Origin: Nocardioides scoriae
GTDB lineage: Bacteria > Actinomycetota > Actinomycetes > Propionibacteriales > Nocardioidaceae
NCBI RefSeq assembly: GCF_900104965.1
Contig: NZ_LT629757.1
Coordinates: 3,410,001 to 3,474,000, forward strand
DNA: 64,000 nucleotides
Direction of reading: 5' to 3'
Shown here: positions 1-64,000 of the stretch, in pieces
Layout: every line of letters begins with the position of its first letter
Position numbering within the stretch: position 1 is the stretch's first letter
Made by a program: the position numbers and the translations under genes
Notes under the pieces: model-generated
Seen by the model: only the letters and a program-made list of their open reading frames with translations
Told to the model about the DNA's origin: nothing
Database searches by the model: none

Positions 1-76
1 GACTCGACCTCGGGAAGCTCCGGCACCGCGCCAGTGTGGCCGAGGGGTCCTCACGCGGGTCGGGCATCCTGGGGGC

Positions 77-346
77 ATGCGAGCCGTCGAGGTGCTGGTG
101 ACCGGCAAGGTCCAGGGCGTCGCGTTCCGCGCGTACGCCGCCCGCGAGGCCGACCGGCTCGGGGTCGCCGGCTGGGTGCGCAACCGCAGCGACGGCACCG
201 TGCACGCCTTGGTGGAGGGCGAGGAGGAGGCGGTGGAGTCGATGCTCGCCTGGCTGCGACGCGGGTCGCCCAGCGCGCGGGTCCACCACCTCGCGGTCGT
301 CGACACCGACCCCGACGACCTGGTCGGGTTCGTGGTCGAGCCGTGA
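77..346 (+). CDS. acyP: Acylphosphatase
   Basis: This 89-residue protein fits the full length of the acylphosphatase family. These enzymes hydrolyse the carboxyl-phosphate bond of acyl phosphates in the cytosol. The signature VTGKVQGVAFR places the catalytic arginine at residue 18, and GWVRNRSDGTV places the catalytic asparagine at residue 36. The ATG follows a run of G's that can act as a ribosome binding site. The stop codon overlaps a possible GTG start of the next gene (GTGA at 343-346), so the two may be co-transcribed. Recognition is by family motif, and physiological substrates cannot be told from sequence. Confidence 0.95.
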   Translation: MRAVEVLVTGKVQGVAFRAYAAREADRLGVAGWVRNRSDGTVHALVEGEEEAVESMLAWLRRGSPSARVHHLAVVDTDPDDLVGFVVEP

Positions 347-387
347 GGTCGGTCGCGAGCCCGCCCACCGCGTGGTTGGGTCGGGGC

Positions 388-1089
388 GTGACGGATCCCC
401 TCGTGCACCAGAGGCGCCTGTGCGAGCAGGCCCGCGACGCCCACCTGCACTGGCTGATCGAGGCGCTCGGGGTCGACCTGGTGCTCGACGTCGGGGCCAA
501 CCGCGGGCAGTTCGGGACCGGCCTGCGCACCAGCGGGTACGCCGGGCGCATCGTGTCCTTCGAGCCCGCCCCGGCGCCCCGGGCCGAGCTGGAGCAGGTG
601 TCCGCGGCCGACCCCGCCTGGCAGGTCCACGGGTGGGCCCTGGGCGAGGCCGACGGGTCGGCCGTGCTGCACGCGGTCGACGAGGAGTCCGAGCTGGGCT
701 CGCTGCGGGAGAGCTCGGAGTTCGGGCGGGCCTGGAAGGACGCGATGACGCGGACGCGCGAGGAGACCGTCGACGTGCGCCGTCTCGACGGGGCGTGGGA
801 GACCGTCGGCGGCGACGCGACCCGGGTGCTGCTCAAGCTGGACACGCAGGGCTTCGACCTCGCGGCGTTCCGCGGCGCCGGTCGCCTGGTGGCGGCCGGT
901 GGCCCGGTCGTGGCGCTGCTCTCGGAGGTGGCCTGCCTGCCGATCTACGACGGCGTGCCGCCGATGGACGAGCACCTCGCGGAGTACGCCGCCGCGGGCT
1001 GGGCGCTGGCCGGGCTCTACCCCGTCTCCTTCGACCGGCCCACGCTGCGCGTCATCGAGCACGACGCGCTCCTCGTCCGCACGCCCTGA
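388..1089 (+). CDS. FkbM family SAM-dependent methyltransferase
   Basis: This protein of about 233 residues has the Rossmann SAM-binding motif DVGANRGQFG at residues 34-43. It also has the FkbM-type acidic strand VSFEPAP and the segment LLKLDTQGFD near residue 150. FkbM relatives O-methylate sugars or polyketides, but the substrate here is unknown. The GTG at 388 is chosen because homology begins just after it. An alternative GTG at 343 overlaps the acyP stop and would add 15 residues, so the start is uncertain. No glycosylation genes are adjacent here. Confidence 0.8.
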   Translation: MTDPLVHQRRLCEQARDAHLHWLIEALGVDLVLDVGANRGQFGTGLRTSGYAGRIVSFEPAPAPRAELEQVSAADPAWQVHGWALGEADGSAVLHAVDEESELGSLRESSEFGRAWKDAMTRTREETVDVRRLDGAWETVGGDATRVLLKLDTQGFDLAAFRGAGRLVAAGGPVVALLSEVACLPIYDGVPPMDEHLAEYAAAGWALAGLYPVSFDRPTLRVIEHDALLVRTP

Positions 1090-1132
1090 GCGCCCCTCCC
1101 GGTCGGCCGCGTCGCCGGACGGACCGGAGCCC

Positions 1133-1540
1133 TCACCCGCCGAGCACCTCGGCGGGGAAGCCGCTGTCGAGGCAGAGCACGTTCTGCTCGCTGTCCTTGA
1201 ACCAGGCCGCCTGACCGAGGCCCTCGCTCGAGGCGACGTCGCCGTCCCAGGTGACGCCGGGCATGTCGTCGTAGTGCTCGAACACCACGCCGCGGTCGCG
1301 GAGCTCGCGGGCCGTCCCCGCCACGTCGGCGACGTGGAGCTGCGCGACGGTCGGGCCCGAGGTGCCGGCGTGCTCGGTCTGGTAGACGGTGAACACCGAG
1401 CCGCCGCCCGTGCGGTAGAGGAGCACCACGCCCTCGATCTCCTGGACGGGGGTGAGGCCGAGCTTGTCGGCCCAGAAGCCGCGGGCCCGGGCGAGGTCGG
1501 CGGCGGGGATGTTGGCGGTGACGGTGGCGTGCTCGAGCAT
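1133..1540 (-). CDS. VOC family (glyoxalase/bleomycin-resistance fold) protein
   Basis: This 135-residue single-module vicinal-oxygen-chelate protein starts MLEHATVTANIPAADLARARGFWADKLG in outline, the typical first beta-alpha-beta unit of the fold. The second unit follows around residues 65-130. The ATG at 1540 is preceded by a strong GGAGGA ribosome binding site (complement of 1547-1552), which decides against longer in-frame starts. Members bind metal or small substrates as dioxygenases, isomerases or antibiotic-binding proteins. Nothing here fixes the substrate. It is convergent with the preceding methyltransferase, with a 43-bp gap. Confidence 0.8.
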   Translation of the reverse strand: MLEHATVTANIPAADLARARGFWADKLGLTPVQEIEGVVLLYRTGGGSVFTVYQTEHAGTSGPTVAQLHVADVAGTARELRDRGVVFEHYDDMPGVTWDGDVASSEGLGQAAWFKDSEQNVLCLDSGFPAEVLGG

Positions 1541-1710
1541 GGCGGGTCCTCCGGTGGGGAGGCGCCGTCCGGCACCCGGAGCCGTGACGCCGCCTCGGCG
1601 GTCATGGCCCACCCGACTCTTCTCCTGCCGGCGCGTGGGCTCAACCCCCGCGACGGCAGCGACGGACGTGGTCTATCCCGCGTGGCGGCCCCCGGACCGA
1701 CCGGGAACGG

Positions 1711-1749
1711 CAGAGCCGCAAGCCGGCACGAGGCTGGCTTGCGGCTCTG
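1711..1749 (-). terminator. Perfect hairpin downstream of tRNA-Phe
   Basis: A 14-bp perfect inverted repeat (CAGAGCCGCAAGCC at 1711-1724 pairs with 1736-1749) with an 11-nt loop lies four bases past the encoded CCA end of tRNA-Phe. No T-run is seen, as is usual for actinobacterial terminators. It probably ends transcription of the tRNA. Confidence 0.7.
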
Positions 1750-1752
1750 TGG

Positions 1753-1829
1753 TGGTGGGCAGGGGCGGGGTCGAACCGCCGACCTTCCACTTTTCAGGCG
1801 GACGCTCGTACCAACTGAGCTACCTGCCC
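1753..1829 (-). tRNA. tRNA-Phe (GAA)
   Basis: The minus strand folds as a full cloverleaf. The acceptor stem GGGCAGG pairs with CCTGCCC. The anticodon loop CTGAAAA gives anticodon GAA, and the T-arm reads GCGGTTCGACCCCGC. Discriminator A73 and the CCA end are encoded. It lies about 3.1 kb from tRNA-Asp on the same strand, with three protein genes in between. Confidence 0.97.
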
Positions 1830-1982
1830 TCACCAGGCTCCCGGGGGAACCGAGGCGAAACTGTACCGGACGCCTCGGGCGCACTGAAACCGGCCGTGCA
1901 ACGCGCTGCAACCCTGGGGCTGCGGGCGGGGCGCTCCTACGGTGGCGCGACACCCACCCGTCGCCGTCCCTCGGAGGACCCC

Positions 1983-2759
1983 ATGACCGTCGCCCACGTC
2001 ACCGGAGCCGCCCGCGGGATCGGGAAGGCCATCGCCACGCGCCTGGTCGCCGACGGCCACGACGTCGCCGTCTCGGACCTGCCGTCGATGCGCGACGAGC
2101 TGGAGACCACCGCCCGGGAGCTGGCCGACGGGGCTGCCACGCGGGTGGTGGCGCTGACCGGCGACGTCTCCGACCCCGGGTCGGTGCGGGCCCTGGTGGC
2201 CGACACCGTGGCCGAGCTCGGCTCGCTCGACGTCATGGTCGCCAACGCCGGCATCGCGCAGACCAAGGCGCTGCTCGACGTGACGCCCGAGGAGTACGAC
2301 GCGGTGCACGCGGTGAACGGCCGCGGCGTCTTCCTCTGCTACACCGAGGCCGCCCGCCAGATGATCGCGCAGGGCGGCGGCGGCAAGATCATCGGCGCCG
2401 CCTCGATCGCGGCCCACAAGGGCTTCGCGCTGCTCGGGGTCTACTGCTCCTCCAAGTTCGCCGTCCGGTCGCTGACCCAGAGCGCCGCCCAGGAGTGGGC
2501 CTCGCACGGCATCACGGTCAACGCCTACTGCCCCGGCATCGTGGACACCACGATGTGGGAGGAGATCGACCACGACCTCGGCGAGATCAACCACGTCGGC
2601 AAGGGCGAGTCGATGCAGGCGATGGCGGCCGGGATCGCGCTCGGCCGGGTCTCGACCGGCGAGGACGTGGCCAAGCTGGTCAGCTTCCTCGCCGGCCCCG
2701 ACTCCGACTACATGACCGGGCAGTCCGTGCTGGTCGACGGCGGCATGGTCTTCAGCTGA
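1983..2759 (+). CDS. SDR oxidoreductase, acetoin/diacetyl reductase (2,3-butanediol dehydrogenase) type
   Basis: This is a 258-residue classical short-chain dehydrogenase. The NAD(P) motif TGAARGIG is at residues 7-14, NAG at 88-90, and the catalytic set is Ser141, Tyr154 and Lys158 (YCSSK). The stretch around GITVNAYCPGIV and the C-terminal SDYMTGQSVLVDGGMVF closely resemble ButA/BudC enzymes, which reduce diacetyl to acetoin or acetoin to 2,3-butanediol. That assignment is by remembered similarity, and other alcohol substrates are possible. A good ribosome site (GGAGG) precedes the ATG. The 3' end overlaps the convergent oxidoreductase by 8 bp. Confidence 0.85.
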   Translation: MTVAHVTGAARGIGKAIATRLVADGHDVAVSDLPSMRDELETTARELADGAATRVVALTGDVSDPGSVRALVADTVAELGSLDVMVANAGIAQTKALLDVTPEEYDAVHAVNGRGVFLCYTEAARQMIAQGGGGKIIGAASIAAHKGFALLGVYCSSKFAVRSLTQSAAQEWASHGITVNAYCPGIVDTTMWEEIDHDLGEINHVGKGESMQAMAAGIALGRVSTGEDVAKLVSFLAGPDSDYMTGQSVLVDGGMVFS

Positions 2760-4371
2760 TCCAGGGCACCGCGCGCCGCACCCGGTGGTGCGCCAGCGCC
2801 GCCCTGGCGGCGTTGGCGCCGGGCGCGCCGTGGACGCCCCCGCCCGGGTGGGCCGACGCGGAGGCGAGGTAGAGGCCGGGCACGCCGCTCTCGGCCCGGC
2901 CCAGTCCCGGCACCGGGCGCAGCACCAGCTCCTGGCCGATCCGAGAGGTGCCGCCGTTGATGGCGCCACCGACCAGGTTGGCGTCGCGCTCCTCCAGCTG
3001 GTGGGGGCCGAGCACGCGGCGGGCCACGACGCGGCTGCCGAAGCCCGGCGCGAGCCGCTCCAGGCGCTGCTGCACCCGGTCGCCGAACCGCTCGAGGTCG
3101 TCGTGGTCCCAGCGGCCGGTGAGCTCGCCCGCGACGTCACCGCGGTGCTCGGCCGGCTGCGGCACGTGGGTGTAGGCCCACAGCGACTCCGTGCCCGCGG
3201 GCGAGCGGGTGGGGTCGCTGGTGGTCATCTGGCCGGTCAGCAGGAAGGGCTTGTCGGGGACCATCCCGGCGGCGACCTGAGCGGTGGCCTCGACGAGCTG
3301 GTCGCGGTCGTCGGCGACGTGCACGGTCCCCGGGGCCTTGGCGGGACGGCTGGCCCACGGCACCGGCCCCGAGAGCGCCCAGTCGACCTTGACGGTGCTC
3401 GGGTCGAGGCGGAACCGCTTCATGCCCCACCGCACCCGGGCGGGCAGGTCGCCCTGCTGGACGAGGTCGCCGTACAGCTCGGTGGCGACGACGGAGGCCA
3501 CGACCGCGCGGCGGGCGTCGTACGTCGGGCCGCCGGCGGTGCGCACGGTGCGCACCCGGCCGTCGCGGAGGTCCAGGCCGACGACGGGGGTGCCCAGGCG
3601 GATCTCGCCGCCGGCCGCCTCGAAGCGCCGCGCGAGCGCCTGCGTCAGCTCGCCCGCGCCGCCGACCGGCACCGGGAAGCCGTGCTGCTGGCCGGTCATG
3701 GTGAGCATCAGCGCGAAGACGCCCGAGCCGATGCCGTCGAGCGGCAGGTCGGCGTGCCCGGCGTTGCCGGCGAGCAGGACCTTCGGCGCCCGCCCGCGGA
3801 AGCGGTGGTCGCCCAGGCCGATCACCGAGCGCAGCAGGTCGGCCACCAGGCCGGGGCCGGCCGACGGCAGCTGGGTCAGCCCGCGCAGGCCGGCGCGCAC
3901 CGGGGGGAACGGGCTCAGCAGCGCGTCCACGACCGAGCCGCCGACGCGGTCCCACTGCTCGCACAGCCGCAGCCAGGCCTCGCCGTCGCCGGGCTGCTCG
4001 TCCTCCATCCAGCGGGCGGTGAGCTCGCGGTCGCGGTCCTGCAGCGCCCAGCCGCCGTCGGCGAACGCGTGGCCGAGGACCGCCGGGGCGTGGGACCACG
4101 CGAGCCCGTGGTCCTCGAGGTGGAGCGAGCGGATCGCCCCGGAAGCCGCAGCCAGGGGGTAGAACGCCGAGAAGGTGTCCTGGACGTAGTCGGGGTGCAG
4201 CTCGCGGTCGCTTCGCACCGCACCGCCGAGCGTGTCCTGGGCCTCGAGCACGACGACCGACCAGCCGGCGTCGACGAGCAGGTTGGCCGCGACCAGGCCG
4301 TTGGGTCCGGCGCCGACGACGACCGCGTCGACGCTCTCCCCGACGCCGTGCAGCGGACCGGTGCCGCTCAT
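2752..4371 (-). CDS. Phytoene dehydrogenase-like FAD-dependent oxidoreductase
   Basis: This 539-residue flavoprotein has the N-terminal FAD dinucleotide-binding motif GAGPNG at residues 20-25, followed by the EAQDTLGG type motif that contacts the ADP ribose. A C-terminal ASASAHPGGGVHGAPGANAA segment is typical of the CrtI/COG1233 family. Such enzymes desaturate or isomerise carotenoids and other polyenes, but many family members have unknown substrates and no crt gene is nearby. The start ATG overlaps the stop of the upstream SRPBCC gene (ATGA), which suggests translational coupling. It is convergent with the SDR gene. Confidence 0.85.
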   Translation of the reverse strand: MSGTGPLHGVGESVDAVVVGAGPNGLVAANLLVDAGWSVVVLEAQDTLGGAVRSDRELHPDYVQDTFSAFYPLAAASGAIRSLHLEDHGLAWSHAPAVLGHAFADGGWALQDRDRELTARWMEDEQPGDGEAWLRLCEQWDRVGGSVVDALLSPFPPVRAGLRGLTQLPSAGPGLVADLLRSVIGLGDHRFRGRAPKVLLAGNAGHADLPLDGIGSGVFALMLTMTGQQHGFPVPVGGAGELTQALARRFEAAGGEIRLGTPVVGLDLRDGRVRTVRTAGGPTYDARRAVVASVVATELYGDLVQQGDLPARVRWGMKRFRLDPSTVKVDWALSGPVPWASRPAKAPGTVHVADDRDQLVEATAQVAAGMVPDKPFLLTGQMTTSDPTRSPAGTESLWAYTHVPQPAEHRGDVAGELTGRWDHDDLERFGDRVQQRLERLAPGFGSRVVARRVLGPHQLEERDANLVGGAINGGTSRIGQELVLRPVPGLGRAESGVPGLYLASASAHPGGGVHGAPGANAARAALAHHRVRRAVPWIS

Positions 4372-4802
4372 CGGCGTCGCTCGGCGAGGAAGGCCAGCCG
4401 CCGCAGGGTCTCGGTGTTGCGCCAGGCGATGCCCGGCGAGCGCAGCGGACGGGGCACCAGCGCGCCCGGCCCCGACACGGCGTCCTCCTCCAGCCTCACC
4501 CGGGTCGCGGTGCCCTCGGGGGCGAGCCGGATGTCGACCCGCGCCTCCCCCATGGGCCACCCCCTCGCGGTGAGCAGCAGGTGCGTGCCCGGCTCGCACT
4601 CGAGCACCTGGGTGGTGTCGTCGAGCAGCGCGGGCCAGGCGCCGACGGAGTGGTGCAGCTCGGCACCCACCGCGGGCCAGGAGTCGTCGACCTCGCGCAT
4701 CCGCGAGGCGCCGACGACCCAGACGGGGTAGAGCCAGCCGTCGCCGAGGACCTCCCAGATCGTGTCGGAGGGGGACTGGACGAGACGTTCGACGACTGCC
4801 AT
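4368..4802 (-). CDS. SRPBCC (START-like) family protein
   Basis: This 144-residue protein begins MAVVERLVQSPSDTIWEVLGDGWLYPVWV, an N-terminus typical of the polyketide-cyclase/START-like helix-grip fold, with a central EVDDSWPAVG strand. Family members bind lipids or hydrophobic ligands in a deep pocket. Its stop overlaps the start of the phytoene-dehydrogenase-like gene by 4 bp. A ligand-presenting partner for that oxidoreductase is therefore plausible, though this is only inferred from coupling. Upstream it faces tRNA-Asp across about 125 bp that contains a hairpin. Confidence 0.8.
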   Translation of the reverse strand: MAVVERLVQSPSDTIWEVLGDGWLYPVWVVGASRMREVDDSWPAVGAELHHSVGAWPALLDDTTQVLECEPGTHLLLTARGWPMGEARVDIRLAPEGTATRVRLEEDAVSGPGALVPRPLRSPGIAWRNTETLRRLAFLAERRR

Positions 4803-4894
4803 GGCCGACCTGTACCCGACGAGCGCGGAGCACACCCCCGGGCGGCCCGGGCGGCGTACGTCACACGGGCGTGCCGTCCGACCCCGGACGTGCG

Positions 4895-4927
4895 ACGAGG
4901 GCGAGGTCATGGTGACCTCGCCCTCGT
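4895..4927 (-). terminator. Perfect hairpin after tRNA-Asp
   Basis: A 15-bp perfect inverted repeat (ACGAGGGCGAGGTCA at 4895-4909 pairs with 4913-4927) with a 3-nt loop begins two bases beyond the CCA of tRNA-Asp in the minus direction. It is a likely factor-independent terminator of the tRNA-Glu/tRNA-Asp transcript. Confidence 0.75.
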
Positions 4928-4929
4928 GG

Positions 4930-5006
4930 TGGCGACCCCGACGGGACTCGAACCCGCGGCCTCCGCCGTGACAGGGCGGCGCGCTAACCAACTGCGCTAC
5001 GGGGCC
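4930..5006 (-). tRNA. tRNA-Asp (GTC)
   Basis: The cloverleaf has acceptor GGCCCCG pairing with CGGGGTC (one G-U pair), anticodon stem CCGCC/GGCGG and loop CTGTCAC giving anticodon GTC. Discriminator G73 and the CCA end are encoded. It lies about 100 bp downstream of tRNA-Glu on the same strand. Confidence 0.97.
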
Positions 5007-5104
5007 TCGATGGTGCTGCGTGTGGTGCTGGTCGTGCTGGGGCTTCGCGGTGTTTTGCGAAGCGACGGAACTCTAACTCACACCTGCTCCGACTCTGAAA
5101 TCGG

Positions 5105-5177
5105 CACCCCCAACGGGATTCGAACCCGTGCTACCGCCGTGAAAGGGCGGGGTCCTGGGCCACTAGACGATGGGGGC
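5105..5177 (-). tRNA. tRNA-Glu (TTC)
   Basis: The cloverleaf has acceptor GCCCCCA, anticodon stem CCGCC/GGCGG with loop CTTTCAC giving anticodon TTC, and T-arm ACGGGTTCGAATCCCGT. The 3' end reads GCCG, so CCA is not fully encoded, unlike the neighbouring Asp and Phe tRNAs. It is the promoter-proximal member of the Glu-Asp pair. Confidence 0.97.
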
Positions 5178-5234
5178 CCGCCGCCCCGGAGGACGACGCG
5201 CAGCAGTCTAGGGGACGCCCCGGCGAGGTGCCGC

Positions 5235-5582
5235 TCAGGCGTAGCCGAGGTCGTGGAGCGCGTGGTCGCCGATGCCGAAGTGGTGCGCGATCTCGTGCAC
5301 GACCGTGATCCGGACCTCCTCGACCAGCTCCTCGGGCGTCTCGCACATCCGCGTCAGCGGCCCCCGGAAGACGAGGATCCGGTCGGGCTGGGCGAAGGTG
5401 TACGCCGAGTCGCGCTGGGTCAGCGGGATGCCCTCGTAGAGCCCCAGCAGGTCCGGCTCCTCGGCCGGCGGCTCGTCCTCCACCAGCACCACGACGTTGT
5501 CCATCAGCGCGGCCAGCTCCGCCGGCACCCCGTCGAGCGCCTCGGACACCAGCCCCTCGAACTCCTGCTCGCCGATCTCCAT
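5235..5582 (-). CDS. Minimal zinc metallopeptidase (zincin-like, DUF1025 type)
   Basis: This 115-residue protein carries the zincin motif HEIAHHFGI with zinc ligands His96 and His100 and catalytic Glu97 near its C-terminus. The order of conserved segments (EQEFEGLVSEALDGVP at the start, DLLGLYEGIPLTQR in the middle) matches the actinobacterial metallopeptidase family formerly called DUF1025. Its substrate is unknown. The ATG at 5582 is chosen because the family N-terminus begins there. A longer frame to 5684 would run into the palindromic repeat at 5661-5727. Confidence 0.85.
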   Translation of the reverse strand: MEIGEQEFEGLVSEALDGVPAELAALMDNVVVLVEDEPPAEEPDLLGLYEGIPLTQRDSAYTFAQPDRILVFRGPLTRMCETPEELVEEVRITVVHEIAHHFGIGDHALHDLGYA

Positions 5583-5660
5583 GTGCTCACGGTAGGAGCC
5601 GGGTGGTGGCGGTCGGTCGTGCGGCGTACCCGTGGGGACCGACCGTGGGGCCGACCGAGC

Positions 5661-5727
5661 GGGATAGTCCGAGACGTTCGGCACCCGTTGTGCCCGAATC
5701 GTGCTGCCGAACGTCTCGGACTATCCC
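5661..5727. repeat. Dispersed palindromic element, copy 1
   Basis: A 23-bp perfect inverted repeat has its left arm (GGGATAGTCCGAGACGTTCGG plus CA) at 5661-5683 and its right arm at 5705-5727, with a 21-nt spacer. The same arms recur at 18232, 27895 and 29142. This copy lies between the metallopeptidase start and the desaturase end. It may also act as a terminator for the desaturase operon. Confidence 0.9.
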
Positions 5728-5824
5728 CCCAACGGTCGGAGGAGCCACCGCACCCCCCCGGACGCACCGACGCCCCGCTGGAGCACCAGTGGGGCGTCGG
5801 CACGGCGTACGACGTGCGGGGCGG

Positions 5825-6979
5825 TCAGGCGGCCACGCGCTCCTCGGCCTCGCGGCGGGGGGCAATGGGGGTGGGGTTGACCTTGCGGGCCATGAAGTCG
5901 TTGGGCAGCGAGAGCCGGATGACCTTGTGCCACGCGGAGGCGACCTGCTTGGGCAGCGAGCCGGTCGTGTAGGTCAGGCCGTAGCGCTCGAACAGCGCCT
6001 CCACCTTGGGGGCGATCTCCTGGTAGCGGTTGCTGGGGAGGTCGGGGAAGAGGTGGTGCTCGATCTGGTAGCTCAGGTTGCCGGTGGCGATGTGCATGGC
6101 GCGCGAGCCGGTGATGTTGGCCGAGCCGAGCATCTGGCGGACGTACCACTCGCCCTTGGTCTCGCCCTCGATCGACTTCTTCTCGAAGGTGGACACGCCC
6201 TCGGGGAAGTGGCCGCACATGATGACCGAGTGGGTCCACAGGTTGCGGCCCAGGTTCGCCACGAAGTTGGCGGCCAGCGTGTTGAGCGCCGAGGGGCCCG
6301 ACAGCAGCGGGTGCACCACGTAGTCCTTGGTGGCCTGCTTCTTGATCTTGCCGAGGGTCTGCTTCAGCTTGGCCTTGAACTCGGGGCTCTTGGTGCGCTT
6401 CTTCTTGATGTTCTTGCCGAGCTCGAGGTCGTAGGCCGCGATGCCGTACTCGAAGAAGCAGGCGTTGATGAAGTTCCACAGCGGCTGCGCGAGGTAGAAG
6501 GGGTGCCAGCGCTGGTCCTCGTCGACGCGCATGATGCCGTAGCCGAGGTCGTTGTCCTTGCCGACGACGTTCGTGTAGGTGTGGTGCAGCTCGTTGTGGG
6601 AGTGCTTCCACTGCTCGGCCGGGGAGGCGTTGTCCCACTCCCAGGTGGTCGAGTGGATCTTCGGGTCGCGCATCCAGTCCCACTGGCCGTGCATGACGTT
6701 GTGGCCGATCTCCATGTTCTCGAGGATCTTCGCCACGGTGAGGCCGGCGGTGCCCGCGACCCAGGCCGGCGGGAACAGCGAGAAGAGCAGCACGGCGCGC
6801 GAGCCGAGCTCGAGCTTGCGCTGCACGTCGATCACCTTGCGGATGTACGCCGCGTCGCTCTCGCCGCGCTGGGCGACGACCTCGGCGCGGATGGCGTCGA
6901 GCTCGCGCCCGATCTGCTCGATGTCCTCGGCGGTGAGGTGGGCGATGGGGTTCTCGGTCTGCTTCTGCAGGACGGTCAT
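5825..6979 (-). CDS. Membrane fatty acid (acyl-CoA) desaturase, DesA3-like
   Basis: This 384-residue integral membrane di-iron desaturase has three histidine boxes: HNVMH at residues 93-97, HNELHH at 128-133 and QIEHH around residue 310. Hydrophobic segments lie between them. Enzymes of this type insert a cis double bond into membrane acyl chains and take electrons from a ferredoxin reductase, which here is the gene immediately upstream (61-bp gap). That pairing matches mycobacterial DesA3 (Rv3229c) with Rv3230c, as I recall it. A strong AAGGAGATCACC ribosome site precedes the ATG. Palindromic element copy 1 lies just downstream. Confidence 0.92.
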   Translation of the reverse strand: MTVLQKQTENPIAHLTAEDIEQIGRELDAIRAEVVAQRGESDAAYIRKVIDVQRKLELGSRAVLLFSLFPPAWVAGTAGLTVAKILENMEIGHNVMHGQWDWMRDPKIHSTTWEWDNASPAEQWKHSHNELHHTYTNVVGKDNDLGYGIMRVDEDQRWHPFYLAQPLWNFINACFFEYGIAAYDLELGKNIKKKRTKSPEFKAKLKQTLGKIKKQATKDYVVHPLLSGPSALNTLAANFVANLGRNLWTHSVIMCGHFPEGVSTFEKKSIEGETKGEWYVRQMLGSANITGSRAMHIATGNLSYQIEHHLFPDLPSNRYQEIAPKVEALFERYGLTYTTGSLPKQVASAWHKVIRLSLPNDFMARKVNPTPIAPRREAEERVAA

Positions 6980-7040
6980 GGTGATCTCCTTCGTGTCGGG
7001 TGATCAGGTCGAGCGTGGATCGGGCAGGTGGTCGGTGAGC

Positions 7041-8189
7041 TCAGTGGCCGATGCGGCAGGGGCCGGCGGCGGCGGAGATGCAGGTCTGGATGTTGACGCC
7101 GTCGCCCTCGACGGCGGAGGTGATGTCGCCGCTGCGCAGGTCGCGGACGACCCCTTCGCGCAGCGGGAGCACGCACCCGAAGCAGACGCCCATGCGGCAG
7201 CCGCTGGGCATCAGCACCCCGGCCTCCTCGGCCTGGTCCAGGATCGGGCGGTCGCCGCTGGCCTCGAGCGAGATGCCGCTCTCGGTGAAGTCGACGGTGC
7301 CGCCCTCGCCGGTGACCAGCGTGGTGGCGCGGAACTGCTCGGTGAGCAGCTCGAGCCCGCGGGCGGTGTGGTGCTCCTCGAGCGCGGCCAGCAGGCCGGC
7401 GGGGCCGCAGGCCAGCGTGGTGCGGGCGTCGAGGTCGGGGACCAGCGTGGCCAGGTCGCCCACGTCGAGGACGCCGTGCTCGTCGTCGTAGCGGGCCACG
7501 AGGTGGATCAGGCCGGCGCGGTCGAGCACGCGCAGCTGGTCGAGGAAGATCGAGTCGGGCTCGGTCGGCGCGACGTGCACGACCGTGATGTCGTACGCCG
7601 CGCTGCGCTCGAGCTCCAGGGCGCCGGAGTCGGTCACGGGGAAGAGGTTGCGCAGCATCCCGATGACCGGGGTGATGCCCGAGCCGGCGGTGACGAACAG
7701 CAGCTTGCCGCCCTCGGTCGGCAGCACGAAGTCGCCGGTGGCCTGCTCGAGGTGGACCAGCGCGCCGACGGGGGCGCGGTGGACGAGGTGGTGGCTGACC
7801 TTGCCGTCCGGCACCGCCTTGACGGTGATCGAGATGCGGCCGTCGGCGCGGGGGCCGTGGGTCAGGGAGTAGGCGCGCCACTGGCGGACGCCGTCGACGT
7901 CGATGCCGATGCGGACGTACTGGCCCGGCACGTGGCCGGCCCAGTCGGCGCCGGGCCTGATGACGATGGTGGCGGCGTCGGCGGTCTCGGGGTGGACCTC
8001 CTCGACCCGGCCGCGCAGGGCCGCGCCCGCGCGCAGCGGGTTGAAGACGTCGAGGTAGTCGTCGGGCACCAGCGGGGTCGCTGCCAGCTCGGCGACGCGG
8101 AGCGCGCCACGTCGCAGCGTGCGCGTCCAGTCACGGCTGGTCCCGCGTGCCGACCCGGTGGGTCGAGGGGAGGAGGTCGTGGTGGCCAT
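7041..8189 (-). CDS. Ferredoxin reductase (flavin plus plant-type [2Fe-2S]) serving the desaturase
   Basis: This protein of about 382 residues has an FAD-binding beta-barrel (RAYSLT segment), an NAD-binding domain (TAGSGITPV and CGPAGL) and a C-terminal plant-type [2Fe-2S] domain. The cluster cysteines sit in SGCRMGVCFGC and QTC. It should pass electrons from NAD(P)H to the desaturase encoded 61 bp downstream on the same strand. The first 50 or so residues are less conserved. ATG at 8189 is preferred, and an in-frame ATG at 8207 is possible. A PucR-type regulator is divergent from it, 85 bp away. Confidence 0.9.
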   Translation of the reverse strand: MATTTSSPRPTGSARGTSRDWTRTLRRGALRVAELAATPLVPDDYLDVFNPLRAGAALRGRVEEVHPETADAATIVIRPGADWAGHVPGQYVRIGIDVDGVRQWRAYSLTHGPRADGRISITVKAVPDGKVSHHLVHRAPVGALVHLEQATGDFVLPTEGGKLLFVTAGSGITPVIGMLRNLFPVTDSGALELERSAAYDITVVHVAPTEPDSIFLDQLRVLDRAGLIHLVARYDDEHGVLDVGDLATLVPDLDARTTLACGPAGLLAALEEHHTARGLELLTEQFRATTLVTGEGGTVDFTESGISLEASGDRPILDQAEEAGVLMPSGCRMGVCFGCVLPLREGVVRDLRSGDITSAVEGDGVNIQTCISAAAGPCRIGH

Positions 8190-8274
8190 GCTTCTACTGT
8201 TCGCCATCGGGGGGCTAAAGTCATGACCAGCGGGCGTGAATCCCAGGCCCTGTCTTGTTCGTGAGGAACAAAAG

Positions 8275-9492
8275 ATGGCCCGAAAAGCCTCGTTGCACCT
8301 CGGCAAGCGCACCGTCACCGAGCTGCGCAGGACGCTGCCCGACGTCGCGGAGCGCACCATCGCCGCGATCACGGAGGAGGTGCCGAGCTACTCCGATGCT
8401 CTCACCGGGTCGATGGGGCAGACCATCAGCACCGCGGTCGAGCTCGCGCTGGGCGGCTTCCTCTCGCTGGCCGAGCGCTCGCGCGGCGCGGAGCAGTCGC
8501 CGACGGCCACGGCGGTCGACGGGGCCTACCAGCTCGGCCGGGGCGAGGCCCGCAGCGGCCGCTCGGTCGACGCGCTGCTGCAGGCCTACCGGATCGGGGC
8601 GCGGGTCTCGTGGCGCGAGCTGTCGACGGCGGCGGTCCGCTCGGGCGTCGACGCCGAGACCGTGGGGCGCTTCGCCGAGCTGGTCTTCGCCTACATCGAC
8701 GAGCTGTCGGCGGCGAGCGTGGCGGGCCACAACGACGAGCTCGAGACCACCGGTCGGGTGCGGCAGCGGCTCCTGGAGCGGCTCGCCGCCCAGCTGCTCT
8801 CCGGCGCCGACGACGAGGTGGTGGCGGCGACCGCCGCCCAGGCCGACTGGCCGTGGCCCGAGACGCTGACGGTGGTGCTGGTGCCCGAGTCGCAGGTCCG
8901 GGCGGTGCTGCCGTCGCTGCCCGCCGAGACGGTCCACTCGGGCGAGCCGCTGTCCGCGGGCGGCGAGAGCGACCTGGCGGCGCTGCTGGTGCCCGACGTG
9001 CACGGCCACCGCCGCACCTCGCTGCTGCGGGCGCTCGAGCACCGGGCGGCCGTGGTGGGCCCGGCGCGCCCGACCACCGCCGTGCGCGCCTCGCTGGAGC
9101 GGGCGCTGCGCGTGCGCGCGCTGGAGCTCGGCCCCGACACCGAGGCCCACCTGACCGAGCTGGTGCTGGGGGCCGACCCCGACGCCCTGGCCGACCTGCG
9201 CGCGCAGGCCCTGGCGCCGCTCGCCGACCGGGGCGCCAGCAGCACCGAGAAGCTCGTCGAGACGCTGCGCTCGTGGCTGCTGCACCACGGCCGCCGCGAC
9301 GCCGTGGCCGCCGACCTGTTCGTCCACCCCCAGACCGTGCGCTACCGGATGTCGCAGCTGCGCGAGGCCTACGGGGAGCGGCTCGACGACCCGCGCGCGG
9401 TGCTCGAGCTGACGGTGGCGCTCGGCACCCTCGACGTCGCGGGCCGGGCGACCGACGACGACGCGGCCCCCGAGGCGGGCACGGCCGGCTAG
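8275..9492 (+). CDS. PucR/CdaR-family transcriptional regulator
   Basis: This 405-residue protein ends in the PucR C-terminal helix-turn-helix: KLVETLRSWLLHHGRRDAVA followed by FVHPQTVRYRM, around residues 325-365. The N-terminal 150 residues are helical and resemble the RsbT-co-antagonist-like region seen in actinobacterial PucR proteins. It is divergent from the reductase-desaturase operon, sharing an 85-bp intergenic region. Control of membrane unsaturation is therefore the obvious hypothesis, but this is inference only. A GAGGA ribosome site at about 8263 supports the ATG at 8275. Its end overlaps the convergent amidohydrolase by 4 bp. Confidence 0.88.
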   Translation: MARKASLHLGKRTVTELRRTLPDVAERTIAAITEEVPSYSDALTGSMGQTISTAVELALGGFLSLAERSRGAEQSPTATAVDGAYQLGRGEARSGRSVDALLQAYRIGARVSWRELSTAAVRSGVDAETVGRFAELVFAYIDELSAASVAGHNDELETTGRVRQRLLERLAAQLLSGADDEVVAATAAQADWPWPETLTVVLVPESQVRAVLPSLPAETVHSGEPLSAGGESDLAALLVPDVHGHRRTSLLRALEHRAAVVGPARPTTAVRASLERALRVRALELGPDTEAHLTELVLGADPDALADLRAQALAPLADRGASSTEKLVETLRSWLLHHGRRDAVAADLFVHPQTVRYRMSQLREAYGERLDDPRAVLELTVALGTLDVAGRATDDDAAPEAGTAG

Positions 9493-11000
9493 AGCGAGCC
9501 GTGCACCAGCCGGCCCGCGACCCAGGTGGCGTCGGAGCGGATGCCGGTCAGCTGCGCAGCCTGGTCCCGCGGGGTGCCGCTGGGCAGCGGGTCGGTGTCG
9601 AGCAGGGCGAGGTCGGCGAGGTCGCCGACCGCGACCGTGCCGCGGCCGTCGGTGCTGGCCGCCAGCGCCTCGGCCGCGGTGAGCGACTGCTCGGGGTGCC
9701 AGGGGTCGTCGTCGCCGGCGCCGCGGTGCACCGCGGCCGCGATCGCCAGCCACGGGTCGAGCGGGGCCACGGGGGCGTCGCTGCCGAGCACGACCTCCAC
9801 GCCGTCGTCGACGAACCAGCGCAGCGCGAAGCAGCGCTCGGTGCGGTCGGGCCACAGCACCTCGGTGAGCGCGCGGTCGTCGAGCAGGTGGGCGGGCTGC
9901 ACGCTGGCGCGCACGCCGAGCGCCGCCATCCGGCGCGAGTCCTCGCGGCGGACCAGCTGGGCGTGCTCGACCGAGCCGCGGACGCCGGTCGCGGCGAAGG
10001 CGTCCAGCGCCTGACCGACCGCCGCGTCGCCGATGGCGTGGACCGCGACCTCGAGCTCGCTGCGACGCGCGTGGTCGAGCGCGGCGCGCAGGCCCTCGGC
10101 CGAGATGTTGGCGGCCCCGTGACCGCCCCCGGCGTACGCCGAGCAGCACCAGGCCGTGCGGGTGTTGAGCGACCCGTCGGAGATGATCTTCAGCGGCCCC
10201 ATCGTCACCAGGTCACCGCAGTCGGGCAGCAGCTGGCCGGTGCGCATGCCGGCGGCGGCGAACTCGTCGAGCGTGTCGACGTAGGCCCCCACCCGCACCC
10301 GCAGCAGCCCCGCGCCGCTCGAGACGCGCCCGGGCCAGGCGCTGAACGCCTGGTCGAACTCCAGGTCGACCAGGCCGGTGACGCCGCGCTTGGCCGCCTC
10401 GTGCATCACGTGCACGTAGGCCTCGGGCGCGGTGCCGTCGGTGCCGACGAGGTCGACCAGGCGGGGGTACGTCGCGAACCACTCGCTCTCGCTCACCATG
10501 CCCTCGCGCTCGGGCAGCGACAGCGCCCGCATCGCGGCCCGGTTGAGCCAGGCGTGGTGGCCGTCGCCGGCGATCAGCACGACCGGCCGGTCGCCGGCCA
10601 GCTCGTCGAGGACCTCGGTCGTCGGCGGCTCGCTCCAGGTCGCGGGCCGGTGGCCCCACCCGACGATCGGCAGCTCGTCGATGTCGTGGAGGTGCTGGGT
10701 GACCTGGTCGAGCACCTGCTGGCGCGACCGGGTCAGGGTCAGGTCGAGCCGCTGGGAGGCGAGCGCCCACTGGCCCAGGTGGACGTGCTGGTCCCACAGG
10801 CCGGGGGTCAGCCAGCGGCCGTCGGCGTCGAGCTCCTCGGTGCCCCGGGGGCGGTCCAGGTGCTCGCCGACCTCGGCCACGCGGCCCCCGGAGAGGCGGA
10901 CGTCGACGGGACCGGACGGGGCGGCGGCGCCCGGCCCGATCGGCACCAGCCGGGTCCGGCGCAGGACGAGGTCGGGCTGGGTCGCGGGCACGGGGACCAC
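9489..11000 (-). CDS. Amidohydrolase, YtcJ-like (metal-dependent hydrolase superfamily)
   Basis: This 503-residue protein has the amidohydrolase composite domain: an N-terminal strand region and then the HVH metal motif (DQHVHLG, near residue 72). HAIGDAA and EHAQLV follow around residues 320-350, with the catalytic LGSDAPV around 410. This is the COG1574/YtcJ pattern. Substrates are unknown for most members. The GTG at 11000 lies one base past the stop of crcB, so it is likely the last gene of the operon that begins with the ATP-binding protein at 12778. Confidence 0.85.
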   Translation of the reverse strand: MVPVPATQPDLVLRRTRLVPIGPGAAAPSGPVDVRLSGGRVAEVGEHLDRPRGTEELDADGRWLTPGLWDQHVHLGQWALASQRLDLTLTRSRQQVLDQVTQHLHDIDELPIVGWGHRPATWSEPPTTEVLDELAGDRPVVLIAGDGHHAWLNRAAMRALSLPEREGMVSESEWFATYPRLVDLVGTDGTAPEAYVHVMHEAAKRGVTGLVDLEFDQAFSAWPGRVSSGAGLLRVRVGAYVDTLDEFAAAGMRTGQLLPDCGDLVTMGPLKIISDGSLNTRTAWCCSAYAGGGHGAANISAEGLRAALDHARRSELEVAVHAIGDAAVGQALDAFAATGVRGSVEHAQLVRREDSRRMAALGVRASVQPAHLLDDRALTEVLWPDRTERCFALRWFVDDGVEVVLGSDAPVAPLDPWLAIAAAVHRGAGDDDPWHPEQSLTAAEALAASTDGRGTVAVGDLADLALLDTDPLPSGTPRDQAAQLTGIRSDATWVAGRLVHGSL

Positions 11001-11001
11001 G

Positions 11002-11358
11002 CTAGGACAGGGCGCGGACGAGGCTGAGCCCCAGGGTCGCGCAGAGCAGGCAGCCCCCCACCGACAGCACGGCGTACGCCGCCCCGCGACGGCCCCCGGC
11101 CGCCACCGCCTGGACCGCGAACGACGAGTAGGTGGTCAGCCCGCCGCAGAACCCGACGCCCAGCAGCGCCATCGCGTGGCCGTCGACGGCCGCCCCGACG
11201 AGGGTGCCGAGGACCAGCGAGCCGACCAGGTTGACCAGCAGGGTGCCCCACGGCAGCCGGTGGGGCAGGTCGCGGTCGAGGCGGTGGCCGACGGCGTACC
11301 TGACGGGGGCGCCGACGGCGGCGCCCAGCGCGACCAGCAGCGCGAGCGCGGGCGTCAC
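11002..11358 (-). CDS. crcB: CrcB/Fluc fluoride channel subunit (first of pair)
   Basis: This is a 118-residue four-helix membrane protein. The family hallmark GFCGGLTTYSSF is near residues 70-81, the conserved asparagine segment LLVNLVGSLVLG is near 40-51, and an early Arg lies in APVRY. CrcB/Fluc proteins are dual-topology dimeric channels that export fluoride. The GTG start overlaps the stop of the second crcB (GTGA). Actinobacteria often carry two crcB genes side by side whose products can pair, and that is the likely arrangement here. No fluoride riboswitch was recognised. Confidence 0.93.
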   Translation of the reverse strand: MTPALALLVALGAAVGAPVRYAVGHRLDRDLPHRLPWGTLLVNLVGSLVLGTLVGAAVDGHAMALLGVGFCGGLTTYSSFAVQAVAAGGRRGAAYAVLSVGGCLLCATLGLSLVRALS

Positions 11359-11804
11359 GGGTCGCCGCCCTCGTCGCGCGCCCGGGCGTCGTCGGCCGCC
11401 GTGACCAGGCGGCGCACCGCGAGCACCGCGAGCAGCGCGCCGCCCAGCGTCCCGAGGCAGTACGCCGCGGCGAGGCCCGGGTGACCGCCGTCGAGGAGCA
11501 CCAGCGTGTCGGTCGAGGCGGTCGACATCGTGGTGAAGCCACCGAGCACGCCGGTGCCGAGGAAGACCGCGACCCAGGGTCGGTGTCGGGCGGCCGGGAC
11601 GAGCGGCACGGCGGCCAGCAGACCGGCGCCCACGACGTTGACCAGCAGCACGGTGGTCGGGAAGTGGCCGGTCGGGGTGGGCGCGGCCAGGGTCAGCAGC
11701 CACCGGGCCAGGGCCCCGATCGCGCCACCGGCCGAGGCTGCGACCAGGCCGGCGAGGGGCGGGCGCGGGGAGGGGGCGGGGCGCGCGCCTGCGGTGACGC
11801 TCAC
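11355..11804 (-). CDS. crcB: CrcB/Fluc fluoride channel subunit (second of pair)
   Basis: This 149-residue CrcB homolog carries GVLGGFTTMSTAS in place of the canonical GGxTTFSTF, and LLVNVVGAGLLA as the asparagine helix. It has about 25 extra N-terminal residues compared with its neighbour and a charged C-terminal tail. The start GTG overlaps the stop of the upstream ATP-binding gene, and its stop overlaps the start of the other crcB. All three are thus translationally coupled. It probably forms a heteromeric fluoride exporter with the adjacent subunit. Confidence 0.93.
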   Translation of the reverse strand: MSVTAGARPAPSPRPPLAGLVAASAGGAIGALARWLLTLAAPTPTGHFPTTVLLVNVVGAGLLAAVPLVPAARHRPWVAVFLGTGVLGGFTTMSTASTDTLVLLDGGHPGLAAAYCLGTLGGALLAVLAVRRLVTAADDARARDEGGDP

Positions 11805-12778
11805 GCAGGCGGCATGGTGGTGGGGCCGTCCCAGCGGGTGGGGGCCTCCTCGTCGCCCTGCCGCTCGAACTCGGTGAAGTACCAGTCCTGGAGCCGCACG
11901 ATGACCTCGGGCGGGCGCAGCGCCAGCAGGTGCTCCTGGGAGAAGGCCCGGTAGACCTCCTGCAGCAGGTCGCGGACGCGCGCCATCGTGGTCGGGGCCG
12001 TGGCCGGCACGACGTACTCGAGGTCGATGCTGGTGAGCCGGTCCTCGATGGCGCGGTCGAGCGCCTCGACCCCGAGCGCCGCGCGGCGCTCGCGGTCGGC
12101 CTGGGTGAAGACCTCGGTGATCTCGGAGGCGATCGGGTAGTCCTCGGGCGCGGTCATCGCCAGCAGCCGCAGCTCGCGCCGGGTCTCGAAGTGGAAGCGG
12201 CGCATCATCTCGAACAGCCGCGGGGGCACGCCGAGCAGCCGGATGCCGATGCGCTCCACCTCGTCGAGGCCGGGGTCCTGCTCGAGGTCGGGGTCGAAGG
12301 CGAAGATCTCGCCGCTGGGCTGGTCCTCGCGGTCGGGGCCGCCGGGCTCGAACCAGACCGACTTGCCGCGGCCGTCGTGGGCGAGGTCGGAGCCCCACCG
12401 CGCCGACATCATGGCGACCAGGTCGAGCCCGCGCCCGAAGGTGGTCACGTTGAAGTCGTCGACGTCCTCGGGGTCCGGCGCGATGGGCGCGCGCTGGGGC
12501 GGCACGGGGGAGGAGTCGACCACCTCGATGCGGGGGTGGTCGACGGTCCCGCGGATGCGGATCGACAGCGGCGGCTGGGAGTGGATGAGGGCGTTGGTGA
12601 CCAGCTCGGAGACCCCCAGCGCCGCGGAGTCCACGAGGTCGTGACGACCGATCTCGGTGAGCACGCGCGAGACCCACGAGCGCGCCAGCTTGACCGACGG
12701 CGGGCTCGCGGGAAGCACCAGGGAACGCTTGGTCAGCGGCAACCCGTCCTCGCTCCTGTGTGCGGACACGACACGCAC
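11801..12778 (-). CDS. RsbW-like HATPase (anti-sigma-type kinase domain) protein with C-terminal extension
   Basis: The 325-residue protein has an N-terminal GHKL ATPase domain of the anti-sigma-factor kinase class: SELVTNALIHS as the N-box around residues 58-68 and FGRGLDLVAMMSARWG as the G2 region around 115-130. About 170 C-terminal residues are rich in charged helices (FEMMRRFHFETRRELRLL). That part is not assigned to a named domain. Such proteins usually take part in partner-switching signalling. No sigma factor or antagonist is adjacent; instead it is coupled by 4-bp overlap to two fluoride channels. The GTG start at 12778 is plausible but unproven. Confidence 0.75.
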   Translation of the reverse strand: MRVVSAHRSEDGLPLTKRSLVLPASPPSVKLARSWVSRVLTEIGRHDLVDSAALGVSELVTNALIHSQPPLSIRIRGTVDHPRIEVVDSSPVPPQRAPIAPDPEDVDDFNVTTFGRGLDLVAMMSARWGSDLAHDGRGKSVWFEPGGPDREDQPSGEIFAFDPDLEQDPGLDEVERIGIRLLGVPPRLFEMMRRFHFETRRELRLLAMTAPEDYPIASEITEVFTQADRERRAALGVEALDRAIEDRLTSIDLEYVVPATAPTTMARVRDLLQEVYRAFSQEHLLALRPPEVIVRLQDWYFTEFERQGDEEAPTRWDGPTTMPPA

Positions 12779-12842
12779 GTGGAACCGCGGCTCCCTGCAC
12801 GATTGCCTCAGAGTAGGGGAAGTCGGACCGCCGCGTCTCGAA

Positions 12843-14219
12843 TCACGACACGACGCCCAGCAGCGCGTTCTCGACCACCTCGGCGAGCGACGGGTGGATC
12901 CAGTACTGCCCCCGCGCGACCTGCTCGGGGGACAGCCCCAGGCTCATCGCCTGCACCAGCGGCTGGAGCAGGATGCTCGCCTGGGCACCGAGGGCGTGGG
13001 CCCCGAGGATGGTCTGCCCGTCGGCCGAGACCACGAGCTTGAGGAAGGCCTCGCCGGGCTGGCTGTCCATGGCCCAGCCGTAGGCGACGTCGCCGTAGTC
13101 CTGGCGCACCACGCGGTGCGCGAGGCCCTGGTCGACGGCGTCCTCCTCGCGCAGCCCGACGCTGGCGATCTGCGGGTGGGTGAAGACCGCGCTCGGCACC
13201 GGTCCGAGGGTGTTGGCGCGCAGGTCGTCGGGGTGCAGCAGGTTGTGCTGCACGATCCGCGCCTCGTGGTTGGCGACGTGCTTGAGCTGGTGGGTGTTGC
13301 TGACGTCACCGAGGGCCCAGACGCCCTCGACGGTGGTGCGCTGGTGCTCGTCGACCACGACGATCCCGTCGCGCACCTCGATGCCCGTGTGCTCCAGCCC
13401 GAGCCGGTCGGCGTTGGGCACCCGGCCGGTGGCCACGAGCAGCACGTCGGCGGCGACCTCGGTGCCGTCGGAGAGGGTGACGACGACGCCGTCGCCGCGC
13501 CGGGCGACGCCCGTGGTGGTGGCGTCGAGGCGCACGTCCCACTGCCGGGTCGCGGCCTCGGTGAAGGCGCGGGACACGTCCTGGTCGTGGGCCATCAGCA
13601 GCCGGGGCCCGCGCTGCACCTGGGTGACGTGGGTGCCGAGCGAGCTGAAGACGTGGGCGAACTCCGCCGCGACGTAGCCGCCGCCCACGACCACCATCCG
13701 CCGGGGCAGCTCCTCGAGCCGCATCACGGTGTCGCTGGTGTGGAAGGGGACGTCCTCGAGGCCGGGGATGTCGGCGACCAGCACCCGGCTGCCCGCGGCG
13801 ATCACGACCTGGTCGGCCGTCACCTGCTCGCCGGTCCCGCCGTCCTCGGTCGAGGTGACCAGCGTGTGGTCGTCGACGAAGCTCACGTGCGACTCGAAGA
13901 CGTCCACCCCGTCGAGGCCCTTGCGGTAGTCGCGGCCCCCGCGCTCGATGGCGTCGACCCGGCCGAAGACCCGGTCGCGGATCTCGGGCCAGCGCGCCCC
14001 GGCGTACGACGTGTCGAGGCCGAGGTGGTCGCTCTCGCGGGCCGACCGGGCGACGTCGGCGGGGTAGACGAACATCTTGGTCGGGATGCACCCGACGTTG
14101 AGGCAGGTGCCGCCGAAGCGGTTCTCCTCGAAGATGGCCACGCGCCGCCCGGCGAACCGCTCGTCGACGATGGAGTTGCCGGATCCCGTGCCGATCACGG
14201 CGAGGTCGTAGTGGGTCAC
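12843..14219 (-). CDS. mtr: Mycothione reductase
   Basis: This 458-residue member of the pyridine-nucleotide disulfide oxidoreductase family reduces mycothione disulfide to mycothiol, the actinobacterial thiol buffer, using NADPH and FAD. The FAD motif GTGSGNS opens the protein. The redox-active disulfide GGTCLNVGCIPTK gives Cys39 and Cys44. The C-terminal YGDVAYGWAMD and QYWIHPSLAEVVENALLG stretches are diagnostic of Mtr rather than of glutathione or lipoamide reductases. A GTG start at 14219 is used. Together with mshD at 40.7 kb it shows that the organism makes mycothiol. Confidence 0.95.
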   Translation of the reverse strand: MTHYDLAVIGTGSGNSIVDERFAGRRVAIFEENRFGGTCLNVGCIPTKMFVYPADVARSARESDHLGLDTSYAGARWPEIRDRVFGRVDAIERGGRDYRKGLDGVDVFESHVSFVDDHTLVTSTEDGGTGEQVTADQVVIAAGSRVLVADIPGLEDVPFHTSDTVMRLEELPRRMVVVGGGYVAAEFAHVFSSLGTHVTQVQRGPRLLMAHDQDVSRAFTEAATRQWDVRLDATTTGVARRGDGVVVTLSDGTEVAADVLLVATGRVPNADRLGLEHTGIEVRDGIVVVDEHQRTTVEGVWALGDVSNTHQLKHVANHEARIVQHNLLHPDDLRANTLGPVPSAVFTHPQIASVGLREEDAVDQGLAHRVVRQDYGDVAYGWAMDSQPGEAFLKLVVSADGQTILGAHALGAQASILLQPLVQAMSLGLSPEQVARGQYWIHPSLAEVVENALLGVVS

Positions 14220-14322
14220 CCCGCCATCGTGCCCGAGGGACCCAGCGGGGGTGGGCCGGCCTGTGACGGAGACAACCGCGCAGGATTGGCACCCCGGGAC
14301 GACAACGGGGAACATGAGAGTT

Positions 14323-15777
14323 ATGGCTGACGTGAACAAGCGCAACACCGATCGGCACCAGGTCGTCGTCATCGGCTCCGGCTTCGGCGGGCTCTTCGGC
14401 ACCAAGGCGCTCAAGCGCGCCGACGTCGACGTCACGATGATCGCGAAGACCACCCACCACCTGTTCCAGCCGCTGCTCTACCAGGTGGCCACCGGCATCC
14501 TCTCCGAGGGCGAGATCGCCCCCGCGACCCGCGAGGTCCTGGCCAAGCAGGACAACGCCACCGTGCTGCTCGGCGAGGTCGTCGACGTCGACCTCGAGGC
14601 GCGCACCGTCACCCACCAGGTGCTGGGGCGGCGCACCGTCACGTCGTACGACACCCTGCTGGTCGCCGCCGGTGCGGGGCAGTCCTACTTCGGCAACGAC
14701 CACTTCGCGGAGTTCGCGCCCGGCATGAAGAGCGTCGACGACGCGCTCGAGCTGCGCGGCCGCATCTTCGGTGCCTTCGAGCTGGCCGAGAACATGGCCT
14801 CCAAGGGCGAACCCGTCGACCACCTGCTGACCTTCGTGGTCGTCGGCGCCGGGCCCACGGGCGTCGAGATGGCCGGCCAGATCGCCGAGCTGTCCCGCAA
14901 GACCCTCAAGCGCGACTTCCGGGCCATCAACACCAAGGAGGCCCGCGTCATCCTCCTCGACGCCGCCTCGCAGGTGCTGCCGCCCTTCGGTGCCCACCTC
15001 GGCGCCAAGAGCAAGAAGGCGCTCGAGGACCTCGGCGTCGAGGTCCAGCTCGGCGCGATGGTGACCGACGTCGACGAGCGCGGCCTCGAGGTGCAGGACA
15101 AGAGCGGCGAGCGCCGCCGCATCGAGGCCGTCACCAAGATCTGGGCCGCGGGCGTGCAGGCCAGCCCCCTGGGCGCGATGCTCGCGGAGCAGTCGGGCGC
15201 CTCGCTCGACCGCGCCGGCCGGATCGGCGTCAACCCCGACCTGACCCTGCCCGGGCACCCGGAGGTGTTCGTGGTCGGCGACATGATCGCCCTCAACAAC
15301 CTCCCGGGCGTGGCGCAGGTGGCCATCCAGGGGGCGAAGTACGCCGCCAAGGAGATCAAGGGCCGGCTCGAGGACAAGCCCGCCCAGGAGCCCTTCAAGT
15401 ACTTCGACAAGGGCTCGATGGCGACCATCTCGCGCTTCGACGCCGTCGCGCTCATCGGCAAGGTCAAGCTGAGCGGGCTGCTCGCGTGGCTGATGTGGCT
15501 GGGCGTGCACCTGATCTACCTGACCGGGTTCAAGAACCAGTTCACCGCGCTGATCCACTGGACGGTGACCTTCCTGTCCAACGACCGCTCCCAGCGCACG
15601 GCGACCGAGCAGCAGATCTTCGCCCGCACGGCGCTGAGCCGGCTGCCCAAGGGCGCCACCGAGCTGGTCAGCGAGCCCGGCACCTTCGCGGCCGAGGACC
15701 GTCGCGCCCAGCTCGAGGCCCAGGCCGAGGAGGAGTCCCGGCTCACCGACGCCGGCGCCCGGGGTCGCGCCAGCTGA
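14323..15777 (+). CDS. ndh: Type II NADH:quinone oxidoreductase
   Basis: This protein of about 484 residues closely matches actinobacterial NDH-2, the non-proton-pumping NADH dehydrogenase that feeds menaquinone from the inner face of the membrane. Features are GSGFGGLFG for FAD, THHLFQPLLYQVATGI, a second dinucleotide motif VVGAGPTGVEMAGQIAEL, and the C-terminal membrane-binding region with GLLAWLMWLGVHLIYLTGFKNQ. The ATG at 14323 is chosen. An ATG at 14314 adds three residues and has a G-rich site just upstream, so either may be used. It is divergent from mtr. Confidence 0.95.
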   Translation: MADVNKRNTDRHQVVVIGSGFGGLFGTKALKRADVDVTMIAKTTHHLFQPLLYQVATGILSEGEIAPATREVLAKQDNATVLLGEVVDVDLEARTVTHQVLGRRTVTSYDTLLVAAGAGQSYFGNDHFAEFAPGMKSVDDALELRGRIFGAFELAENMASKGEPVDHLLTFVVVGAGPTGVEMAGQIAELSRKTLKRDFRAINTKEARVILLDAASQVLPPFGAHLGAKSKKALEDLGVEVQLGAMVTDVDERGLEVQDKSGERRRIEAVTKIWAAGVQASPLGAMLAEQSGASLDRAGRIGVNPDLTLPGHPEVFVVGDMIALNNLPGVAQVAIQGAKYAAKEIKGRLEDKPAQEPFKYFDKGSMATISRFDAVALIGKVKLSGLLAWLMWLGVHLIYLTGFKNQFTALIHWTVTFLSNDRSQRTATEQQIFARTALSRLPKGATELVSEPGTFAAEDRRAQLEAQAEEESRLTDAGARGRAS

Positions 15778-15856
15778 CGGCTCGGCCGACACACCGGTCC
15801 GCGCCGCGCCGGGGCAGCACCCGCGGCGAGGCGCCCACCTGGGCTTGACTGCCCCG

Positions 15857-16576
15857 ATGAGCTCCTTCCCCCGAGCGGCCCGGCGCACCGTGGTGCTCCT
15901 GGCCGCCCTCGTGCTCGCCGGCACCGGCGTCGCCGTCCCCTCCCCGTCGGGCGCGACCGCGCCGTCCACGACCGGAGTCGCCGCGGCCGCGCCGCACGGC
16001 GTGCCCGTCGTGTCCGGACAGCTGCTGCGGGCGGCCCCCGTGCTGCGCCGCAAGGCGACCATCCGGTTCGAGAAGAACGTCGACGGCAGCCCGTTCCGCT
16101 CGCGCGTGGTGTGGCGCTCCTGGAAGCGGTCGGGTGCCGGGTCGCCGTGGAAGCTGACCGAGGAGGCCGCCTGGCGGGCGGGCTCGGGCACCGGTCCCCG
16201 GGCCAAGGACTCCTGCGCCAAGGGCGAGGGCTGGCTGCCGAACGGCGTCTACTCGTTCGTGCAGCACGACCGCCGCGACGGCACCTACATCGACGGCCGG
16301 GTCTTCGAGCTGGCCGCCAAGCCGTGCCGCGACGGCACCCTGCGCGAGATGCTCTTCATCCACTCCGAGCAGACCGTGGACAACGGCCAGTGCGCCGACC
16401 TCCCCGGTGACCAGCGCTGCCGCTGGGAGGTGCCGCGGTGGAACGACTACCGCTCCGCCGGCTGCATCAAGATGGCGCCGGGTGACCTGGCCGCGCTGAC
16501 CCGCCGGTTCCACCGCTACTACGCCGCCGACGTCCGCTACCCGACCGACCAGGTGCGGGTCCGCGTGCTCGGCTGA
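15857..16576 (+). CDS. Secreted YkuD-like (L,D-transpeptidase fold) protein
   Basis: This 239-residue protein starts with a signal peptide (TVVLLAALVLAGTGVAV, residues 11-27). It ends with a region carrying a histidine in MLFIHSEQT and the sequence YRSAGCIKMAP, resembling the S-x-G-C active-site motif of YkuD L,D-transpeptidases. Four other cysteines around residues 120-190 could form disulfides outside the cell. Such enzymes cross-link peptidoglycan, but this one is a divergent member and the activity is inferred. A TTG at 15845 is an alternative start. It is convergent with the DinB gene. Confidence 0.6.
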   Translation: MSSFPRAARRTVVLLAALVLAGTGVAVPSPSGATAPSTTGVAAAAPHGVPVVSGQLLRAAPVLRRKATIRFEKNVDGSPFRSRVVWRSWKRSGAGSPWKLTEEAAWRAGSGTGPRAKDSCAKGEGWLPNGVYSFVQHDRRDGTYIDGRVFELAAKPCRDGTLREMLFIHSEQTVDNGQCADLPGDQRCRWEVPRWNDYRSAGCIKMAPGDLAALTRRFHRYYAADVRYPTDQVRVRVLG

Positions 16577-16582
16577 GGCCGC

Positions 16583-17194
16583 TCAGCCCTGCGGCGGGTC
16601 CTCGCCGACCACGCCGTCGACCGCCTCGCGGAGCAGGTCGGCGTGGCCGGTGTGGCGGCCGTACTCCTCGAGCAGGTCGAACAGCAGCCGCCGCAGGCTC
16701 GGGTGGTGGCCGTCCCCGTCCTGCTGGTGGGTGGGCAGGTCGAGCCCGCCCTGGGCCAGCGCGTCCCGCAAGCGCTCGCGGGAGCGGCGCACGGCGCCGT
16801 CCCACAGGGCGTAGAGCTGCTCGGGCGTGTCCTGCGCGGCCGAGGTGAACTCCCAGTCGCCCGCCTCGAAGTCGGCCTCGGCCCACGCCTCGCCCGGACC
16901 GGTGCCCGGCGAGCGGCCCGCGAGCTTCCAGGCGAAGCTGACGTCCTCGACCAGTGCGAGGTGCTTGAGCAGGTTGCCCAGCGTCAGCGACGAGGCCCCG
17001 ATCCGCAGCGCCAGGCCGTCGGCGTCGAGGCCCCCGGCCTTCCAGCGGAAGGTCGCGCGCAGCCGCTCCAGGGAGGCGACGAGGTGCTCGACCTCGGTGC
17101 CGGCCAGGGGTGGTTCGACGGAGGCGAGGGCGGCGCTGGTGGCGCTCTCGGCAGGCTCGGGGGAGTCGGTGCTGGTGTCGTGGGAGGTGGTCAT
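16583..17194 (-). CDS. DinB-like (DUF664) four-helix protein
   Basis: This 203-residue protein has the DinB/DUF664 pattern, with an early helix LVASLERLRATFRWKAGGLD and LTLGNLLKHLALVEDVSF supplying a conserved histidine. A C-terminal LFDLLEEYGRHTGHADLLREAVDG supplies the other histidines of the metal site. Many actinobacterial members are mycothiol-dependent S-transferases, which fits an organism with mtr and mshD, but the substrate is unknown. About 35 N-terminal residues are acidic and low in complexity. It is divergent from a WYL-domain regulator 61 bp away, a common pairing. Confidence 0.85.
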   Translation of the reverse strand: MTTSHDTSTDSPEPAESATSAALASVEPPLAGTEVEHLVASLERLRATFRWKAGGLDADGLALRIGASSLTLGNLLKHLALVEDVSFAWKLAGRSPGTGPGEAWAEADFEAGDWEFTSAAQDTPEQLYALWDGAVRRSRERLRDALAQGGLDLPTHQQDGDGHHPSLRRLLFDLLEEYGRHTGHADLLREAVDGVVGEDPPQG

Positions 17195-17255
17195 GACCGC
17201 ACCGTAAGACCGGTTGCGGACGGATCGCGTCCGGATCTGCTGCGATCCTGGGCGG

Positions 17256-18236
17256 GTGGACGACACCAACCCGACGGCCCGGGCGCTGCGGTGCCTGGCC
17301 CTGCTCCAGGAGCAGCCGGGGATCTCGGCCTCCCGGCTCGCGGCGGGGCTCGAGGTGTCGGAGCGGGCGGCGCGGCGCTACGTCGCGGTGCTGCGCGAGG
17401 CCGGGGTGCCGGTCGAGTCCGCGCGCGGGCCGTACGGCGGCTACCGCCTGGGACGCGGCGTACGCCTGCCGCCGCTGCTGTTCGACCCGGCCGAGGCGCT
17501 GGGGCTGGTGATGGCGGTGCTCGACGGCCACCACGACCCCGACGACCCCACCGACCCGGTCGGCAGCGCGCTCGGCAAGCTGCTGCGGGCGCTGCCGCAG
17601 CCGGTCGCCGCGCAGGCCGACGTGCTGCGCCGCGGCGCCTCGGCCGCCCCCGACCGCGCGGCCGCCCGCCCCGACCCGGCGACCGCGGCGGCCCTGGTGG
17701 CCGCGGCCGCGCAGCGCCGGGTGGTCGCGCTGGACTACTGCTCCGAGGCCGGCAACCGCTGGACCGCCGAGGTCGAGCCGTGGGCGGTCGTGGTGCGCCA
17801 CGCGCGGTGGTACCTGCTGTGCCGCTCGCCCTCCCGCGACGCCGTCCGTGCCTACCGCGTCGACCGGATCGAGGCCGTCGAGCCGCGTGAGGGCAGCTTC
17901 GTGCCGCCGCCCGAACTCGACCCCGTCGCCCTGCTGGAGCAGCACCTCGCCTCCGGCTGGGAGTACGCCGCGGAGGTGGTCGTGGACGCCCCGCTCGAGA
18001 CCGTCGCCCGCCGGCTGCGCCCCGGCCTCGGCCGGCTCGAGGCCGTCGACGAGCACACCACCCGGCTGGTCGGCAGCACCTCCAACCCGTGGTGGTACGC
18101 CGAGCAGCTGGTGGTCCTGCCCGCGGCGTACCGCATCCTCGGCGGGCCCGAGCTCCTCCACTGCGCCCGCGCCACCGGCGAGCGCCTCCTGGCCGCCACC
18201 GAGCCGACGGTGGATGGCGCCGCCGAGAGTCGGTAG
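17256..18236 (+). CDS. WYL-domain (YafY-type) transcriptional regulator
   Basis: This 326-residue protein has an N-terminal DeoR-like winged helix (SASRLAAGLEVSERAARRYVAVL, residues 20-45) followed by the WYL domain, with VVRHARWYLLCRS and FRVDRI-like YRVDRIEAVEP around 180-210. A WCX-type C-terminal domain completes it. WYL regulators sense small ligands or nucleic acids and often act on an adjacent gene, here the divergent DinB-like gene. The start GTG at 17256 follows GGGCGG. The stop codon TAG lies inside palindromic element copy 2, so the element forms the gene's 3' boundary. Confidence 0.88.
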   Translation: MDDTNPTARALRCLALLQEQPGISASRLAAGLEVSERAARRYVAVLREAGVPVESARGPYGGYRLGRGVRLPPLLFDPAEALGLVMAVLDGHHDPDDPTDPVGSALGKLLRALPQPVAAQADVLRRGASAAPDRAAARPDPATAAALVAAAAQRRVVALDYCSEAGNRWTAEVEPWAVVVRHARWYLLCRSPSRDAVRAYRVDRIEAVEPREGSFVPPPELDPVALLEQHLASGWEYAAEVVVDAPLETVARRLRPGLGRLEAVDEHTTRLVGSTSNPWWYAEQLVVLPAAYRILGGPELLHCARATGERLLAATEPTVDGAAESR

Positions 18237-18294
18237 TCCGAGACGTTCGGCAGGCCAGGAGGCCCCGACGAGCTGCCGAACGTCGCGGACTACC
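18232..18294. repeat. Dispersed palindromic element, copy 2
   Basis: A 22-bp inverted repeat with one mismatch has its left arm (GTAGTCCGAGACGTTCGGCAG core) at 18232-18253 and its right arm at 18273-18294, with a 19-nt spacer. It lies between the convergent WYL regulator and tRNA-Lys and contains the stop codon of the former. It could terminate both. Confidence 0.9.
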
Positions 18295-18323
18295 CGACTA
18301 CCCCGACTACCCCGACTACCCGA
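18288..18323. repeat. Short tandem repeat of GACTACCCC units
   Basis: About four tandem units of GACTACCC or GACTACCCC follow directly from the right arm of palindromic element copy 2. The unit equals the outer end of that arm, so it looks like local duplication of the element's edge by slippage. Confidence 0.8.
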
Positions 18324-18343
18324 CCTGCTCACCAGTGCCCGGG

Positions 18344-18416
18344 TGGGCCCCGTGGGGATCGAACCCACAACCCGCGGATTAAAAGTCCGCTGCTCTGCCA
18401 GTTGAGCTAGAGGCCC
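18344..18416 (-). tRNA. tRNA-Lys (TTT)
   Basis: The cloverleaf has acceptor GGGCCTC pairing with GGGGCCC (one T-G pair), anticodon stem GCGGA/TCCGC with loop CTTTTAA giving anticodon TTT, and T-arm GTGGGTTCGATCCCCAC. The 3' end is followed by CCC, so CCA is not encoded. Confidence 0.96.
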
Positions 18417-18541
18417 GTGTGCGCCGGGCCGGCGCCGGCCCGGGACGGGGGCCATCATGCCGCAGGGGCGGATCCCTCCCCGCACGGCCGGGCGCGGGAA
18501 ACCGGTTGAGACCCGGGGGGCCGCCCACCAGGATGCTCGCG

Positions 18542-19543
18542 ATGACGCGCCGACGGATGCACCCCGACCAGGTCGACACCTCGGTCGACCTCGTGCGGCG
18601 CCTGCTGGCCGCCCAGCACCCCCGCTGGGCCGACCTGCCGGTCGAGCCGGTGGTCGAGGCGGGGACCGACCACGACCTCTACCGACTCGGCCACGACCTG
18701 CTGGTGCGGCTGCCCGTCATCGGGTGGGCGGCCGGCCAGGCGGCGCGCGACGCCCGCTGGCTGCCGGTGCTCGGGCAGGGGCTGCGCGAGCGGCTGCCGG
18801 GGGACCGGGGCTGCGAGGTCCCGGCGCCGGTGGCGCTGGGCGCGCCGGGGGAGGGGTACGCCCACCCGTGGTCGGTGGTGCCGTGGATCGAGGGGGTCGT
18901 CCCGACGGCGCACGACGACGACGACCTGCTGGGCCGCGACCTCGCCGAGCTCGTGGTCGCGCTCCAGCGGATCGCGCCGGCCGACGGACCGGCGCGCGGT
19001 CCGGGCGAGCGGGGAGGGCCGCTCGGGGTCCTCGACGCCGAGGTGCGCGCCCGGCTGGCGGGGCCGCTTCCGGGCCTCGACGTCACCGCCCTGCGCGAGG
19101 TGTGGGAGCGCGCGGTCACGGCTCCCGCATGGGAGGCCGCGCCGGTGTGGCTCCACGGCGACCTGCAGGCCGGCAACCTGCTGGTCCGCGACGGCCGGCT
19201 CGCCGCCGTCATCGACTGGGGAGGTCTCGGAGTGGGCGACCCGGCGGCCGACCTGGCGCCGGCCTGGACGCTGCCCGGGGCGCGGGCGCGGGCGGCGTAC
19301 CGCCTCGGGGTGGGGTACGACGCGCCGACCTGGTCGCGCGCCGCGGGGTGGGTGCTGGCGCCGGCGCTGGCCGGGCTCGACTACTACGCGAGCAGCCGGC
19401 CGGACCTGTCGGCCGAGAGCCGCCGGCGCCTGGAGCTGCTGGCGGCCGGCCCGGGGCCAATCAGCCGAGGCGACCCTCGAGCGAGGCGTAGAAGTCGTCG
19501 GCGGCGGCGAGCTGCTCGGCCAGGCGGTCGCGGCGGCGCTTGA
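18542..19543 (+). CDS. APH-type phosphotransferase family protein
   Basis: This 333-residue protein has the aminoglycoside-phosphotransferase/choline-kinase fold. The catalytic loop WLHGDLQAGNLLV supplies the aspartate, and the metal-binding AVIDWGGLG follows 17 residues later. The N-terminal segment EAGTDHDLYRLGHDLLVRLP fits the nucleotide-binding lobe. Close relatives are annotated as phosphotransferases of unknown substrate, so drug resistance should not be assumed. The arginine-rich last 30 residues overlap the convergent merR gene by 83 bp, and the true end of the conserved domain is near 19450. Confidence 0.85.
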   Translation: MTRRRMHPDQVDTSVDLVRRLLAAQHPRWADLPVEPVVEAGTDHDLYRLGHDLLVRLPVIGWAAGQAARDARWLPVLGQGLRERLPGDRGCEVPAPVALGAPGEGYAHPWSVVPWIEGVVPTAHDDDDLLGRDLAELVVALQRIAPADGPARGPGERGGPLGVLDAEVRARLAGPLPGLDVTALREVWERAVTAPAWEAAPVWLHGDLQAGNLLVRDGRLAAVIDWGGLGVGDPAADLAPAWTLPGARARAAYRLGVGYDAPTWSRAAGWVLAPALAGLDYYASSRPDLSAESRRRLELLAAGPGPISRGDPRARRRSRRRRRAARPGGRGGA

Positions 19544-19886
19544 CGTCCACGGTGAAGGTCTCGAGCTCCTCGCGCTCCCGGTCGGTGGGCCGGTGGTCGG
19601 GGTCCTCGAGGCTGGCGACGAGGTGGAGCAGCTCGCGCATCTCCTCGAGCGTGTAGCCCAGCGGCTTGAGGACGCGGATGAGGAGCAGCCGCTCCACGTC
19701 GCGCTCGGCGTAGAGCCGGTAGTTGCCGGCGCTGCGGGCGGCCGTCAGCAGGCCCTCGTCGTCGTAGTAGCGCACGGTGCGGTGCGAGAGCCGGACCCGC
19801 TCGGCGACCTCGCCGACCTTGAGGGTCGGCTCGTCGCGGTCCGCCGACGCGACGTCGGGGGACGAGGCGGCGTCCGGCGAGCTCAT
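19461..19886 (-). CDS. MerR-family transcriptional regulator
   Basis: This is a 141-residue regulator with the MerR winged-helix motif LKVGEVAERVRLSHRTVRYYDDEGLL at about residues 22-47. The NYRLYAERDVERL wing and a C-terminal dimerisation helix follow. It lacks conserved cysteines, so it is not a metal sensor of the classical type and has only a very short effector region. It lies 84 bp downstream of the acyltransferase gene on the same strand. A MerR-like palindrome lies upstream of that gene at 21147-21164, so regulation of the pair is possible. Confidence 0.88.
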   Translation of the reverse strand: MSSPDAASSPDVASADRDEPTLKVGEVAERVRLSHRTVRYYDDEGLLTAARSAGNYRLYAERDVERLLLIRVLKPLGYTLEEMRELLHLVASLEDPDHRPTDREREELETFTVDVKRRRDRLAEQLAAADDFYASLEGRLG

Positions 19887-19970
19887 CCGCGCACCCTAAC
19901 CCGACGCGGACCCGGGCCGCCGCGCCCGCGGGGGTGGGATCTCGGCCGTCGAGCCCTCCCGATCGGGGCC

Positions 19971-21080
19971 TCAGGCGCGCTGGCGCTCGCGCCCGGGCAG
20001 CGGCCGGGTGACCCAGGTCGCCGACTTCAGGCGCAGTGCCGGCGCCTCGACGAGTCGCCACGACAGCAGCGCCGCCACCCCGGTCGTGCCGAGGCAGACC
20101 AGGAGCACGAGCGGCAGCGGCAGCACCCCGACCCCGGCCGACAGGGCGAGCACGCTGAGCGGCCAGTGGAAGATGTAGGTGCCGTAGGACAGGTCGTACG
20201 CCGGCTCCTGGCGCAGCGGCAGCCGCACCACCGCGTGGACCACGACGTAGCCGAAGGCGACCCCGCCTACGGCCCGGTAGTCCTCGAGCAGCAGCACGCT
20301 CGCCACGAACGTCGCGAGCGCGAGCAGGAGCAGCGGCCGGCTGATCCGGATGCGGTCGGCCCAGAGGTGGGCGGCCGCTCCGAGCAGGAAGACGAAGACG
20401 AGGCGGGGCAGGTTCTCCACGGGCAGGGTAAAGAGGCCCAGCTCCTGGGCGAGCAGGGCCGCCTGCAGGACCGCGAGCGCCGCCAGGACGAGCCACCGCC
20501 GCCGGCGCAGCACGGCGAGCAGGCCGAGCACGGCGACCAGGCCGTAGCAGAGCGCCTCGTAGAACAGCGTCCACAGCGCGCCGTTGACGTTGCCGCCGCC
20601 CGGGGTGGTGGGCGGCAGGGTGTCGATCGTGAACTGGCGGATCATCAGCCCCGCGTTGTGGACCAGGTAGTCCAGCGCGGAGCCCTCGCCGCGGTAGACC
20701 GCGAGCGGTCCTGCTCCCTGGAGCGCCGAGATCGCCGGTGCGAGGACGAAGGTCGTGAGCACCAGGCACACGTAGAAGGCGGGCAGGATCCGCAGCGCCC
20801 GGTGCCAGGCGTAGCGGCGCAGGGACCCCAGGCGCACGAAGCTCGCGGTCACCAGGAAGCCGCTCACCACGAAGAAGCCGTCGACCGCGACCGCTCCGAT
20901 CTCGGTGGAGGCGATCTCCGGGCGCCAGCCGCGCGCCAGCTCGGTCGCGTGGACGAGCGCCACCGTCGTGGCCAGGAGCAGCCGCAGCACCGCCAGGCTG
21001 TTGGCGCGCGGGTCGAAGGTCGACGCCAGCGTCGGGCGCGCGGCGGGGTCCGGCGGGCTGGTCCGGGCCGTGGCGGTCAT
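19971..21080 (-). CDS. Acyltransferase 3 (OafA/YrhL-like) membrane protein
   Basis: This 369-residue polytopic membrane protein has the acyltransferase-3 pattern. An early LLLATTVALVHATELARGW carries the conserved histidine. The segment FFVVSGFLVTASFVR is followed by the arginine pair in YAWHRALRILPAFY, and there are about ten transmembrane segments. These proteins O-acylate cell-surface polysaccharides, peptidoglycan or lipids. No glycan genes are adjacent, so the acceptor is unknown. The ATG at 21080 is chosen over a longer frame because the preceding residues are low complexity. Two inverted repeats lie upstream (21147-21197). Confidence 0.88.
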   Translation of the reverse strand: MTATARTSPPDPAARPTLASTFDPRANSLAVLRLLLATTVALVHATELARGWRPEIASTEIGAVAVDGFFVVSGFLVTASFVRLGSLRRYAWHRALRILPAFYVCLVLTTFVLAPAISALQGAGPLAVYRGEGSALDYLVHNAGLMIRQFTIDTLPPTTPGGGNVNGALWTLFYEALCYGLVAVLGLLAVLRRRRWLVLAALAVLQAALLAQELGLFTLPVENLPRLVFVFLLGAAAHLWADRIRISRPLLLLALATFVASVLLLEDYRAVGGVAFGYVVVHAVVRLPLRQEPAYDLSYGTYIFHWPLSVLALSAGVGVLPLPLVLLVCLGTTGVAALLSWRLVEAPALRLKSATWVTRPLPGRERQRA

Positions 21081-21146
21081 GTCGTGGCGCTCCCGGTGTC
21101 GTCGCGGTCCTGCTCGTGGTCCGGGAGGTCGGTGCGCTCCGAGCAA

Positions 21147-21164
21147 CCTCACCTTGACGTGAGG
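21147..21164. promoter_or_regulatory. MerR-type operator candidate
   Basis: The inverted repeat CCTCAC-N6-GTGAGG lies 66 bp upstream of the acyltransferase start. Its size and symmetry resemble operators of MerR-family proteins, and a merR gene is the next gene but one. The link is inferred from proximity only. Confidence 0.45.
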
Positions 21165-21170
21165 GTAACG

Positions 21171-21197
21171 ATGACCTGACAGTCACGTAAAGGTCAT
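21171..21197. promoter_or_regulatory. Second inverted repeat upstream of acyltransferase
   Basis: ATGACCT-N13-AGGTCAT is a perfect 7-bp inverted repeat immediately beside the MerR-like palindrome. It could be a further regulator site or an RNA hairpin. Confidence 0.35.
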
Positions 21198-21216
21198 GTC
21201 AGCGTCCGGACGTGGC

Positions 21217-21245
21217 AGGACCCCGGCCGACTAGACCGGGGTCCT
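21217..21245 (-). terminator. Hairpin terminator after the Glu-Pro-repeat gene
   Basis: AGGACCCCGG at 21217-21226 pairs perfectly with 21236-21245 over a 9-nt loop. It begins 33 bp past the stop of the minus-strand gene at 21278. Confidence 0.75.
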
Positions 21246-21277
21246 GGGGGTGGTGACGCGTCAGGGGGCGAGGCGGG

Positions 21278-22309
21278 CTAGGAGGCCGAGCGGCCGCCCT
21301 GGTGGTGCTCGACGATCCGGGTGAAGAGCTTCGGGTCGACGTGGTGGCGGCGCACCACGCTGGACCGGTCGCCCTCGTGCAGCCGGGCCTGCCAGCCGCG
21401 GGAGCCGCCCTGGTCGACCTCGGCGCGCACGTCGTCGGAGCCCAGGTCGTAGCGCTCGGTCCCGCCGCGGCCCTCGAGCTCGACGACGCCGTCCCGCACG
21501 GTCACCACGGTGCCGTCGGAGCGCTGCAGCAGCCACGACGCCGCCGCCAGCACGGCCACGCACAGCACCAGCAGCAGCACGCTCGCGGAGGTCTGCACCT
21601 CGATCGCGTGGATGGCCGCGAACACCGACGCCACCCCGCCCACGAGCAGCAGGGCGCCCAGGACGTACGGCGTCAGCTGGTTCGGCGTCCACTGCACGAA
21701 CGCCGGCACCGGGCTGGCGTCGCGCTCCGGGGTCGGGGGTGGGGTGGGCTCGGGTTCGTGCTTCGCGGCCGGTTCGGGCTCCGGCTCCGGTTCCGGCGTG
21801 GGCTCCGGCTCCGGCTCGGGCTCCGGCTCCGGCTCCGGCTCGGGCTCGGGCTCCGGCTCCGGCTCGGGCTCGGGCTCGGGCTCCGGCTCGGGCTCGGGCT
21901 CGGGCTCCGGCTCGGGCTCCGGCTCGGGCTCCGGCTCGGGCTCCGGCTCGGGCTTCGGCTCGGCAGCAGCGGGCTCGGGGTGGGGTGCAGGGGAGGGCGC
22001 GGGGGCCGGGTCGTCGTACTCGTAGACGGTGCCGTCCTCGGTCGCGAAGGTGCCGTCGGCGTAGTGGTAGAGCCACCCGGTGTGGCCGAGCCCGTCCTCG
22101 GCGCGGTGGAAGACCCAGCGCTCCTCGGTCGGCGTGGCCGCGTCGCCGGCCGTGCCGGACGCCCCGGACGCCCCGGGCGCGCCGGGCGCGGGGTGGTGCT
22201 TGTCGGCGGCGTGGGTCGGGGGGTGGCCCTCGTCGCGGCGCCACCGGCCGAGCAGCCGCCTGACCCCCGAGGCGCCCCCGGATCCCGTGCGGTCCTCGGT
22301 GTCGGTCAT
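21278..22309 (-). CDS. Two-pass membrane protein with long Glu-Pro dipeptide repeat
   Basis: The 343-residue protein has a basic N-terminus and a short globular part ([39 protein letters not shown], given here only to locate it at about residues 63-101). A run of roughly thirty Glu-Pro dipeptides follows (about residues 117-177), then two adjacent membrane helices (about 210-260) and a C-terminal cytosolic-like domain of about 80 residues. I do not recognise the family. Glu-Pro repeats form stiff extended rods, as in TonB, so the N-terminal domain may be held away from the membrane. A GGGAGG ribosome site precedes the ATG. Confidence 0.85.
21769..21960. repeat. Low-complexity tandem repeat encoding Glu-Pro
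   Basis: About 190 bp of GGCTCC/GGCTCGG hexamer-type repeats read as (Glu-Pro)n on the minus strand. The synonymous codons are mixed, so the array is partly diverged at the DNA level while the peptide pattern is kept. Copy number is likely to vary between strains. Confidence 0.9.
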
Positions 22310-22326
22310 CGGGTTCCTCCCACTCG

Positions 22327-22344
22327 GTCACCGCGCGCGGTGAC
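22327..22344. promoter_or_regulatory. 18-bp perfect palindrome upstream of the Glu-Pro-repeat gene
   Basis: GTCACCGCG-CGCGGTGAC lies 18 bp upstream of the start codon on the minus strand, overlapping where the promoter or leader would be. A related inverted repeat GGGTGACC-N7-GGTCACCC lies at 22413-22435. The shared GGTGAC half-sites suggest one DNA-binding protein. Confidence 0.4.
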
Positions 22345-22412
22345 GGCCCTGGCGGCCGCCGGGCACGGGGCCGCCGAGGAGAGCATCGCGCACCGCCGCC
22401 GCCGGGTCGACC

Positions 22413-22435
22413 GGGTGACCGCGAGCCGGTCACCC
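22413..22435. promoter_or_regulatory. Inverted repeat GGGTGACC-N7-GGTCACCC
   Basis: A perfect 8-bp inverted repeat lies in the 462-bp gap between the Glu-Pro-repeat gene and cspA. It repeats the half-site found in the palindrome at 22327-22344. Operator is preferred to terminator because no gene ends nearby. Confidence 0.35.
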
Positions 22436-22591
22436 TCGGTCCCGGACGTGTGACCTGCGTCCTGCCGGCGGGCCGCGCCGGGCGCCCCGGCAGGCTCGCG
22501 CCGGGCTCACGGCAGGGTCCTGGCGGGGTCGTGGCGGGGGCTCGCGACGCCCCGGTGGCGGACCCATGCGACAAGCCCTCGGTGGAGTTGC

Positions 22592-22771
22592 TACTGTCGT
22601 GAGTGCAGGGTGCAAGTTCCAGCGGTTACGACAACGCTCGTTGGAGTTTGTGATCCAACGGCGTTTCTTCTCTTTGCTACAAGGCTTGCGAGGTGGGACG
22701 GCGTATCACCCGCACCTTGCAGAGGCCGCTGAAGTGGCGGTCTCAGGCCTCAGTAACAGGAGAACACCAGC
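22592..22771 (+). promoter_or_regulatory. cspA promoter region and long structured 5' leader
   Basis: A -10-like TACTGT (22592-22597) is followed by about 170 nt of leader before cspA. The leader is less GC-rich than its surroundings and contains a CGTTGGA-N8-TCCAACG hairpin (22639-22660). Long structured leaders are usual for cold-shock genes and control translation by temperature. Leader length and promoter are inferred; no transcript start is visible. Confidence 0.5.
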
Positions 22772-22975
22772 ATGGCTCAGGGCACCGTCAAGTGGTTCAA
22801 CGCCGAAAAGGGTTTCGGCTTCATCGCTCAGGAGAACGGTGGTGACGACGTGTTCGTCCACTACTCCGCGATCCAGTCGCAGGGCTACAAGTCCCTCGAC
22901 GAGAACCAGAAGGTCGAGTTCGACGTCACGCAGGGCCCCAAGGGTCCCCAGGCGGAGAACGTCCGCGCGGTCTGA
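22772..22975 (+). CDS. cspA: Cold shock protein
   Basis: This is a 67-residue single cold-shock domain, the exact family length. The RNP1 motif KGFGFIA is at residues 14-20 and the RNP2 motif DVFVHYSAI at about 27-35. It binds single-stranded RNA or DNA and melts secondary structure, in growth or cold adaptation. AGGAGAAC gives a strong ribosome site. It stands alone, with a long leader before it and a clear hairpin terminator after it, as expected for a highly expressed single-gene unit. Confidence 0.98.
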
Positions 22976-22988
22976 TCGACTGACGCAG

Positions 22989-23022
22989 CGAAGGGCTCCG
23001 ACCGCAAGGTCGGGGCCCTTCG
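22989..23022 (+). terminator. cspA terminator
   Basis: CGAAGGGC(T)CCGACC pairs with GGTCGG(G)GCCCTTCG around a GCAA tetraloop, 13 bp past the cspA stop. The stable stem and GNRA loop make a strong intrinsic terminator. Confidence 0.85.
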
Positions 23023-23136
23023 TGCTGTCCGGGGAGATGTCCGACGGGCATCTCGGACACATACCGAAGGTTTGTTTCTCGCCCACACCGATCGGGTAGA
23101 GAATCACCTCCGGGGGATATGTAGGGGGAACGTCCG

Positions 23137-23307
23137 ATGGATCCGTACGACGTCCGGCTCGAGGACGACGAGCTGCTGGCCGAGGTCGAGCTGACGGCCA
23201 ACCTGATCGTGGCCGCCAACCAGTCCGAGCAGCAGCTCAGTCCCCACGAGATCGACCAGGTCCTCGGCGTCGTGCCGAGGCCGCGCCGCGAGTCGGCCGG
23301 GAGCTAG
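23137..23307 (+). CDS. Small acidic conserved-type protein (56 residues)
   Basis: An ATG at 23137, preceded by AGGGGG at 23123-23128, opens a 56-codon frame. The product begins [20 protein letters not shown] and contains [24 protein letters not shown]. It is acidic and helical, with a basic tail. I recall similar short proteins with a [18 protein letters not shown] core in other actinobacteria, all of unknown function. The good ribosome site, codon use and convergent packing (4-bp overlap with copA) support it as real. It is easily missed by length cut-offs. Confidence 0.7.
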
Positions 23308-25520
23308 CGAGCTCCCCGCCCGCCGCGGCCGCCGGCAGGCGCGAAGCGCCGGAGCCGCAGCGAGTTGCCCACCACGCACACGCTCGAGGCCGCCATGGCC
23401 GCCCCGGCGACCATCGGGTTGAGCAGGCCCGCCGCCGCCACCGGGATCCCGACCACGTTGTAGGCGAACGCCCAGAACAGGTTCTGCCGGATCGTGCGCA
23501 GGGTGGCGCGGGAGAGCAGCAGCGAGGTGACCACCAGGCGGGGGTCGCCGCTGACCAGCGTCAGGTCGCCCGCCTCGATGGCCGCGTCGGTGCCGGTACC
23601 GATGGCGATGCCGAGGTCGGCCTGCACCAGCGCCGCCGCGTCGTTGACCCCGTCGCCGACCATCGCGACGGTCTCGCCGGCCTGCTGCAGCCGCTCGACC
23701 TCGCCCAGCTTGTCCTCGGGGCGCACGCCGGCCACGACGGTCTGGATGCCGAGCTCGGCCGCCACGTGACGGGCCGCGGTCTCGTGGTCGCCCGTGAGCA
23801 GCACGGTGCGCAGCCCGAGCCGGTGCATCGCCTCGACGGCCTCGCGGCTCTCCGGCTTGACGGTGTCGCCGACCGCGAGCACGGCAGCCGGCTGGTCGTC
23901 GACGGTGACGAGGATCGTGGTGCGGCCCTGGGTGCGGGCGGTGGTGACGGCCTCGGCGAGCTCGCCCGGCAGCGTCGCGGGCTCGGGGGCGGCGCCGACC
24001 CGGACCTCGTGGCCGGCCACGGTGCCGTGCACGCCCAGCCCGGGGCGGTTGGTGAAGTCGGTCGCCCGCGGCAGCTCGGGCGTGGTCGCGGTGACGTGCT
24101 CCACGACGGCGCGCGCGACGGGGTGCTCGCTGAGCCGCTCCAGCGCGGCGGCCAGGACCAGCGCCTCGGGATCGCCCACCGCGGCGTGGACCTGCATCCG
24201 GCCCGTGGTCAGGGTGCCGGTCTTGTCGAGGACCACGGTGGTGACCGTGCGCGACCGCTCCAGGGTCTCGGCGCTGCGGATCACCACGCCGAGCTGGGCC
24301 GCGCGGCCCGTGCCGACCAGGATCGCGGTGGGCGTGGCCAGGCCGAGCGCGCACGGGCACGCGATCACCAGCACGGCGACGGCGGCGGTGACCGCGGCGT
24401 CGGCGCCCTGGCCGGCCAGCAGCCAGGCGGCGGCGGTCACGACCGCCACGGCCAGCACGACGGGCACGAAGACCGCCGAGACGCGGTCGGCGAGCCGCTG
24501 GATCGGGGCCTTGCCGGTCTGGGCGTCGACCACCGACTGGCGGATGCGGGCCAGCAGGGTGTCGCGCCCGATCCGGGTCACCTCGACGACCAGCCGGCCC
24601 TCGGTGTTGAGGGTGCCTCCGACGACCTCGTCGCCGACCGTCTTCTCCACGGGCAGGCTCTCGCCGGTCACCATCGACTCGTCGACCGCGCTGCGGCCCT
24701 CGCTGACGCGGCCGTCGGTCGGCACCTGGGCGCCGGGCCGGACCAGCACCCGCATGCCGGGGCGCAGCACCGCGACGTCGACCTCGCGCTCGCCGCTGCT
24801 CCCCGACGGGTCCTCCTCCAGGAGCACCGCACGGGTGGCGCCGAGCTCGAGGAGCGCGTGCAGCGCCGACCCGGCCCGCGACTTGGCCCGGGCCTCGAGC
24901 CACCGGCCGAGCAGCAGGAAGGTGGTCACGGTGGCGGCCACCTCGAGGTAGAGGTGCCGCTCGCCCCGCAGCAGCTCCACCACCGACCACGCCGTGGCGG
25001 TGAGCGTGCCGATCGAGACCAGCGTGTCCATCGTGGAGGCCAGGTGACGGGCGTTGACAGCGGCCGCGCGGTGGAACGGCCAGCCGGCGTACGCCACGAC
25101 GGGCAGGGCGAGCAGCAGCTGCACCCACGGCAACCGGGGCCCGCCCGGCGCCATCGCCAGCACCACGACGACCAGGGTCAGCGGGGCCGCCACGAGCAGC
25201 CGGCGGAGCAGCACCCGGGCGTGGGCGTCCTCCTCGGCCGCGGGGTCGTCGTCGGGGCCGGGCAGCGAGGCGCTGTAGCCGGTGCGCTCGACGGTGGCCA
25301 CCAGCAGGTCGGTGTCGGCCAGGGCCGGGTCGAACTCGACGTGCGCCGAGGCCGTGGCGAGGTTGACCGTCGCCGTCACCCCGTCGAGCCGGTTGAGCTT
25401 CTTCTCCACCCGGCCCACGCACGAGGCGCAGGTCATCCCGCCCACGAGCAGGTCGACCGACTGCTGCTCGCTGTCGGGCTGGTCGCTGCGCGGGGCGTCG
25501 TACGCCGGGGTGAGGGTCAT
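23304..25520 (-). CDS. copA: Copper-exporting P1B-type ATPase
   Basis: This 738-residue pump has one N-terminal metal-binding domain (GMTCASC near residues 28-34) and eight predicted membrane helices. The transmembrane CPC motif ([12 protein letters not shown]) defines Cu(I) transport. The phosphorylated aspartate is in DKTGTLT, and [10 protein letters not shown] lies in the hinge. It exports Cu(I) across the cytoplasmic membrane using ATP. It is the last gene of the csoR-copZ-copA operon, 26 bp after copZ. GGAGCACCCC precedes the ATG at 25520. Confidence 0.96.
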
Positions 25521-25546
25521 GGGGTGCTCCTGGTGGTGGGGGTGGA

Positions 25547-25744
25547 TCAGGCCAGCGCGTAGCCGGCCTCGTCGACCGCCTCGGCGACCTGGGCGTCGGT
25601 GAAGCCCTCGCCCTCGACGGTGACCTTGCCGGTCTCGACGTCGACCTGGACGCCGGTGACGCCGGTGATGCCCGAGACCTCGGTGGTGACGGCCTGGGCG
25701 CAGTGGCCGCAGGTCATGCCGCTGACGTCGTACGTCGTGCTCAT
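25547..25744 (-). CDS. copZ: Copper chaperone (HMA domain)
   Basis: This 65-residue protein is a single heavy-metal-associated domain with the copper-binding motif GMTCGHC (Cys12 and Cys15). It should carry Cu(I) to the N-terminal domain of the CopA pump encoded directly downstream. It lies between csoR (32-bp gap) and copA (26-bp gap), all on the minus strand. The protein has high acidic content and no membrane segment, as usual for cytosolic CopZ. Confidence 0.95.
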
Positions 25745-25776
25745 GGGGGTGCCTCTCGTGGTGGTGGTGGGTGGGT

Positions 25777-26088
25777 TCAGCTCTTGAGGAGCCGGGTGAT
25801 GGCGGCGCTGGCCTCGGCGACCTTGGCCTCGGCCCGGGCCCGACCTGCCTCGTCGCCCTCGGCCGCCCCGGTCACGGCGTCCTGGACGCAGTGGCCGAGG
25901 TGGTCCTGGACCAGACCGACGGAGACGCTCTGCAGGGCGCTCTTGACGGCCGAGACCTGGGTGAGGATGTCGATGCAGTAGACGTCGTCGGTCACCATGC
26001 GCTGCAGGCCACGGACCTGGCCCTCGATGCGGCGCAGTCGCTTGAGGTAGTCGTCCCTGTGGTCGTGGTAGCCGGGGTGCTCGGACAT
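25777..26088 (-). CDS. csoR: Copper-sensing repressor CsoR
   Basis: This is a 103-residue all-helical repressor. The Cu(I) ligands keep the diagnostic spacing: Cys38, His63 and Cys67 (C-x24-H-x3-C). The helix [19 protein letters not shown] contains the conserved arginines used in DNA binding. CsoR tetramers repress the operon when copper is low and leave DNA when Cu(I) binds. A matching operator lies at 26103-26117, 15 bp upstream of its own start, so the operon is self-regulated. Confidence 0.95.
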
Positions 26089-26102
26089 GCGACCACCCTA
26101 CA

Positions 26103-26117
26103 TACCCCCTGGGGGTA
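26103..26117. promoter_or_regulatory. CsoR operator
   Basis: TACCCCC-T-GGGGGTA is the G/C-tract palindrome typical of CsoR binding sites. It lies 15 bp upstream of the csoR start codon, where bound repressor would block transcription of csoR-copZ-copA. Confidence 0.85.
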
Positions 26118-26199
26118 CTTCAAGCCACCGAGTTGCAGCGACGGAGCCGACACCGCCTAGCATGTGTGCGTTCTGATCCCGCTCACCTGGAGTTCACCA

Positions 26200-26817
26200 G
26201 TGGCGCTGCGCTTCAAGCCAGTCGACAACGAGTTCTACGTCCTGTTCCAGACGGCGGCCGGCCACCTGGTCCAGGGAGCCGACATCCTCGCCGAGATGCT
26301 CGCGGAGGGCGCCGACCGCTCGGAGATCGCCTCGCGGATGCGCGACGCGGAGCATCGCGCCGACGAGACCACCCACGAGATCGCGTCGCGGGTCAACAAC
26401 ACCTTCGTGACGCCCTTCGACCGCGAGGACATCTACGCCCTCGCCTCGGGCCTCGACGACGTCATGGACTTCATGGAGGAGGCGGTCGACCTGACCGTCC
26501 TCTACGAGGTCGGCACGCTGCCGGCGGAGATCGCCGAGCAGGTCGAGGTGCTGCAGCGCTGCGCCGAGCTGACGGCGGAGACGATGCCCAAGCTGCGCTC
26601 GATGAAGGGCCTCGAGGAGTACTGGATCGAGATCAACCGCCTCGAGAACGCCGGCGACCAGAGCTTCCGGCGGATCCTCGCGCTGCTGTTCGGCGGGGCG
26701 TACGACGCCCTCGAGGTGCTCAAGCTCAAGGACATCGTCGAGGCCCTCGAGAGCGCCGTCGACGCCTTCGAGAAGGTCGCCCACACGGTGGAGCAGATCC
26801 ACGCCAAGGAGTCCTGA
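26200..26817 (+). CDS. DUF47 (PhoU-like) partner of Pit transporter
   Basis: This 205-residue all-helical protein has the DUF47/PhoU-related metal-binding pattern: EHRADETTHEIASRVNNTFVTPFDREDI at about 48-76, then a second repeat with EEYWIEINRLENAGDQSFRRIL. Such proteins sit beside low-affinity phosphate transporters and appear to modulate them. The next gene, two bases away, is pit. The GTG at 26200 has GGAG 8 bp upstream and matches the family start. S. coelicolor has the same pair (SCO4137-SCO4138, from memory). Confidence 0.92.
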   Translation: MALRFKPVDNEFYVLFQTAAGHLVQGADILAEMLAEGADRSEIASRMRDAEHRADETTHEIASRVNNTFVTPFDREDIYALASGLDDVMDFMEEAVDLTVLYEVGTLPAEIAEQVEVLQRCAELTAETMPKLRSMKGLEEYWIEINRLENAGDQSFRRILALLFGGAYDALEVLKLKDIVEALESAVDAFEKVAHTVEQIHAKES

Positions 26818-26819
26818 GC

Positions 26820-27821
26820 GTGGAGCTCGCGATCATCGTCGCGGTCGTCCTGGTCGCGCTGGTCTTCGACTACACCAACGGCTTCCACGACGCCGCGAAC
26901 GCGATCGCGACCTCGGTCTCGACGCGGGCGCTGACCCCGCGGGTCGCCCTGGTGATGGCCGCGATCATGAACTTCGTGGGCGCCTTCCTGGGCCAGAAGG
27001 TCGCCACCACCGTCAGCGACGTGATCCGGCCCGGCACCGGCAGCCACGGGCTGGTCATCGTGATGGCGGGCCTGGTCGGCGCGATCACCTGGAACCTCGT
27101 GACCTGGTACTTCGGCCTGCCCTCGTCCTCCTCCCACGCCCTCATCGGCGGCCTGGTGGGCTCGGCGCTGACGGCCGGGGTGTTCGTCAACTGGGCGACG
27201 GTGGTCGACAAGGTCGTCATCCCGATGGTGCTCTCGCCGCTGGTGGCCTTCTCCCTCGGCTTCGCCTTCATGCTGCTGATCATGTGGGTCTTCCGGAACG
27301 CCTCCCCGCGCAAGGTCGGCTCCGGCTTCCGGCTCGCCCAGACCATCTCGGCCGCCGCGATGGCCCTGGGCCACGGCCTCCAGGACGCCCAGAAGACGAT
27401 GGGCGTCATCTTCCTGGCCCTGCTGGCCGGCGGGTACGTCTCGGCCGGTGACCCGCTCCCGGTCTGGGTCATCATCGCCGCCGCCAGCGCCATCTCGCTC
27501 GGCACCTACTCCGGCGGCTGGCGCATCATGCGCACCCTCGGCCGCCGCATCATCCACCTCGACCCGCCCCAGGGCTTCGCCGCCGAGTCGATCTCGGCCA
27601 GCGTGCTCTACACCACGGCGTACGTCTTCGAGGCCCCGATCTCCACCACCCACACCATCACCAGCGCGGTCATGGGCGTGGGCGCCACCAAGCGCCTGTC
27701 CGCCGTGCGCTGGGGTGTCGCCCGCTCCATCCTCACCGCCTGGGTCCTCACCTTCCCCGCCGCCGGCTCCGTCGCCGCGCTGGTCTACCTGCTGCTCCGG
27801 TACGCCTTCCAGCTGCCCTGA
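26820..27821 (+). CDS. pit: Low-affinity inorganic phosphate transporter (PiT family)
   Basis: This 333-residue polytopic membrane protein has the PiT signatures FDYTNGFHDAANAIA at residues 15-29 and a second repeat GHGLQDAQKTMG in the C-terminal half. SSSHALIGGLVGSALT and APISTTHTITSAVMG are the inverted-repeat signature pair. It imports metal-phosphate with protons. It is translationally linked to the DUF47 gene. In Streptomyces the next gene is pstB; here a 1.3-kb unit bounded by palindromic elements lies between them. Confidence 0.95.
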   Translation: MELAIIVAVVLVALVFDYTNGFHDAANAIATSVSTRALTPRVALVMAAIMNFVGAFLGQKVATTVSDVIRPGTGSHGLVIVMAGLVGAITWNLVTWYFGLPSSSSHALIGGLVGSALTAGVFVNWATVVDKVVIPMVLSPLVAFSLGFAFMLLIMWVFRNASPRKVGSGFRLAQTISAAAMALGHGLQDAQKTMGVIFLALLAGGYVSAGDPLPVWVIIAAASAISLGTYSGGWRIMRTLGRRIIHLDPPQGFAAESISASVLYTTAYVFEAPISTTHTITSAVMGVGATKRLSAVRWGVARSILTAWVLTFPAAGSVAALVYLLLRYAFQLP

Positions 27822-27852
27822 GCGGCCGGGTGGGGGTCGGGTGCTCGGGTGT

Positions 27853-27897
27853 GGATGGCGGGTGCCGGGTGCCGGGTGGCGGATGCCGGGTGCCGGG
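27853..27897. repeat. GTGCCGGG-type short tandem repeat
   Basis: About five imperfect copies of GGTGCCGGGT or GGATGCCGGG run directly into the left arm of palindromic element copy 3. This mirrors the tandem array beside copy 2. Confidence 0.75.
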
Positions 27898-27959
27898 TAG
27901 TCCGAGACGTTCGACAGCCGATGTGTCGGTCTCGACCTGCCGAACGTCTCGGACTACCC
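27895..27959. repeat. Dispersed palindromic element, copy 3
   Basis: The left arm (GGGTAGTCCGAGACGTTCG plus ACAG) at 27895-27917 and the right arm at 27937-27959 are complementary apart from one mismatch, with a 19-nt spacer. It lies between the convergent pit gene and the DUF559-like gene. Upstream, 27853-27897 is a short tandem array of GTGCCGGG-type units leading into the left arm. Confidence 0.9.
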
Positions 27960-28005
27960 GCCTCCCTCGAGGCTGGAGGCCCCCCAGGGACCCGCCCGCC
28001 GTCGG

Positions 28006-29052
28006 TCAGGCCGCACGACGGCGGTGCCGGAGGAGGTGGCCGCCGCCCTCGAGGACCAGCCGCCGGCGCTGCTCGACCGTCCGGGTCGGGCGCCACCACG
28101 ACGGAGCCTCGACCGTCCACGACCGTGCCGACGACCCGCGGGCGAGGGCACGGCTCCGGGCCGCGAGGATCCGGCGTACGACGAGGTCGGGCTGGGCCAG
28201 GTCGGCGGCGGTGACGACGACCGGCTCCAGGCCGTGGTCGCGGAACCGGTCGGCGCGGCGCTCGTCCTGGGCGCGCTGGCGTCCGTGCAGGTGCAGCTTG
28301 CCGTCGTACTCCCCGGCGGTCCCCGACTCCGGGTCGAGGACGTCGGGCGTGCCGATGTGGCGTCCGTGGAGGTCGAAGACCGGGCAGTTGGTCAGTGGCC
28401 CGAGGAGCCCCGCCCCGAGTGTCCAGAGCAGCCGCAGGCTCGTCTCGGGCGGCGACCAGGAGTTCTCGTCCGAGAGCAGCAGCGCCGCCCGGGCCTGGGG
28501 GACGCCGGTCCAGCCGGGGTGGGCGAGGGCGTACTCCCACGCCTCGGCCGTCGAGACGAGGTCCGAGAACGCCGCCAGGTCGGCCATCGTGACGGCCTCG
28601 GCGAGGGTGCGGGCGTGGCGCAGGCAGAAGAACAGCGAGCGCACCGGCAGCGTCATGCGGAGGCCGTCGTGGTCGACGAGCTCCGCGGGCGGGAGCCGTT
28701 CCTGCCGGACGACGAAGCCCGGCTGCGACCGCACGTCCTCGTAGCAGGTCGCGAGCTCGACCTCGGCCGGCGAGCCGGAGGCGTCCCGCCCGGAGAACCA
28801 GGCACCGCCCGCCCAGCGCAGTCCGGCCCACCCCGTCACCCCGCCGATCTCCGGGAGGACGGCGGCAGCCTCGACGATGCGCTGCTCGGGAGGCGCAGCG
28901 TCCACGGAGGCGGGCACGTACAGCCCTCGGCTCGTACGCCGCCACGACGGGCCCGCGGTCGTGCCGCGGGTGGGGCCGAGGCGGCCCGTCGGGTCGCGGC
29001 GCACCGGTCGCACCGCGCGCCGCCGGGCGTCAGCCAGGTCGTCCTCGTCCAC
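28006..29052 (-). CDS. AbiEi/DUF559-like protein (putative restriction-type nuclease fold)
   Basis: This 348-residue protein has an N-terminal region with GLYVPASV, as in winged-helix AbiEi-type antitoxin domains. Its C-terminal PDVLDPESGTAGEYDGKLHL matches the DUF559/Vsr-like PD-(D/E)xK pattern (D...E-x-D-G-K), with a basic helix after it. Proteins of this build are abundant in Nocardioides-type genomes and have no settled function; nuclease activity is inferred. The GTG start lacks a strong ribosome site. Palindromic element copies 3 and 4 flank the gene (46 bp after its stop and 89 bp before its start). This makes it a candidate mobile unit. Confidence 0.7.
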   Translation of the reverse strand: MDEDDLADARRRAVRPVRRDPTGRLGPTRGTTAGPSWRRTSRGLYVPASVDAAPPEQRIVEAAAVLPEIGGVTGWAGLRWAGGAWFSGRDASGSPAEVELATCYEDVRSQPGFVVRQERLPPAELVDHDGLRMTLPVRSLFFCLRHARTLAEAVTMADLAAFSDLVSTAEAWEYALAHPGWTGVPQARAALLLSDENSWSPPETSLRLLWTLGAGLLGPLTNCPVFDLHGRHIGTPDVLDPESGTAGEYDGKLHLHGRQRAQDERRADRFRDHGLEPVVVTAADLAQPDLVVRRILAARSRALARGSSARSWTVEAPSWWRPTRTVEQRRRLVLEGGGHLLRHRRRAA

Positions 29053-29141
29053 GCGGCGAGGATGGCGCCCGGCGACCGTCGGCGCGAACGTCCGTCCACA
29101 GGCTGCGGGGGAGCGGTGGGGCGGGCGCGCGCGGGGGCGGC

Positions 29142-29203
29142 GTACTCCGAGACGTTCGGCAGGCGAGATGTCCGATCCGACCTGTCGAACGTCTCGGACT
29201 ACC
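29142..29203. repeat. Dispersed palindromic element, copy 4
   Basis: The left arm (GTACTCCGAGACGTTCGGC plus AG) at 29142-29162 and the right arm at 29182-29203 are complementary with two mismatches, with a 19-nt spacer resembling that of copy 3. It lies between the start of the DUF559-like gene and the end of pstB. Confidence 0.9.
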
Positions 29204-29236
29204 CGGCGTCGCGGAGCCGGAGCACCCCCGGACCCC

Positions 29237-30016
29237 TCAGCCGAAGCGGCCGGAGATGTAGGCCTCGGTGGCCTGCTCGTCGGGGACGCTGAAGATCTTC
29301 TTGGTGGGGTTCATCTCGATCAGCTTGCCGGGCTTGCCGGCGCCGGCGATGTTGAAGAACGCCGTGTCCTCGGAGACGCGGGCGGCCTGCTGCATGTTGT
29401 GGGTGACGATGACGATCGTGTACTCGGTCTTGAGCTCGTGGATGAGGTCCTCGATGGCCGAGGTCGAGATCGGGTCGAGGGCCGAGCAGGGCTCGTCCAT
29501 GAGCAGGACCTGGGGCTCGACCGCGATGGCGCGGGCGATGCACAGTCGCTGCTGCTGACCGCCGGAGAGGCCCATGCCGGGCTTGCCGAGGCGGTCCTTG
29601 ACCTCGTTCCACAGGTTGGCGCCCTTGAGCGACTTCTCGACGACGTCGTCGGCGGCGGCCTTCTTGAGCTTCTTGTTGTTCAGCCGCAGGCCGGCGAGGA
29701 CGTTGTCGTAGATCGACATCGTGGGGAACGGGTTGGGCCGCTGGAAGACCATCCCGATCATCCGGCGCACCTCCACCGGGTCGACCGAGGGGTCGTAGAG
29801 GGACTGGCCGTCGACGACGATCTTGCCGTCGACGTGGGCGCCGGGGATGGCCTCGTGCATCCGGTTGAGCGAGCGCAGGAAGGTCGACTTGCCGCAGCCC
29901 GAGGGCCCGATGAGGGCCGTCACCGAGCGGGCGGGGATGGTGATGGTCACCCCCTCGACCGCGAGGAAGTCGCCGTAGTAGATGTCGAGGTCAGAGACGT
30001 CGATGCTCTTGGCCAT
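29237..30016 (-). CDS. pstB: Phosphate ABC transporter ATPase
   Basis: This 259-residue ABC ATPase has Walker [10 protein letters not shown] at about residues 33-41, signature [14 protein letters not shown], Walker [14 protein letters not shown] and H-loop IVTHNMQQ. The PCSALDP and [18 protein letters not shown] stretches are specific to PstB. It powers high-affinity phosphate uptake with PstA, PstC and PstS. It is the distal gene of pstSCAB, 27 bp after pstA. There is no phoU directly downstream. Confidence 0.97.
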
Positions 30017-30043
30017 GGTTGTCAGTCTTCCTTGTCGGCCGGC

Positions 30044-31138
30044 TCAGTGGCCGGTCTTGGGAGCGAAGTACTTGCCGATGAGGCGAGCCGCCAGGTTGAG
30101 CACCATCACGATCACGATCAGCACGAACGCGCCGCCCCACGCGACGAGCACGCCGGGCGGGTCGCCGCCGCCGGCCGGCGGGATGCCGGGGTTGGCGTTC
30201 TGCGTGAAGATCAGCACCGGCAGGGTCGTCATGCGGCCGTCGAACGGGTTGAGGTTGGTCCGGGTCGTGAGCCCCGCGATCAGCAGCAGCGGCGCGGTCT
30301 CGCCGACGACGCGGGCGATCGAGAGGGTCACGCCCGTGACGATGCCACCCAGGGCGGTCGGGAGCACCACCTTGGCGATGGTGCGCCACTTCGGCACCCC
30401 CAGGGCGTACGACGCCTCGCGCAGGTCGTTGGGCACCAGCCGGAGCATCTCCTCGGTGGCCCGGACCACGATCGGGATCATCAGCAGCGACAGCGCGATC
30501 GAGCCGCCGAAGCCGGCGCGGGCGGCCGGACCGAAGAGCAGGATCCACAGCGCGAAGGCGAACAGGCCGGCCACGATCGAGGGGATGCCGGTCATCACGT
30601 CGACGAGGAAGGTGATGGCACGGGCGAGCTTGCCCTTGCCGCCGTACTCGACGATGTAGATCGCGGCGAAGATGCCGATCGGGACCGAGATGACCGCGGC
30701 GCCCAGGGTGATGATGACCGTGCCCATGAGCGCGTGGTAGATGCCGACCGGCTGGTCGAGGCTGGTGCGGAACATCGAGTAGGTCAAGAAGGTGCCCGAG
30801 ACCTGCGGGGCGCCCTTGACGATGACGGTGTAGATGAGCGAGACGAGCGGGACCAGCGCGATCGCGAAGGCCGACCAGACCAGCGAGGTCATCAGCCGGT
30901 CGACCGCCGCGCGGCGGTTCTCCACGACGAGGGACCACAGCGGCAGCAGCACGACGTACGCCACCCCGGCGACGAGCACCATCGGGACCGGGCCCCAGCC
31001 GAGCGCGAGGCCCAGCAGCGCGCCCAGCGCCAGCGCGCCGGCGGCGACCAGCAGCGGGGCCCACCGGGGCAGCCGGGGCCGCTTGAGGTCGGGCGCCTTG
31101 ACCGGGGTGGGGGCCGAGGGGGTGACGGTGGCGCTCAT
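30044..31138 (-). CDS. pstA: Phosphate ABC transporter permease PstA
   Basis: This 364-residue permease has a long N-terminal region with two extra hydrophobic segments (about residues 28-75). The six-helix core and the EAA loop EASYALGVPKWRTIAKVVLPTALGG (quoted for location, near residue 270) follow. SIARVVGETAPLLL is a PstA hallmark. The start ATG overlaps the pstC stop (ATGA). It forms the membrane channel with PstC. Confidence 0.95.
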   Translation of the reverse strand: MSATVTPSAPTPVKAPDLKRPRLPRWAPLLVAAGALALGALLGLALGWGPVPMVLVAGVAYVVLLPLWSLVVENRRAAVDRLMTSLVWSAFAIALVPLVSLIYTVIVKGAPQVSGTFLTYSMFRTSLDQPVGIYHALMGTVIITLGAAVISVPIGIFAAIYIVEYGGKGKLARAITFLVDVMTGIPSIVAGLFAFALWILLFGPAARAGFGGSIALSLLMIPIVVRATEEMLRLVPNDLREASYALGVPKWRTIAKVVLPTALGGIVTGVTLSIARVVGETAPLLLIAGLTTRTNLNPFDGRMTTLPVLIFTQNANPGIPPAGGGDPPGVLVAWGGAFVLIVIVMVLNLAARLIGKYFAPKTGH

Positions 31139-32079
31139 CGGTTCATCTTCCGCTCGGAGCGACCCACCAGCCAGCGGGCGCCGAAGTTGACCAGGAACGT
31201 CACGAGGAACAGCACCAGGCCGGTGGCGATGAGGACCGCGACCTTGCCGGGCGTGCCCTCCTTGTAGTTCGACGCGATGTTGGAGGCGATGCTCGCCGGG
31301 TTGGACGACGAGATCAGGTTGAAGGTGACCCCGCCGCCGACCGAGAGCACCATCGCCACGGCCATGGTCTCGCCGAGCGCGCGGCCCAGGCCGAGCATGG
31401 TCGCGGAGACCATGCCGGAGCGGGCGTAGGGGAAGACCGTCAGCCGGATCATCTCCCAGCGGGTGGCGCCCAGGGCCAGGGCGGCCTCCTGGTGCAGCCG
31501 CGGGGTCTGGGCGAAGATCTCGCGCGAGATCGCGGTGATGATCGGCAGGATCATGATCGCCAGCACGATGCCGGCGGTGAGGATGGTGCGGCCGGTGACC
31601 GACGCGGGTCCGGCGAAGAAGGGGATCCAGCTCGCGTGCTCGGCCAGCCAGCCGTAGATCGGCGCCAGCTTGAGCGCGAGCACGTTGATGCCCCACAGGC
31701 CGAAGACCACGCTGGGGACGGCGGCCAGCAGGTCGATGACGTACGCCGCGGGCACCGCGATCGACTTCGGCGCGTAGTGGCTGATCACCAGGGCGATGCC
31801 GAAGGCCAGCGGCGCGGCGACCACGACCGCGATGACCGCGGCGAGGATCGTGCCGAACAGCAGCGGGCCGACGTACCCCAGGAAGGTGGTCGCGTTGGGC
31901 GCGTAGAAGGAGGCCGGCTGGGTGAGGCCGGGGATGCCCTCGATGGCGAGGAAGACGAAGACGCCCAGGAGGGCGACGAGGATGAACAGGCCGGCACCGC
32001 GCGAGAGCCCCGAGAAGATGCGGTCGCCCTGGCGTCGTGGGGTGCTGGTGGTGCGCTCTGCGACGGGCGTCGTGGTCAC
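31135..32079 (-). CDS. pstC: Phosphate ABC transporter permease PstC
   Basis: This 314-residue permease has six predicted membrane helices. Its EAA loop reads LHQEAALALGATRWEMIRLTVFPYA (near residue 205), followed by GLGRALGETMAVAMV, the PstC-specific counterpart of the PstA motif. It pairs with PstA to form the phosphate channel. Its start is about 100 bp downstream of the pstS stop, the largest gap in the operon. Confidence 0.95.
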   Translation of the reverse strand: MTTTPVAERTTSTPRRQGDRIFSGLSRGAGLFILVALLGVFVFLAIEGIPGLTQPASFYAPNATTFLGYVGPLLFGTILAAVIAVVVAAPLAFGIALVISHYAPKSIAVPAAYVIDLLAAVPSVVFGLWGINVLALKLAPIYGWLAEHASWIPFFAGPASVTGRTILTAGIVLAIMILPIITAISREIFAQTPRLHQEAALALGATRWEMIRLTVFPYARSGMVSATMLGLGRALGETMAVAMVLSVGGGVTFNLISSSNPASIASNIASNYKEGTPGKVAVLIATGLVLFLVTFLVNFGARWLVGRSERKMNR

Positions 32080-32179
32080 GAGTGGTCCTCTGGATGGCCG
32101 GGAGGGTGGATCAGGCTGTTCGTGCAGACGGCGTGCGGGGAGTTCTTCACCCCCCGCACGCCATCGTGCGTGTTACCGA

Positions 32180-33307
32180 TCAGTTCTTCGCGGAGATCTT
32201 CTCGACGATGCCCGTGGCCTGGTCGGCGACCGTGGACGAGAGGGGAGCGGAGCCGGCGTTGTCGGCGGCAGCCTGCTGGCCCTCCTCGGACACGATGTAG
32301 GACAGGTAGGCCTTGACGGCGTCGGCCTTGGCCGCGTCGTCGTAGGTCTGGCACGCGATCAGGTAGGACACCAGGATGACGGGGTAGGTGCCCGCGGTCG
32401 TCGAGGTGCGGTTGACCTCGATGGCCATGTCGACGTCGGGGCGACCCGAGACGGGCTCGGACTCCTCGACGGTCTTGGCGGCAGCCTCGGGGCTGGCCTC
32501 GACGTAGTCCTCGCCGACCTTGATCTTCGCGATGCCGAGGTCACCGGCCTGGCTCTCGTCGGCGTAGCCGATGGTGCCCTTGCCGTTGGTGACCGCGGAG
32601 ACGACGCCCGAGGTGCCCTCGGCCGCCTCGCCGCCCTTGAGGGGCCAGGTGCCGTCGGCGTCGGCCGACCAGGCGCCGTCGCCTGCCTGGTTCATCCAGT
32701 CGGTGAAGTTCTCGGTGGTGCCCGAGTCGTCCGAGCGGTGCACGGCGGTGATGTTGCTGCTGGGGAGGTCGGCGTCGGGGTTCTGGTCCGCGATGGCCGG
32801 GTCGTCCCACGTGGTGATCTTGCCGGAGAAGATCTCGGCGGTGGTCTTCGCGTCGAGCTGCAGGTCGTCGACGCCGTCGAGGTTGTAGATGACCGCGATC
32901 GGGGAGACGTACGCCGGGATCTCGATGGCGTCCGTGCCGCAGCGCTCCTTGGCCTTGGTCAGCTCGCCCTCGTCGTCGGTGAGGTAGGCGTCCGACCCGG
33001 CGTAGTCCACGCCGCCGGCGATGAACTGGGTGCGACCGTCACCGGAACCGGCGGGGTCGTAGGTGATCGTCACGTCGGGGTTGTTGCCCTGGAACGCGGT
33101 GGACCACGCCTCCTGGGCCTTCTCCTGCGAGGACGCGCCGGCGCCGGCCAGCTGGCCGGACAGCGAGCCGCTGTCGCTGGAGGAGCCAGAGCCGCTGTCG
33201 CTGCTGGAGCCGGTCTCGTTCGCGGCGCCGCAGGCCGACATGGCCATGGTGAGGGTGAGGGCCGCGACGCCGGGGGCGACGACACGACGGAGGGCAGAGC
33301 GCTTCAC
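32180..33307 (-). CDS. pstS: Phosphate-binding lipoprotein PstS
   Basis: This 375-residue substrate-binding lipoprotein has a signal peptide ending in the lipobox MSAC (lipidated Cys26). A Ser-rich linker and the phosphate-binding elements AGASSQEKA, DYAGSDAYL and HRSDDSGTTENF follow. It captures phosphate outside the membrane and hands it to PstCAB. It is the first gene of the operon, and a PHO box lies 74 bp upstream of its start (33381-33398), pointing to PhoP activation under phosphate starvation. Confidence 0.97.
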   Translation of the reverse strand: MKRSALRRVVAPGVAALTLTMAMSACGAANETGSSSDSGSGSSSDSGSLSGQLAGAGASSQEKAQEAWSTAFQGNNPDVTITYDPAGSGDGRTQFIAGGVDYAGSDAYLTDDEGELTKAKERCGTDAIEIPAYVSPIAVIYNLDGVDDLQLDAKTTAEIFSGKITTWDDPAIADQNPDADLPSSNITAVHRSDDSGTTENFTDWMNQAGDGAWSADADGTWPLKGGEAAEGTSGVVSAVTNGKGTIGYADESQAGDLGIAKIKVGEDYVEASPEAAAKTVEESEPVSGRPDVDMAIEVNRTSTTAGTYPVILVSYLIACQTYDDAAKADAVKAYLSYIVSEEGQQAAADNAGSAPLSSTVADQATGIVEKISAKN

Positions 33308-33380
33308 AGCTTCTCCTGGAGGTTCACGTGGGTGGACGAGCAGAACGTAGGGAGAGCAGGTGACTCAGCACCTCGACGCA

Positions 33381-33398
33381 GGTGAACGGAGGGTGAAC
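33381..33398 (-). promoter_or_regulatory. PHO box (PhoP site) upstream of pstS
   Basis: On the minus strand two direct GTTCACC repeats stand 11 bp apart (GTTCACC-N4-GTTCACC). That is the direct-repeat unit and spacing of actinobacterial PhoP sites. The position upstream of pstS fits phosphate-starvation control. Confidence 0.8.
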
Positions 33399-33461
33399 GG
33401 TGCCCGCACGACACGCGTCGGACGCCCTCTCGCATGACGCAGATCACGTGAACGCTGCAGG

Positions 33462-34466
33462 TCAGCGCGTCGTTTGTCCTATTTGTGGGGCGAGTGGCCG
33501 AATCGCCGAGGGCAGGTGCCGCTCGGCCGAGACGAGACGTCCGCGGCGGTGGTGGCAGACCACCAGCTCCGAGGGCGACAGCGGCTCCTCCTCCACCCCG
33601 AGCAGCTCGAACAGCTCGGGCAGGACGGGTCGGTGGCTGCACAGCACGCTGGGGACGGGCGAGGTCATCAGCTCGTCGAGGACCCGGGCCGCGGAGCGCC
33701 GGTCGAAGCCCTCCTCGGTCAGCTCGGCGAGGTGCTCGACGACGAGGACGTGCTCCTCGGCGTACGGCCTGACGGTCTCGACGCACCGGGTGGCCGCCGA
33801 GGTCAGCACCCGGACCACGCCGTACGCCGCCAGCACCGGCCCCAGCTCCACCGCCTGGTGGTCCCCGGCGTGGATCAGGGGGCGACGCTGGTCGTCGCCG
33901 TCCCACTTGCGGCGCTTGAGCGCCTTGGCGTGGCGCACCACGACCAGCGCCGACGTCGGCCGGACGTGCTCGCGCAGCTGGTCGAGCAGGTAGAGGTCGT
34001 CGAGGTAGGTGAGCCGCTCGGCTGCCGCGTCCAGCGAGAACCAGCCGAGCTGGTCGACCTCGTCGTTGGGGGCGTACGCCGACACGTCGTCGTCGCCGAC
34101 CACGTGGCCGACCCAGTAGTGGACCTTCTTCGCGCGGCCGCCGGACACGGCGTACAGCTGGGGCAGGAGGGGGCGGCCGAGCCGGATCTCGACGCCGGTC
34201 TCCTCGAGGACCTCGCGGACCGCCGTGCGGGTGACGTGCTCGCCGGGGTCCTGCTTGCCCTTGGGGAAGGACCAGTCGTCGTACTTGGGGCGGTGGACCA
34301 GGAGCACCTCGCGCCCGGTGCCGTCCTTCTTGCCCGGTGACCCGGACGACCCGGGGGAGGTGCCGGCGGTCGTGCCGGGGGGTGTGCCGGGGGACTTGCG
34401 GACCACGACGGCGCCCGCGGCGACGACGTCGGGACCGACCGCTTCGGGGCGTGACGGCGAGGCCAT
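33462..34466 (-). CDS. NUDIX hydrolase fused to histidine phosphatase (MutT1-like)
   Basis: This 334-residue two-domain protein has an N-terminal NUDIX domain whose box GKQDPGEHVTRTAVREVLEETGV lies near residues 69-91. A C-terminal SixA/phosphoglycerate-mutase-like domain begins VVVRHAKA with the catalytic RH and includes SHRPVLPEL. This is the actinobacterial MutT1 architecture, in which NUDIX hydrolyses 8-oxo-GTP or diadenosine polyphosphates and the phosphatase acts on the product. The N-terminus has a Gly/Pro-rich insert. Its place between pstS and ppk is conserved in Streptomyces, as I recall. Confidence 0.9.
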   Translation of the reverse strand: MASPSRPEAVGPDVVAAGAVVVRKSPGTPPGTTAGTSPGSSGSPGKKDGTGREVLLVHRPKYDDWSFPKGKQDPGEHVTRTAVREVLEETGVEIRLGRPLLPQLYAVSGGRAKKVHYWVGHVVGDDDVSAYAPNDEVDQLGWFSLDAAAERLTYLDDLYLLDQLREHVRPTSALVVVRHAKALKRRKWDGDDQRRPLIHAGDHQAVELGPVLAAYGVVRVLTSAATRCVETVRPYAEEHVLVVEHLAELTEEGFDRRSAARVLDELMTSPVPSVLCSHRPVLPELFELLGVEEEPLSPSELVVCHHRRGRLVSAERHLPSAIRPLAPQIGQTTR

Positions 34467-34504
34467 GGCGCCATCCTCACACGCCCCGGCGCTACCCTCG
34501 CCGC

Positions 34505-35602
34505 GTGCCCGACGCCCCCCGCCCCGGTCGTCGCACCCTGCTCGTCGGCGTGCTGGTGCTGGCCCTGGTCGCCGGGGCCGTCGTGGTCGGGACCCTCGCG
34601 TGGCAGCGGGCCCACCGCACCTCGCTGGAGCAGGCGCTGGCCGTCGTGCCGGCGTCCTCCGTGCGGGTCGCGTTCACCGACTGGTCCGGCGTGCGTCGCA
34701 CGCTGGGGGCCGACCTGGGCGACACCCCGTCCCGAGACGCGGTCGAGGCGTTCGCGGCGAAGGCGTACGACGCCGACCTCAGCGCCGCCTCCAGCGTCGA
34801 CGAGGCGGCCGGCGCGCTGCAGCAGCTCTACGGCTTCGGGCCGGCGACGGCTCGGTGGGAGGCCTACGCCCAGTCGCGCGACGGCGCGGTGATGGTGCTG
34901 GCACCACCGGACGGCACCGACTACGACGTGCTGGCCGACAACCTGCGCTCGGCCGGGTACGACGCCCCCGCGAAGCGGAGGACCGACGGCGGCGTGTGGG
35001 TGGGCGGCATCGACCTGGTCTCGCGGCTGGACCCGACGCTGACCCCGGAGCTGCAGTACGTCGCCCTGCTGCCCGGCCAGGGCCTGGTGGTCACCAGCGA
35101 CACCGAGGAGTACCTCGCGTCCTCGGTCGCGGTCGCCTCGGGCGACGCCGACGGGCTCACGGCGAAGGCAGGCGTCGACGACCTCGCCGGGCGGCTCGGC
35201 ACGGTCGACAACGCCCTGGTCTGGCCGGGTGACTTCGCCTGCGAGGACCTCGCGATGTCGCAGGCCGACGACGACGACCAGGCCCAGGCCGACGACCTCG
35301 TGCGCCAGGCCGGCGGCGTCACCCCGCTCGCCGGCTTCGCCATGGGCATGACCGCCGACCGCACCCTGCACGTCGTGTCCCACTTTGAGAGCTCCGACCA
35401 GGCCCGCGCGAACCTCCGCCCCCGCGCCCGCCTCGCCGTCGGCGAGGCCGTCGGCCGCAGCGGCCGCTTCTCCGACGACTTCGACCTCACCCGCTCCACC
35501 GCCGTCGGCTCCGACGTGCTCCTCGACCTCGCCCCCAAGCGGGACGACGCCTTCGTGCTGTCCGCGCTCTACGACGGGCCGGTGTTGTTCGCGACGTGCT
35601 GA
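34505..35602 (+). CDS. Membrane-anchored exported protein of unknown function
   Basis: This 365-residue protein has one N-terminal membrane helix (TLLVGVLVLALVAGAVVVGTL at about residues 10-30, signal-anchor type). A large extracellular domain without cysteine pairs or recognised motifs follows. Repeated segments such as VRVAFTDW, YVALLPGQGLVV and TLHVVSHFESSDQARANLRPR suggest a DUF3352-like fold, but this is weak. The GTG at 34505 is chosen since it gives the charged start before the helix. It is divergent from the MutT1-like gene (38-bp gap), and a strong terminator follows its stop. Confidence 0.75.
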   Translation: MPDAPRPGRRTLLVGVLVLALVAGAVVVGTLAWQRAHRTSLEQALAVVPASSVRVAFTDWSGVRRTLGADLGDTPSRDAVEAFAAKAYDADLSAASSVDEAAGALQQLYGFGPATARWEAYAQSRDGAVMVLAPPDGTDYDVLADNLRSAGYDAPAKRRTDGGVWVGGIDLVSRLDPTLTPELQYVALLPGQGLVVTSDTEEYLASSVAVASGDADGLTAKAGVDDLAGRLGTVDNALVWPGDFACEDLAMSQADDDDQAQADDLVRQAGGVTPLAGFAMGMTADRTLHVVSHFESSDQARANLRPRARLAVGEAVGRSGRFSDDFDLTRSTAVGSDVLLDLAPKRDDAFVLSALYDGPVLFATC

Positions 35603-35607
35603 GGGGC

Positions 35608-35641
35608 GGGCAGTTTCCCCGGTCGGCCGGGGAAACTGCCC
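35608..35641 (+). terminator. Perfect 15-bp hairpin with TCGG tetraloop
   Basis: GGGCAGTTTCCCCGG at 35608-35622 pairs without mismatch with 35627-35641, 5 bp after the stop of the exported protein gene. It is a strong intrinsic terminator. The unit GGGCAGTTT recurs at about 35669. Confidence 0.85.
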
Positions 35642-35712
35642 TCTGAAAGGTGCAGAACGGGCACAGACGGGCAGTTTTGGCCGACCAGCGCGCCCGGTTT
35701 GTCGGATGGGCG

Positions 35713-35769
35713 CAGCGGCGGCGGCCGACGCGGACGCGCGTCGTGCGCCGGACGCGACGGCCGCCGCTG
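35713..35769. repeat. Large GC-rich inverted repeat in the 35.6-35.9 kb intergenic region
   Basis: CAGCGGCGGCGGCCG near 35713 is complementary (12 of the bases) to CGGCCGCCGCTG ending at 35769, with further complementary GACGCG/CGCGTC inside. The 333-bp gap between the exported protein and ppk holds no convincing gene, only this and the neighbouring hairpins and palindromes. Confidence 0.6.
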
Positions 35770-35891
35770 GGCCACGAGGTGCGGGCGGCCGTCTTGGGGG
35801 GACGTCCGGATGCGCGGGCAGCCCACCACTGCGATGCCCCACTGGACGTCCTTTCCAGCTACTTCACCGCTGTTGCAACAGACGTCCAGTA

Positions 35892-35921
35892 GCTGATTAC
35901 CCGGACGTCCGGGTAATCAGC
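35892..35921 (-). repeat. 30-bp perfect palindrome downstream of ppk
   Basis: GCTGATTACCCGGAC is followed directly by its exact reverse complement, with no spacer. It starts 15 bp past the ppk stop. A second inverted repeat ACTGGACGTC (35841-35850, pairing with 35881-35890) and further GGACGTCC copies lie within 120 bp. A spacer-free palindrome folds poorly as a hairpin, so a protein-binding site or a recombination site is as likely as a terminator. Confidence 0.8.
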
Positions 35922-35935
35922 GGCCCCCGCTGCCC

Positions 35936-38140
35936 CTACCCCTTCGCCGCCCGGCGCTTCTTCCGGTGCAGGGAGATGAGGTGCTCCTGGAGGTTGCGGA
36001 GCGGCTGGTCGTCGGGGGAGGTGACCTTGGTCCACTCACCGTCGGGGCCGAGCTCCCAGCCGGCGGTGTGGTCGTCGAAGGCGAGGTCGAGCAGGGCGGT
36101 GACCTCCTCGACCTCCTTCGACGAGGGGAGCCGCACGAGCACCTCGACGCGGCGGTCGAGGTTGCGGTGCATCAGGTCGGCGGAGCCGATGTACGTCGTG
36201 GGCTCGCCGCCGTTCTCGAACCACATGATCCGGCTGTGCTCGAGGTAGCGGCCGAGGATCGAGCGGACCCGGATGGTCTCCGAGAGGCCGGGGACGCCGG
36301 GGCGCACGGCGCAGATCCCGCGGATCAGCAGCTCGACGGGGACGCCCGCGCGGGAGGCGACGTAGAGCGCGTCGATGACGGCCTCGTCGACGATCGAGTT
36401 GGCCTTGATGCGGATCCGGGCCGGGCGGCCGGCGCGGTGGTGCTCGGTCTCGGTCTCGATGAGCTCGACCAGGCCGCTGCGGACCGAGTCGGGGGCCACC
36501 ATGAGCTCGGCGTACGACGCGTTGCGGCTGTAGCCGGACAGGTTGTTGAACAGGTGGGCGACGTCCTCGCCGATGGTCTCGTCGGTGGTGAGGAGGCCGA
36601 AGTCCTCGTACATCCGGGCGGTCTTCGGGTTGTAGTTGCCCGTGCCGATGTGGGTGTAGCGGCGGATCCCCTCGGGCTCGTCGCGCACCACCATGGCCAG
36701 CTTGCAGTGGGTCTTGAGGCCGACCAGGCCGTAGACGACGTGGCAGCCGGCGTGCTCGAGCTTGCGGGCCCAGCGGATGTTGGCCGACTCGTCGAAGCGG
36801 GCCTTGATCTCGACGATCACCAGCACCTGCTTGCCCGACTCGGCGGCGTCGACGAGGGCGTCGATGATCGGGGAGTCGCCGGAGGTGCGGTAGAGCGTCT
36901 GCTTGATCGCGAGCACCTGCGGGTCGGCGGCGGCCTGCTCGATGAAGCGCTGCACCGAGGTGGAGAACGAGTCGTAGGGGTGGTGCAGCAGCACGTCGGA
37001 GCGCTGCAGCGCCTTGAAGACGTCGACCGGGGAGGCCGACTCGACGGGCGCCAGCAGGGCGTGGGTGGCGGGCAGGAAGTTGGGGTACTTCAGGTCCTCG
37101 CGGTCGAGGTCGGCGATGCCGTGCAGGCCGCGCAGGTCCAGCGGGCCGGGGAGCCGGAAGACCTCGGCCTCGCTGACGCCGAGCTCGCTGATGAGCAGGT
37201 CGAGCACGTGCTGGTCGATGTTCTCCTCGACCTCGAGGCGCACGGGCGGGCCGAAGCGGCGGCGCAGCAGCTCCTTCTCGAGCGCCTTGAGGAGGTTCTC
37301 GGCGTCGTCCTCCTCGACCTCGAGGTCCTCGTTGCGCGTGACCCGGAAGGTGTTGACGGCCAGGATCTCCATGCCGGGGAAGAGCCGCTTGAGGTGCTCG
37401 GCGATGACGTCCTCGAGCGGCACGAAGCGCTGGTTGCCCAGCGGCACGAAGCGGCTGAAGATCGGCGGCACCTTGACCCGCGCGAAGTGCTCCTTGTCGG
37501 TCTTGGGGTTGCGCACCAGCACGGCCAGGTTCAGCGAGAGGCCGGAGATGTAGGGGAACGGGTGCGCCGGGTCGACGGCCAGCGGCGTCAGCACGGGGAA
37601 GACGCGGTCCTTGAACAGCCTCTTGCAGTGGCGCTGCTCGTCGCGGTCGAGGTCGTCCCAGCGGACCAGCTCGATGCCCTGCTCGGCGAGCGCCGGCACG
37701 ATCTGGTCGCGGAAGCACGAGGCGTGGCGCACGGCCAGCTGCCCGGTGACCTGCCAGATCTGGTCGAGCACCTCGCGCGGCATCAGGCCCGAGGCGGCCT
37801 TGACGGCCACGCCCGCGGCGATGCGGCGCTTGAGGCCGGCCACGCGGACCATGAAGAACTCGTCGAGGTTGCTGGCCACGATGGCCAGGAAGCGGGCGCG
37901 CTCCAGCAGCGGCAGCTCGGGGTCCTCCGACAGCTCCAGGACGCGCTGGTTGAACCGCAGCCAGGACAGCTCGCGGTCGAGGAACCGGTCCTCGAACTCG
38001 CTGGGGTCGAAGCCCACCTCGTCGGGGACGTACGGAGGGTCCACGTCGAAGCTGTCGGCGGGCACGACCCGCAGGTTGGGGTCCTGGGGGCCCTCGGCGG
38101 CGTCGGTGCCGGTGGCGGGGTGGAGGCTGTCGGTGGACAT
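35936..38140 (-). CDS. ppk1: Polyphosphate kinase (RNA-degradosome type PPK1)
   Basis: This 734-residue enzyme reversibly makes polyphosphate from ATP. The N-terminal domain starts [17 protein letters not shown] around residue 55. The catalytic domains contain the phosphohistidine region GLKTHCKL and the second phosphodonor-binding [11 protein letters not shown], with [17 protein letters not shown] near the end. All family landmarks are intact. The ATG at 38140 is preferred because upstream in-frame residues are arginine-rich shadow sequence. With Pst, Pit and DUF47 it forms a conserved phosphate-handling region. Confidence 0.96.
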
Positions 38141-38192
38141 GCACCCCATCCTTCCACCGCCAGGTGAACGACGGGTGTCGTAGTTTGCCGCT

Positions 38193-39242
38193 GTGACCGA
38201 CCTCCGATTCCGCGCCGAGCAGCTCCTCCTCCGCACCGTGATGGGGCTGCCGCCCGCCGTGCAGCGCCGGCTGCGGGGACGTCCCCGCCGCCTCGACGGC
38301 CTCGAGCTGGCCCCCGAGCTGCAGCTGATGCTGGCCGTGCAGAAGCTGGGGCGGATCCCGGACATGTCGACGCTGCCCCTCGAGGAGGCGCGTGAGAGCT
38401 ACCGCCGGCTGACGCTGATGGTCGGCGGTCGGCCGCCGGTGGCGGCGTACCGCGACCTGAGGGTGCAGGGGGCCACCGGACCGGTGCGTGCCCGGCTCTA
38501 CACGCCCACGGCATGCGTGGGGGAGGCCGCGTCGCCGACGGTGCTGTTCCTGCACGGCGGCGGCTGGATGTACGGCGACCTCGACACCCACGACGCGGCC
38601 TGCCGGGTGCTGGCCGAGAGCGGGGGCGTGCAGGTGCTGTCGGTGGAGTACCGCCGCACCCCCGAGGACCGCTTCCCCGCCGCGAGCGACGACTGCAAGG
38701 CGGCGTACCGCTGGCTGGTCGAGCACGCCGAGGAGGTCGGCGCCGACACCGCGCGGCTCGCCGTGGCCGGTGACTCGGCCGGCGGCGCCCTCGCCGCCTC
38801 GACCGCCGTGCACGCCGCCGAGCAGGGGCTGCCGATGAAGCTGCAGCTGCTGATCTACCCCGGCACCGACTGGGTCGAGGTCAGCCGCAGTCGCGAGCTC
38901 TTCGGTCCCGAGGGGCTGGTGCTCACCCAGGCGTTCCTCGACGGCGCGCGCGAGAACTTCTTCGGCCCCGACCCCGACCCCCACCACCCCGACGCCTCGG
39001 CGCTGCGCCGCGTCGACTTCCCCGAGGGGCTGGCGCCGGCGCAGGTCGTCACCGCCGGGTTCGACCCGCTGCGCGACGAGGGAGAGGCGTACGCCGAGCT
39101 GCTGGAGAAGCAGGGCGTCGAGGTCGACCTCACCCGCTACGCCTCGATGGTCCACGGGTTCGTGCACTTCGTCGGCGTCGGCCACGAGTGCCCGGCGTAC
39201 GTGCGCGAGATCGGGGAGCGCCTCGGCGCCGCACTGCGCTGA
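38193..39242 (+). CDS. Alpha/beta hydrolase, hormone-sensitive-lipase (GDXG) family
   Basis: This 349-residue esterase/lipase has the HSL oxyanion motif HGGGWMYG near residue 116 and the nucleophile elbow GDSAGG near 193. The acid is in [13 protein letters not shown] and the catalytic histidine in MVHGFVHF near residue 316, so the triad is complete. The enzyme should hydrolyse short or medium acyl esters, but natural substrates are unknown. The GTG at 38193 is divergent from ppk with a 52-bp gap. No secretion signal is seen, so it is probably cytosolic. Confidence 0.92.
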
Positions 39243-39380
39243 CCCCGCCCGAGGGGTGTCCGAGTAGTACTAATTGACCATTTTGTCGCGAGCTCCTTTC
39301 CGGAACGCCGGTCGCGGCCCTAGCCTCGCGGTACTCCGCCGGCCAGGTCCGGCGGCCTGTCCGTCGAGGGGGGTGCTGCA

Positions 39381-39935
39381 GTGACGAGAGTGGAGCCGAG
39401 CCCGACCACGTCGTGGGGTGGGACCGACCGTGCGCAGCGCGACGCCCTGGTCGCGTCGTACGTCGCCGCCGCCCGTCGCACCTCCTCGCTGCAGCGGCTG
39501 GCGGAGGAGGCGGCCCACGTGGCCGAGGTGCCGGTCGTGATCGTCGGCCTGATGACCTCCACCACCCAGCACACGGTCGCCGGCGTGGGGGCCGAGACCA
39601 ACCTGATCGCCCGTCGCGACGCGCTGTGCGGCGCGGTCGTCGACCAGGGGCGCCGCGTGCACGTGCCGGACGCCTCCCTCGACGAGCGGTGGGCGCGCAA
39701 CCCCTACGTCGACGGCCGTCGCGCCCGCGTCCGGTTCTACGGCTCGCACCCGATCGTGGACCCCACCGGTGTCGTCCTCGGGACCCTCTGCGTCTTCGAC
39801 GTGCGCCCCCGCGAGCTGGACCTGCGGCAGGCGCAGGCGCTCGACGCCCTCGCGACCCGGATGGCCGTCGTGCTCGAGCGCGCCCGTCACGCAGCCGGCG
39901 AGAGCCTCGCGGCGAGGCCCCTCGTCCACGCCTGA
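39381..39935 (+). CDS. GAF-domain sensor protein
   Basis: This 184-residue protein consists mainly of one GAF domain, with AEVPVVIVGLMTSTTQHTVAG and RVRFYGSHPIVDPTGVVLGTLCVFDVRPRELD (quoted for location) at about residues 47-150. It has no output domain, so it probably binds a small ligand or a partner protein. A GGGGGG run precedes the GTG at 39381. The 138-bp upstream region includes an unusually AT-rich stretch (39262-39289) suitable for a promoter. Confidence 0.85.
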   Translation: MTRVEPSPTTSWGGTDRAQRDALVASYVAAARRTSSLQRLAEEAAHVAEVPVVIVGLMTSTTQHTVAGVGAETNLIARRDALCGAVVDQGRRVHVPDASLDERWARNPYVDGRRARVRFYGSHPIVDPTGVVLGTLCVFDVRPRELDLRQAQALDALATRMAVVLERARHAAGESLAARPLVHA

Positions 39936-39966
39936 GGTCGCCCGGTCGCGGCTAGGGTCTGGCTCC

Positions 39967-40662
39967 ATGAGCACAGCGGCCGCCCTGCTGCGGCGAGCAG
40001 GGGTCAAGGCCAGCCGGTCGGTCGTGCGGTGGTCGACGCGGACCACCCCGCGGGGCGACCTGGTGCGCCTGGGCAGCGAGTACGGCGGTTGGTGGGTGCC
40101 TGCCGACCTGATCGGTCGCGACTCGACCTGCTACCTCGCCGGCGTGGGGGAGGACGTGACCTTCGACCTCGCCCTCGTGGACCGCTTCGGGTGCGAGGTG
40201 TGGGCCATCGACCCCACGCCACGGGCGATCGAGCACGTCGCCACGATCACCGAGCCGCGCTTCCACCTGCTGCCCATCGGGCTGTGGGGCAGCGACACCA
40301 CGCTGGGGTTCCACGCCCCCGCCGACCCCACCCACGTCTCGCACTCGGCGACCAACATGCAGCGCACCGCCGTGTCCTTCGAGGCGGAGTGCCGGACCGT
40401 CCGGTCGGTCATGGCCGACCGGGGCCACGTGCGCCTCGACCTGCTGAAGCTCGACATCGAGGGGGCCGAGGTGCCGGTGCTCGAGGACCTGCTGGCCCAC
40501 GGGCCCCTGCCGCGCGTGCTGTGCGTGGAGCTCGACGCGCCCGAGGCGCCCCACCGGACCTGGGGTCGGCTCCGTCGCCTGCGAGCGGCGGGCTACGTCT
40601 GCCGCCGGGTGGAGGGTCGCAACTACACCTTCACCCGGGAGCAGGACGCGGCGAGCTCCTGA
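39967..40662 (+). CDS. FkbM family methyltransferase
   Basis: This 231-residue protein has an FkbM C-terminal core: LDLLKLDIEGAEVPVLEDLL near residue 160 and CVELDAP after it. An earlier VWAIDPTPRAIEHV stands in for the SAM-binding acidic strand, while the usual DVGANxG glycine motif is replaced by LAGVGEDVTFDL. It could be a glycan O-methyltransferase or a non-methylating relative. It lies alone between the GAF gene and convergent mshD, 6 kb from the glycan cluster. Confidence 0.8.
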   Translation: MSTAAALLRRAGVKASRSVVRWSTRTTPRGDLVRLGSEYGGWWVPADLIGRDSTCYLAGVGEDVTFDLALVDRFGCEVWAIDPTPRAIEHVATITEPRFHLLPIGLWGSDTTLGFHAPADPTHVSHSATNMQRTAVSFEAECRTVRSVMADRGHVRLDLLKLDIEGAEVPVLEDLLAHGPLPRVLCVELDAPEAPHRTWGRLRRLRAAGYVCRRVEGRNYTFTREQDAASS

Positions 40663-40695
40663 GGGCAGCCGCCACCGCGACCCGTCCTTCGGGCC

Positions 40696-41613
40696 TCAGC
40701 CGATCGCGACGACCCCGCGGTACTGCACCTCGACGCGGTCGGTGGTGAACCCCTGGTTGGTGTAGACGGCGATCGCCGGGGCGTTGTCGCCGTCGACGTA
40801 GAGCACCACCGAGCCGAGGCCTCTTGACGCCAGGTGCTCGAGCCCGGCGGCGGTCAGCACGGTGCCGAGGCCGCGACCGGCAGCCTTGGGGTTGACCGCG
40901 ACGACGTAGACCTCGCCGTACGCCGGGTCCTCGTCGCGGTGCTCCTTGGTCCAGTGGAAGCCGAGCAGCGGCGGCAGGCCGGTGGCGTCGTCGGCGGGCA
41001 CCGCGACCAGCAGGCCGGCGGGGTCGAACCACGACTCGCCGGTGCGCTCGAGGAAGTCCTCGTGGCTCATGTGGCCCTGCTCGGGGTGGTGGGCGAAGGC
41101 GGTCCGGTTGACCTCCAGCAGCGCCGGCTCGTCCTCGGGGCGGAACCCGCGGACCACGACGCCGTCGGGCACGGCGTACGCCGGCAGGTCGTGCAGCGGC
41201 CGCCGCATCACCCGCAGCTCGCGCTCGCGGGGGAGGCCGAAGTGCAGCGCCAGCCGCTCCGCGGCGGGGTGGTCGGCGTGCGACCAGGCCTCGACGCGGC
41301 GACCCTCGGGCAGCGCCGCGCTGGCCAGGGCCAGGCCGACGCCGTGGCGACGGGAGCCCGGGTGGACGGCGAGGTCGAGGAAGTGCTCGCTGTGGCGCAG
41401 GGCGAAGCCGACGACCTCGCCGTCGTGGTGGGCCAGCAGCAGCTCGGCGTCGCGCAGGCCGCGGTTCTTCAGCTGCAGCAGCGCCTGCTCGTTGAGCGTG
41501 GTGGAGCCGTCGTGGGCGGTGGCGGCGCGGGCCACGCGACGCACGCCGGCGGCCGGACCGTCCTCGGAGAGCCAGTCGAACCGGGCCGCGTCGACGTGCT
41601 CGATGTCCACCAT
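40696..41613 (-). CDS. mshD: Mycothiol synthase
   Basis: This 305-residue protein has tandem GNAT acetyltransferase domains. The C-terminal one carries the acetyl-CoA loop VNPKAAGRGLGTVLTAAGLEHLASRG (quoted for location, about residues 230-255), and the N-terminal one is degenerate (VHPGSRRHGVG). It adds acetate to Cys-GlcN-inositol, the last step of mycothiol synthesis. It is next to glnR, as in M. tuberculosis (Rv0819 beside Rv0818) and S. coelicolor (SCO4151 near SCO4159), from memory. Confidence 0.95.
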   Translation of the reverse strand: MVDIEHVDAARFDWLSEDGPAAGVRRVARAATAHDGSTTLNEQALLQLKNRGLRDAELLLAHHDGEVVGFALRHSEHFLDLAVHPGSRRHGVGLALASAALPEGRRVEAWSHADHPAAERLALHFGLPRERELRVMRRPLHDLPAYAVPDGVVVRGFRPEDEPALLEVNRTAFAHHPEQGHMSHEDFLERTGESWFDPAGLLVAVPADDATGLPPLLGFHWTKEHRDEDPAYGEVYVVAVNPKAAGRGLGTVLTAAGLEHLASRGLGSVVLYVDGDNAPAIAVYTNQGFTTDRVEVQYRGVVAIG

Positions 41614-41634
41614 GGCCGCACCCTAACGAGGGCG

Positions 41635-42354
41635 TCAGCGCGAGGGAGAGTCCTGCAGGTCACGCGCGGGCTCGCGGGGCGGCAGCACGAAGCGGTAGCC
41701 GACGTTGCGCACGGTCCCGATGAGGGCCTCGTGGTCGGTGCCGAGCTTGGCGCGCAGGCGTCGCACGTGGACGTCGACGGTGCGGGTGCCGCCGAAGTAG
41801 TCGTAGCCCCACACCTCCTGCAGCAGCTGGTCGCGGGTGAAGACGCGGCCGGGGTGCTGCACTAGGTACTTCAGCAGCTCGAACTCCTTGAAGGTCAGGT
41901 CGAGCACGCGCCCGCCGAGCTTCGCGGTGTAGGTCGCCTCGTCGACGACCACCTCGCCGGACCGGATGACGTGGGAGTCGTTGTCGCCGTCGTCGGAGCG
42001 GGCCGCGAGCCGGGCGATCCCGAGCCGGATGCGGGCGTCGATCTCGGCGGGTCCGGCGCTGTCGAGGACCACGTCGTCCATGCCCCAGTCGTGGGCCACG
42101 ACGGCGAGCCCGCCCTCGGTCACGATGAGCAGCACGGGCTGGTCGGAACCGGTCGTGCGGATCAGGCGGCACAGGTCGCGGGCCTGGGCCAGCTCGCGAC
42201 GGCCGTCGACCAGGAGCAGGTCGTGGTCGGGGGCCTCGAGCAGCGCGCTCCCCTCGGCGGGGAGGATCTTGACCTGGTGGCTCAGCAGCGCCAGTCCCGG
42301 CAGGACCTCGGCGGAGGGCTGCAGGGCCTTGGTCAGCAGCAGCACGGTGCCCAC
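41635..42354 (-). CDS. glnR: GlnR, OmpR-type global nitrogen regulator
   Basis: This 239-residue atypical response regulator closely follows Gln[18 protein letters not shown] at the start, [23 protein letters not shown] in the receiver-like domain, then the winged helix [24 protein letters not shown] to [11 protein letters not shown]. GlnR lacks a full phosphorylation pocket and works as a phosphorylation-independent dimer. It controls glutamine synthetase, ammonium transport and assimilation. The GTG at 42354 is fixed by AGGAGGT immediately upstream. A longer start at 42405 is rejected for that reason. Confidence 0.93.
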
Positions 42355-42450
42355 GGCACCTCCTGGGTGAGTTCCCGAGTGATCCCGGGCAAGCTGGGCC
42401 GCCATCTACGCTGATGTGACCATCCCGACAGAGAGGCCAGGATACCCACT

Positions 42451-42747
42451 GTGACCGTTGCCGAGGACCACCAGTCCACCGCGGGGCGGGTCACGCTCCG
42501 CTACTGGGCAGCGGCGCGGCACGCTGCGGGCACCGACGCGGACGTCGTGGACGTGGCCGGTCCGACAACGTTGTCCGACCTCCTGACCCAGGCGCGGCGC
42601 AACCACGACAGCCGTCGCTTCAGTGACGTCCTGTCCTGCTGCTCGGTCATGGTGGGCGACCGCCCCGTCACCACCGACGACCCCGCTGAGGTGCTGGTGC
42701 CGCCCGGCGCGACCGTCGAGTTCCTGCCGCCCTTCGCCGGCGGCTGA
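42451..42747 (+). CDS. MoaD/ThiS-family sulfur-carrier protein
   Basis: This 98-residue ubiquitin-like protein ends in the Gly-Gly tail (FLPPFAGG) needed for adenylation and thiocarboxylate formation. RYWAAARHAAG is the MoaD-like first strand. Partners could be molybdopterin synthase MoaE or a MoeZ-type activating enzyme, none of which is adjacent. Its position just before thioredoxin and rhodanese genes suggests a sulfur-relay role. It is divergent from glnR (96-bp gap). The start GTG lacks a clear ribosome site, so translation may be leaderless. Confidence 0.88.
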   Translation: MTVAEDHQSTAGRVTLRYWAAARHAAGTDADVVDVAGPTTLSDLLTQARRNHDSRRFSDVLSCCSVMVGDRPVTTDDPAEVLVPPGATVEFLPPFAGG

Positions 42748-42785
42748 CACTGCCGCGCTGCTCCGGGTAGCGCTAGCCTCGCCCC

Positions 42786-43403
42786 GTGGACCTCGGGGAC
42801 CTGGCTCGTCGTGTGGGTGCGTACGACGCGCTCGAACCCGCCTACGCGACGTGGCAGCGCCGTCGCTGGGAGCGGTCCGGCCGTCCGGTGCCGGCCCCGT
42901 CGGCGGCCAAGCGGCAGGTGCTGCTCGAGCACGCACGACGGCACGGCCTGCGGGTGCTGGTCGAGACCGGCACCTACAAGGCGGACACGGTGCGCGCCCT
43001 GCGGCGCGACTTCGACGAGATCCACTCGATCGAGATCGACGAGTCCCTCCACCGGGCAGCCGTGGCCCGGTGTCGAGGCCAGGGCAACGCCCGCCTCCAC
43101 CTCGGCGACAGCGCGCGGCTGCTCGGACGCGTGGTCGCGGAGCTCGACCGGCCGGCCCTGTTCTGGCTCGACGCGCACTTCTCCGGCGAGGGCACGGGCG
43201 GACGAGGCGGCCACCCCGTCGTCGACGAGGTGCGCGAGGCCACCGGGGCGGGCCTGGGGCACGTCGTGCTCGTCGACGACGCCCGGGAGTTCGGGTCGGC
43301 CGAGGGGTATCCCGCCATCGACGCCCTGCGTGAGGTCGCGGCGGACAACGGCTACGCCTTCGAGGTGCGGGACGACATCGTGCGGCTGGTCCCCCGGTCC
43401 TAG
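42786..43403 (+). CDS. SAM-methyltransferase-fold protein of unknown function
   Basis: This 205-residue protein has a Rossmann-type pattern: LVETGTYKADTVRAL at about residues 58-72, then IHSIEIDESLH, LHLGDSARLL, LFWLDAHFSGEGTGG and VVLVDDAREF. This set of motifs recurs in uncharacterised methyltransferase-like proteins often found with glycosyltransferases. The glycine motif is weak (ETGTYKAD), so methyl transfer is uncertain. It lies 38 bp after the MoaD-like gene and 43 bp before a thioredoxin gene. Confidence 0.75.
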   Translation: MDLGDLARRVGAYDALEPAYATWQRRRWERSGRPVPAPSAAKRQVLLEHARRHGLRVLVETGTYKADTVRALRRDFDEIHSIEIDESLHRAAVARCRGQGNARLHLGDSARLLGRVVAELDRPALFWLDAHFSGEGTGGRGGHPVVDEVREATGAGLGHVVLVDDAREFGSAEGYPAIDALREVAADNGYAFEVRDDIVRLVPRS

Positions 43404-43446
43404 CGGGGGCCGGAATGCCTCGACCCACGCGGTCGTTGAGCACTCC

Positions 43447-43950
43447 ATGAGCACAGGAACCTGGGTCCTCGTGGTGGCCGTCGTGGTCGCGCTGGCCTTC
43501 GGTGGCTACCGCGCGCTGACCGACGGCCGCTTCCGGGGCGCGCGCGCCGTGCCCGCCACGCGCGACGGTCGCGCGGCACCCGACGCCGCGCCGTCGGGGT
43601 CGCAGGGGACGGCGGTCCCGCCGGAGCCGGCGGAGCCGTCGCTGCTCGAGGGCACCCCGTGGGTGTCCGAGCTGGGCCAGCGGGCGACCCTGCTGCAGTT
43701 CAGCTCGGCGTTCTGCGCTCCCTGTCGGGCCACCCGCCGGACCCTGGGCGAGGTCGTGGCCGTGACGCCCGGCGTCGCCCACGTCGAGGTCGACGCCGAG
43801 GAGCACCTGGACGTCGTACGACGCCTGGGCGTCCTGCGCACGCCCACCACGATCGTGCTCGACCGCGCCGGTCGCGAGGTCACCCGCGCCTCTGGGGCGC
43901 CCAGCAGGCAGCAGGTCCTGTCGGCCCTCGACGCGGCCGTCTCGGTCTGA
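43447..43950 (+). CDS. Membrane-anchored thioredoxin-fold protein
   Basis: This 167-residue protein has an N-terminal membrane helix (VLVVAVVVALAFGGYRAL) and a Pro/Ala-rich linker. The thioredoxin domain carries the redox motif FCAPC near residue 90 and the cis-proline in LRTPTTIVL. The active site faces outside the membrane, consistent with reduction or isomerisation of disulfides in exported proteins. It corresponds in position to ThiX next to cysA2 in M. tuberculosis (from memory). Its downstream neighbours are sulfur genes. Confidence 0.88.
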   Translation: MSTGTWVLVVAVVVALAFGGYRALTDGRFRGARAVPATRDGRAAPDAAPSGSQGTAVPPEPAEPSLLEGTPWVSELGQRATLLQFSSAFCAPCRATRRTLGEVVAVTPGVAHVEVDAEEHLDVVRRLGVLRTPTTIVLDRAGREVTRASGAPSRQQVLSALDAAVSV

Positions 43951-44018
43951 GGTGTCCAGCATATGAGCATGGAGTCCACATCCTGGGACGCAAGAGGCGG
44001 TCGCGACTCCGCGTTGCC

Positions 44019-44024
44019 TAGTCT
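44019..44024 (+). promoter_or_regulatory. -10 element of a leaderless promoter
   Basis: TAGTCT ends 7 bases before the GTG of the leader peptide at 44032. This is the expected placing if the transcript starts at the GTG itself. No good -35 hexamer is seen. Confidence 0.55.
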
Positions 44025-44031
44025 CGTCCTC

Positions 44032-44109
44032 GTGCCCACCACACTGCTGACCCGCCGACGCGCAGTCGACCACTGCCGCGTCCGCTCGTCGCTGTGTCGA
44101 CCGTCCTGA
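44032..44109 (+). CDS. Cysteine-containing leader peptide (attenuator uORF)
   Basis: A 25-codon frame starting GTG encodes a basic peptide containing LTRRRAVDHCRVRSSLC. This strongly resembles the short leader peptides (RRRxVDxCRVxSxLC type) found upstream of sulfur-metabolism genes across actinobacteria. The sulfur-relay genes DUF4395, rhodanese and sseC follow. A -10 box 7 nt upstream suggests leaderless translation. Two mutually exclusive hairpins lie after it: GACCTG/CAGGTC (44138-44156) and CTGACC/GGTCAG (44131-44158). Ribosome stalling at its Cys codons could switch between them. Function is inferred from resemblance and placement. Confidence 0.75.
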   Translation: MPTTLLTRRRAVDHCRVRSSLCRPS

Positions 44110-44230
44110 GCTGCTGCACCCCGTCGCGCCCTGACCCGACCTGAGTCGTCCAGGTCAGTGCCCGAGCCGCAGCTCGTGTCCGCGCCGTCGCGCGCCCCAG
44201 GACGTCCCCCCGGCACACCCCAGGAGAGCC

Positions 44231-44698
44231 ATGAGCCAGATCGACCCGCGTGGTCCGCAGTTCAACGCGGCCCTCACCAGCCTCGTGCTGGCGCTGAGCC
44301 TGGTCACGGCGCCTGCTGCCGTGGCGGTCGTGCTGCTGGCGGTCCAGGGCGCGCTCTTCGCGGTGGGAGCCCTGCTCGGCGTGCAGCGCACGCCGGCCGC
44401 CTGGCTGTTCCGCACCCTGGTGCGGCCGCGGCTCTCGGCCCCGGACCACCTGGAGGACCCGCAGCCGCCGCGCTTCGCGCAGACGGTCGGTCTCGCCTTC
44501 GCGCTCGTGGGCCTGGTCGGCTACGCGCTGGGCGCCCCCCTGCTCGGGATCGTCGCGACCGGGTTCGCCCTGGTCGCCGCCCTGCTCAACGCGGTCTTCG
44601 GCTTCTGCCTGGGCTGCGAGCTCTACCTGCTGGTCCGTCGGGCCACCGGTCGCAGCACCGCCGGACCCGGCGCCACCCCCGTCCACACGAACGTCTAA
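44231..44698 (+). CDS. DUF4395 membrane protein
   Basis: This 155-residue protein has four predicted membrane helices and the C-terminal motif FGFCLGCELYLL, whose two cysteines are the DUF4395 hallmark. The N-terminal IDPRGPQFNAALT is also typical. The function is unknown. The family nearly always accompanies a thioredoxin and a thiosulfate sulfurtransferase, so a role in sulfur or thiol transfer at the membrane is likely. AGGAGAGCC precedes the ATG. The rhodanese gene starts 29 bp later. Confidence 0.9.
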   Translation: MSQIDPRGPQFNAALTSLVLALSLVTAPAAVAVVLLAVQGALFAVGALLGVQRTPAAWLFRTLVRPRLSAPDHLEDPQPPRFAQTVGLAFALVGLVGYALGAPLLGIVATGFALVAALLNAVFGFCLGCELYLLVRRATGRSTAGPGATPVHTNV

Positions 44699-44727
44699 GA
44701 AGAACCCCCTAGGAAGAAGAGGCAGAC

Positions 44728-45576
44728 ATGAGCCGCGAGAACGCACTGGTCACCGCCGAGTGGGTCGAGGAGCACCTCGACGACCCGCAGGTCGTGCTGG
44801 TCGAGGTCGACGAGGACACCACGGCCTACGACAAGGGCCACATCCGCAACGCGATCAAGCTCGACTGGACGACCGACCTGCAGGACCAGGTCCGTCGCGA
44901 CTTCGTCAACAAGGAGCAGTTCGAGGCGCTGCTCTCGAGCCGCGGTGTCGCCAACGACAGCACCGTCGTGCTCTACGGCGGCAACAACAACTGGTTCGCC
45001 GCCTACGCCTACTGGTACTTCAAGCTCTACGGCCACCAGGACGTCAAGCTGATGGACGGCGGCCGCAAGAAGTGGGAGCTCGACAGCCGTGAGCTCACCG
45101 ACGAGGTCCCCACCCGCGAGAAGACCTCCTACACCGCGCAGGACCAGGACACCTCGATCCGCGCCTTCCGCGACGACGCGGTGGCCGCCATCGGCGTCCA
45201 GAACCTCATCGACGTCCGCAGCCCCGACGAGTACGCCGGCCGCCTCCTCGCCCCGGCCCACCTCCCGCAGGAGCAGGCCCAGCGCGCCGGCCACGTCCCG
45301 ACGTCGCTCAACGTGCCGTGGAGCAAGAACTGCAACGACGACGGCACCTTCAAGTCCGACGAGGACCTCAAGGCGATCTACGCCGAGGTCGGGATCGACG
45401 ACTCGAAGGACACCATCGCCCTGTGCCGCATCGGCGAGCGCTCCTCGCTGACCTGGTTCGTGCTCAAGGAGCTGCTCGGCCACTCGAGCGTCAAGAACTA
45501 CGACGGCTCGTGGACCGAGTACGGCTCCCTCGTGGGCGTCCCGATCGCGCTCGGCGACGAGCCCGGTGACGCCTGA
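44728..45576 (+). CDS. Thiosulfate sulfurtransferase (tandem rhodanese)
   Basis: This 282-residue protein has two rhodanese domains. The N-terminal one is non-catalytic, and the C-terminal one has the persulfide-forming cysteine in LCRIGERSS near residue 234. It transfers sulfane sulfur from thiosulfate to a thiol acceptor. The sequence matches actinobacterial CysA2/SseA types. AGGAAGAAG precedes the ATG. The stop overlaps the start of sseC by one base (TGATG), so the two are coupled, as in M. tuberculosis (cysA2-sseC2, from memory). Confidence 0.95.
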   Translation: MSRENALVTAEWVEEHLDDPQVVLVEVDEDTTAYDKGHIRNAIKLDWTTDLQDQVRRDFVNKEQFEALLSSRGVANDSTVVLYGGNNNWFAAYAYWYFKLYGHQDVKLMDGGRKKWELDSRELTDEVPTREKTSYTAQDQDTSIRAFRDDAVAAIGVQNLIDVRSPDEYAGRLLAPAHLPQEQAQRAGHVPTSLNVPWSKNCNDDGTFKSDEDLKAIYAEVGIDDSKDTIALCRIGERSSLTWFVLKELLGHSSVKNYDGSWTEYGSLVGVPIALGDEPGDA

Positions 45577-45872
45577 TGTGCGGCGCGACCGAGGGCGGTC
45601 TGTCCCTCGACGGCATCGACGTGGCCAAGGAGGCCATCATCCAGGGCCAGGTCACCAAGGGCTCCGACCCGGTCGGCAACGCCTACGTGCGCCTGCTGGA
45701 CCGCACCGGTGAGTTCACCGCCGAGGTCCCGACCTCGGCGACCGGGCACTTCCGCTTCTTCGCCGGTCCCGGCGACTGGACGCTGCGCACGCTCGCGCCC
45801 AAGGTCGACCCGGTCGACACCTCGGTGACGGCCCGCCGTGGCTCGATCGCGGAGGTCGCGGTCAGCGTCTGA
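45576..45872 (+). CDS. sseC: SseC-type DUF1416 protein
   Basis: This 98-residue protein begins MCGATEGGLSLDGIDVAKEA and has the DUF1416 pattern GHFRFFAGPGDWTLRTLAP. It folds as a small beta-sandwich of the transthyretin/peptidase-associated kind. The function is unknown but the gene always follows a CysA-type sulfurtransferase, here with a one-base overlap. The conserved second-position cysteine could accept sulfur. A strong bidirectional hairpin follows the stop. Confidence 0.93.
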   Translation: MCGATEGGLSLDGIDVAKEAIIQGQVTKGSDPVGNAYVRLLDRTGEFTAEVPTSATGHFRFFAGPGDWTLRTLAPKVDPVDTSVTARRGSIAEVAVSV

Positions 45873-45891
45873 CCCGACCACCAGCACCGTC

Positions 45892-45925
45892 GCAGGGCCG
45901 CTCCCACTCGTGGGAGCGGCCCTGC
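45892..45925. terminator. Bidirectional terminator between sseC and the glycan cluster
   Basis: GCAGGGCCGCTCCCA pairs perfectly with TGGGAGCGGCCCTGC around a CTCG tetraloop. It serves the converging sseC (+) and GT11-like (-) genes. Confidence 0.85.
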
Positions 45926-45931
45926 TCTACC

Positions 45932-46660
45932 TCAGACCGGCTCCCATCGCGGGTAGTAGCAGAAGTCGGCGGGGCACAGCACGCGGTCGGCCTCGGACAG
46001 GAAGGCCGCCCAGTAGCTGAACCACGAGAACGACATCACGACCTGGTCGTGGGCGGCCAGGTGCAGCAGGTCCTGGCGGACCGTTCCTCGGGCCGGCCGC
46101 ACGTCGCGGCCGGGGAAGCGTCGCCCGAAGTGCGCGACGAGTGCGTCCACGTCGCCGTCGGTGAAGACGGTGAGGGGCCGGTGGTCCCCGGCGGGGAGCA
46201 ACCGGTCGAGCGCAGCGTCGTAGAAGTCGAGGGGCAGGGGGTACCCCGCGTCGTCCTGACGCACGTGCACCCCGACCCCGTCGACCCGGGCGGGCCGGTC
46301 GCGCTCGGACCCCAGGAGCTCGGTGAGCAGCTGGTCCCGGAACTCGTCGACCCGGGTGAACACGCCCGACCAGTCCAGGACGCGGTAGCGGCTGCGGTGC
46401 GTGCCCGTCTCCGGTGCCAGGTGGCCCGTGACGTTGAAGCTGGTGTCCCAGTCGTGCCCCGCGAGGCGTCGGTAGCGCCCGGACGCCGCGGCCCCCAGGT
46501 CGCCGAGCCGGGTGCGCACCCGGGAGTAGTCCATGGGGAAGTGGTCCACCGGCACGTGCAGGTAGTCCCAGCCGTAGCGCAGCGACAGCGTCCGCGCGCA
46601 CGCCCACAGCTGCAGCTGGTTGCCCGACCGGCCGGAGGGCCGGAACGTGATCGAGTCCAC
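45932..46660 (-). CDS. Divergent GT11-like (alpha-1,2-fucosyltransferase-related) protein
   Basis: This 242-residue protein keeps the outline of GT11 enzymes with altered key motifs. GRSGNQLQLWACARTL stands for the usual GGLGNQMFQ start, VGVHVRQDDAG for HxRxGDY, and VVMSFSWFSYWAAFLS for SNSTFSWWAAWL. It may use GDP-fucose or another GDP-sugar. The GTG at 46660 has GGGAGG upstream, deciding against a start at 46723. It faces away from the rest of the plus-strand glycan genes and is much shorter and less canonical than the GT11 gene at 51520. Confidence 0.7.
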   Translation of the reverse strand: MDSITFRPSGRSGNQLQLWACARTLSLRYGWDYLHVPVDHFPMDYSRVRTRLGDLGAAASGRYRRLAGHDWDTSFNVTGHLAPETGTHRSRYRVLDWSGVFTRVDEFRDQLLTELLGSERDRPARVDGVGVHVRQDDAGYPLPLDFYDAALDRLLPAGDHRPLTVFTDGDVDALVAHFGRRFPGRDVRPARGTVRQDLLHLAAHDQVVMSFSWFSYWAAFLSEADRVLCPADFCYYPRWEPV

Positions 46661-46908
46661 CGGTCCTCCCGTCGTGCCCGAGGAGCGCAGGGGCGCCGGT
46701 GGGACGCCCTCGCGCGGGCCCAACCTCTCACGGCGCGGCGGCGTGGCGTGGGACCCACGGGACCGCGCGACCCCGGTCGTGTCCCCCTCCCCACCGGTGG
46801 CGGTGACCTAGACTCCGGTGGCGATCTGGATGGCCAGGCCACCGCCGTGCCGCTCGGTGCACGACCGGGACCGGTGGCGGGCGCCGAGCGGGACGAGCAT
46901 GGGAGTTC

Positions 46909-48261
46909 GTGGTGGACCTGGGCCTCAGCCTGGCGCGGCTCGCGTGGTCCCTGCTGCCCGTACTGGCCGTGCTCGCCGTGGTCGGCCTCGTCCTGGTGAG
47001 CGCTCCGTCCCGCCGGTTCTTCCGGTCCTTCGCGAGCGCCGACGGCCCCCTCACCTGGTGGATCATGCTCGGTCTGCTCCTGCTGCAGGTGCTCGTCGGG
47101 GCCGTGGAGCGCCGACCGACCGGCGCCTCGCCCTTCCTCGGCGTCCCCGTGGTGGGCCAGCTGCTCGCCCCCGTGTACGGCGACCGCCTGATGGTCCTCG
47201 TGCTGGCCGGCGGGCTGCTGGCCGCCGCGTACGCCCTGTTCCTGCGCGCCGCCACCACCCCGGCAGCGCTCCTGCTGCTGGCCTGGGCGGGCCTCACGGT
47301 CGTGGTCACGGTGGTCGTCACGGACTCCGTCGCGTCCTCGACGTGGCTCGCCTTCGCGGCCGCGGCTGCGTGCTTCGTCGCCGTCGCCCTCCTCGCCACG
47401 GGGATCACCACCCGTCACGCCGACGTCGTGCTGCTCTCGCTGGGCGCCGTGCTGGTCGTCGGCAACCTGTACGTGCTCCACGCCGGGTCGGCGTGGGCGT
47501 TCACCGACGCGTGGAGCGGCGGGTTCCTCGCCGGCCCGCGGTTCCAGGGCACGCTGCCCCAGCCCAACGTGACCGGTCAGGTGTTCGCCTGCGTGCTGGT
47601 CCTGGCGCTGTGGACCCGGCGGGAGCGCCCCCTGGTCTGCTGGGCGCTCGCGGCGGGCAGCGCCTACCTGGTCTACCTGAGCGGGTCGCGGGGCGCGGTC
47701 GTCCTGCTCCTGGGTGTCGTGGCGATGGCCGTGTTCCGGCACGCCAGCGGGGCGTGGCGCTCGGTCGCCGGGACGGCTGCGGTGGGACTGGCCGTCGCGC
47801 TCCCGCTGAGCGGTCTGGCGAGGTCGGCGGTCGTCAACGGCCGGGAGGTCACCTGGGACGACGCCTTCGCGCTGATCGCCCGCTCCCCGGCCCTCGGGTC
47901 CGGCGTGTTCCCGGTGGTCGGGCCGGTCGACAGCGCCGGGTTCTACGCCCACAACCAGGTCCTGCAGACCGCCACCGAGACCGGCCTGCTCGGTGTGCTG
48001 CTCGTGTGCGGCGCGATGGTGCTGCTGGTCCGCTCCCGCACCGGGGCGAGGGGGACCGACGTCTGGGTGGCCCTCGTGTTCGGCGTGCTCCTCACCTTCA
48101 GCTTCGAGAACCCGGTCCGCCTGTTCTCACCCGAGTTCGGGCTGATCCCGTGCCTGGTCGCCATCGCCGCCGGGGTCGCAGGTCGTCGGGCTCCGGCCGA
48201 GTCGCCTCCCGGGGCCGCCACCGGTGACGCCCAGGTCCCGCAGCTGCAGGGGAGGGCCTGA
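46909..48261 (+). CDS. O-antigen ligase/Wzy-like polymerase
   Basis: This 450-residue membrane protein has about twelve hydrophobic segments and the Wzy_C/WaaL-type periplasmic region. That region includes QPNVTGQVFA, YLSGSRGAVVLLLG (the conserved SGSRG) and AHNQVLQTATETGLLG (the conserved H-N...G). Such proteins polymerise lipid-linked repeat units or attach them to an acceptor. It opens the plus-strand glycan operon, and the ABC exporter starts 1 bp after its stop. The start may be GTG 46909 or GTG 46912. Confidence 0.88.
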   Translation: MVDLGLSLARLAWSLLPVLAVLAVVGLVLVSAPSRRFFRSFASADGPLTWWIMLGLLLLQVLVGAVERRPTGASPFLGVPVVGQLLAPVYGDRLMVLVLAGGLLAAAYALFLRAATTPAALLLLAWAGLTVVVTVVVTDSVASSTWLAFAAAAACFVAVALLATGITTRHADVVLLSLGAVLVVGNLYVLHAGSAWAFTDAWSGGFLAGPRFQGTLPQPNVTGQVFACVLVLALWTRRERPLVCWALAAGSAYLVYLSGSRGAVVLLLGVVAMAVFRHASGAWRSVAGTAAVGLAVALPLSGLARSAVVNGREVTWDDAFALIARSPALGSGVFPVVGPVDSAGFYAHNQVLQTATETGLLGVLLVCGAMVLLVRSRTGARGTDVWVALVFGVLLTFSFENPVRLFSPEFGLIPCLVAIAAGVAGRRAPAESPPGAATGDAQVPQLQGRA

Positions 48262-48262
48262 C

Positions 48263-49951
48263 GTGGCCGGCCCCCGCGTCCCCCCGTGGAGGAGGGCCTA
48301 CCGGCCGTTCGTGCAGCTCGAGCGTCGCCGGTTGTGGCAGGGCGGTGCGCTCACCGTGGGGGCGGCGGTCGCGGAGGCGCTCGGACTGGCGATCCTCGGC
48401 TTCGCCGCGACCCGCACCTCGATGACGGACACGGGCCTGGTGCTGGTCGCGGCCGGCATCGGTGCGTCGCTGGCCCTCTCGGCGGTCGTCCGGGCCGCGG
48501 GCGAGCGTGCCCTGGCCTCGACCCAGATCCACCTGGAGAGGCAGCTGCGCCACCGGCTGTCGGGCGCGGTGCTGGGGTCGGACTGGCAGGACTTCGTCGA
48601 CCAGCCCGGGCACGAGCTCCAGAGCGCCCTGCTCGCGGAGTCACCGCAGGTCGCCACGGCCACCGTCACCTACGTCCGCAGCGTCGCGTCGCTGGCGTCC
48701 GCCGCGGTGGTGTTCGTCGCGGCCTTCGTGGTCTCGGTGCCGGCCGCCGCCGTGAGCGCCGTCTTCGGCATCGCGATCGCGTACGCCTACGGCCGGGCCA
48801 GCCGTGGGCTCGGGGAAGCGCAGAACCGCCTCGCCGACAGCACCGTGCTCATCACCCGCCACACGGCCATCCTGGTCAACGGGCTGCGGTCGCTGCGGCT
48901 CTCGCCGGTGCTGCACGCGTGGCGTGCCGACCTCGACGCGGCGTACGACGCGCAGGCCGCGGCCCGCCACCAGGACATGTGGATCCCGATCCGGGCCCGG
49001 CTCGTCGTGGAGGTGATGGGAGCGCTGATGGTCTTCGGCGTCCTCGCCGTCCAGGGCGCGGTCTCCGGCGACATCCTGCCGGGCCTCGTGGTGATGGCGA
49101 TGATCCTGCGCGTGCTGCCCCGGCTGCAGGCCGCGCAGCAGGCACGGTCCTACGCCCTCCACAGCGAGGTGTGGCTGCGACGCTGGGACGCCCGGCTGGA
49201 CGCGGTCGGCCGGCACGCGCTGCCGAGCGCGACTGCCGAGGCGGACGGGACGGGCGCGGCCCGTGGTCCGGGGGCCCCGCTGCTGGAGTTCCGCGACGTC
49301 TCGTTCCACTACCGCTCCCACGACACCCCCGTCCTGGACCACGTCGACCTCGTCGTGGGGGAGGGCGAGTGGACGTGCCTGGTCGGGGCGTCGGGGGGTG
49401 GCAAGTCGACGCTGGTCGACATCGCCGGTGGCCTGCTCGTGCCGACGCGCGGTCGGGTCCTCCTGCGCGGTCGCGACCTGCGCAGCCTCGACGTCGACGA
49501 GCTGCACTCGCAGGTCGTGGTGGTGCCCCAGGACATCCACCTCGTGGGGGCGAACCTGCGCGAGGCGCTCACGTGGGGCGGGCGGCTGCCCACCCCGGAG
49601 CGCTTCGACGAGATCTGCCGCCACCTCGGCATCACCGAGATGTTCCTCCACTCCTCGGTCACCTTCGACAGCAAGCTCGACGAGCTGGGACGAGACATCT
49701 CGGGTGGCATGCGGACACGTCTGGCGATCGCCCGGGCGCTGATGTCCGGCCCCGCCGTGCTCGTGCTGGACGAGTCCACCTCGAGGCTGCCCCCGGCGAC
49801 CGAGGCGGCGATCTTCGAGGACATCCGCCGCTCCACCCCCGACCTGGCGGTGGTCGTCGTGACGCACCGCCACGAGACGGCCCACAGCGTCGGGGCGGTG
49901 GTGCGGCTCGAGTCGGGCCGGCTCGTCGTGGGGCTGGGGGCGGGGGGCTGA
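48263..49951 (+). CDS. ABC exporter half-transporter (fused membrane and ATPase domains)
   Basis: This 562-residue protein has six predicted helices (about residues 25-290) and then an ATPase domain: Walker A GASGGGKST, signature DISGGMRTRLAIARAL, Walker B AVLVLDES and H-loop VVTHRHET. The architecture matches MsbA/Wzk-type lipid-linked glycan flippases. The signature (ISGGM instead of LSGGQ) and D-loop (STSRLPPATE instead of SALD) are unusual, which may mean reduced or asymmetric ATPase function. Its place between wzy-like and glycosyltransferase genes suggests it flips the lipid-linked repeat unit made here. Confidence 0.85.
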   Translation: MAGPRVPPWRRAYRPFVQLERRRLWQGGALTVGAAVAEALGLAILGFAATRTSMTDTGLVLVAAGIGASLALSAVVRAAGERALASTQIHLERQLRHRLSGAVLGSDWQDFVDQPGHELQSALLAESPQVATATVTYVRSVASLASAAVVFVAAFVVSVPAAAVSAVFGIAIAYAYGRASRGLGEAQNRLADSTVLITRHTAILVNGLRSLRLSPVLHAWRADLDAAYDAQAAARHQDMWIPIRARLVVEVMGALMVFGVLAVQGAVSGDILPGLVVMAMILRVLPRLQAAQQARSYALHSEVWLRRWDARLDAVGRHALPSATAEADGTGAARGPGAPLLEFRDVSFHYRSHDTPVLDHVDLVVGEGEWTCLVGASGGGKSTLVDIAGGLLVPTRGRVLLRGRDLRSLDVDELHSQVVVVPQDIHLVGANLREALTWGGRLPTPERFDEICRHLGITEMFLHSSVTFDSKLDELGRDISGGMRTRLAIARALMSGPAVLVLDESTSRLPPATEAAIFEDIRRSTPDLAVVVVTHRHETAHSVGAVVRLESGRLVVGLGAGG

Positions 49952-49952
49952 G

Positions 49953-50726
49953 GTGACGGCTCGGCTCACGGTCGTGATCCCGACCCGCGCGGACGGCCGC
50001 GGTCTCGACCGGGCGATCGCCTCGGTGCTCGGGCAGGGCGTCGACCTGGCCGTGGTCGTCGTCCTCGACGGGACGAGGGCGACGAGCAGCGTGGACGACG
50101 AGGCGCTGCGCGACCTCGTCGCAGCGGGTCACCACGTCGTCGCGCCCGGCCACCAGGGTCGTCCGGGTCCCCTGCGCAACCTCGGCCTCGCGCTCAGCGC
50201 CACGCCGTACGTCGGGTTCCTCGACGACGACGACGTGTGGGCCCCGACGAAGGCGGAGACCCAGCTGGCCGTCCTGGACGCTGCGCCCGAGGTCGTCCTG
50301 GTCGGGAGCGATGCGACGGTGGTGCTGCCGTCCGGGCCCCGCGGTACCTACTTCGACGGCACGGCGCCGTCCGTGGTCCGCCTGCGGGAGGAGATCGACA
50401 CCAACTGGCTGATCACCAGCTCCGTGATTGCGAGAACCCGCTCGCTCGTGCGGGTTGGTGGGTTCGGCCTCGCGCCCGATATGAGATTCTTCGACGACTA
50501 CGTGGCTTGGCTGAAGCTGCTGACCCTGGGCGAGGGGATGATGGTGCAGGAAGCTCTCGTGGACTACGCGTCGGGCAACCAGGCGTCGCTGTCCGCCTCC
50601 GACCCCCAGGCCGGGCGCACCGTCCGGCGGCACGCGCTCGAGCACTTCCTCACCGACGCCGCCGACCTCGACCTCGTGATCTCGCGGCGCGACCGCCGTC
50701 GCATCGCGCGCCACCTGCGCCCGTGA
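49953..50726 (+). CDS. Family 2 glycosyltransferase
   Basis: This 257-residue GT-A enzyme has the GT2 start TVVIPTRADGRGLDRAIASVLGQ, RNLGLALSATPYVGFLDDDDVW (the DDD metal-binding motif near residue 92) and a C-terminal acceptor region with FFDDYVAWLK. It has no membrane segments. It starts 1 bp after the ABC gene stop, and its stop overlaps the start of the GT6 gene (GTGA). Donor and acceptor sugars are unknown. Codon use around 50400-50540 is slightly less GC-rich than its surroundings. Confidence 0.9.
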   Translation: MTARLTVVIPTRADGRGLDRAIASVLGQGVDLAVVVVLDGTRATSSVDDEALRDLVAAGHHVVAPGHQGRPGPLRNLGLALSATPYVGFLDDDDVWAPTKAETQLAVLDAAPEVVLVGSDATVVLPSGPRGTYFDGTAPSVVRLREEIDTNWLITSSVIARTRSLVRVGGFGLAPDMRFFDDYVAWLKLLTLGEGMMVQEALVDYASGNQASLSASDPQAGRTVRRHALEHFLTDAADLDLVISRRDRRRIARHLRP

Positions 50727-51523
50727 GCGCTGCCACGACGGCGGGCCCGCGGGTGTCGCTCATCGTCATCGCCACCGGCCGCTACCTGTCCTTCCTCGAG
50801 CCCCTGCTGGTCTCGGCCCGCCGCCACGTCGTGGGCCTGGACCGGGTCTTCGTGCTCTCCGACCTCCGGCCACCCGACGACCCGACGGTGCAGTGGCTTC
50901 CCTGGGGACACCTGCCCTGGCCCTACCCGACCCTGCTCCGCTACCGAGCGATCTCGGCGTACCGCCGCGTGCTCGAGCAGACCGACGTCCTGCTCTACGT
51001 CGACGTCGACATGCTGTTCGTCGGCACCTTCGACGTCAGCGCGACGGCCGGTCTGGTGGCCGTCCGCCACCCCGGATTCGCCGAGTCCTCGCGGGCACAG
51101 CTCCCCTACGAGACCGATGTCCGCTCACGGGCGTTCGTCCCGCCCGAGCTCGGCACCGTGTACGTCGCCGGCGGCGTCCAGGGCGGCCGGGCGGGCGACT
51201 ACCTCGACGCCTGCGAACTGATGGCGGAGGAGGTGCAGCTCGACCTCGACGGGGGGATCGTCCCGACGTGGCACGACGAGAGCGTCTGGAACGCCTTCTG
51301 CGCCCGCCGTCCCCCCGACACCCTGCTCTCGGTCCACCACTGCACCCCCGAGAAGGAGGTCGGCCCCGAGACGCTCCTGGTCGCGCTGGACAAGGACCAC
51401 GACCACTTCCGGGAGGTGCCGCACCTCGAGCGCGCCCGCCGTCGGCTGCTGCAGCAGCTGCAGCGCGTCCGGGCGGCGGTGGTCCGGGCCGTGCGGCCGG
51501 CGGTGAGGGTGGTCCGCCGGTGA
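50723..51523 (+). CDS. GT6-family glycosyltransferase (ABO blood-group type)
   Basis: This 266-residue protein aligns by eye with GT6 enzymes such as human ABO transferase. ATGRYLSFLEPLLVSARRH is the start, YVDVDMLFVG carries the DxD motif, AVRHPGFAESSR corresponds to LHPGFYGSSR, and YVAGGVQGG to YLGGFFGG. PTWHDESVWNAF corresponds to VWHDESHLN. GT6 enzymes add GalNAc or Gal in alpha-1,3 linkage, usually to galactose that already carries alpha-1,2-fucose. The donor-specificity triad here reads AGG (LGG in A, MGA in B), and glycine at the third place is compatible with GalNAc. It overlaps both neighbours by 4 bp, including the GT11 fucosyltransferase. Bacterial GT6 enzymes I recall have NxN instead of DxD. 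Confidence 0.85.
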   Translation: MSAATTAGPRVSLIVIATGRYLSFLEPLLVSARRHVVGLDRVFVLSDLRPPDDPTVQWLPWGHLPWPYPTLLRYRAISAYRRVLEQTDVLLYVDVDMLFVGTFDVSATAGLVAVRHPGFAESSRAQLPYETDVRSRAFVPPELGTVYVAGGVQGGRAGDYLDACELMAEEVQLDLDGGIVPTWHDESVWNAFCARRPPDTLLSVHHCTPEKEVGPETLLVALDKDHDHFREVPHLERARRRLLQQLQRVRAAVVRAVRPAVRVVRR

Positions 51524-52353
51524 CCCACGTGCGGCTCATGGGGGGCCTGGGCAACCAGCTGTTCCAGCTGGCAGCCGGGCTGCACCTCCAGCAGGAGCTC
51601 GGCCTCCCGGTGCGCTGGGACCGGTCGTGGTTCCGCGAGCCGGCCGCGGGGGACACCCACCGCCACCTCGAGCTCGACGGGGTCGTGCCACGTCGTCAGC
51701 TGAGCGGCGGGTCGCGGTGGGCCGCTCGGCTCGCCTGGTCCGGCCGCAACCCCCGGTTGCTCCGGGAGCGCGGCCCCCACCACGACCTGCTGGCCAGCAG
51801 CGAGGTGGACCGCCACTCGTGGCTGGAGGGCTACTTCCAGTTCGGCACCTACCCGGTCCAGGTCGAGGCGACGCTGGCCGAGCTGCTCCGACCTCGCCTG
51901 GGCGGTGCCGCCGGGCAGTGCGGCCCCGACGACGTCGCCGTCCACGTCCGGCTCGGCGACTACCACGCCAACCCCGTCACGCGACGCCACCACGGCCTGC
52001 TCGAGCCGGACTGGTTCAGGCGGGCGCTGGGGCTCGTCCCCGACGTCGGCGAGCGCCGGCTCGTGGTCTTCACCGACTCCCCGGACGTCTTCGAGGAGGA
52101 GTACGCCGCGTCCCTGCCCGGGCGCCACGTGGTCTCGCCGACCCAGACCGCCTGGGACACCCTGGACGAGATGAGCCGCTGCGGCACGATCGTGATGTCG
52201 AACAGCTCGCTGTCCTGGTGGGCGGCGTTCCTGGCCCGCACCCGGCACCCGGGTGGGGCCGAGGTCCTCCACCCGGTGCCGTGGTTCGCCGAGCCCGGGG
52301 CCGCCGACCAGCACATGCCCCTCGACTCCTGGACGGCGGTGCCCCGTGACTAG
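51520..52353 (+). CDS. GT11 alpha-1,2-fucosyltransferase
   Basis: This 277-residue enzyme has the three GT11 motifs intact: MGGLGNQLFQLAAG at about residues 7-20, VAVHVRLGDYHANP near 145 and IVMSNSSLSWWAAFLA near 223. GT11 enzymes transfer fucose from GDP-fucose, usually in alpha-1,2 linkage to galactose, forming an H-type structure. GDP-fucose can be made by gmd and fcl at 57.3-59.3 kb. The gene overlaps the GT6 gene by 4 bp and the following GT2 gene by 8 bp. Confidence 0.92.
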   Translation: MTHVRLMGGLGNQLFQLAAGLHLQQELGLPVRWDRSWFREPAAGDTHRHLELDGVVPRRQLSGGSRWAARLAWSGRNPRLLRERGPHHDLLASSEVDRHSWLEGYFQFGTYPVQVEATLAELLRPRLGGAAGQCGPDDVAVHVRLGDYHANPVTRRHHGLLEPDWFRRALGLVPDVGERRLVVFTDSPDVFEEEYAASLPGRHVVSPTQTAWDTLDEMSRCGTIVMSNSSLSWWAAFLARTRHPGGAEVLHPVPWFAEPGAADQHMPLDSWTAVPRD

Positions 52354-53260
52354 CCCGGGCCCTCGCGTCGAGGACCCGACCCACGTCGTCGTGGTGTGCA
52401 CGCGCAACCGGCCCGACGACATCGGCGTCGCCCTGGACTCGCTCGTGGGCCAGTCGCTCGCCCCCACGGAGGTGCTGGTCGTGGACTCGAGCGACGACAC
52501 CGCGACCGAGCGGGTGATCGGCGCACGGTCCTTCCCGTTCCCGGTGCGCTACCTGCACAGCGAGCCCGGGCTGACCCACCAGCGCAACGTCGGGGTCGCC
52601 GCCTCCTCCGCCGACGTCGTGCACTTCATCGACGACGACGTGGTGCTCGCGGACGACTACCTCCGGGAGGTGGTGCGCAGCTTCGTCACCGGAGGCCCGG
52701 ACGTCGTGGGCGTGGGAGGGCTGATCGCCTCCACCACGACGCGACGACCGCGGTGGTGGTGGCGGGCCGCCCTGGTCGACTCCCGTCGCCAGGGGTGCGT
52801 GCTGAGCTCCGGCGTCAACATCCTGGTGACCGAGCTGGCCGACGAGACCGACGTCGAGTGGCTCTCGGGCTGCTCGATGTCCTACCGCCGCCGGGTCTTC
52901 GACGAGCTCGCCTTCGACGAGGCGCTGCAGGGCTACGCCCTGATGGAGGACGTCGACTTCTCCTACGGCGCCGCGCGTCTGGGGCGCCTGGTGCTCAACC
53001 CGGCTGCTGGGCTCACCCACACGGTCTCCGACGTCGGCCGGTGGGACCACCACCGGCGGGTCACGGTCGGGGTGCACCGCCGGGGCTGGTTCGTCGAGAA
53101 GCACCTGCCCCGGCGGGCCCTGGTCGCGTTCGTGTGGAGCGTGGTGGCGGGGGCGGCCGTGCACGCGGTCCTCGGGGTCCTGACGCTCTCGCGCTGGCGG
53201 GTGCGGGTGGCCGGCTGGCAGCTGCAGGCGCTGGGCCAGTTCTTCCGCGGGCGTCGCTGA
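52346..53260 (+). CDS. Family 2 glycosyltransferase with C-terminal hydrophobic region
   Basis: This 304-residue GT2 enzyme has VVVVCTRNRPDDIGVALDSL near the start, FIDDDVVL (DDD motif) near residue 93, and DVEWLSGCSMSYRRRVFDE with LMEDVDFSYGAARLG (the ED-type catalytic base region). The last 60 residues form a membrane-associated helix pair (FVWSVVAGAAVHAVLGVLTL). It ends the plus-strand run and converges on the minus-strand GT genes with a 19-bp gap. Donor and acceptor are unknown. Confidence 0.9.
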   Translation: MTSPGPRVEDPTHVVVVCTRNRPDDIGVALDSLVGQSLAPTEVLVVDSSDDTATERVIGARSFPFPVRYLHSEPGLTHQRNVGVAASSADVVHFIDDDVVLADDYLREVVRSFVTGGPDVVGVGGLIASTTTRRPRWWWRAALVDSRRQGCVLSSGVNILVTELADETDVEWLSGCSMSYRRRVFDELAFDEALQGYALMEDVDFSYGAARLGRLVLNPAAGLTHTVSDVGRWDHHRRVTVGVHRRGWFVEKHLPRRALVAFVWSVVAGAAVHAVLGVLTLSRWRVRVAGWQLQALGQFFRGRR

Positions 53261-53279
53261 GGCGACGCACCCCGGCGGG

Positions 53280-54155
53280 TCAGCGCAGCCGGCCCACGAG
53301 GGTGCGGAGCTCCGCGCGCACCACCTGCTGGCGGGCGCGGGCCTCCGCGTCACCCCGTCGCGCGCGCCGCACCGACCCCCAGGCGCGGGCTCCGACCGCG
53401 AGCGCGACCCGTGCCCGTCCCCAGGGGTGTTCCTCGCGGGTGACGCTCGCCCAGGCGTCCGCGGCCCGACGGGCGCGGTCGAGCACCCACCCGAGCTCGC
53501 GGCGGTCGGGCGTCACGTCCTCCTGCGCCGCGGCTCCCGCGACGTGCCGGATGTCGGCACCTGCACGGCGCAGCCGGGTGAACAGCTCGGTGTCCTGCCC
53601 CATGCCCTGGGCGAAGGTCGCCGCGTAGCGGCACTCGGGCCGTGCCAGCACGGCTGCGGGGAGCAGGACGTTGCCGTCGCCCGACATCGGGACCCGGGCG
53701 CCGTCGGGGTGGTCCGGCCGTCGCCACGGCCAGCCGCCGGCAGCCCAGTCCGGCACGTCGAAGCCCAGGTCGGGCTGCACCGGACCGCTGAGGATGGCCT
53801 CCGGCCACCGTGCGTGGGCCCGCAGGAACGCCTGGTACCAGCCCGGCGCCGGAGCCTGGTCGTCGTCGAAGAAGACGAGCGCGACGACCGGACCGCCCAG
53901 CTCGCGGGCGAAGCCCAGCGCCCGGTTGCGTGCGTTGCCGACCCCGCGGCGCGGTTCGACGACGTAGGCGGCCCCGACGCTCTCCGCCACCGGGCGGGCC
54001 GAGCAGGACGGGTCGTTGTCGACCACCAGGAGCAGCGTGCGCACGTCGGCGGCCGCGGTCTGCTCGCCCACGGCGGCCAGCGTCCGGCGCAGCTGCTCGG
54101 GGCGCGCGTAGGTGCAGGTCGCCACCACGACCGTCCCCTGCTCCCCGGCCGTCAC
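53280..54155 (-). CDS. Family 2 glycosyltransferase
   Basis: This 291-residue GT2-like protein has TVVVATCTYARPEQLRRTLAAV at the start and LLLVVDNDPS. GVGNARNRALGFA and VFFDDDQAPAPGWY (DDD metal site near residue 90) follow, then a C-terminal helical region with MGQDTELFTRLRRAG. The GTG start overlaps the upstream GT4 stop by 4 bp. It is the last gene of the minus-strand glycan operon. Confidence 0.88.
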   Translation of the reverse strand: MTAGEQGTVVVATCTYARPEQLRRTLAAVGEQTAAADVRTLLLVVDNDPSCSARPVAESVGAAYVVEPRRGVGNARNRALGFARELGGPVVALVFFDDDQAPAPGWYQAFLRAHARWPEAILSGPVQPDLGFDVPDWAAGGWPWRRPDHPDGARVPMSGDGNVLLPAAVLARPECRYAATFAQGMGQDTELFTRLRRAGADIRHVAGAAAQEDVTPDRRELGWVLDRARRAADAWASVTREEHPWGRARVALAVGARAWGSVRRARRGDAEARARQQVVRAELRTLVGRLR

Positions 54156-55228
54156 GAGAGCGCCGCCTCGATGCCACCGGCGAAGCGCTCGACCATGTGG
54201 TCCAGCGAGTAGCGCGCGTGCGAGACGACGCAGCCCTCGCGCAGCCGTGCGACCCGATCGGGGTCGAGCAGCAGCTCCTCGACGGCAGCAGCGAACTGGT
54301 CCGGTGAGCCCTCGCCCGGGACCACGACGCCGTTGACGCCGTCGTCGAGGTACTCGATCTCGGGGCTGTGGTGCGGGTAGTCCGTCGTCACCAGGGGTGA
54401 TCGCGCGGCGAACGAGTCGATGACCGCCAGCCCGACCAGGCCTGGCATCAGCATCAGCGAGGCCCGGGCCACGACGTCGACCTTGGCCGGTCCGGTGAGC
54501 GGCCCGTGGCACTCCAGCCACGGGCTCCACGACGCGCGTTCCTCGACGAGGGGCCGCAGCGGGCCGTCGCCGACGACGTCGAGGTGGAAGCCCGGCACCC
54601 GCCGGGACAGTGCCTCACCGGCGTCGAGGAGCACCTCGACGCGCTTGTAGCGGTGGAGGGTGCCGACGAAGACGCACGTGGTCGGACGCTTCCCGGGCTC
54701 GGCGGGGTAGGCGTCGGTGTCGGTGCTGTTGTCGACGACGCAGATGCGGGAGGCGGGGAAGCCGGTGGCGCGCACGCGCGCGGCCGACCCCTCGGTGTAG
54801 GCGAACCACCAGTGGGGCGCGCGCGCCGTCCGGGCCTTGAACCGCTCGGCTGCGGAGCGCGCGTGGGCGGTCTGCAGGTTGGCCCCGTGACCCCAGAAGG
54901 CGAGGCGCTGCCGGCCCCGGGCCGCCCGGAGGAGCAGCGGGTAGTTCGCGAGCATCCGGTTGGCGTGCTCCACCACGACGAGGTCGGCCGCCCGGGTCCG
55001 CTGCCGGACCTGCTGCCACACCAGGCTCCCGGCAGGCGTCGCCACGTGACGGACCGGGACCCGCTCGGCCCAGGCCGACCCCTCGACCTGGCGGGACACC
55101 TCGGGGGTCACGACCGAGTGCAGCACGCGCAGTCGCACCCCGACCCCGGCCAGACGTCGGTCCAGCCGGTCGAAGAAGGCCACGCGGTAGTGGGGGAGGA
55201 CCTCCTGGACCACGGCCACCTCAGCCAC
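54152..55228 (-). CDS. Family 4 glycosyltransferase (GT-B)
   Basis: This 358-residue GT-B enzyme has a C-terminal GT1/GT4 domain with CVFVGTLHRYKRVEVLLDA near residue 185 and VVGDGPLRPLVEE near 225. LMLMPGLVGLAVIDSFAARSPLV, quoted for location, replaces the usual EGFGxxxxEA motif. The N-terminal half starts VAVVQEVLPHYRVAFFDRL. It overlaps the upstream GT4 gene by 8 bp. The altered donor-site motif (MPGLVGLAVIDSFA) may change donor preference. Confidence 0.87.
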   Translation of the reverse strand: MAEVAVVQEVLPHYRVAFFDRLDRRLAGVGVRLRVLHSVVTPEVSRQVEGSAWAERVPVRHVATPAGSLVWQQVRQRTRAADLVVVEHANRMLANYPLLLRAARGRQRLAFWGHGANLQTAHARSAAERFKARTARAPHWWFAYTEGSAARVRATGFPASRICVVDNSTDTDAYPAEPGKRPTTCVFVGTLHRYKRVEVLLDAGEALSRRVPGFHLDVVGDGPLRPLVEERASWSPWLECHGPLTGPAKVDVVARASLMLMPGLVGLAVIDSFAARSPLVTTDYPHHSPEIEYLDDGVNGVVVPGEGSPDQFAAAVEELLLDPDRVARLREGCVVSHARYSLDHMVERFAGGIEAALS

Positions 55229-56372
55229 GGGTGGCCACCCGGTGCGACCGGATCGCGTCGGCGTACACGTCGAGCAGCCCGCGGAGCCAGACCTCGGGGG
55301 AGAACGCCTCGCGGTGGCGTGCGGTCGCCGACGCGGAGCAGGCGTCCCACGACTGCTCGACCCGCTCGAGCGCCGCGGCGACCTGCGTCGGCTCGTGGTA
55401 GACCAGCCCCGTGCCGTGGCGCTCGACGTCGTCGGCCACGGAGCTGCCTGCGGCCGCGACCACGGGCACACCGTGGGCCAGGGCCTCGGCGTACACCAGG
55501 GGCGAGCCCTCCAGCCACACGCTGGGGAACACCAGCCCGCGGGCCCGGCCCAGGATCCCGGACACGGCCGACGTCGGCACCGACCCGTGCACGCGCACGC
55601 CCGGGGGAGCCAGCTGCACCACGCGGTCGCGCAGCGGGCCGTCACCGTAGACGTCGAGGGCGTGGGCGGCCGGCCAGTGGGGCAGCACCTGGTCGAGCCC
55701 CTTCTCGGCGCTCAGCCGGCCGAGGTAGACCCAGCCCTCCCGGGGGACCCGCGGGTCGCGGGCCTCGGGCCGCGGGACGAAGTTGGGGAGGCAGCGCAGC
55801 TTCTCGGGGGCGACGCCCAGGTCCGAGAACGTTCGGCGCGCCACCTCGGAGAGCACGATCACCCGGGTGCTGCGACGCACCAGCGCGGTGTCCTCCGCCG
55901 GGCGCCGGGTGGCGATCGCCAGCGGGACGGAGGCGAGCCGTGACCCGCGGTAGCAGGCGTGCCGCACGGCCGACAGCGACGTCCCCCGCGGGCAGTCGTC
56001 GCACGGCCGGCCGTCGCGGGTCAGGGTGCCGGCGGCACAGACGCTCCTGAAGTTGTGCAGGGTGGTCACCAGCGGCCCGGTCCAGGTGGACAGCCACCGC
56101 CGGCCCCAGTTGGGGAACAGGTTGTGCACGTGGACGACGTCCGGGCCGAAGGCGTGCAGGGCCCGGACGGGAGACGGCCCGACGCCGGTGGCCGTGCTGG
56201 CGCCGGCTCGCACGGCGTACCCGGGCCGGGAGCGCAGGTCGTCCGTGCGCCGTGCCACCACCAGCACCTCGTGGCCCGACCGGCGCAGCAGCGTCGCCTG
56301 CTGGTCGACGGCGGTGTTCTCGCCGCTGGGCTGGTCCTCGCCGTAGTAGCTGTGCACGAGAGCGACCCGCAT
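55221..56372 (-). CDS. Family 4 glycosyltransferase (GT-B)
   Basis: This 383-residue GT4 enzyme begins MRVALVHSYYGEDQPSGENTAV. Its N-terminal domain has VVHVHNLFPNW and a Cys-rich loop CAAGTLTRDGRPCDDCPRG typical of polysaccharide GT4s. Its donor domain has WVYLGRLSAEKGLDQVLP, DVYGDGPLRDRV and FPSVWLEGSPLVYAEALAHGVPVV (the E-x7-E motif). The ATG overlaps the stop of the TagA-like gene by one base. It acts in the cytoplasm on lipid-linked intermediates; sugar specificity is unknown. Confidence 0.9.
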   Translation of the reverse strand: MRVALVHSYYGEDQPSGENTAVDQQATLLRRSGHEVLVVARRTDDLRSRPGYAVRAGASTATGVGPSPVRALHAFGPDVVHVHNLFPNWGRRWLSTWTGPLVTTLHNFRSVCAAGTLTRDGRPCDDCPRGTSLSAVRHACYRGSRLASVPLAIATRRPAEDTALVRRSTRVIVLSEVARRTFSDLGVAPEKLRCLPNFVPRPEARDPRVPREGWVYLGRLSAEKGLDQVLPHWPAAHALDVYGDGPLRDRVVQLAPPGVRVHGSVPTSAVSGILGRARGLVFPSVWLEGSPLVYAEALAHGVPVVAAAGSSVADDVERHGTGLVYHEPTQVAAALERVEQSWDACSASATARHREAFSPEVWLRGLLDVYADAIRSHRVATRG

Positions 56373-57118
56373 CAGCGCCGCCGGTCGCGCGCCACGCCGA
56401 GCAGGAAGCGCACGTGGCCCACGCTGTAGCGGTGCCACAGCCGCCGGGGCTCGTGCGCGAGGCGGAACACCCACTCGAGCCCGGTCCCGCGCAGCCACCG
56501 CGGCGCCTCCCGAGCGGTGCCCGCCCAGAAGTCGAAGGCAGCGCCGACGGGGACGACGGGGACGTCCAGCAGCTCGCCCAGGGCCGGCACGACGTGGTCC
56601 TGTCGCGGGGTGCCGAGTCCGATCCACAGGACCTGTGCCCCGGCGTCCCGCACCCGGTCGGCGAGCTGCTCGAGGGCCTCGTCGTCCACCGGGCCGAAGG
56701 GCGGGCTCTCGGTGCCGACGACGGACGCTCCCGGGTAGGCCTCCACCAGCCGCTCCGCCATGAGCTCGGCCACGCCGGGCCCGGCCCCCCAGAAGAAGTG
56801 GCTCACCTGGCGGGCGCGGCCGCGGTCGACCACCTCGCCGACGAGGTCCGGGCCCCGCACCGGGCCTCGGGTCCCCTGGTGCCGGCCCAGCCAGGCCGCC
56901 GGCGCGCCGTCGGGGAGGTTGAGGTCACCGGCGTCCAGGGACGACCGCAGCCGGTCGTCGCGCTCGACCAGGGAGAGGGTGAAGGCGTTGCACAGGTGCA
57001 CCTGGAGGCCTCGTCCGGCGATCGCCGCCTCCACGATGATCTCGGCGCCCCGCCCCAGGGTCGCGGCGTGGAGCTCCACGCCGCAGACCGTGTAGGTGGG
57101 AGCGAGATCGACCGGCAT
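56372..57118 (-). CDS. WecG/TagA/CpsF family (GT26) glycosyltransferase
   Basis: This 248-residue protein has the GT26 signatures LCNAFTLSLVERD, LNLPDGAPAAWLG (the conserved D-G with catalytic aspartate) and VLWIGLGTPRQDHVVP. GAAFDFWAGTAREAPRWLRGTGLEWVFRL, quoted for location, makes up the C-terminal membrane-binding part. Members add a second sugar such as ManNAc or ManNAcA to undecaprenyl-PP-GlcNAc. It is first in the minus-strand operon and divergent from gmd across 140 bp, so a shared promoter region controls both halves. Confidence 0.92.
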   Translation of the reverse strand: MPVDLAPTYTVCGVELHAATLGRGAEIIVEAAIAGRGLQVHLCNAFTLSLVERDDRLRSSLDAGDLNLPDGAPAAWLGRHQGTRGPVRGPDLVGEVVDRGRARQVSHFFWGAGPGVAELMAERLVEAYPGASVVGTESPPFGPVDDEALEQLADRVRDAGAQVLWIGLGTPRQDHVVPALGELLDVPVVPVGAAFDFWAGTAREAPRWLRGTGLEWVFRLAHEPRRLWHRYSVGHVRFLLGVARDRRR

Positions 57119-57258
57119 CAGCTGGTCCTCCTTTTTCGTGACGATCTGAGGGTATCCGCCCGGGGATGGTGTGAGTCGGTGCCGTACCGACCCTCCTGGT
57201 GGGGGAGGATGGGACTCGGCTGGGGCAGGTCGTGCCGCCGGCCCGTCGGCGAAGGGAC

Positions 57259-58305
57259 ATGTCAGTGGCGACCAAGGCCCTCATCACGGGGATCACGGGC
57301 CAGGACGGCTCCTACCTGGCCGAGCTGCTGCTGGGCAAGGGATACGAGGTCCACGGGCTCATCCGCCGCGCCTCGACCTTCAACACGCACCGCATCGACC
57401 ACCTCTACCTCGACCCGCACGACAGCGACAACCGGCTGCACCTGCACTACGGCGACCTGTCCGACGGGGCGCGGCTGGTCACGCTGATGCACGAGATCGA
57501 CCCCGACGAGGTCTACAACCTCGCGGCGCAGTCGCACGTGCGGGTCAGCTTCGACGAGCCCGAGCACACCGGCGACACCACCGGCATCGGCGCCATGCGG
57601 CTGCTCGAGGCGGTGCGGGTCGCCGGCGTGAAGTGCCGCTACTACCAGGCCTCCAGCTCGGAGATGTTCGGGGCGACCCCGCCGCCGCAGCACGAGGGCA
57701 CCCCGTTCCACCCGCGCTCGCCGTACGGCGCCGCGAAGGTCTACGCCTACTGGGTGGCCCGCAACTACCGCGAGGCCTACGGCCTGTTCGCCGTCAACGG
57801 CATCCTGTTCAACCACGAGTCGCCGCGCCGGGGCGAGACCTTCGTGACGCGCAAGATCACCCGGGCCGTCGCCCGGATCCAGGCCGGGGTCGAGAGGGAC
57901 CTCTACCTCGGCAACCTGGACGCCGTGCGCGACTGGGGCTACGCGCCGGAGTACGTCGAGGGCATGTGGCGGATGCTCCAGGCCGACGAGCCGGAGGACT
58001 TCGTGCTGGCCACGGGAGGCAACTTCACGGTGCGCGACTTCGTCGTGACGGCGTTCGAGCACGCCGGCCTCGACTGGGAGGCGCACGTGAAGTTCGACGA
58101 GCGCTACCTGCGCCCCTCCGAGGTGGACGCGCTGGTCGGCGACGCGAGCAAGGCCCAGGACAAGCTGGGCTGGAAGGCGCAGGTCGACACCGCCCAGCTC
58201 GCCCGCATCATGGTCGACGCCGACATCGAGGCGCTGCGGCACGAGGGCGGCTCCTGGATCGACCACCCGGCGCTGCCCGGCTGGCCCACGATCGACGTCC
58301 GGTGA
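57259..58305 (+). CDS. gmd: GDP-mannose 4,6-dehydratase
   Basis: This 348-residue SDR-fold enzyme converts GDP-mannose to GDP-4-keto-6-deoxymannose, the first step to GDP-fucose. The NADP motif is [16 protein letters not shown], the SASSSEMFG-type ASSSEMFG lies near residue 133, and the catalytic Tyr/Lys lie in [29 protein letters not shown] and [13 protein letters not shown] are Gmd-specific. GAAGGGAC precedes the ATG. Its stop overlaps the fcl start (GTGA), so the two GDP-fucose enzymes are made together. Confidence 0.97.
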
Positions 58306-59282
58306 GCGAGCAGCCGGACTTCCGGCCGGGCCCCCTCGACCGGTCGGCCACGACGTACGTCGCCGGGCACCGCGGCCTGGTCGGGTCGGCGATCTGGCGC
58401 ACCCTGGAGGCCGAGGGCTTCACCGACCTGGTCGGTCGTGGCTCCGACGAGCTCGACCTCAAGGACCGGTCGGCCGTCCTCGCCTTCTTCGAGGAGACCC
58501 GTCCGCGCCACGTCGTCCTCGCGGCGGCGAAGGTGGGCGGCATCCTGGCCAACAGCACCTACCCGGCCGACTTCCTGTCGGAGAACCTGCAGATCCAGGT
58601 CAACGTCATGGACGCGGCGCTGGCCCAGGGGGTGGAGCGGCTGCTGTTCCTGGGGTCGTCGTGCATCTACCCCAAGCTGGCCGAGCAGCCCATCACCGAG
58701 GACAGCCTGCTCACCGGGCACCTCGAGCCCACCAACGACGCCTACGCGATCGCCAAGATCGCCGGGATCCTCCAGGTGCAGTCGGTGCGTCGCCAGCACG
58801 GCCTGCCGTGGATCTCCGCGATGCCGACCAACCTCTACGGCCCCGGTGACAACTTCTCGCCGACGGGCTCCCACGTGCTGCCCGCCCTGATCCGCCGCTA
58901 CGACGAGGCGGCCCGGTCGGGAGCGGAGTCGGTGACCAACTGGGGGACCGGGGCGCCGCGGCGCGAGTTCCTCCACGTCGACGACATGGCGGCGGCCTGC
59001 CTGCACCTGCTGGAGCACTACGACGGCCCCGAGCAGGTCAACGTCGGCACCGGACGCGACGCCACGATCGCCGAGATCGCCGGGTACGTCGCCGAGGCCG
59101 TGGGCTTCGAGGGGTTGACCGAGTGGGACACCTCCAAGCCCGACGGCACCCCGCAGAAGCTGCTCGACGTCAGCAAGCTCGCGGCCGCGGGGTGGACCTC
59201 GCAGATCGGCCTGCGGGAGGGCATCGCCTCGACCGTGGCGTGGTACCGCGAGCACGTCGGGCACCTGCGAGAGGCCGGCTGA
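58302..59282 (+). CDS. fcl: GDP-L-fucose synthase
   Basis: This 326-residue epimerase-reductase turns GDP-4-keto-6-deoxymannose into GDP-L-fucose. It has [12 protein letters not shown] for [19 protein letters not shown] with catalytic cysteine and serine, and [12 protein letters not shown] with the Tyr/Lys pair. [14 protein letters not shown] is the Fcl hallmark. With gmd it supplies the donor for the GT11 fucosyltransferases encoded 5-12 kb away in the same locus. The GTG start is coupled to gmd by 4 bp. Confidence 0.97.
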
Positions 59283-59743
59283 TCGACCTCGGGCCGGACC
59301 GGCGGCGGCTGTGGTCGGGGGCCGCCTGGGTCGCGCTCACGGCGTACGCCGCGCTGCTGCTGGTCGTGCTGTTCTCGCCGACCTCGACCCTGCAGTCCGA
59401 CCTCGTGGTGCGGCTCTCCGACCGCCTGGCCACGGTGCTGCCGCCCGCGTGGGTCACCTACACGCGCATGGAGGTGGTGATGAACGCCGTCATCATCATG
59501 CCGCTGTCGTTCCTGGGGTCGATCGCGGTGAGGCGGTGGCGCTGGCAGGACTGGACGGCGTACGGCCTGCTGGGGGCGATGGTCGTCGAGGTGGCCCAGG
59601 GCCTGCTGCTGCCCGACCGCGAGCCGGCGTTCAGCGACGTCGTGGCCAACGCCCTCGGGGCGGCCGGGGGCGCCCTGGCCCACGCCGTCCTGGCCGGCCT
59701 GGTGGGGACGCTCAGCCGGACGAGGTCTCGAGCGGCACGGTGA
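59240..59743 (+). CDS. VanZ-like membrane protein
   Basis: This is a small membrane protein with four predicted helices. The VanZ pattern reads [66 protein letters not shown] (quoted for location). The conserved D near the third helix and N in the fourth are kept. Some VanZ relatives give low-level glycopeptide tolerance, but the general function is unknown. The start is uncertain: GTG 59240 overlaps fcl by 43 bp, and no better start lies before the first helix. It also overlaps the convergent dtd end by 32 bp. Confidence 0.75.
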
Positions 59744-60146
59744 AGGGGCCGTCGTTGACCAGCTCGACGGCCATCTCGGCGCCGAAGACGCCGGTCTCCA
59801 CGTGGGTGCCGAGCGCGCGCAGCCCCTCGCACACGGCGTCGTAGAGCGGCTGCGACACCTCACCGGGTGCGGCGGCCTGCCAGGTGGGCCGCCGGCCCTT
59901 CCGGGCGTCGCCGTACAGCGTGAACTGGCTGACGACCAGGACGGGCGCCCCGGCGTCGGCCACCGAGCGCTCGTCGCGCAGGATCCTCAGGTCGCGGACC
60001 TTGCGCACCATCCACGCGACCTCCTCGGGGCCGTCGTCGTGGGTGACGCCCAGCAGGACGAGCAGGCCGGGCTCGTCGATGCGGCCGACCACCTCGCCGT
60101 CGACCGCGACCGAGGCGCGGGTGACGCGCTGGAGGACCGCGCGCAC
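59712..60146 (-). CDS. dtd: D-aminoacyl-tRNA deacylase
   Basis: This 144-residue protein has both DTD active-site motifs: SQFTLYGD near residue 79 and NDGPFT near 134, with the start [21 protein letters not shown]. It removes D-amino acids wrongly attached to tRNA. The GTG start lies one base after the stop of the BKACE gene, so the two are probably co-transcribed. Length matches the family closely. Confidence 0.96.
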
Positions 60147-60147
60147 C

Positions 60148-60969
60148 TCAGGACATCCCGAGGAGCGTGCGCGCCTCGGCAGGCGTCATGGGGGAGCGCT
60201 GGGCGATCCGGCCGAGCTCGACGACCCGGTCGACGAGCTGCTCGTTGTGCTCCACGGGCACCCCCTTGGCCAGGGTCAGCACGTCCTCCATGCCGACGCG
60301 CAGGTGGCCGCCCTTGGAGAGCGAGGCCAGCGCGACGCTCAGGGTCGAGCGCCCGATGCCGGTCGCGGCCCAGCTCGTCGTGGCCGCCGGCAGCGCCGCC
60401 ACGGCCGCCACCAGGGCGTCGGCGGTGCCGGGCATGCCGCCGGGGACGCCCATGACCAGGTCGACGTGGACCCGGCCGCCGTGCGGGAGGCCGTGCCGGT
60501 CGAGCAGCCGGTGCAGCGAGGCGACCTGGCCCAGGTCGAACAGCTCGAACTCCGGCACCACGCCGCGTTCCTGGCTGAGCTGGTAGAGGTCGCAGACGAA
60601 GGGCCAGGGGTTGAGGAAGACGTCGTCGCCGAAGTTGGTGGTGCCCATCGTGAGGCTGCAGGAGTCGGGCTCGGCGTCCAGCACGGCCAGGCGCGCGTCG
60701 AGGGGGTCATGGACCGATCCTCCGGTCGAGAGCTGCACCACGAGGTCGGTGGCCTCGTGCAGCGCCTGCACGGTGTCGCGCAGCCGGGTCGGGTCGAGCG
60801 TGGGCCGGTGCTCGTCGTCGCGGATGTGGACGTGCACCATGGCGGCGCCGGCGGCCTCGCAGCGGCGGGCCGTGTCGACCAGCTCCTCGAGCGTCGTCGG
60901 CAGCTGGGGGCAGTCGGCCTTGGTGGTCTCGGCCCCCGTCGGGGCCACGGTGATGAGCAGGTCTCCCAT
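60148..60969 (-). CDS. BKACE-family beta-keto acid cleavage enzyme (DUF849)
   Basis: This 273-residue TIM-barrel protein has the BKACE/DUF849 pattern: [17 protein letters not shown] at the start, [15 protein letters not shown] with the zinc-binding H-x-H at about residues 47-49, [20 protein letters not shown] and [21 protein letters not shown]. These enzymes condense a beta-keto acid with acetyl-CoA, as in the lysine-fermentation enzyme Kce, but most members have other beta-keto acid substrates. The substrate cannot be assigned here. Confidence 0.9.
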
Positions 60970-61043
60970 GGCCAGACCCTAGGGCGAGCGCCGGCGCGCC
61001 TAGACTCGGGGCCGACCTCCCGCCGACCCGAAGGTAGCCGTCG

Positions 61044-61544
61044 ATGCCGTTCCAGATCCCCGACAACATCCACCCCGACTGTGCTCGGCTGGCGTGGCTG
61101 ATCGGGACGTGGGCAGGCAACGGTCACGGGGAGTACCCCACGATCGAGCCGTTCCAGTTCGGTCAGGAGCTGATCTTCCAGCAGGACGGACGCCCGTTCA
61201 TCCACTACATGAGCCGCTCGTGGATCGTGGACGAGAAGGGCGAGCACGTGCGCGAGGCCGCCCAGGAGACGGGCTTCATCCGGCCCCAGGCCGACGGCTC
61301 GCTGGAGTTCCTGCTCAGCCACAACACCGGCTTCGTCGAGACCTGGCACGGCGAGATCCACCCCGACCAGCCGCGCTTCGAGATGACGACCGACGCCGTC
61401 GTGCGCACGCAGACGGCGAAGGAGTACGTCGGCGGCAAGCGCCTCTACGGCTACGTCAACGGCGACCTGCTCTACGCCTTCGACATGGCGGCGATGGGCC
61501 AGCCGCTCCAGCCGCACACCCACGCCCAGCTCGTGCGTCAGTAG
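61044..61544 (+). CDS. Nitrobindin-type heme-binding protein
   Basis: This 166-residue beta-barrel protein has the nitrobindin signature LIGTWAGNGHGEYPTIEPF at about residues 19-37. AKEYVGGKRLYGYVNGDLLYAFDMAA and a C-terminal LQPHTHAQLVRQ follow; the family uses a histidine in this last segment as axial heme ligand. Nitrobindins bind ferric heme and may detoxify peroxynitrite or sense NO. The M. tuberculosis relative is Rv2717c (from memory). A Fur-family gene follows in the same direction after 5 bp. Confidence 0.92.
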   Translation: MPFQIPDNIHPDCARLAWLIGTWAGNGHGEYPTIEPFQFGQELIFQQDGRPFIHYMSRSWIVDEKGEHVREAAQETGFIRPQADGSLEFLLSHNTGFVETWHGEIHPDQPRFEMTTDAVVRTQTAKEYVGGKRLYGYVNGDLLYAFDMAAMGQPLQPHTHAQLVRQ

Positions 61545-61549
61545 CCGTC

Positions 61550-62002
61550 GTGTCGTCGGCCGAGCCCGCGGGGACCTGGCAGCAGCGCCTGCGCGCCAGC
61601 GGGCACCGGCTGACCCCCCAGCGCGAGATGGTGCTCCGCGCGGTCGAGGAGCTCGGCCACGCGACGCCCGACGAGGTGCACGCCGAGGTGAGGCGCCACT
61701 CCGACTCGGTCAACCTCTCGACCGTCTACCGCACCCTCGAGCTGCTCGACGACCTCGGCCTGATCCGCCACGCCCACCTGACCGACCGGGCGCCGACGTA
61801 CCACTCCGCGACCGGCCACGAGCACGCCCACCTGGTCTGCCGCGCCTGCGGGCGCACCACCAGCATCGGACGCGACGAGATGGAGCAGGCGCTCTCCGGC
61901 CTGGCGGCGCGCCACGGGTTCGCGCCCGACTACGGCCACCTCACCGTCTTCGGCACCTGCGCCGACTGCCGCCAGGGGGAGCGAGGGACACTGGAGCCAT
62001 GA
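61550..62002 (+). CDS. Fur-family metalloregulator (Nur-like position)
   Basis: This 150-residue Fur-family repressor has a winged helix RLTPQREMVLRAVEEL to SVNLSTVYRTLELLDDLGLI. The regulatory H-x-H-x-H cluster is in GHEHAHLVCRAC, and paired CxxC motifs (CRAC and CADC) hold structural zinc. The metal sensed cannot be fixed by eye. In S. coelicolor the nickel regulator Nur (SCO4180, from memory) also follows a nitrobindin gene, so Ni is the leading guess. The GTG at 61550 is used. Its stop overlaps the ygfZ-like start by 4 bp. Confidence 0.9.
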   Translation: MSSAEPAGTWQQRLRASGHRLTPQREMVLRAVEELGHATPDEVHAEVRRHSDSVNLSTVYRTLELLDDLGLIRHAHLTDRAPTYHSATGHEHAHLVCRACGRTTSIGRDEMEQALSGLAARHGFAPDYGHLTVFGTCADCRQGERGTLEP

Positions 62003-62988
62003 GTGCCCCGTCCGACGCCCCTGCCCCCGCACGACGCAGCCCCCTGCTCGCCCTCCCCGGAGCGGTCTCGGGCGACGGGATCGACGCGCCCGTGGCAGCG
62101 CACTACGGGTCCTTCAACGGCGAGCAGCGCACCCTGGTCTCGGGCGACGGCTTCGTCGACCTGTCCCACCGCGGCGTGGTCCGCGTCAGCGGCCCCGACC
62201 GCCTGACCTGGCTGCACTCGCTCACCACGCAGCACCTCGAGCAGCTGCAGCCGGGCGTGCCGACCACCGCCCTGGTGCTCTCGCCCAACGGGCACGTCGA
62301 GCACGCGATGCAGGGCACCGACGACGGCGAGGCCTTCACCGCCCACGTCGAGCCGGGTGCCGCGCCCGCGCTCGTGGCCTTCCTGGACCGGATGCGGTTC
62401 ATGATGCGCGTCGAGGTCGCGGACGTCACCGACGAGATCGCGGTGGCCTGGCGCCCGGTCGAGCCCGACGACACCGCGCCGGGCGACGGGCCGGGCAAGT
62501 ACGACCTCGTCCCGCGCGCCGAGCTGGAGAAGTACGCCGCCGCGGTCGGTCCCGCTGCCGGGATGTGGGCCCACGAGGCGCTGCGCATCGCGCGCGGTGA
62601 GCCGCGCCTGGGCCTCGACACCGACCACCGCACCATCCCCAACGAGGTCGGCTGGATCGACTCGGCGGTCCACCTCGACAAGGGCTGCTACCGCGGCCAG
62701 GAGACCGTGGCGCGCGTGCACAACCTCGGCCGTCCCCCGCGCCGGCTGGTCCTGCTGCACCTCGACGGCTCGGACAACCGGCTGCCCCTGCACGCGGGCG
62801 TGGTGCGGCTCGGCGACAAGGAGGTCGGCACCGTCGGTTCGTCGGCGCGCCACCACGAGCTCGGCCCGATCGCCCTGGGCCTGCTCAAGCGCAACGTGCC
62901 GGTCGACGCGCAGCTCGACGTCGACGGTCTGCCCGCCATGCAGGAGGTCCTCGTCGACCCCGAGGTGGGGCTGCACTTCCGCCGCTGA
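61999..62988 (+). CDS. YgfZ/GcvT-like folate-binding protein
   Basis: This 329-residue protein has the YgfZ signature KGCYRGQE near residue 229 and the GcvT-like N-terminal RVSGPDRLTWLHSLTTQHL. YgfZ relatives bind tetrahydrofolate and support assembly or repair of some iron-sulfur proteins; the conserved cysteine of the motif is present. Its ATG overlaps the Fur-family stop by 4 bp, so expression may follow metal status. No Fe-S assembly gene is adjacent. Confidence 0.92.
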   Translation: MSAPSDAPAPARRSPLLALPGAVSGDGIDAPVAAHYGSFNGEQRTLVSGDGFVDLSHRGVVRVSGPDRLTWLHSLTTQHLEQLQPGVPTTALVLSPNGHVEHAMQGTDDGEAFTAHVEPGAAPALVAFLDRMRFMMRVEVADVTDEIAVAWRPVEPDDTAPGDGPGKYDLVPRAELEKYAAAVGPAAGMWAHEALRIARGEPRLGLDTDHRTIPNEVGWIDSAVHLDKGCYRGQETVARVHNLGRPPRRLVLLHLDGSDNRLPLHAGVVRLGDKEVGTVGSSARHHELGPIALGLLKRNVPVDAQLDVDGLPAMQEVLVDPEVGLHFRR

Positions 62989-63041
62989 CTGCCGGACGAG
63001 GAGCCCGCGGGCCACGACAGGGCCTGACCGGACTAGACAAT

Positions 63042-63064
63042 AGGTGACGAGTCAACTATCACCT
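63042..63064. promoter_or_regulatory. Inverted repeat AGGTGA-N11-TCACCT
   Basis: A 6-bp inverted repeat lies at the start of the 352-bp gap before the SipW-type gene, inside a locally AT-richer stretch (63033-63115). It may be an operator. Confidence 0.3.
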
Positions 63065-63236
63065 CCGCAGTCTCGTAAAGCCCCTTTTCCTGGTGTACGT
63101 CCCGCTTTCGTTGACCAGTCGGGAATGGCTGGATGGTCACGACGAGGCACGCCCCTCGACCGAAGGTGCCGAAACGGACTGACCCGTCCAGGCCATCTGT
63201 GACCTGGTCACCGGATGGTCACCTTCGTGCCTACGC

Positions 63237-63289
63237 CAGCCCCCCTGTCGGGTGATCAGATGACCGCCGCGGTCGCCCCGACGGGGGGT
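63237..63289 (+). promoter_or_regulatory. Structured leader of the SipW-type gene
   Basis: CCCCCC-T-GTCGGG near 63241 is complementary, with one bulge, to CCCCGAC-GGGGGG ending near 63288, giving a long stem about 50 nt before the start codon of the secreted protein. The rest of the 352-bp gap (62989-63340) holds repeated GGTCACC motifs at about 63205-63225 and no gene that I can see. Confidence 0.45.
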
Positions 63290-63340
63290 CGATCAGTTCA
63301 CCGGGTCTCGTCCCGCACTCCCAGAAAGGGGGGCCTTGCC

Positions 63341-63793
63341 ATGCGCAAGTCCCAGAAGATCGCCGTCGTCGGCGGCACCGTCGCCACGCTCGTCGCCGGG
63401 GGCGTCGCCTTCGCGGCGTGGACCTCGACCGGCACCGGCACCGGCACCGCCACCGCGGGCTCGGCCGTCGCGCTGACCGTGGCCGGCAACGACGTCTCGG
63501 GCCTCTACCCGACCGTGTCCGTGCCGGCGACCGTCAAGGTCACCAACCCCAACCCCTACGCCGTCACCCTGGCGAGCCTGACCTTCACCGGCGCGACCGC
63601 CGACAGCGCCCACTCGGGCTGCAACGCCTCGAGCGTCACCGTCGGCAGCCTGTCGAACCTCGCGGACGTGGTCGCGGCCAACGGCGGGTCGGTCACCAAG
63701 AGCGTCACGGTGTCGATGTCGAACGCCGCGAACGACGCCTGCCAGGGCGCCAGCTTCACGCTCGCCTACACCGCCGCCGGCGCCAGCAGCTGA
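63341..63793 (+). CDS. SipW-type signal peptide secreted protein
   Basis: This 150-residue protein has an N-terminal helix (KIAVVGGTVATLVAGGVAFAAW, residues 6-27) followed by the W-T-S-T start of the mature part. That is the pattern of SipW-dependent proteins such as TasA/camelysin relatives. The rest is Thr/Ser/Val-rich beta-sheet (VSVPATVKVTNPNPYAVTLASLTFTG) with two cysteine residues spaced for a disulfide. It is probably an exported surface or fibre subunit. A GAAAGGGGGG ribosome site fits the ATG at 63341. The next gene starts 39 bp later and runs out of the window. Confidence 0.8.
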   Translation: MRKSQKIAVVGGTVATLVAGGVAFAAWTSTGTGTGTATAGSAVALTVAGNDVSGLYPTVSVPATVKVTNPNPYAVTLASLTFTGATADSAHSGCNASSVTVGSLSNLADVVAANGGSVTKSVTVSMSNAANDACQGASFTLAYTAAGASS

Positions 63794-63832
63794 TCCGGAC
63801 CGCACCGACGAACGGGTCGACGGGGGTCGAGG

Positions 63833-64000
63833 ATGACGAACGCGGGCGGGACGAGCCGGGCACGTGCCCTGGGATGGTGGGCCGTGCCCGCCGTCCTGGG
63901 CGCGGCGCTCGCCTCGCTCTGGTTCGGTGGCGCGTCCTCGCCCCCTGACCACGACTCCGCGCGGCAGGCCGGCGTGCAGGGGGGCGGCGGCGGGACCGAC
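63833..64000 (+). CDS. Truncated membrane/exported protein at window edge
   Basis: An ATG at 63833 after a GAGG site opens a frame that continues to the end of the window (56 codons seen). It encodes a basic N-terminus, one hydrophobic helix (WWAVPAVLGAALASLWFGG) and a Gly-rich segment. The visible part fits a signal anchor. By position it may be a second secreted subunit or a dedicated signal peptidase of the SipW type, but the sequence seen cannot decide. Confidence 0.55.
   Translation, partial: MTNAGGTSRARALGWWAVPAVLGAALASLWFGGASSPPDHDSARQAGVQGGGGGTD

Follow-up and report, generated by a model that had tools for sequence, protein, structure and literature searches.

Two overlapping genes of the actinobacterium Nocardioides scoriae encode members of GT6 and GT11, the same two glycosyltransferase families to which the human blood group enzymes GTA/GTB (GT6) and FUT1/FUT2 (GT11) belong, and the question they raise is whether the two enzymes act in succession on one residue of a surface glycan, with a blood-group A-like branch as the product. 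Neither such pairs nor bacterial A/B antigens are new, animal-like A/B and H enzymes being paired in Escherichia coli O86, Helicobacter mustelae and Bacteroides ovatus (PMC4202792, PMC3961637); what is notable here is the actinobacterial host group and the DXD type of the GT6. Published bacterial GT6 enzymes come almost only from Gram-negatives and are of the NXN type (36 species, one exception), and two bacterial DXD GT6 enzymes were known in 2014 (PMC3961637). A literature search on actinobacterial GT6 or phage GT6/GT11 found nothing direct.

The analysis concerns a 64,000-nucleotide stretch of the N. scoriae genome (contig NZ_LT629757.1, positions 3,410,001 to 3,474,000), here termed the window, for which a preliminary description had proposed an ABH-like surface polysaccharide. 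Our preferred reading, to which we assign a probability of roughly 0.6, is that the locus makes a fucosylated surface glycan to which GT11 adds fucose and GT6 then adds α-1,3-linked GalNAc (less likely Gal), giving a blood-group A-like branch.

A GT6 protein predicted to be metal-dependent

50723 to 51523, + strand: GT6 (ABO-type) retaining α-1,3-Gal/GalNAc transferase, 266 aa, GTG start

Profile and structural comparisons both uphold the proposed assignment to GT6. In a Pfam profile search the protein matches PF03414 with 75.9 bits (cut-off 25), the sole such match in the 4.06-Mb genome, and a PDB sequence search returns BoGT6a (E 3e-23) and human ABO transferase (E 2e-19). The AlphaFold model (mean pLDDT 94.3) has the GT-A fold of GT6 structures, and all 50 PDB matches listed for it by Foldseek are BoGT6a or ABO transferases; the nearest solved structure is that of BoGT6a, the UDP-GalNAc : 2′-fucosyllactose transferase of B. 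ovatus (PDB 4ayj/4cj8; TM 0.82-0.87, 27-29% identity). The HPGF, WHDES and GG...GG motifs are present as described, with HPGF, WHDES and the DXD motif being shared with human GTA/GTB. The score of 114.5 bits against NCBIfam NF041524, below its curated 250, refers to a narrower family 6 subfamily model, by which CAZy GT6 is not defined.

Residues were mapped onto the BoGT6a UDP-GalNAc complex (PMC3961637) through a HMMER alignment. The UDP-GalNAc-binding residues that are kept (BoGT6a = window GT6) are Y13 = Y21, W66 = W66, T70 = T70, R73 = R73, H122 = H116 and G157 = G151, to which are added the catalytic WHDE segment, W189-E192 (W183-H184-D185-E186), and, near both C termini, K231 (K224). The metal motif differs, N95-A96-N97 of the metal-independent BoGT6a being D94-V95-D96 here, i.e. 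of the DXD and not of the NXN type. Six residues past the conserved Lys, R230 stands at the place of bovine α3GT R365, an Arg reported as conserved in most metal-dependent enzymes though not in the bacterial ones then known (PMC3961637). Because of the DXD motif and R230, the enzyme is predicted to be of the metal-dependent type, needing Mn or Mg.

The donor triplet (positions 266-268; residues 149-151 of the window protein) is AGG, identical to that of the GalNAc enzyme BoGT6a, whereas the human enzymes, at 27-29% identity, have LGG (A) or MGA (B). Use of GalNAc has been argued to depend on a Gly at 266 or 268 (PMC4692239), and the triplet points to GalNAc as the probable donor. Two BoGT6a contacts are lost: the uracil contact N69 is Pro69, and T134, which contacts the acceptor O6′, is Pro128, a residue common to the GT6s of the window, of Nocardioides sp. 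PD653-B2 and of a further genome of the genus (G013). Given these replacements, the acceptor may differ from the H disaccharide. A further difference from BoGT6a is a basic C-terminal helix (residues 233-265; charge about +10 over 35 residues, hydrophobic moment 0.52, shuffle p 0.03). Speculatively, this helix could anchor the enzyme at the membrane; human GTA/GTB, by contrast, are type II membrane proteins with an N-terminal anchor.

A GT11-family protein with an altered motif I

51520 to 52353, + strand: GT11-family transferase (putative α-1,2-fucosyltransferase), 277 aa, GTG start
51520 to 51523, + strand: stop/start overlap of the GT6 and GT11 genes, GTGA, 4 bp
45932 to 46723, - strand: GT11-like protein (HVRQDD, SFSWF), 18 bits, under the Pfam cut-off

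The second gene had been called a canonical α-1,2-fucosyltransferase gene; the family assignment stands (PF01531, 46.1 bits, cut-off 23.9), but "canonical" appears to exceed what the sequence allows. The protein has an NSSLSWW motif, and its model (pLDDT 92.5) has a GT-B fold, with GT-B enzymes as the best Foldseek matches (TM about 0.4): WaaC is first, followed by NodZ, POFUT1, AtFUT1 and FUT8, GDP-fucose enzymes being among them. A profile of 34 GT11s weakly matches FUT8 (E 0.004), whereas the window GT11 alone found no match among PDB sequences, and no NCBIfam model matched it. Motif I reads HVRLGDY and so departs from HxRRxD, the second Arg of which is at least 90% conserved across the 34 aligned GT11s. 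Leu replaces this Arg in the GT11s of the window, PD653-B2 and G013; the Arg is kept (HVRRGDY) in G992, a distant carrier from another family.

The altered motif, the lack of an NCBIfam match and the presence in GT11 of the α-1,3-fucosyltransferase HhFT2 (PMC4202792) would accord with the enzyme moving another 6-deoxy-hexose from a GDP-sugar, or forming a linkage other than α-1,2, in which case the determinant would be merely ABH-like. We consider this improbable, since the cluster contains a gmd gene scoring above its cut-off with an fcl-like partner, and since the HVRRGDY protein of G992 is itself encoded in a cluster with gmd. The genome has one GT11 above the cut-off, that at 51520-52353, and one weak GT11-like gene at 45932-46723, which was dropped as a second fucosyltransferase on account of its score.

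Gene cluster and sugar supply

46909 to 48261, + strand: membrane protein resembling Wzy_C / O-antigen ligases, either a polymerase or a ligase, Pfam 34.4 bits, cut-off 31.7
48224 to 49951, + strand: ABC transporter whose membrane and ATPase domains are fused, probably a flippase/exporter of lipid-linked oligosaccharides, Pfam 89 bits
49953 to 50726, + strand: GT2 family glycosyltransferase (GT2a), Pfam 41 bits, 4-bp overlap with GT6
52346 to 53260, + strand: GT2 family glycosyltransferase (GT2b), Pfam 65 bits, 8-bp overlap with GT11
53280 to 54155, - strand: GT2 family glycosyltransferase (GT2c), Pfam 36.6 bits, start trimmed
54152 to 55228, - strand: GT4 family glycosyltransferase (GT4a), Pfam 66 bits, start trimmed
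55221 to 56372, - strand: GT4 family glycosyltransferase (GT4b), Pfam 58.9 bits, start trimmed
56372 to 57118, - strand: WecG/TagA/CpsF (GT26) glycosyltransferase acting early on a lipid-linked intermediate, Pfam 155 bits, TIGR00696 108 bits (above cut-off)
57259 to 58305, + strand: gmd, GDP-mannose 4,6-dehydratase, TIGR01472 505.5 bits, cut-off 415, ORF scanned from 57199
58302 to 59282, + strand: fcl, GDP-L-fucose synthase, NF047922 446 bits, curated cut-off 500

GT6 and GT11 stand in a + strand run (Wzy-like protein, ABC transporter, GT2a, GT6, GT11, GT2b), which is followed by GT2c, the two GT4 genes and WecG on the - strand and then by gmd-fcl on the + strand. The Wzy-like protein, the ABC flippase/exporter, WecG/TagA and the several glycosyltransferases agree with the proposed role in surface polysaccharide synthesis; its protein families suggest a locus for a lipid-linked oligosaccharide or polysaccharide, served by an ABC-type flippase/exporter. 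The NCBIfam matches of the ABC transporter include MsbA/PglK-type models, all under cut-off. GC3 of the listed + strand cluster genes is 0.92-0.95, i.e. native-like.

Although the 4-bp GT6/GT11 overlap is confirmed, it does not single out the pair in the manner that had been suggested. Overlaps of 4 bp recur in the cluster (GT2a/GT6, GT6/GT11, gmd/fcl), and with several neighbours overlapping by a few bases it is better taken as a mark of co-transcription in an operon.

The genes for GDP-fucose synthesis, placed at 5-7 kb in the preliminary description, lie 5.7-7.8 kb downstream of GT6/GT11. The identity of Gmd is certain; that of Fcl, which scores below the curated cut-off, is very likely, the next-best family reaching only 65 bits and so being no near competitor. 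Two GalE-type epimerases encoded elsewhere in the genome are candidates for UDP-GalNAc supply, should either of them accept UDP-GlcNAc. No supplier of a β-galactose acceptor can be named among the cluster GT2/GT4 genes, which counts against an A-like branch.

Linkage of GT6 and GT11 in actinobacteria

GT6 is rare in Actinomycetota, being found in 2/24 genomes of the window's genus, 3/342 of the family Nocardioidaceae, 1/396 of a phylum sample and 2/395 of a class sample, the last searched with the protein. In each of the four actinobacterial carriers found, the GT6 has a GT11 no more than 2.1 kb away, and the four loci show three arrangements. In the window and PD653-B2, GT11 follows GT6; in G013 it precedes GT6, overlapping it by 8 bp, and the two stand in another cluster, of low GC3; and in G992 a divergent GT6 and a GT11 are 2.0 kb apart, in a cluster that also contains gmd, WecG, ABC and GT2 genes. 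Since any GT11 at all occurs in 25/297 genomes of the class, a nearby GT11 in 4/4 carriers, in three arrangements, indicates a linkage of more than chance. Among the genus members and PD653-B2, GT11 is present in 3/3 GT6 carriers vs 2/21 non-carriers, and the same counts hold for Fcl (hypergeometric p about 0.005 each, calculated by hand and not corrected for the relatedness of the genomes).

The PD653-B2 cluster (WecG-GT4a-GT2c-GT2b-GT11-GT6-GT2a-ABC-Wzy-GT4b-FkbM) is as a whole syntenic with that of the window and lies beside the same housekeeping genes (DUF1416, sseA, DUF4395). Identity between the two is 32-67% inside the cluster and 72-86% outside, and the PD653-B2 gmd-fcl genes, on a separate contig, have 81-83% identity to those of the window. 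GC3 in PD653-B2 is 0.64-0.71 inside the cluster vs 0.91-0.96 in its flanks. This pattern of GC3 and identity implies that the cluster is old or was replaced, and has been kept.

GT6 and GT11 in Bacteroidota and viruses

In both Bacteroidota records examined, from Phocaeicola (L095) and Prevotella (L096), GT6 and GT11 occur together, the GT6, of the NXN type, overlapping a downstream GT11 by 4 and 19 bp, respectively; a plasmid collection gave only two matches, both from Bacteroidota. GT6 is encoded on at least 469 viral contigs, and the 49 dereplicated viral GT6s examined are all of the DXD type. A 975-aa ORF on one viral contig (L091) encodes a GT2-GT6-GT11-GT7C fusion, and the first three of these domains match GT2a-GT6-GT11 of the window in order.

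GT11 lies within 2 kb of GT6 in 23/49 dereplicated phage loci, a co-occurrence that is not above background: no GT6-GT11 association was seen in cyanophage loci sampled through GT25 (p 0.76), and GT11 is immediately beside GT6 in 9/49 phage loci vs beside GT25 in 7/79 (p 0.10). Phage co-occurrence was therefore dropped as proof of a partnership, and only the fusion protein and the bacterial loci serve as linkage evidence. The same phage figures are what could be cited for the neighbourhood in the window being fortuitous, both genes encoding glycosyltransferases in a sugar cluster; set against the actinobacterial carriers, with their three arrangements, and the long-kept synteny, chance is barely credible as an explanation.

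The cyanophage result also implies that the acceptor of GT6 need not be fucosylated in every case. It is thus possible to envisage that both enzymes build the same glycan but at different residues, with GT6 acting as an αGal- or Forssman-like α-1,3-transferase on an unfucosylated sugar, GT11 acting elsewhere and no ABH determinant being formed. The GT6 family does include α3GT and Forssman enzymes (PMC3961637), and the replacement by Pro of the Thr that contacts acceptor O6′, shared by the three related actinobacterial GT6s, is in keeping with such an arrangement. We regard it as unlikely, though deserving of serious consideration: GT6 and GT11 are tightly and repeatedly linked, in actinobacteria as in the two Bacteroidota records, and a GT6-GT11 fusion protein exists, all of which argues for action on a shared residue.

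Phylogeny of GT6

The three related actinobacterial GT6s (window, PD653-B2 and G013) form one clade (support 100/96), which adjoins two high-GC viral contigs, L035/L074 (100/95), with the Bacteroidota NXN GT6s and human ABO placed elsewhere in the best tree; the G992 GT6 takes no settled position. Phage and environmental viral GT6s (P-SSM2, B23, IMG/VR contigs) are the nearest tree neighbours, with the same DXD motif and about 29-42% identity, although they come from phage genomes and have no tie to GT11 in cyanophages. An independent or transferred origin had been suggested for the locus: among the sequences sampled, its closest relatives come from environmental viral contigs and not from vertebrates, but trees that force the actinobacterial GT6s into a clade with ABO or with Bacteroidota are not rejected (AU p 0.35 and 0.23, respectively). 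Capture of the gene from an animal would accord with the former AU result and with the DXD motif and R230, both of them features of vertebrate enzymes. It is nevertheless very unlikely, being disfavoured by the best tree, in which the actinobacterial GT6s group with L035/L074 apart from ABO, by the low identity (about 27-29%) to ABO structures, and by the occurrence of DXD in all the dereplicated viral GT6s.

Discussion

The window contains a true GT6+GT11 pair, in a conserved surface-glycan cluster that also provides for GDP-fucose. Families, folds, catalytic and metal motifs and the conserved linkage of the genes are established; from them we infer the donors and the acceptor, the linkages, the sequence of steps and display at the surface as follows. 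The product would be a fucosylated cell-surface oligosaccharide or polysaccharide, the lipid-linked unit of which would be built by WecG and the GT2/GT4 enzymes. GDP-L-fucose would be made by Gmd/Fcl, and GT11 would add α-L-fucose to a residue that is probably galactose. The Mn/Mg-dependent GT6 would then transfer GalNAc (less likely Gal), α-1,3, to the same residue, giving the A-like branch, after which the unit would be flipped by the ABC protein and polymerised or ligated by the Wzy-like protein.

The A-like character of the branch is supported by the BoGT6a UDP-GalNAc residues and the AGG triplet kept in GT6; its fucosylation by gmd and fcl in the cluster and by the GT-B fold of GT11, with its GDP-fucose-enzyme matches; and the joint action of the two enzymes by their recurrent linkage, the synteny with PD653-B2 and the viral fusion. 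It is weakened by HVRLGDY in GT11, by Pro128 and Pro69 in GT6, and by the non-association in cyanophages. A close parallel, by description, is E. coli O86, where the α-1,2-fucosyltransferase WbwK and the GT6 WbnI (B antigen) illustrate the order in which GT11 makes H and GT6 makes A/B on a surface polysaccharide (PMC4202792); that system, however, is a Gram-negative O antigen with a known product, whereas the product of the window is deduced from its genes.

More tentatively, the locus may represent a long-kept A-like surface glycan in free-living Actinomycetota, made by a DXD-type, metal-dependent GT6 from the environmental/viral branch together with a GT11 whose donor motif is altered, as part of a GT2-GT6-GT11-GT module that has been exchanged between phages and bacteria and fused in one viral contig; we view this wider proposal as possible, if somewhat doubtful.

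Pairs of this kind have been described in gut bacteria but hardly seen before in soil-type actinobacteria, and the one in the window is somewhat divergent. The window GT6 type offers bacterial ABO-type enzymes, predicted to be metal-dependent, for use in glycan synthesis. The occurrence of a paired DXD GT6/GT11 in soil-type actinobacteria, along with hundreds of viral-contig GT6s, bears on where ABH-like antigens may arise other than in the gut and on the origin of the vertebrate ABO enzymes.

Composition and gene content of the cluster

The syntenic cluster of Nocardioides sp. PD653-B2 (L007:117-11992) has a GC3 of 0.64-0.71, markedly below the 0.91-0.96 of its flanking genes, a gap of the kind that replacement or import would leave; in the window, by contrast, the plus-strand genes of the cluster are native-like in GC3. 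The FkbM methyltransferase gene lies within the cluster in PD653-B2 and about 5 kb off in the window, across sseA.

Window 39967-40662: FkbM methyltransferase
PD653-B2, L007:11333-11992: FkbM methyltransferase
Window 45932-46723 (-): very divergent second GT11-like gene, motifs HVRQDD and SFSWF

The second GT11-like gene lies at the far end of the cluster.

Comparison with viral and Bacteroidota GT6 proteins

GT6 is encoded in at least 469 viral contigs, and all 49 dereplicated viral GT6s examined (loci among L013-L092) are of the DXD type; those examined from Bacteroidota, by contrast, belong to the NXN type. Residues 233-265 of the window GT6 form a basic, amphipathic C-terminal helix, possibly a membrane anchor, which the phage GT6s lack. 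Fusion proteins occur in viruses:

L009:3269-4861: GT6-GT2 fusion, phage LR756502.1 (genome 642 kb)
L035:6004-7503: GT6-FkbM methyltransferase fusion, separate viral contig
L091:5362-8289: 975-aa ORF, viral contig IMGVR_UViG_3300049846_002561

The L091 protein, which has consecutive GT2, GT6, GT11 and GT7C domains, may be a single-chain ABH-type synthase.
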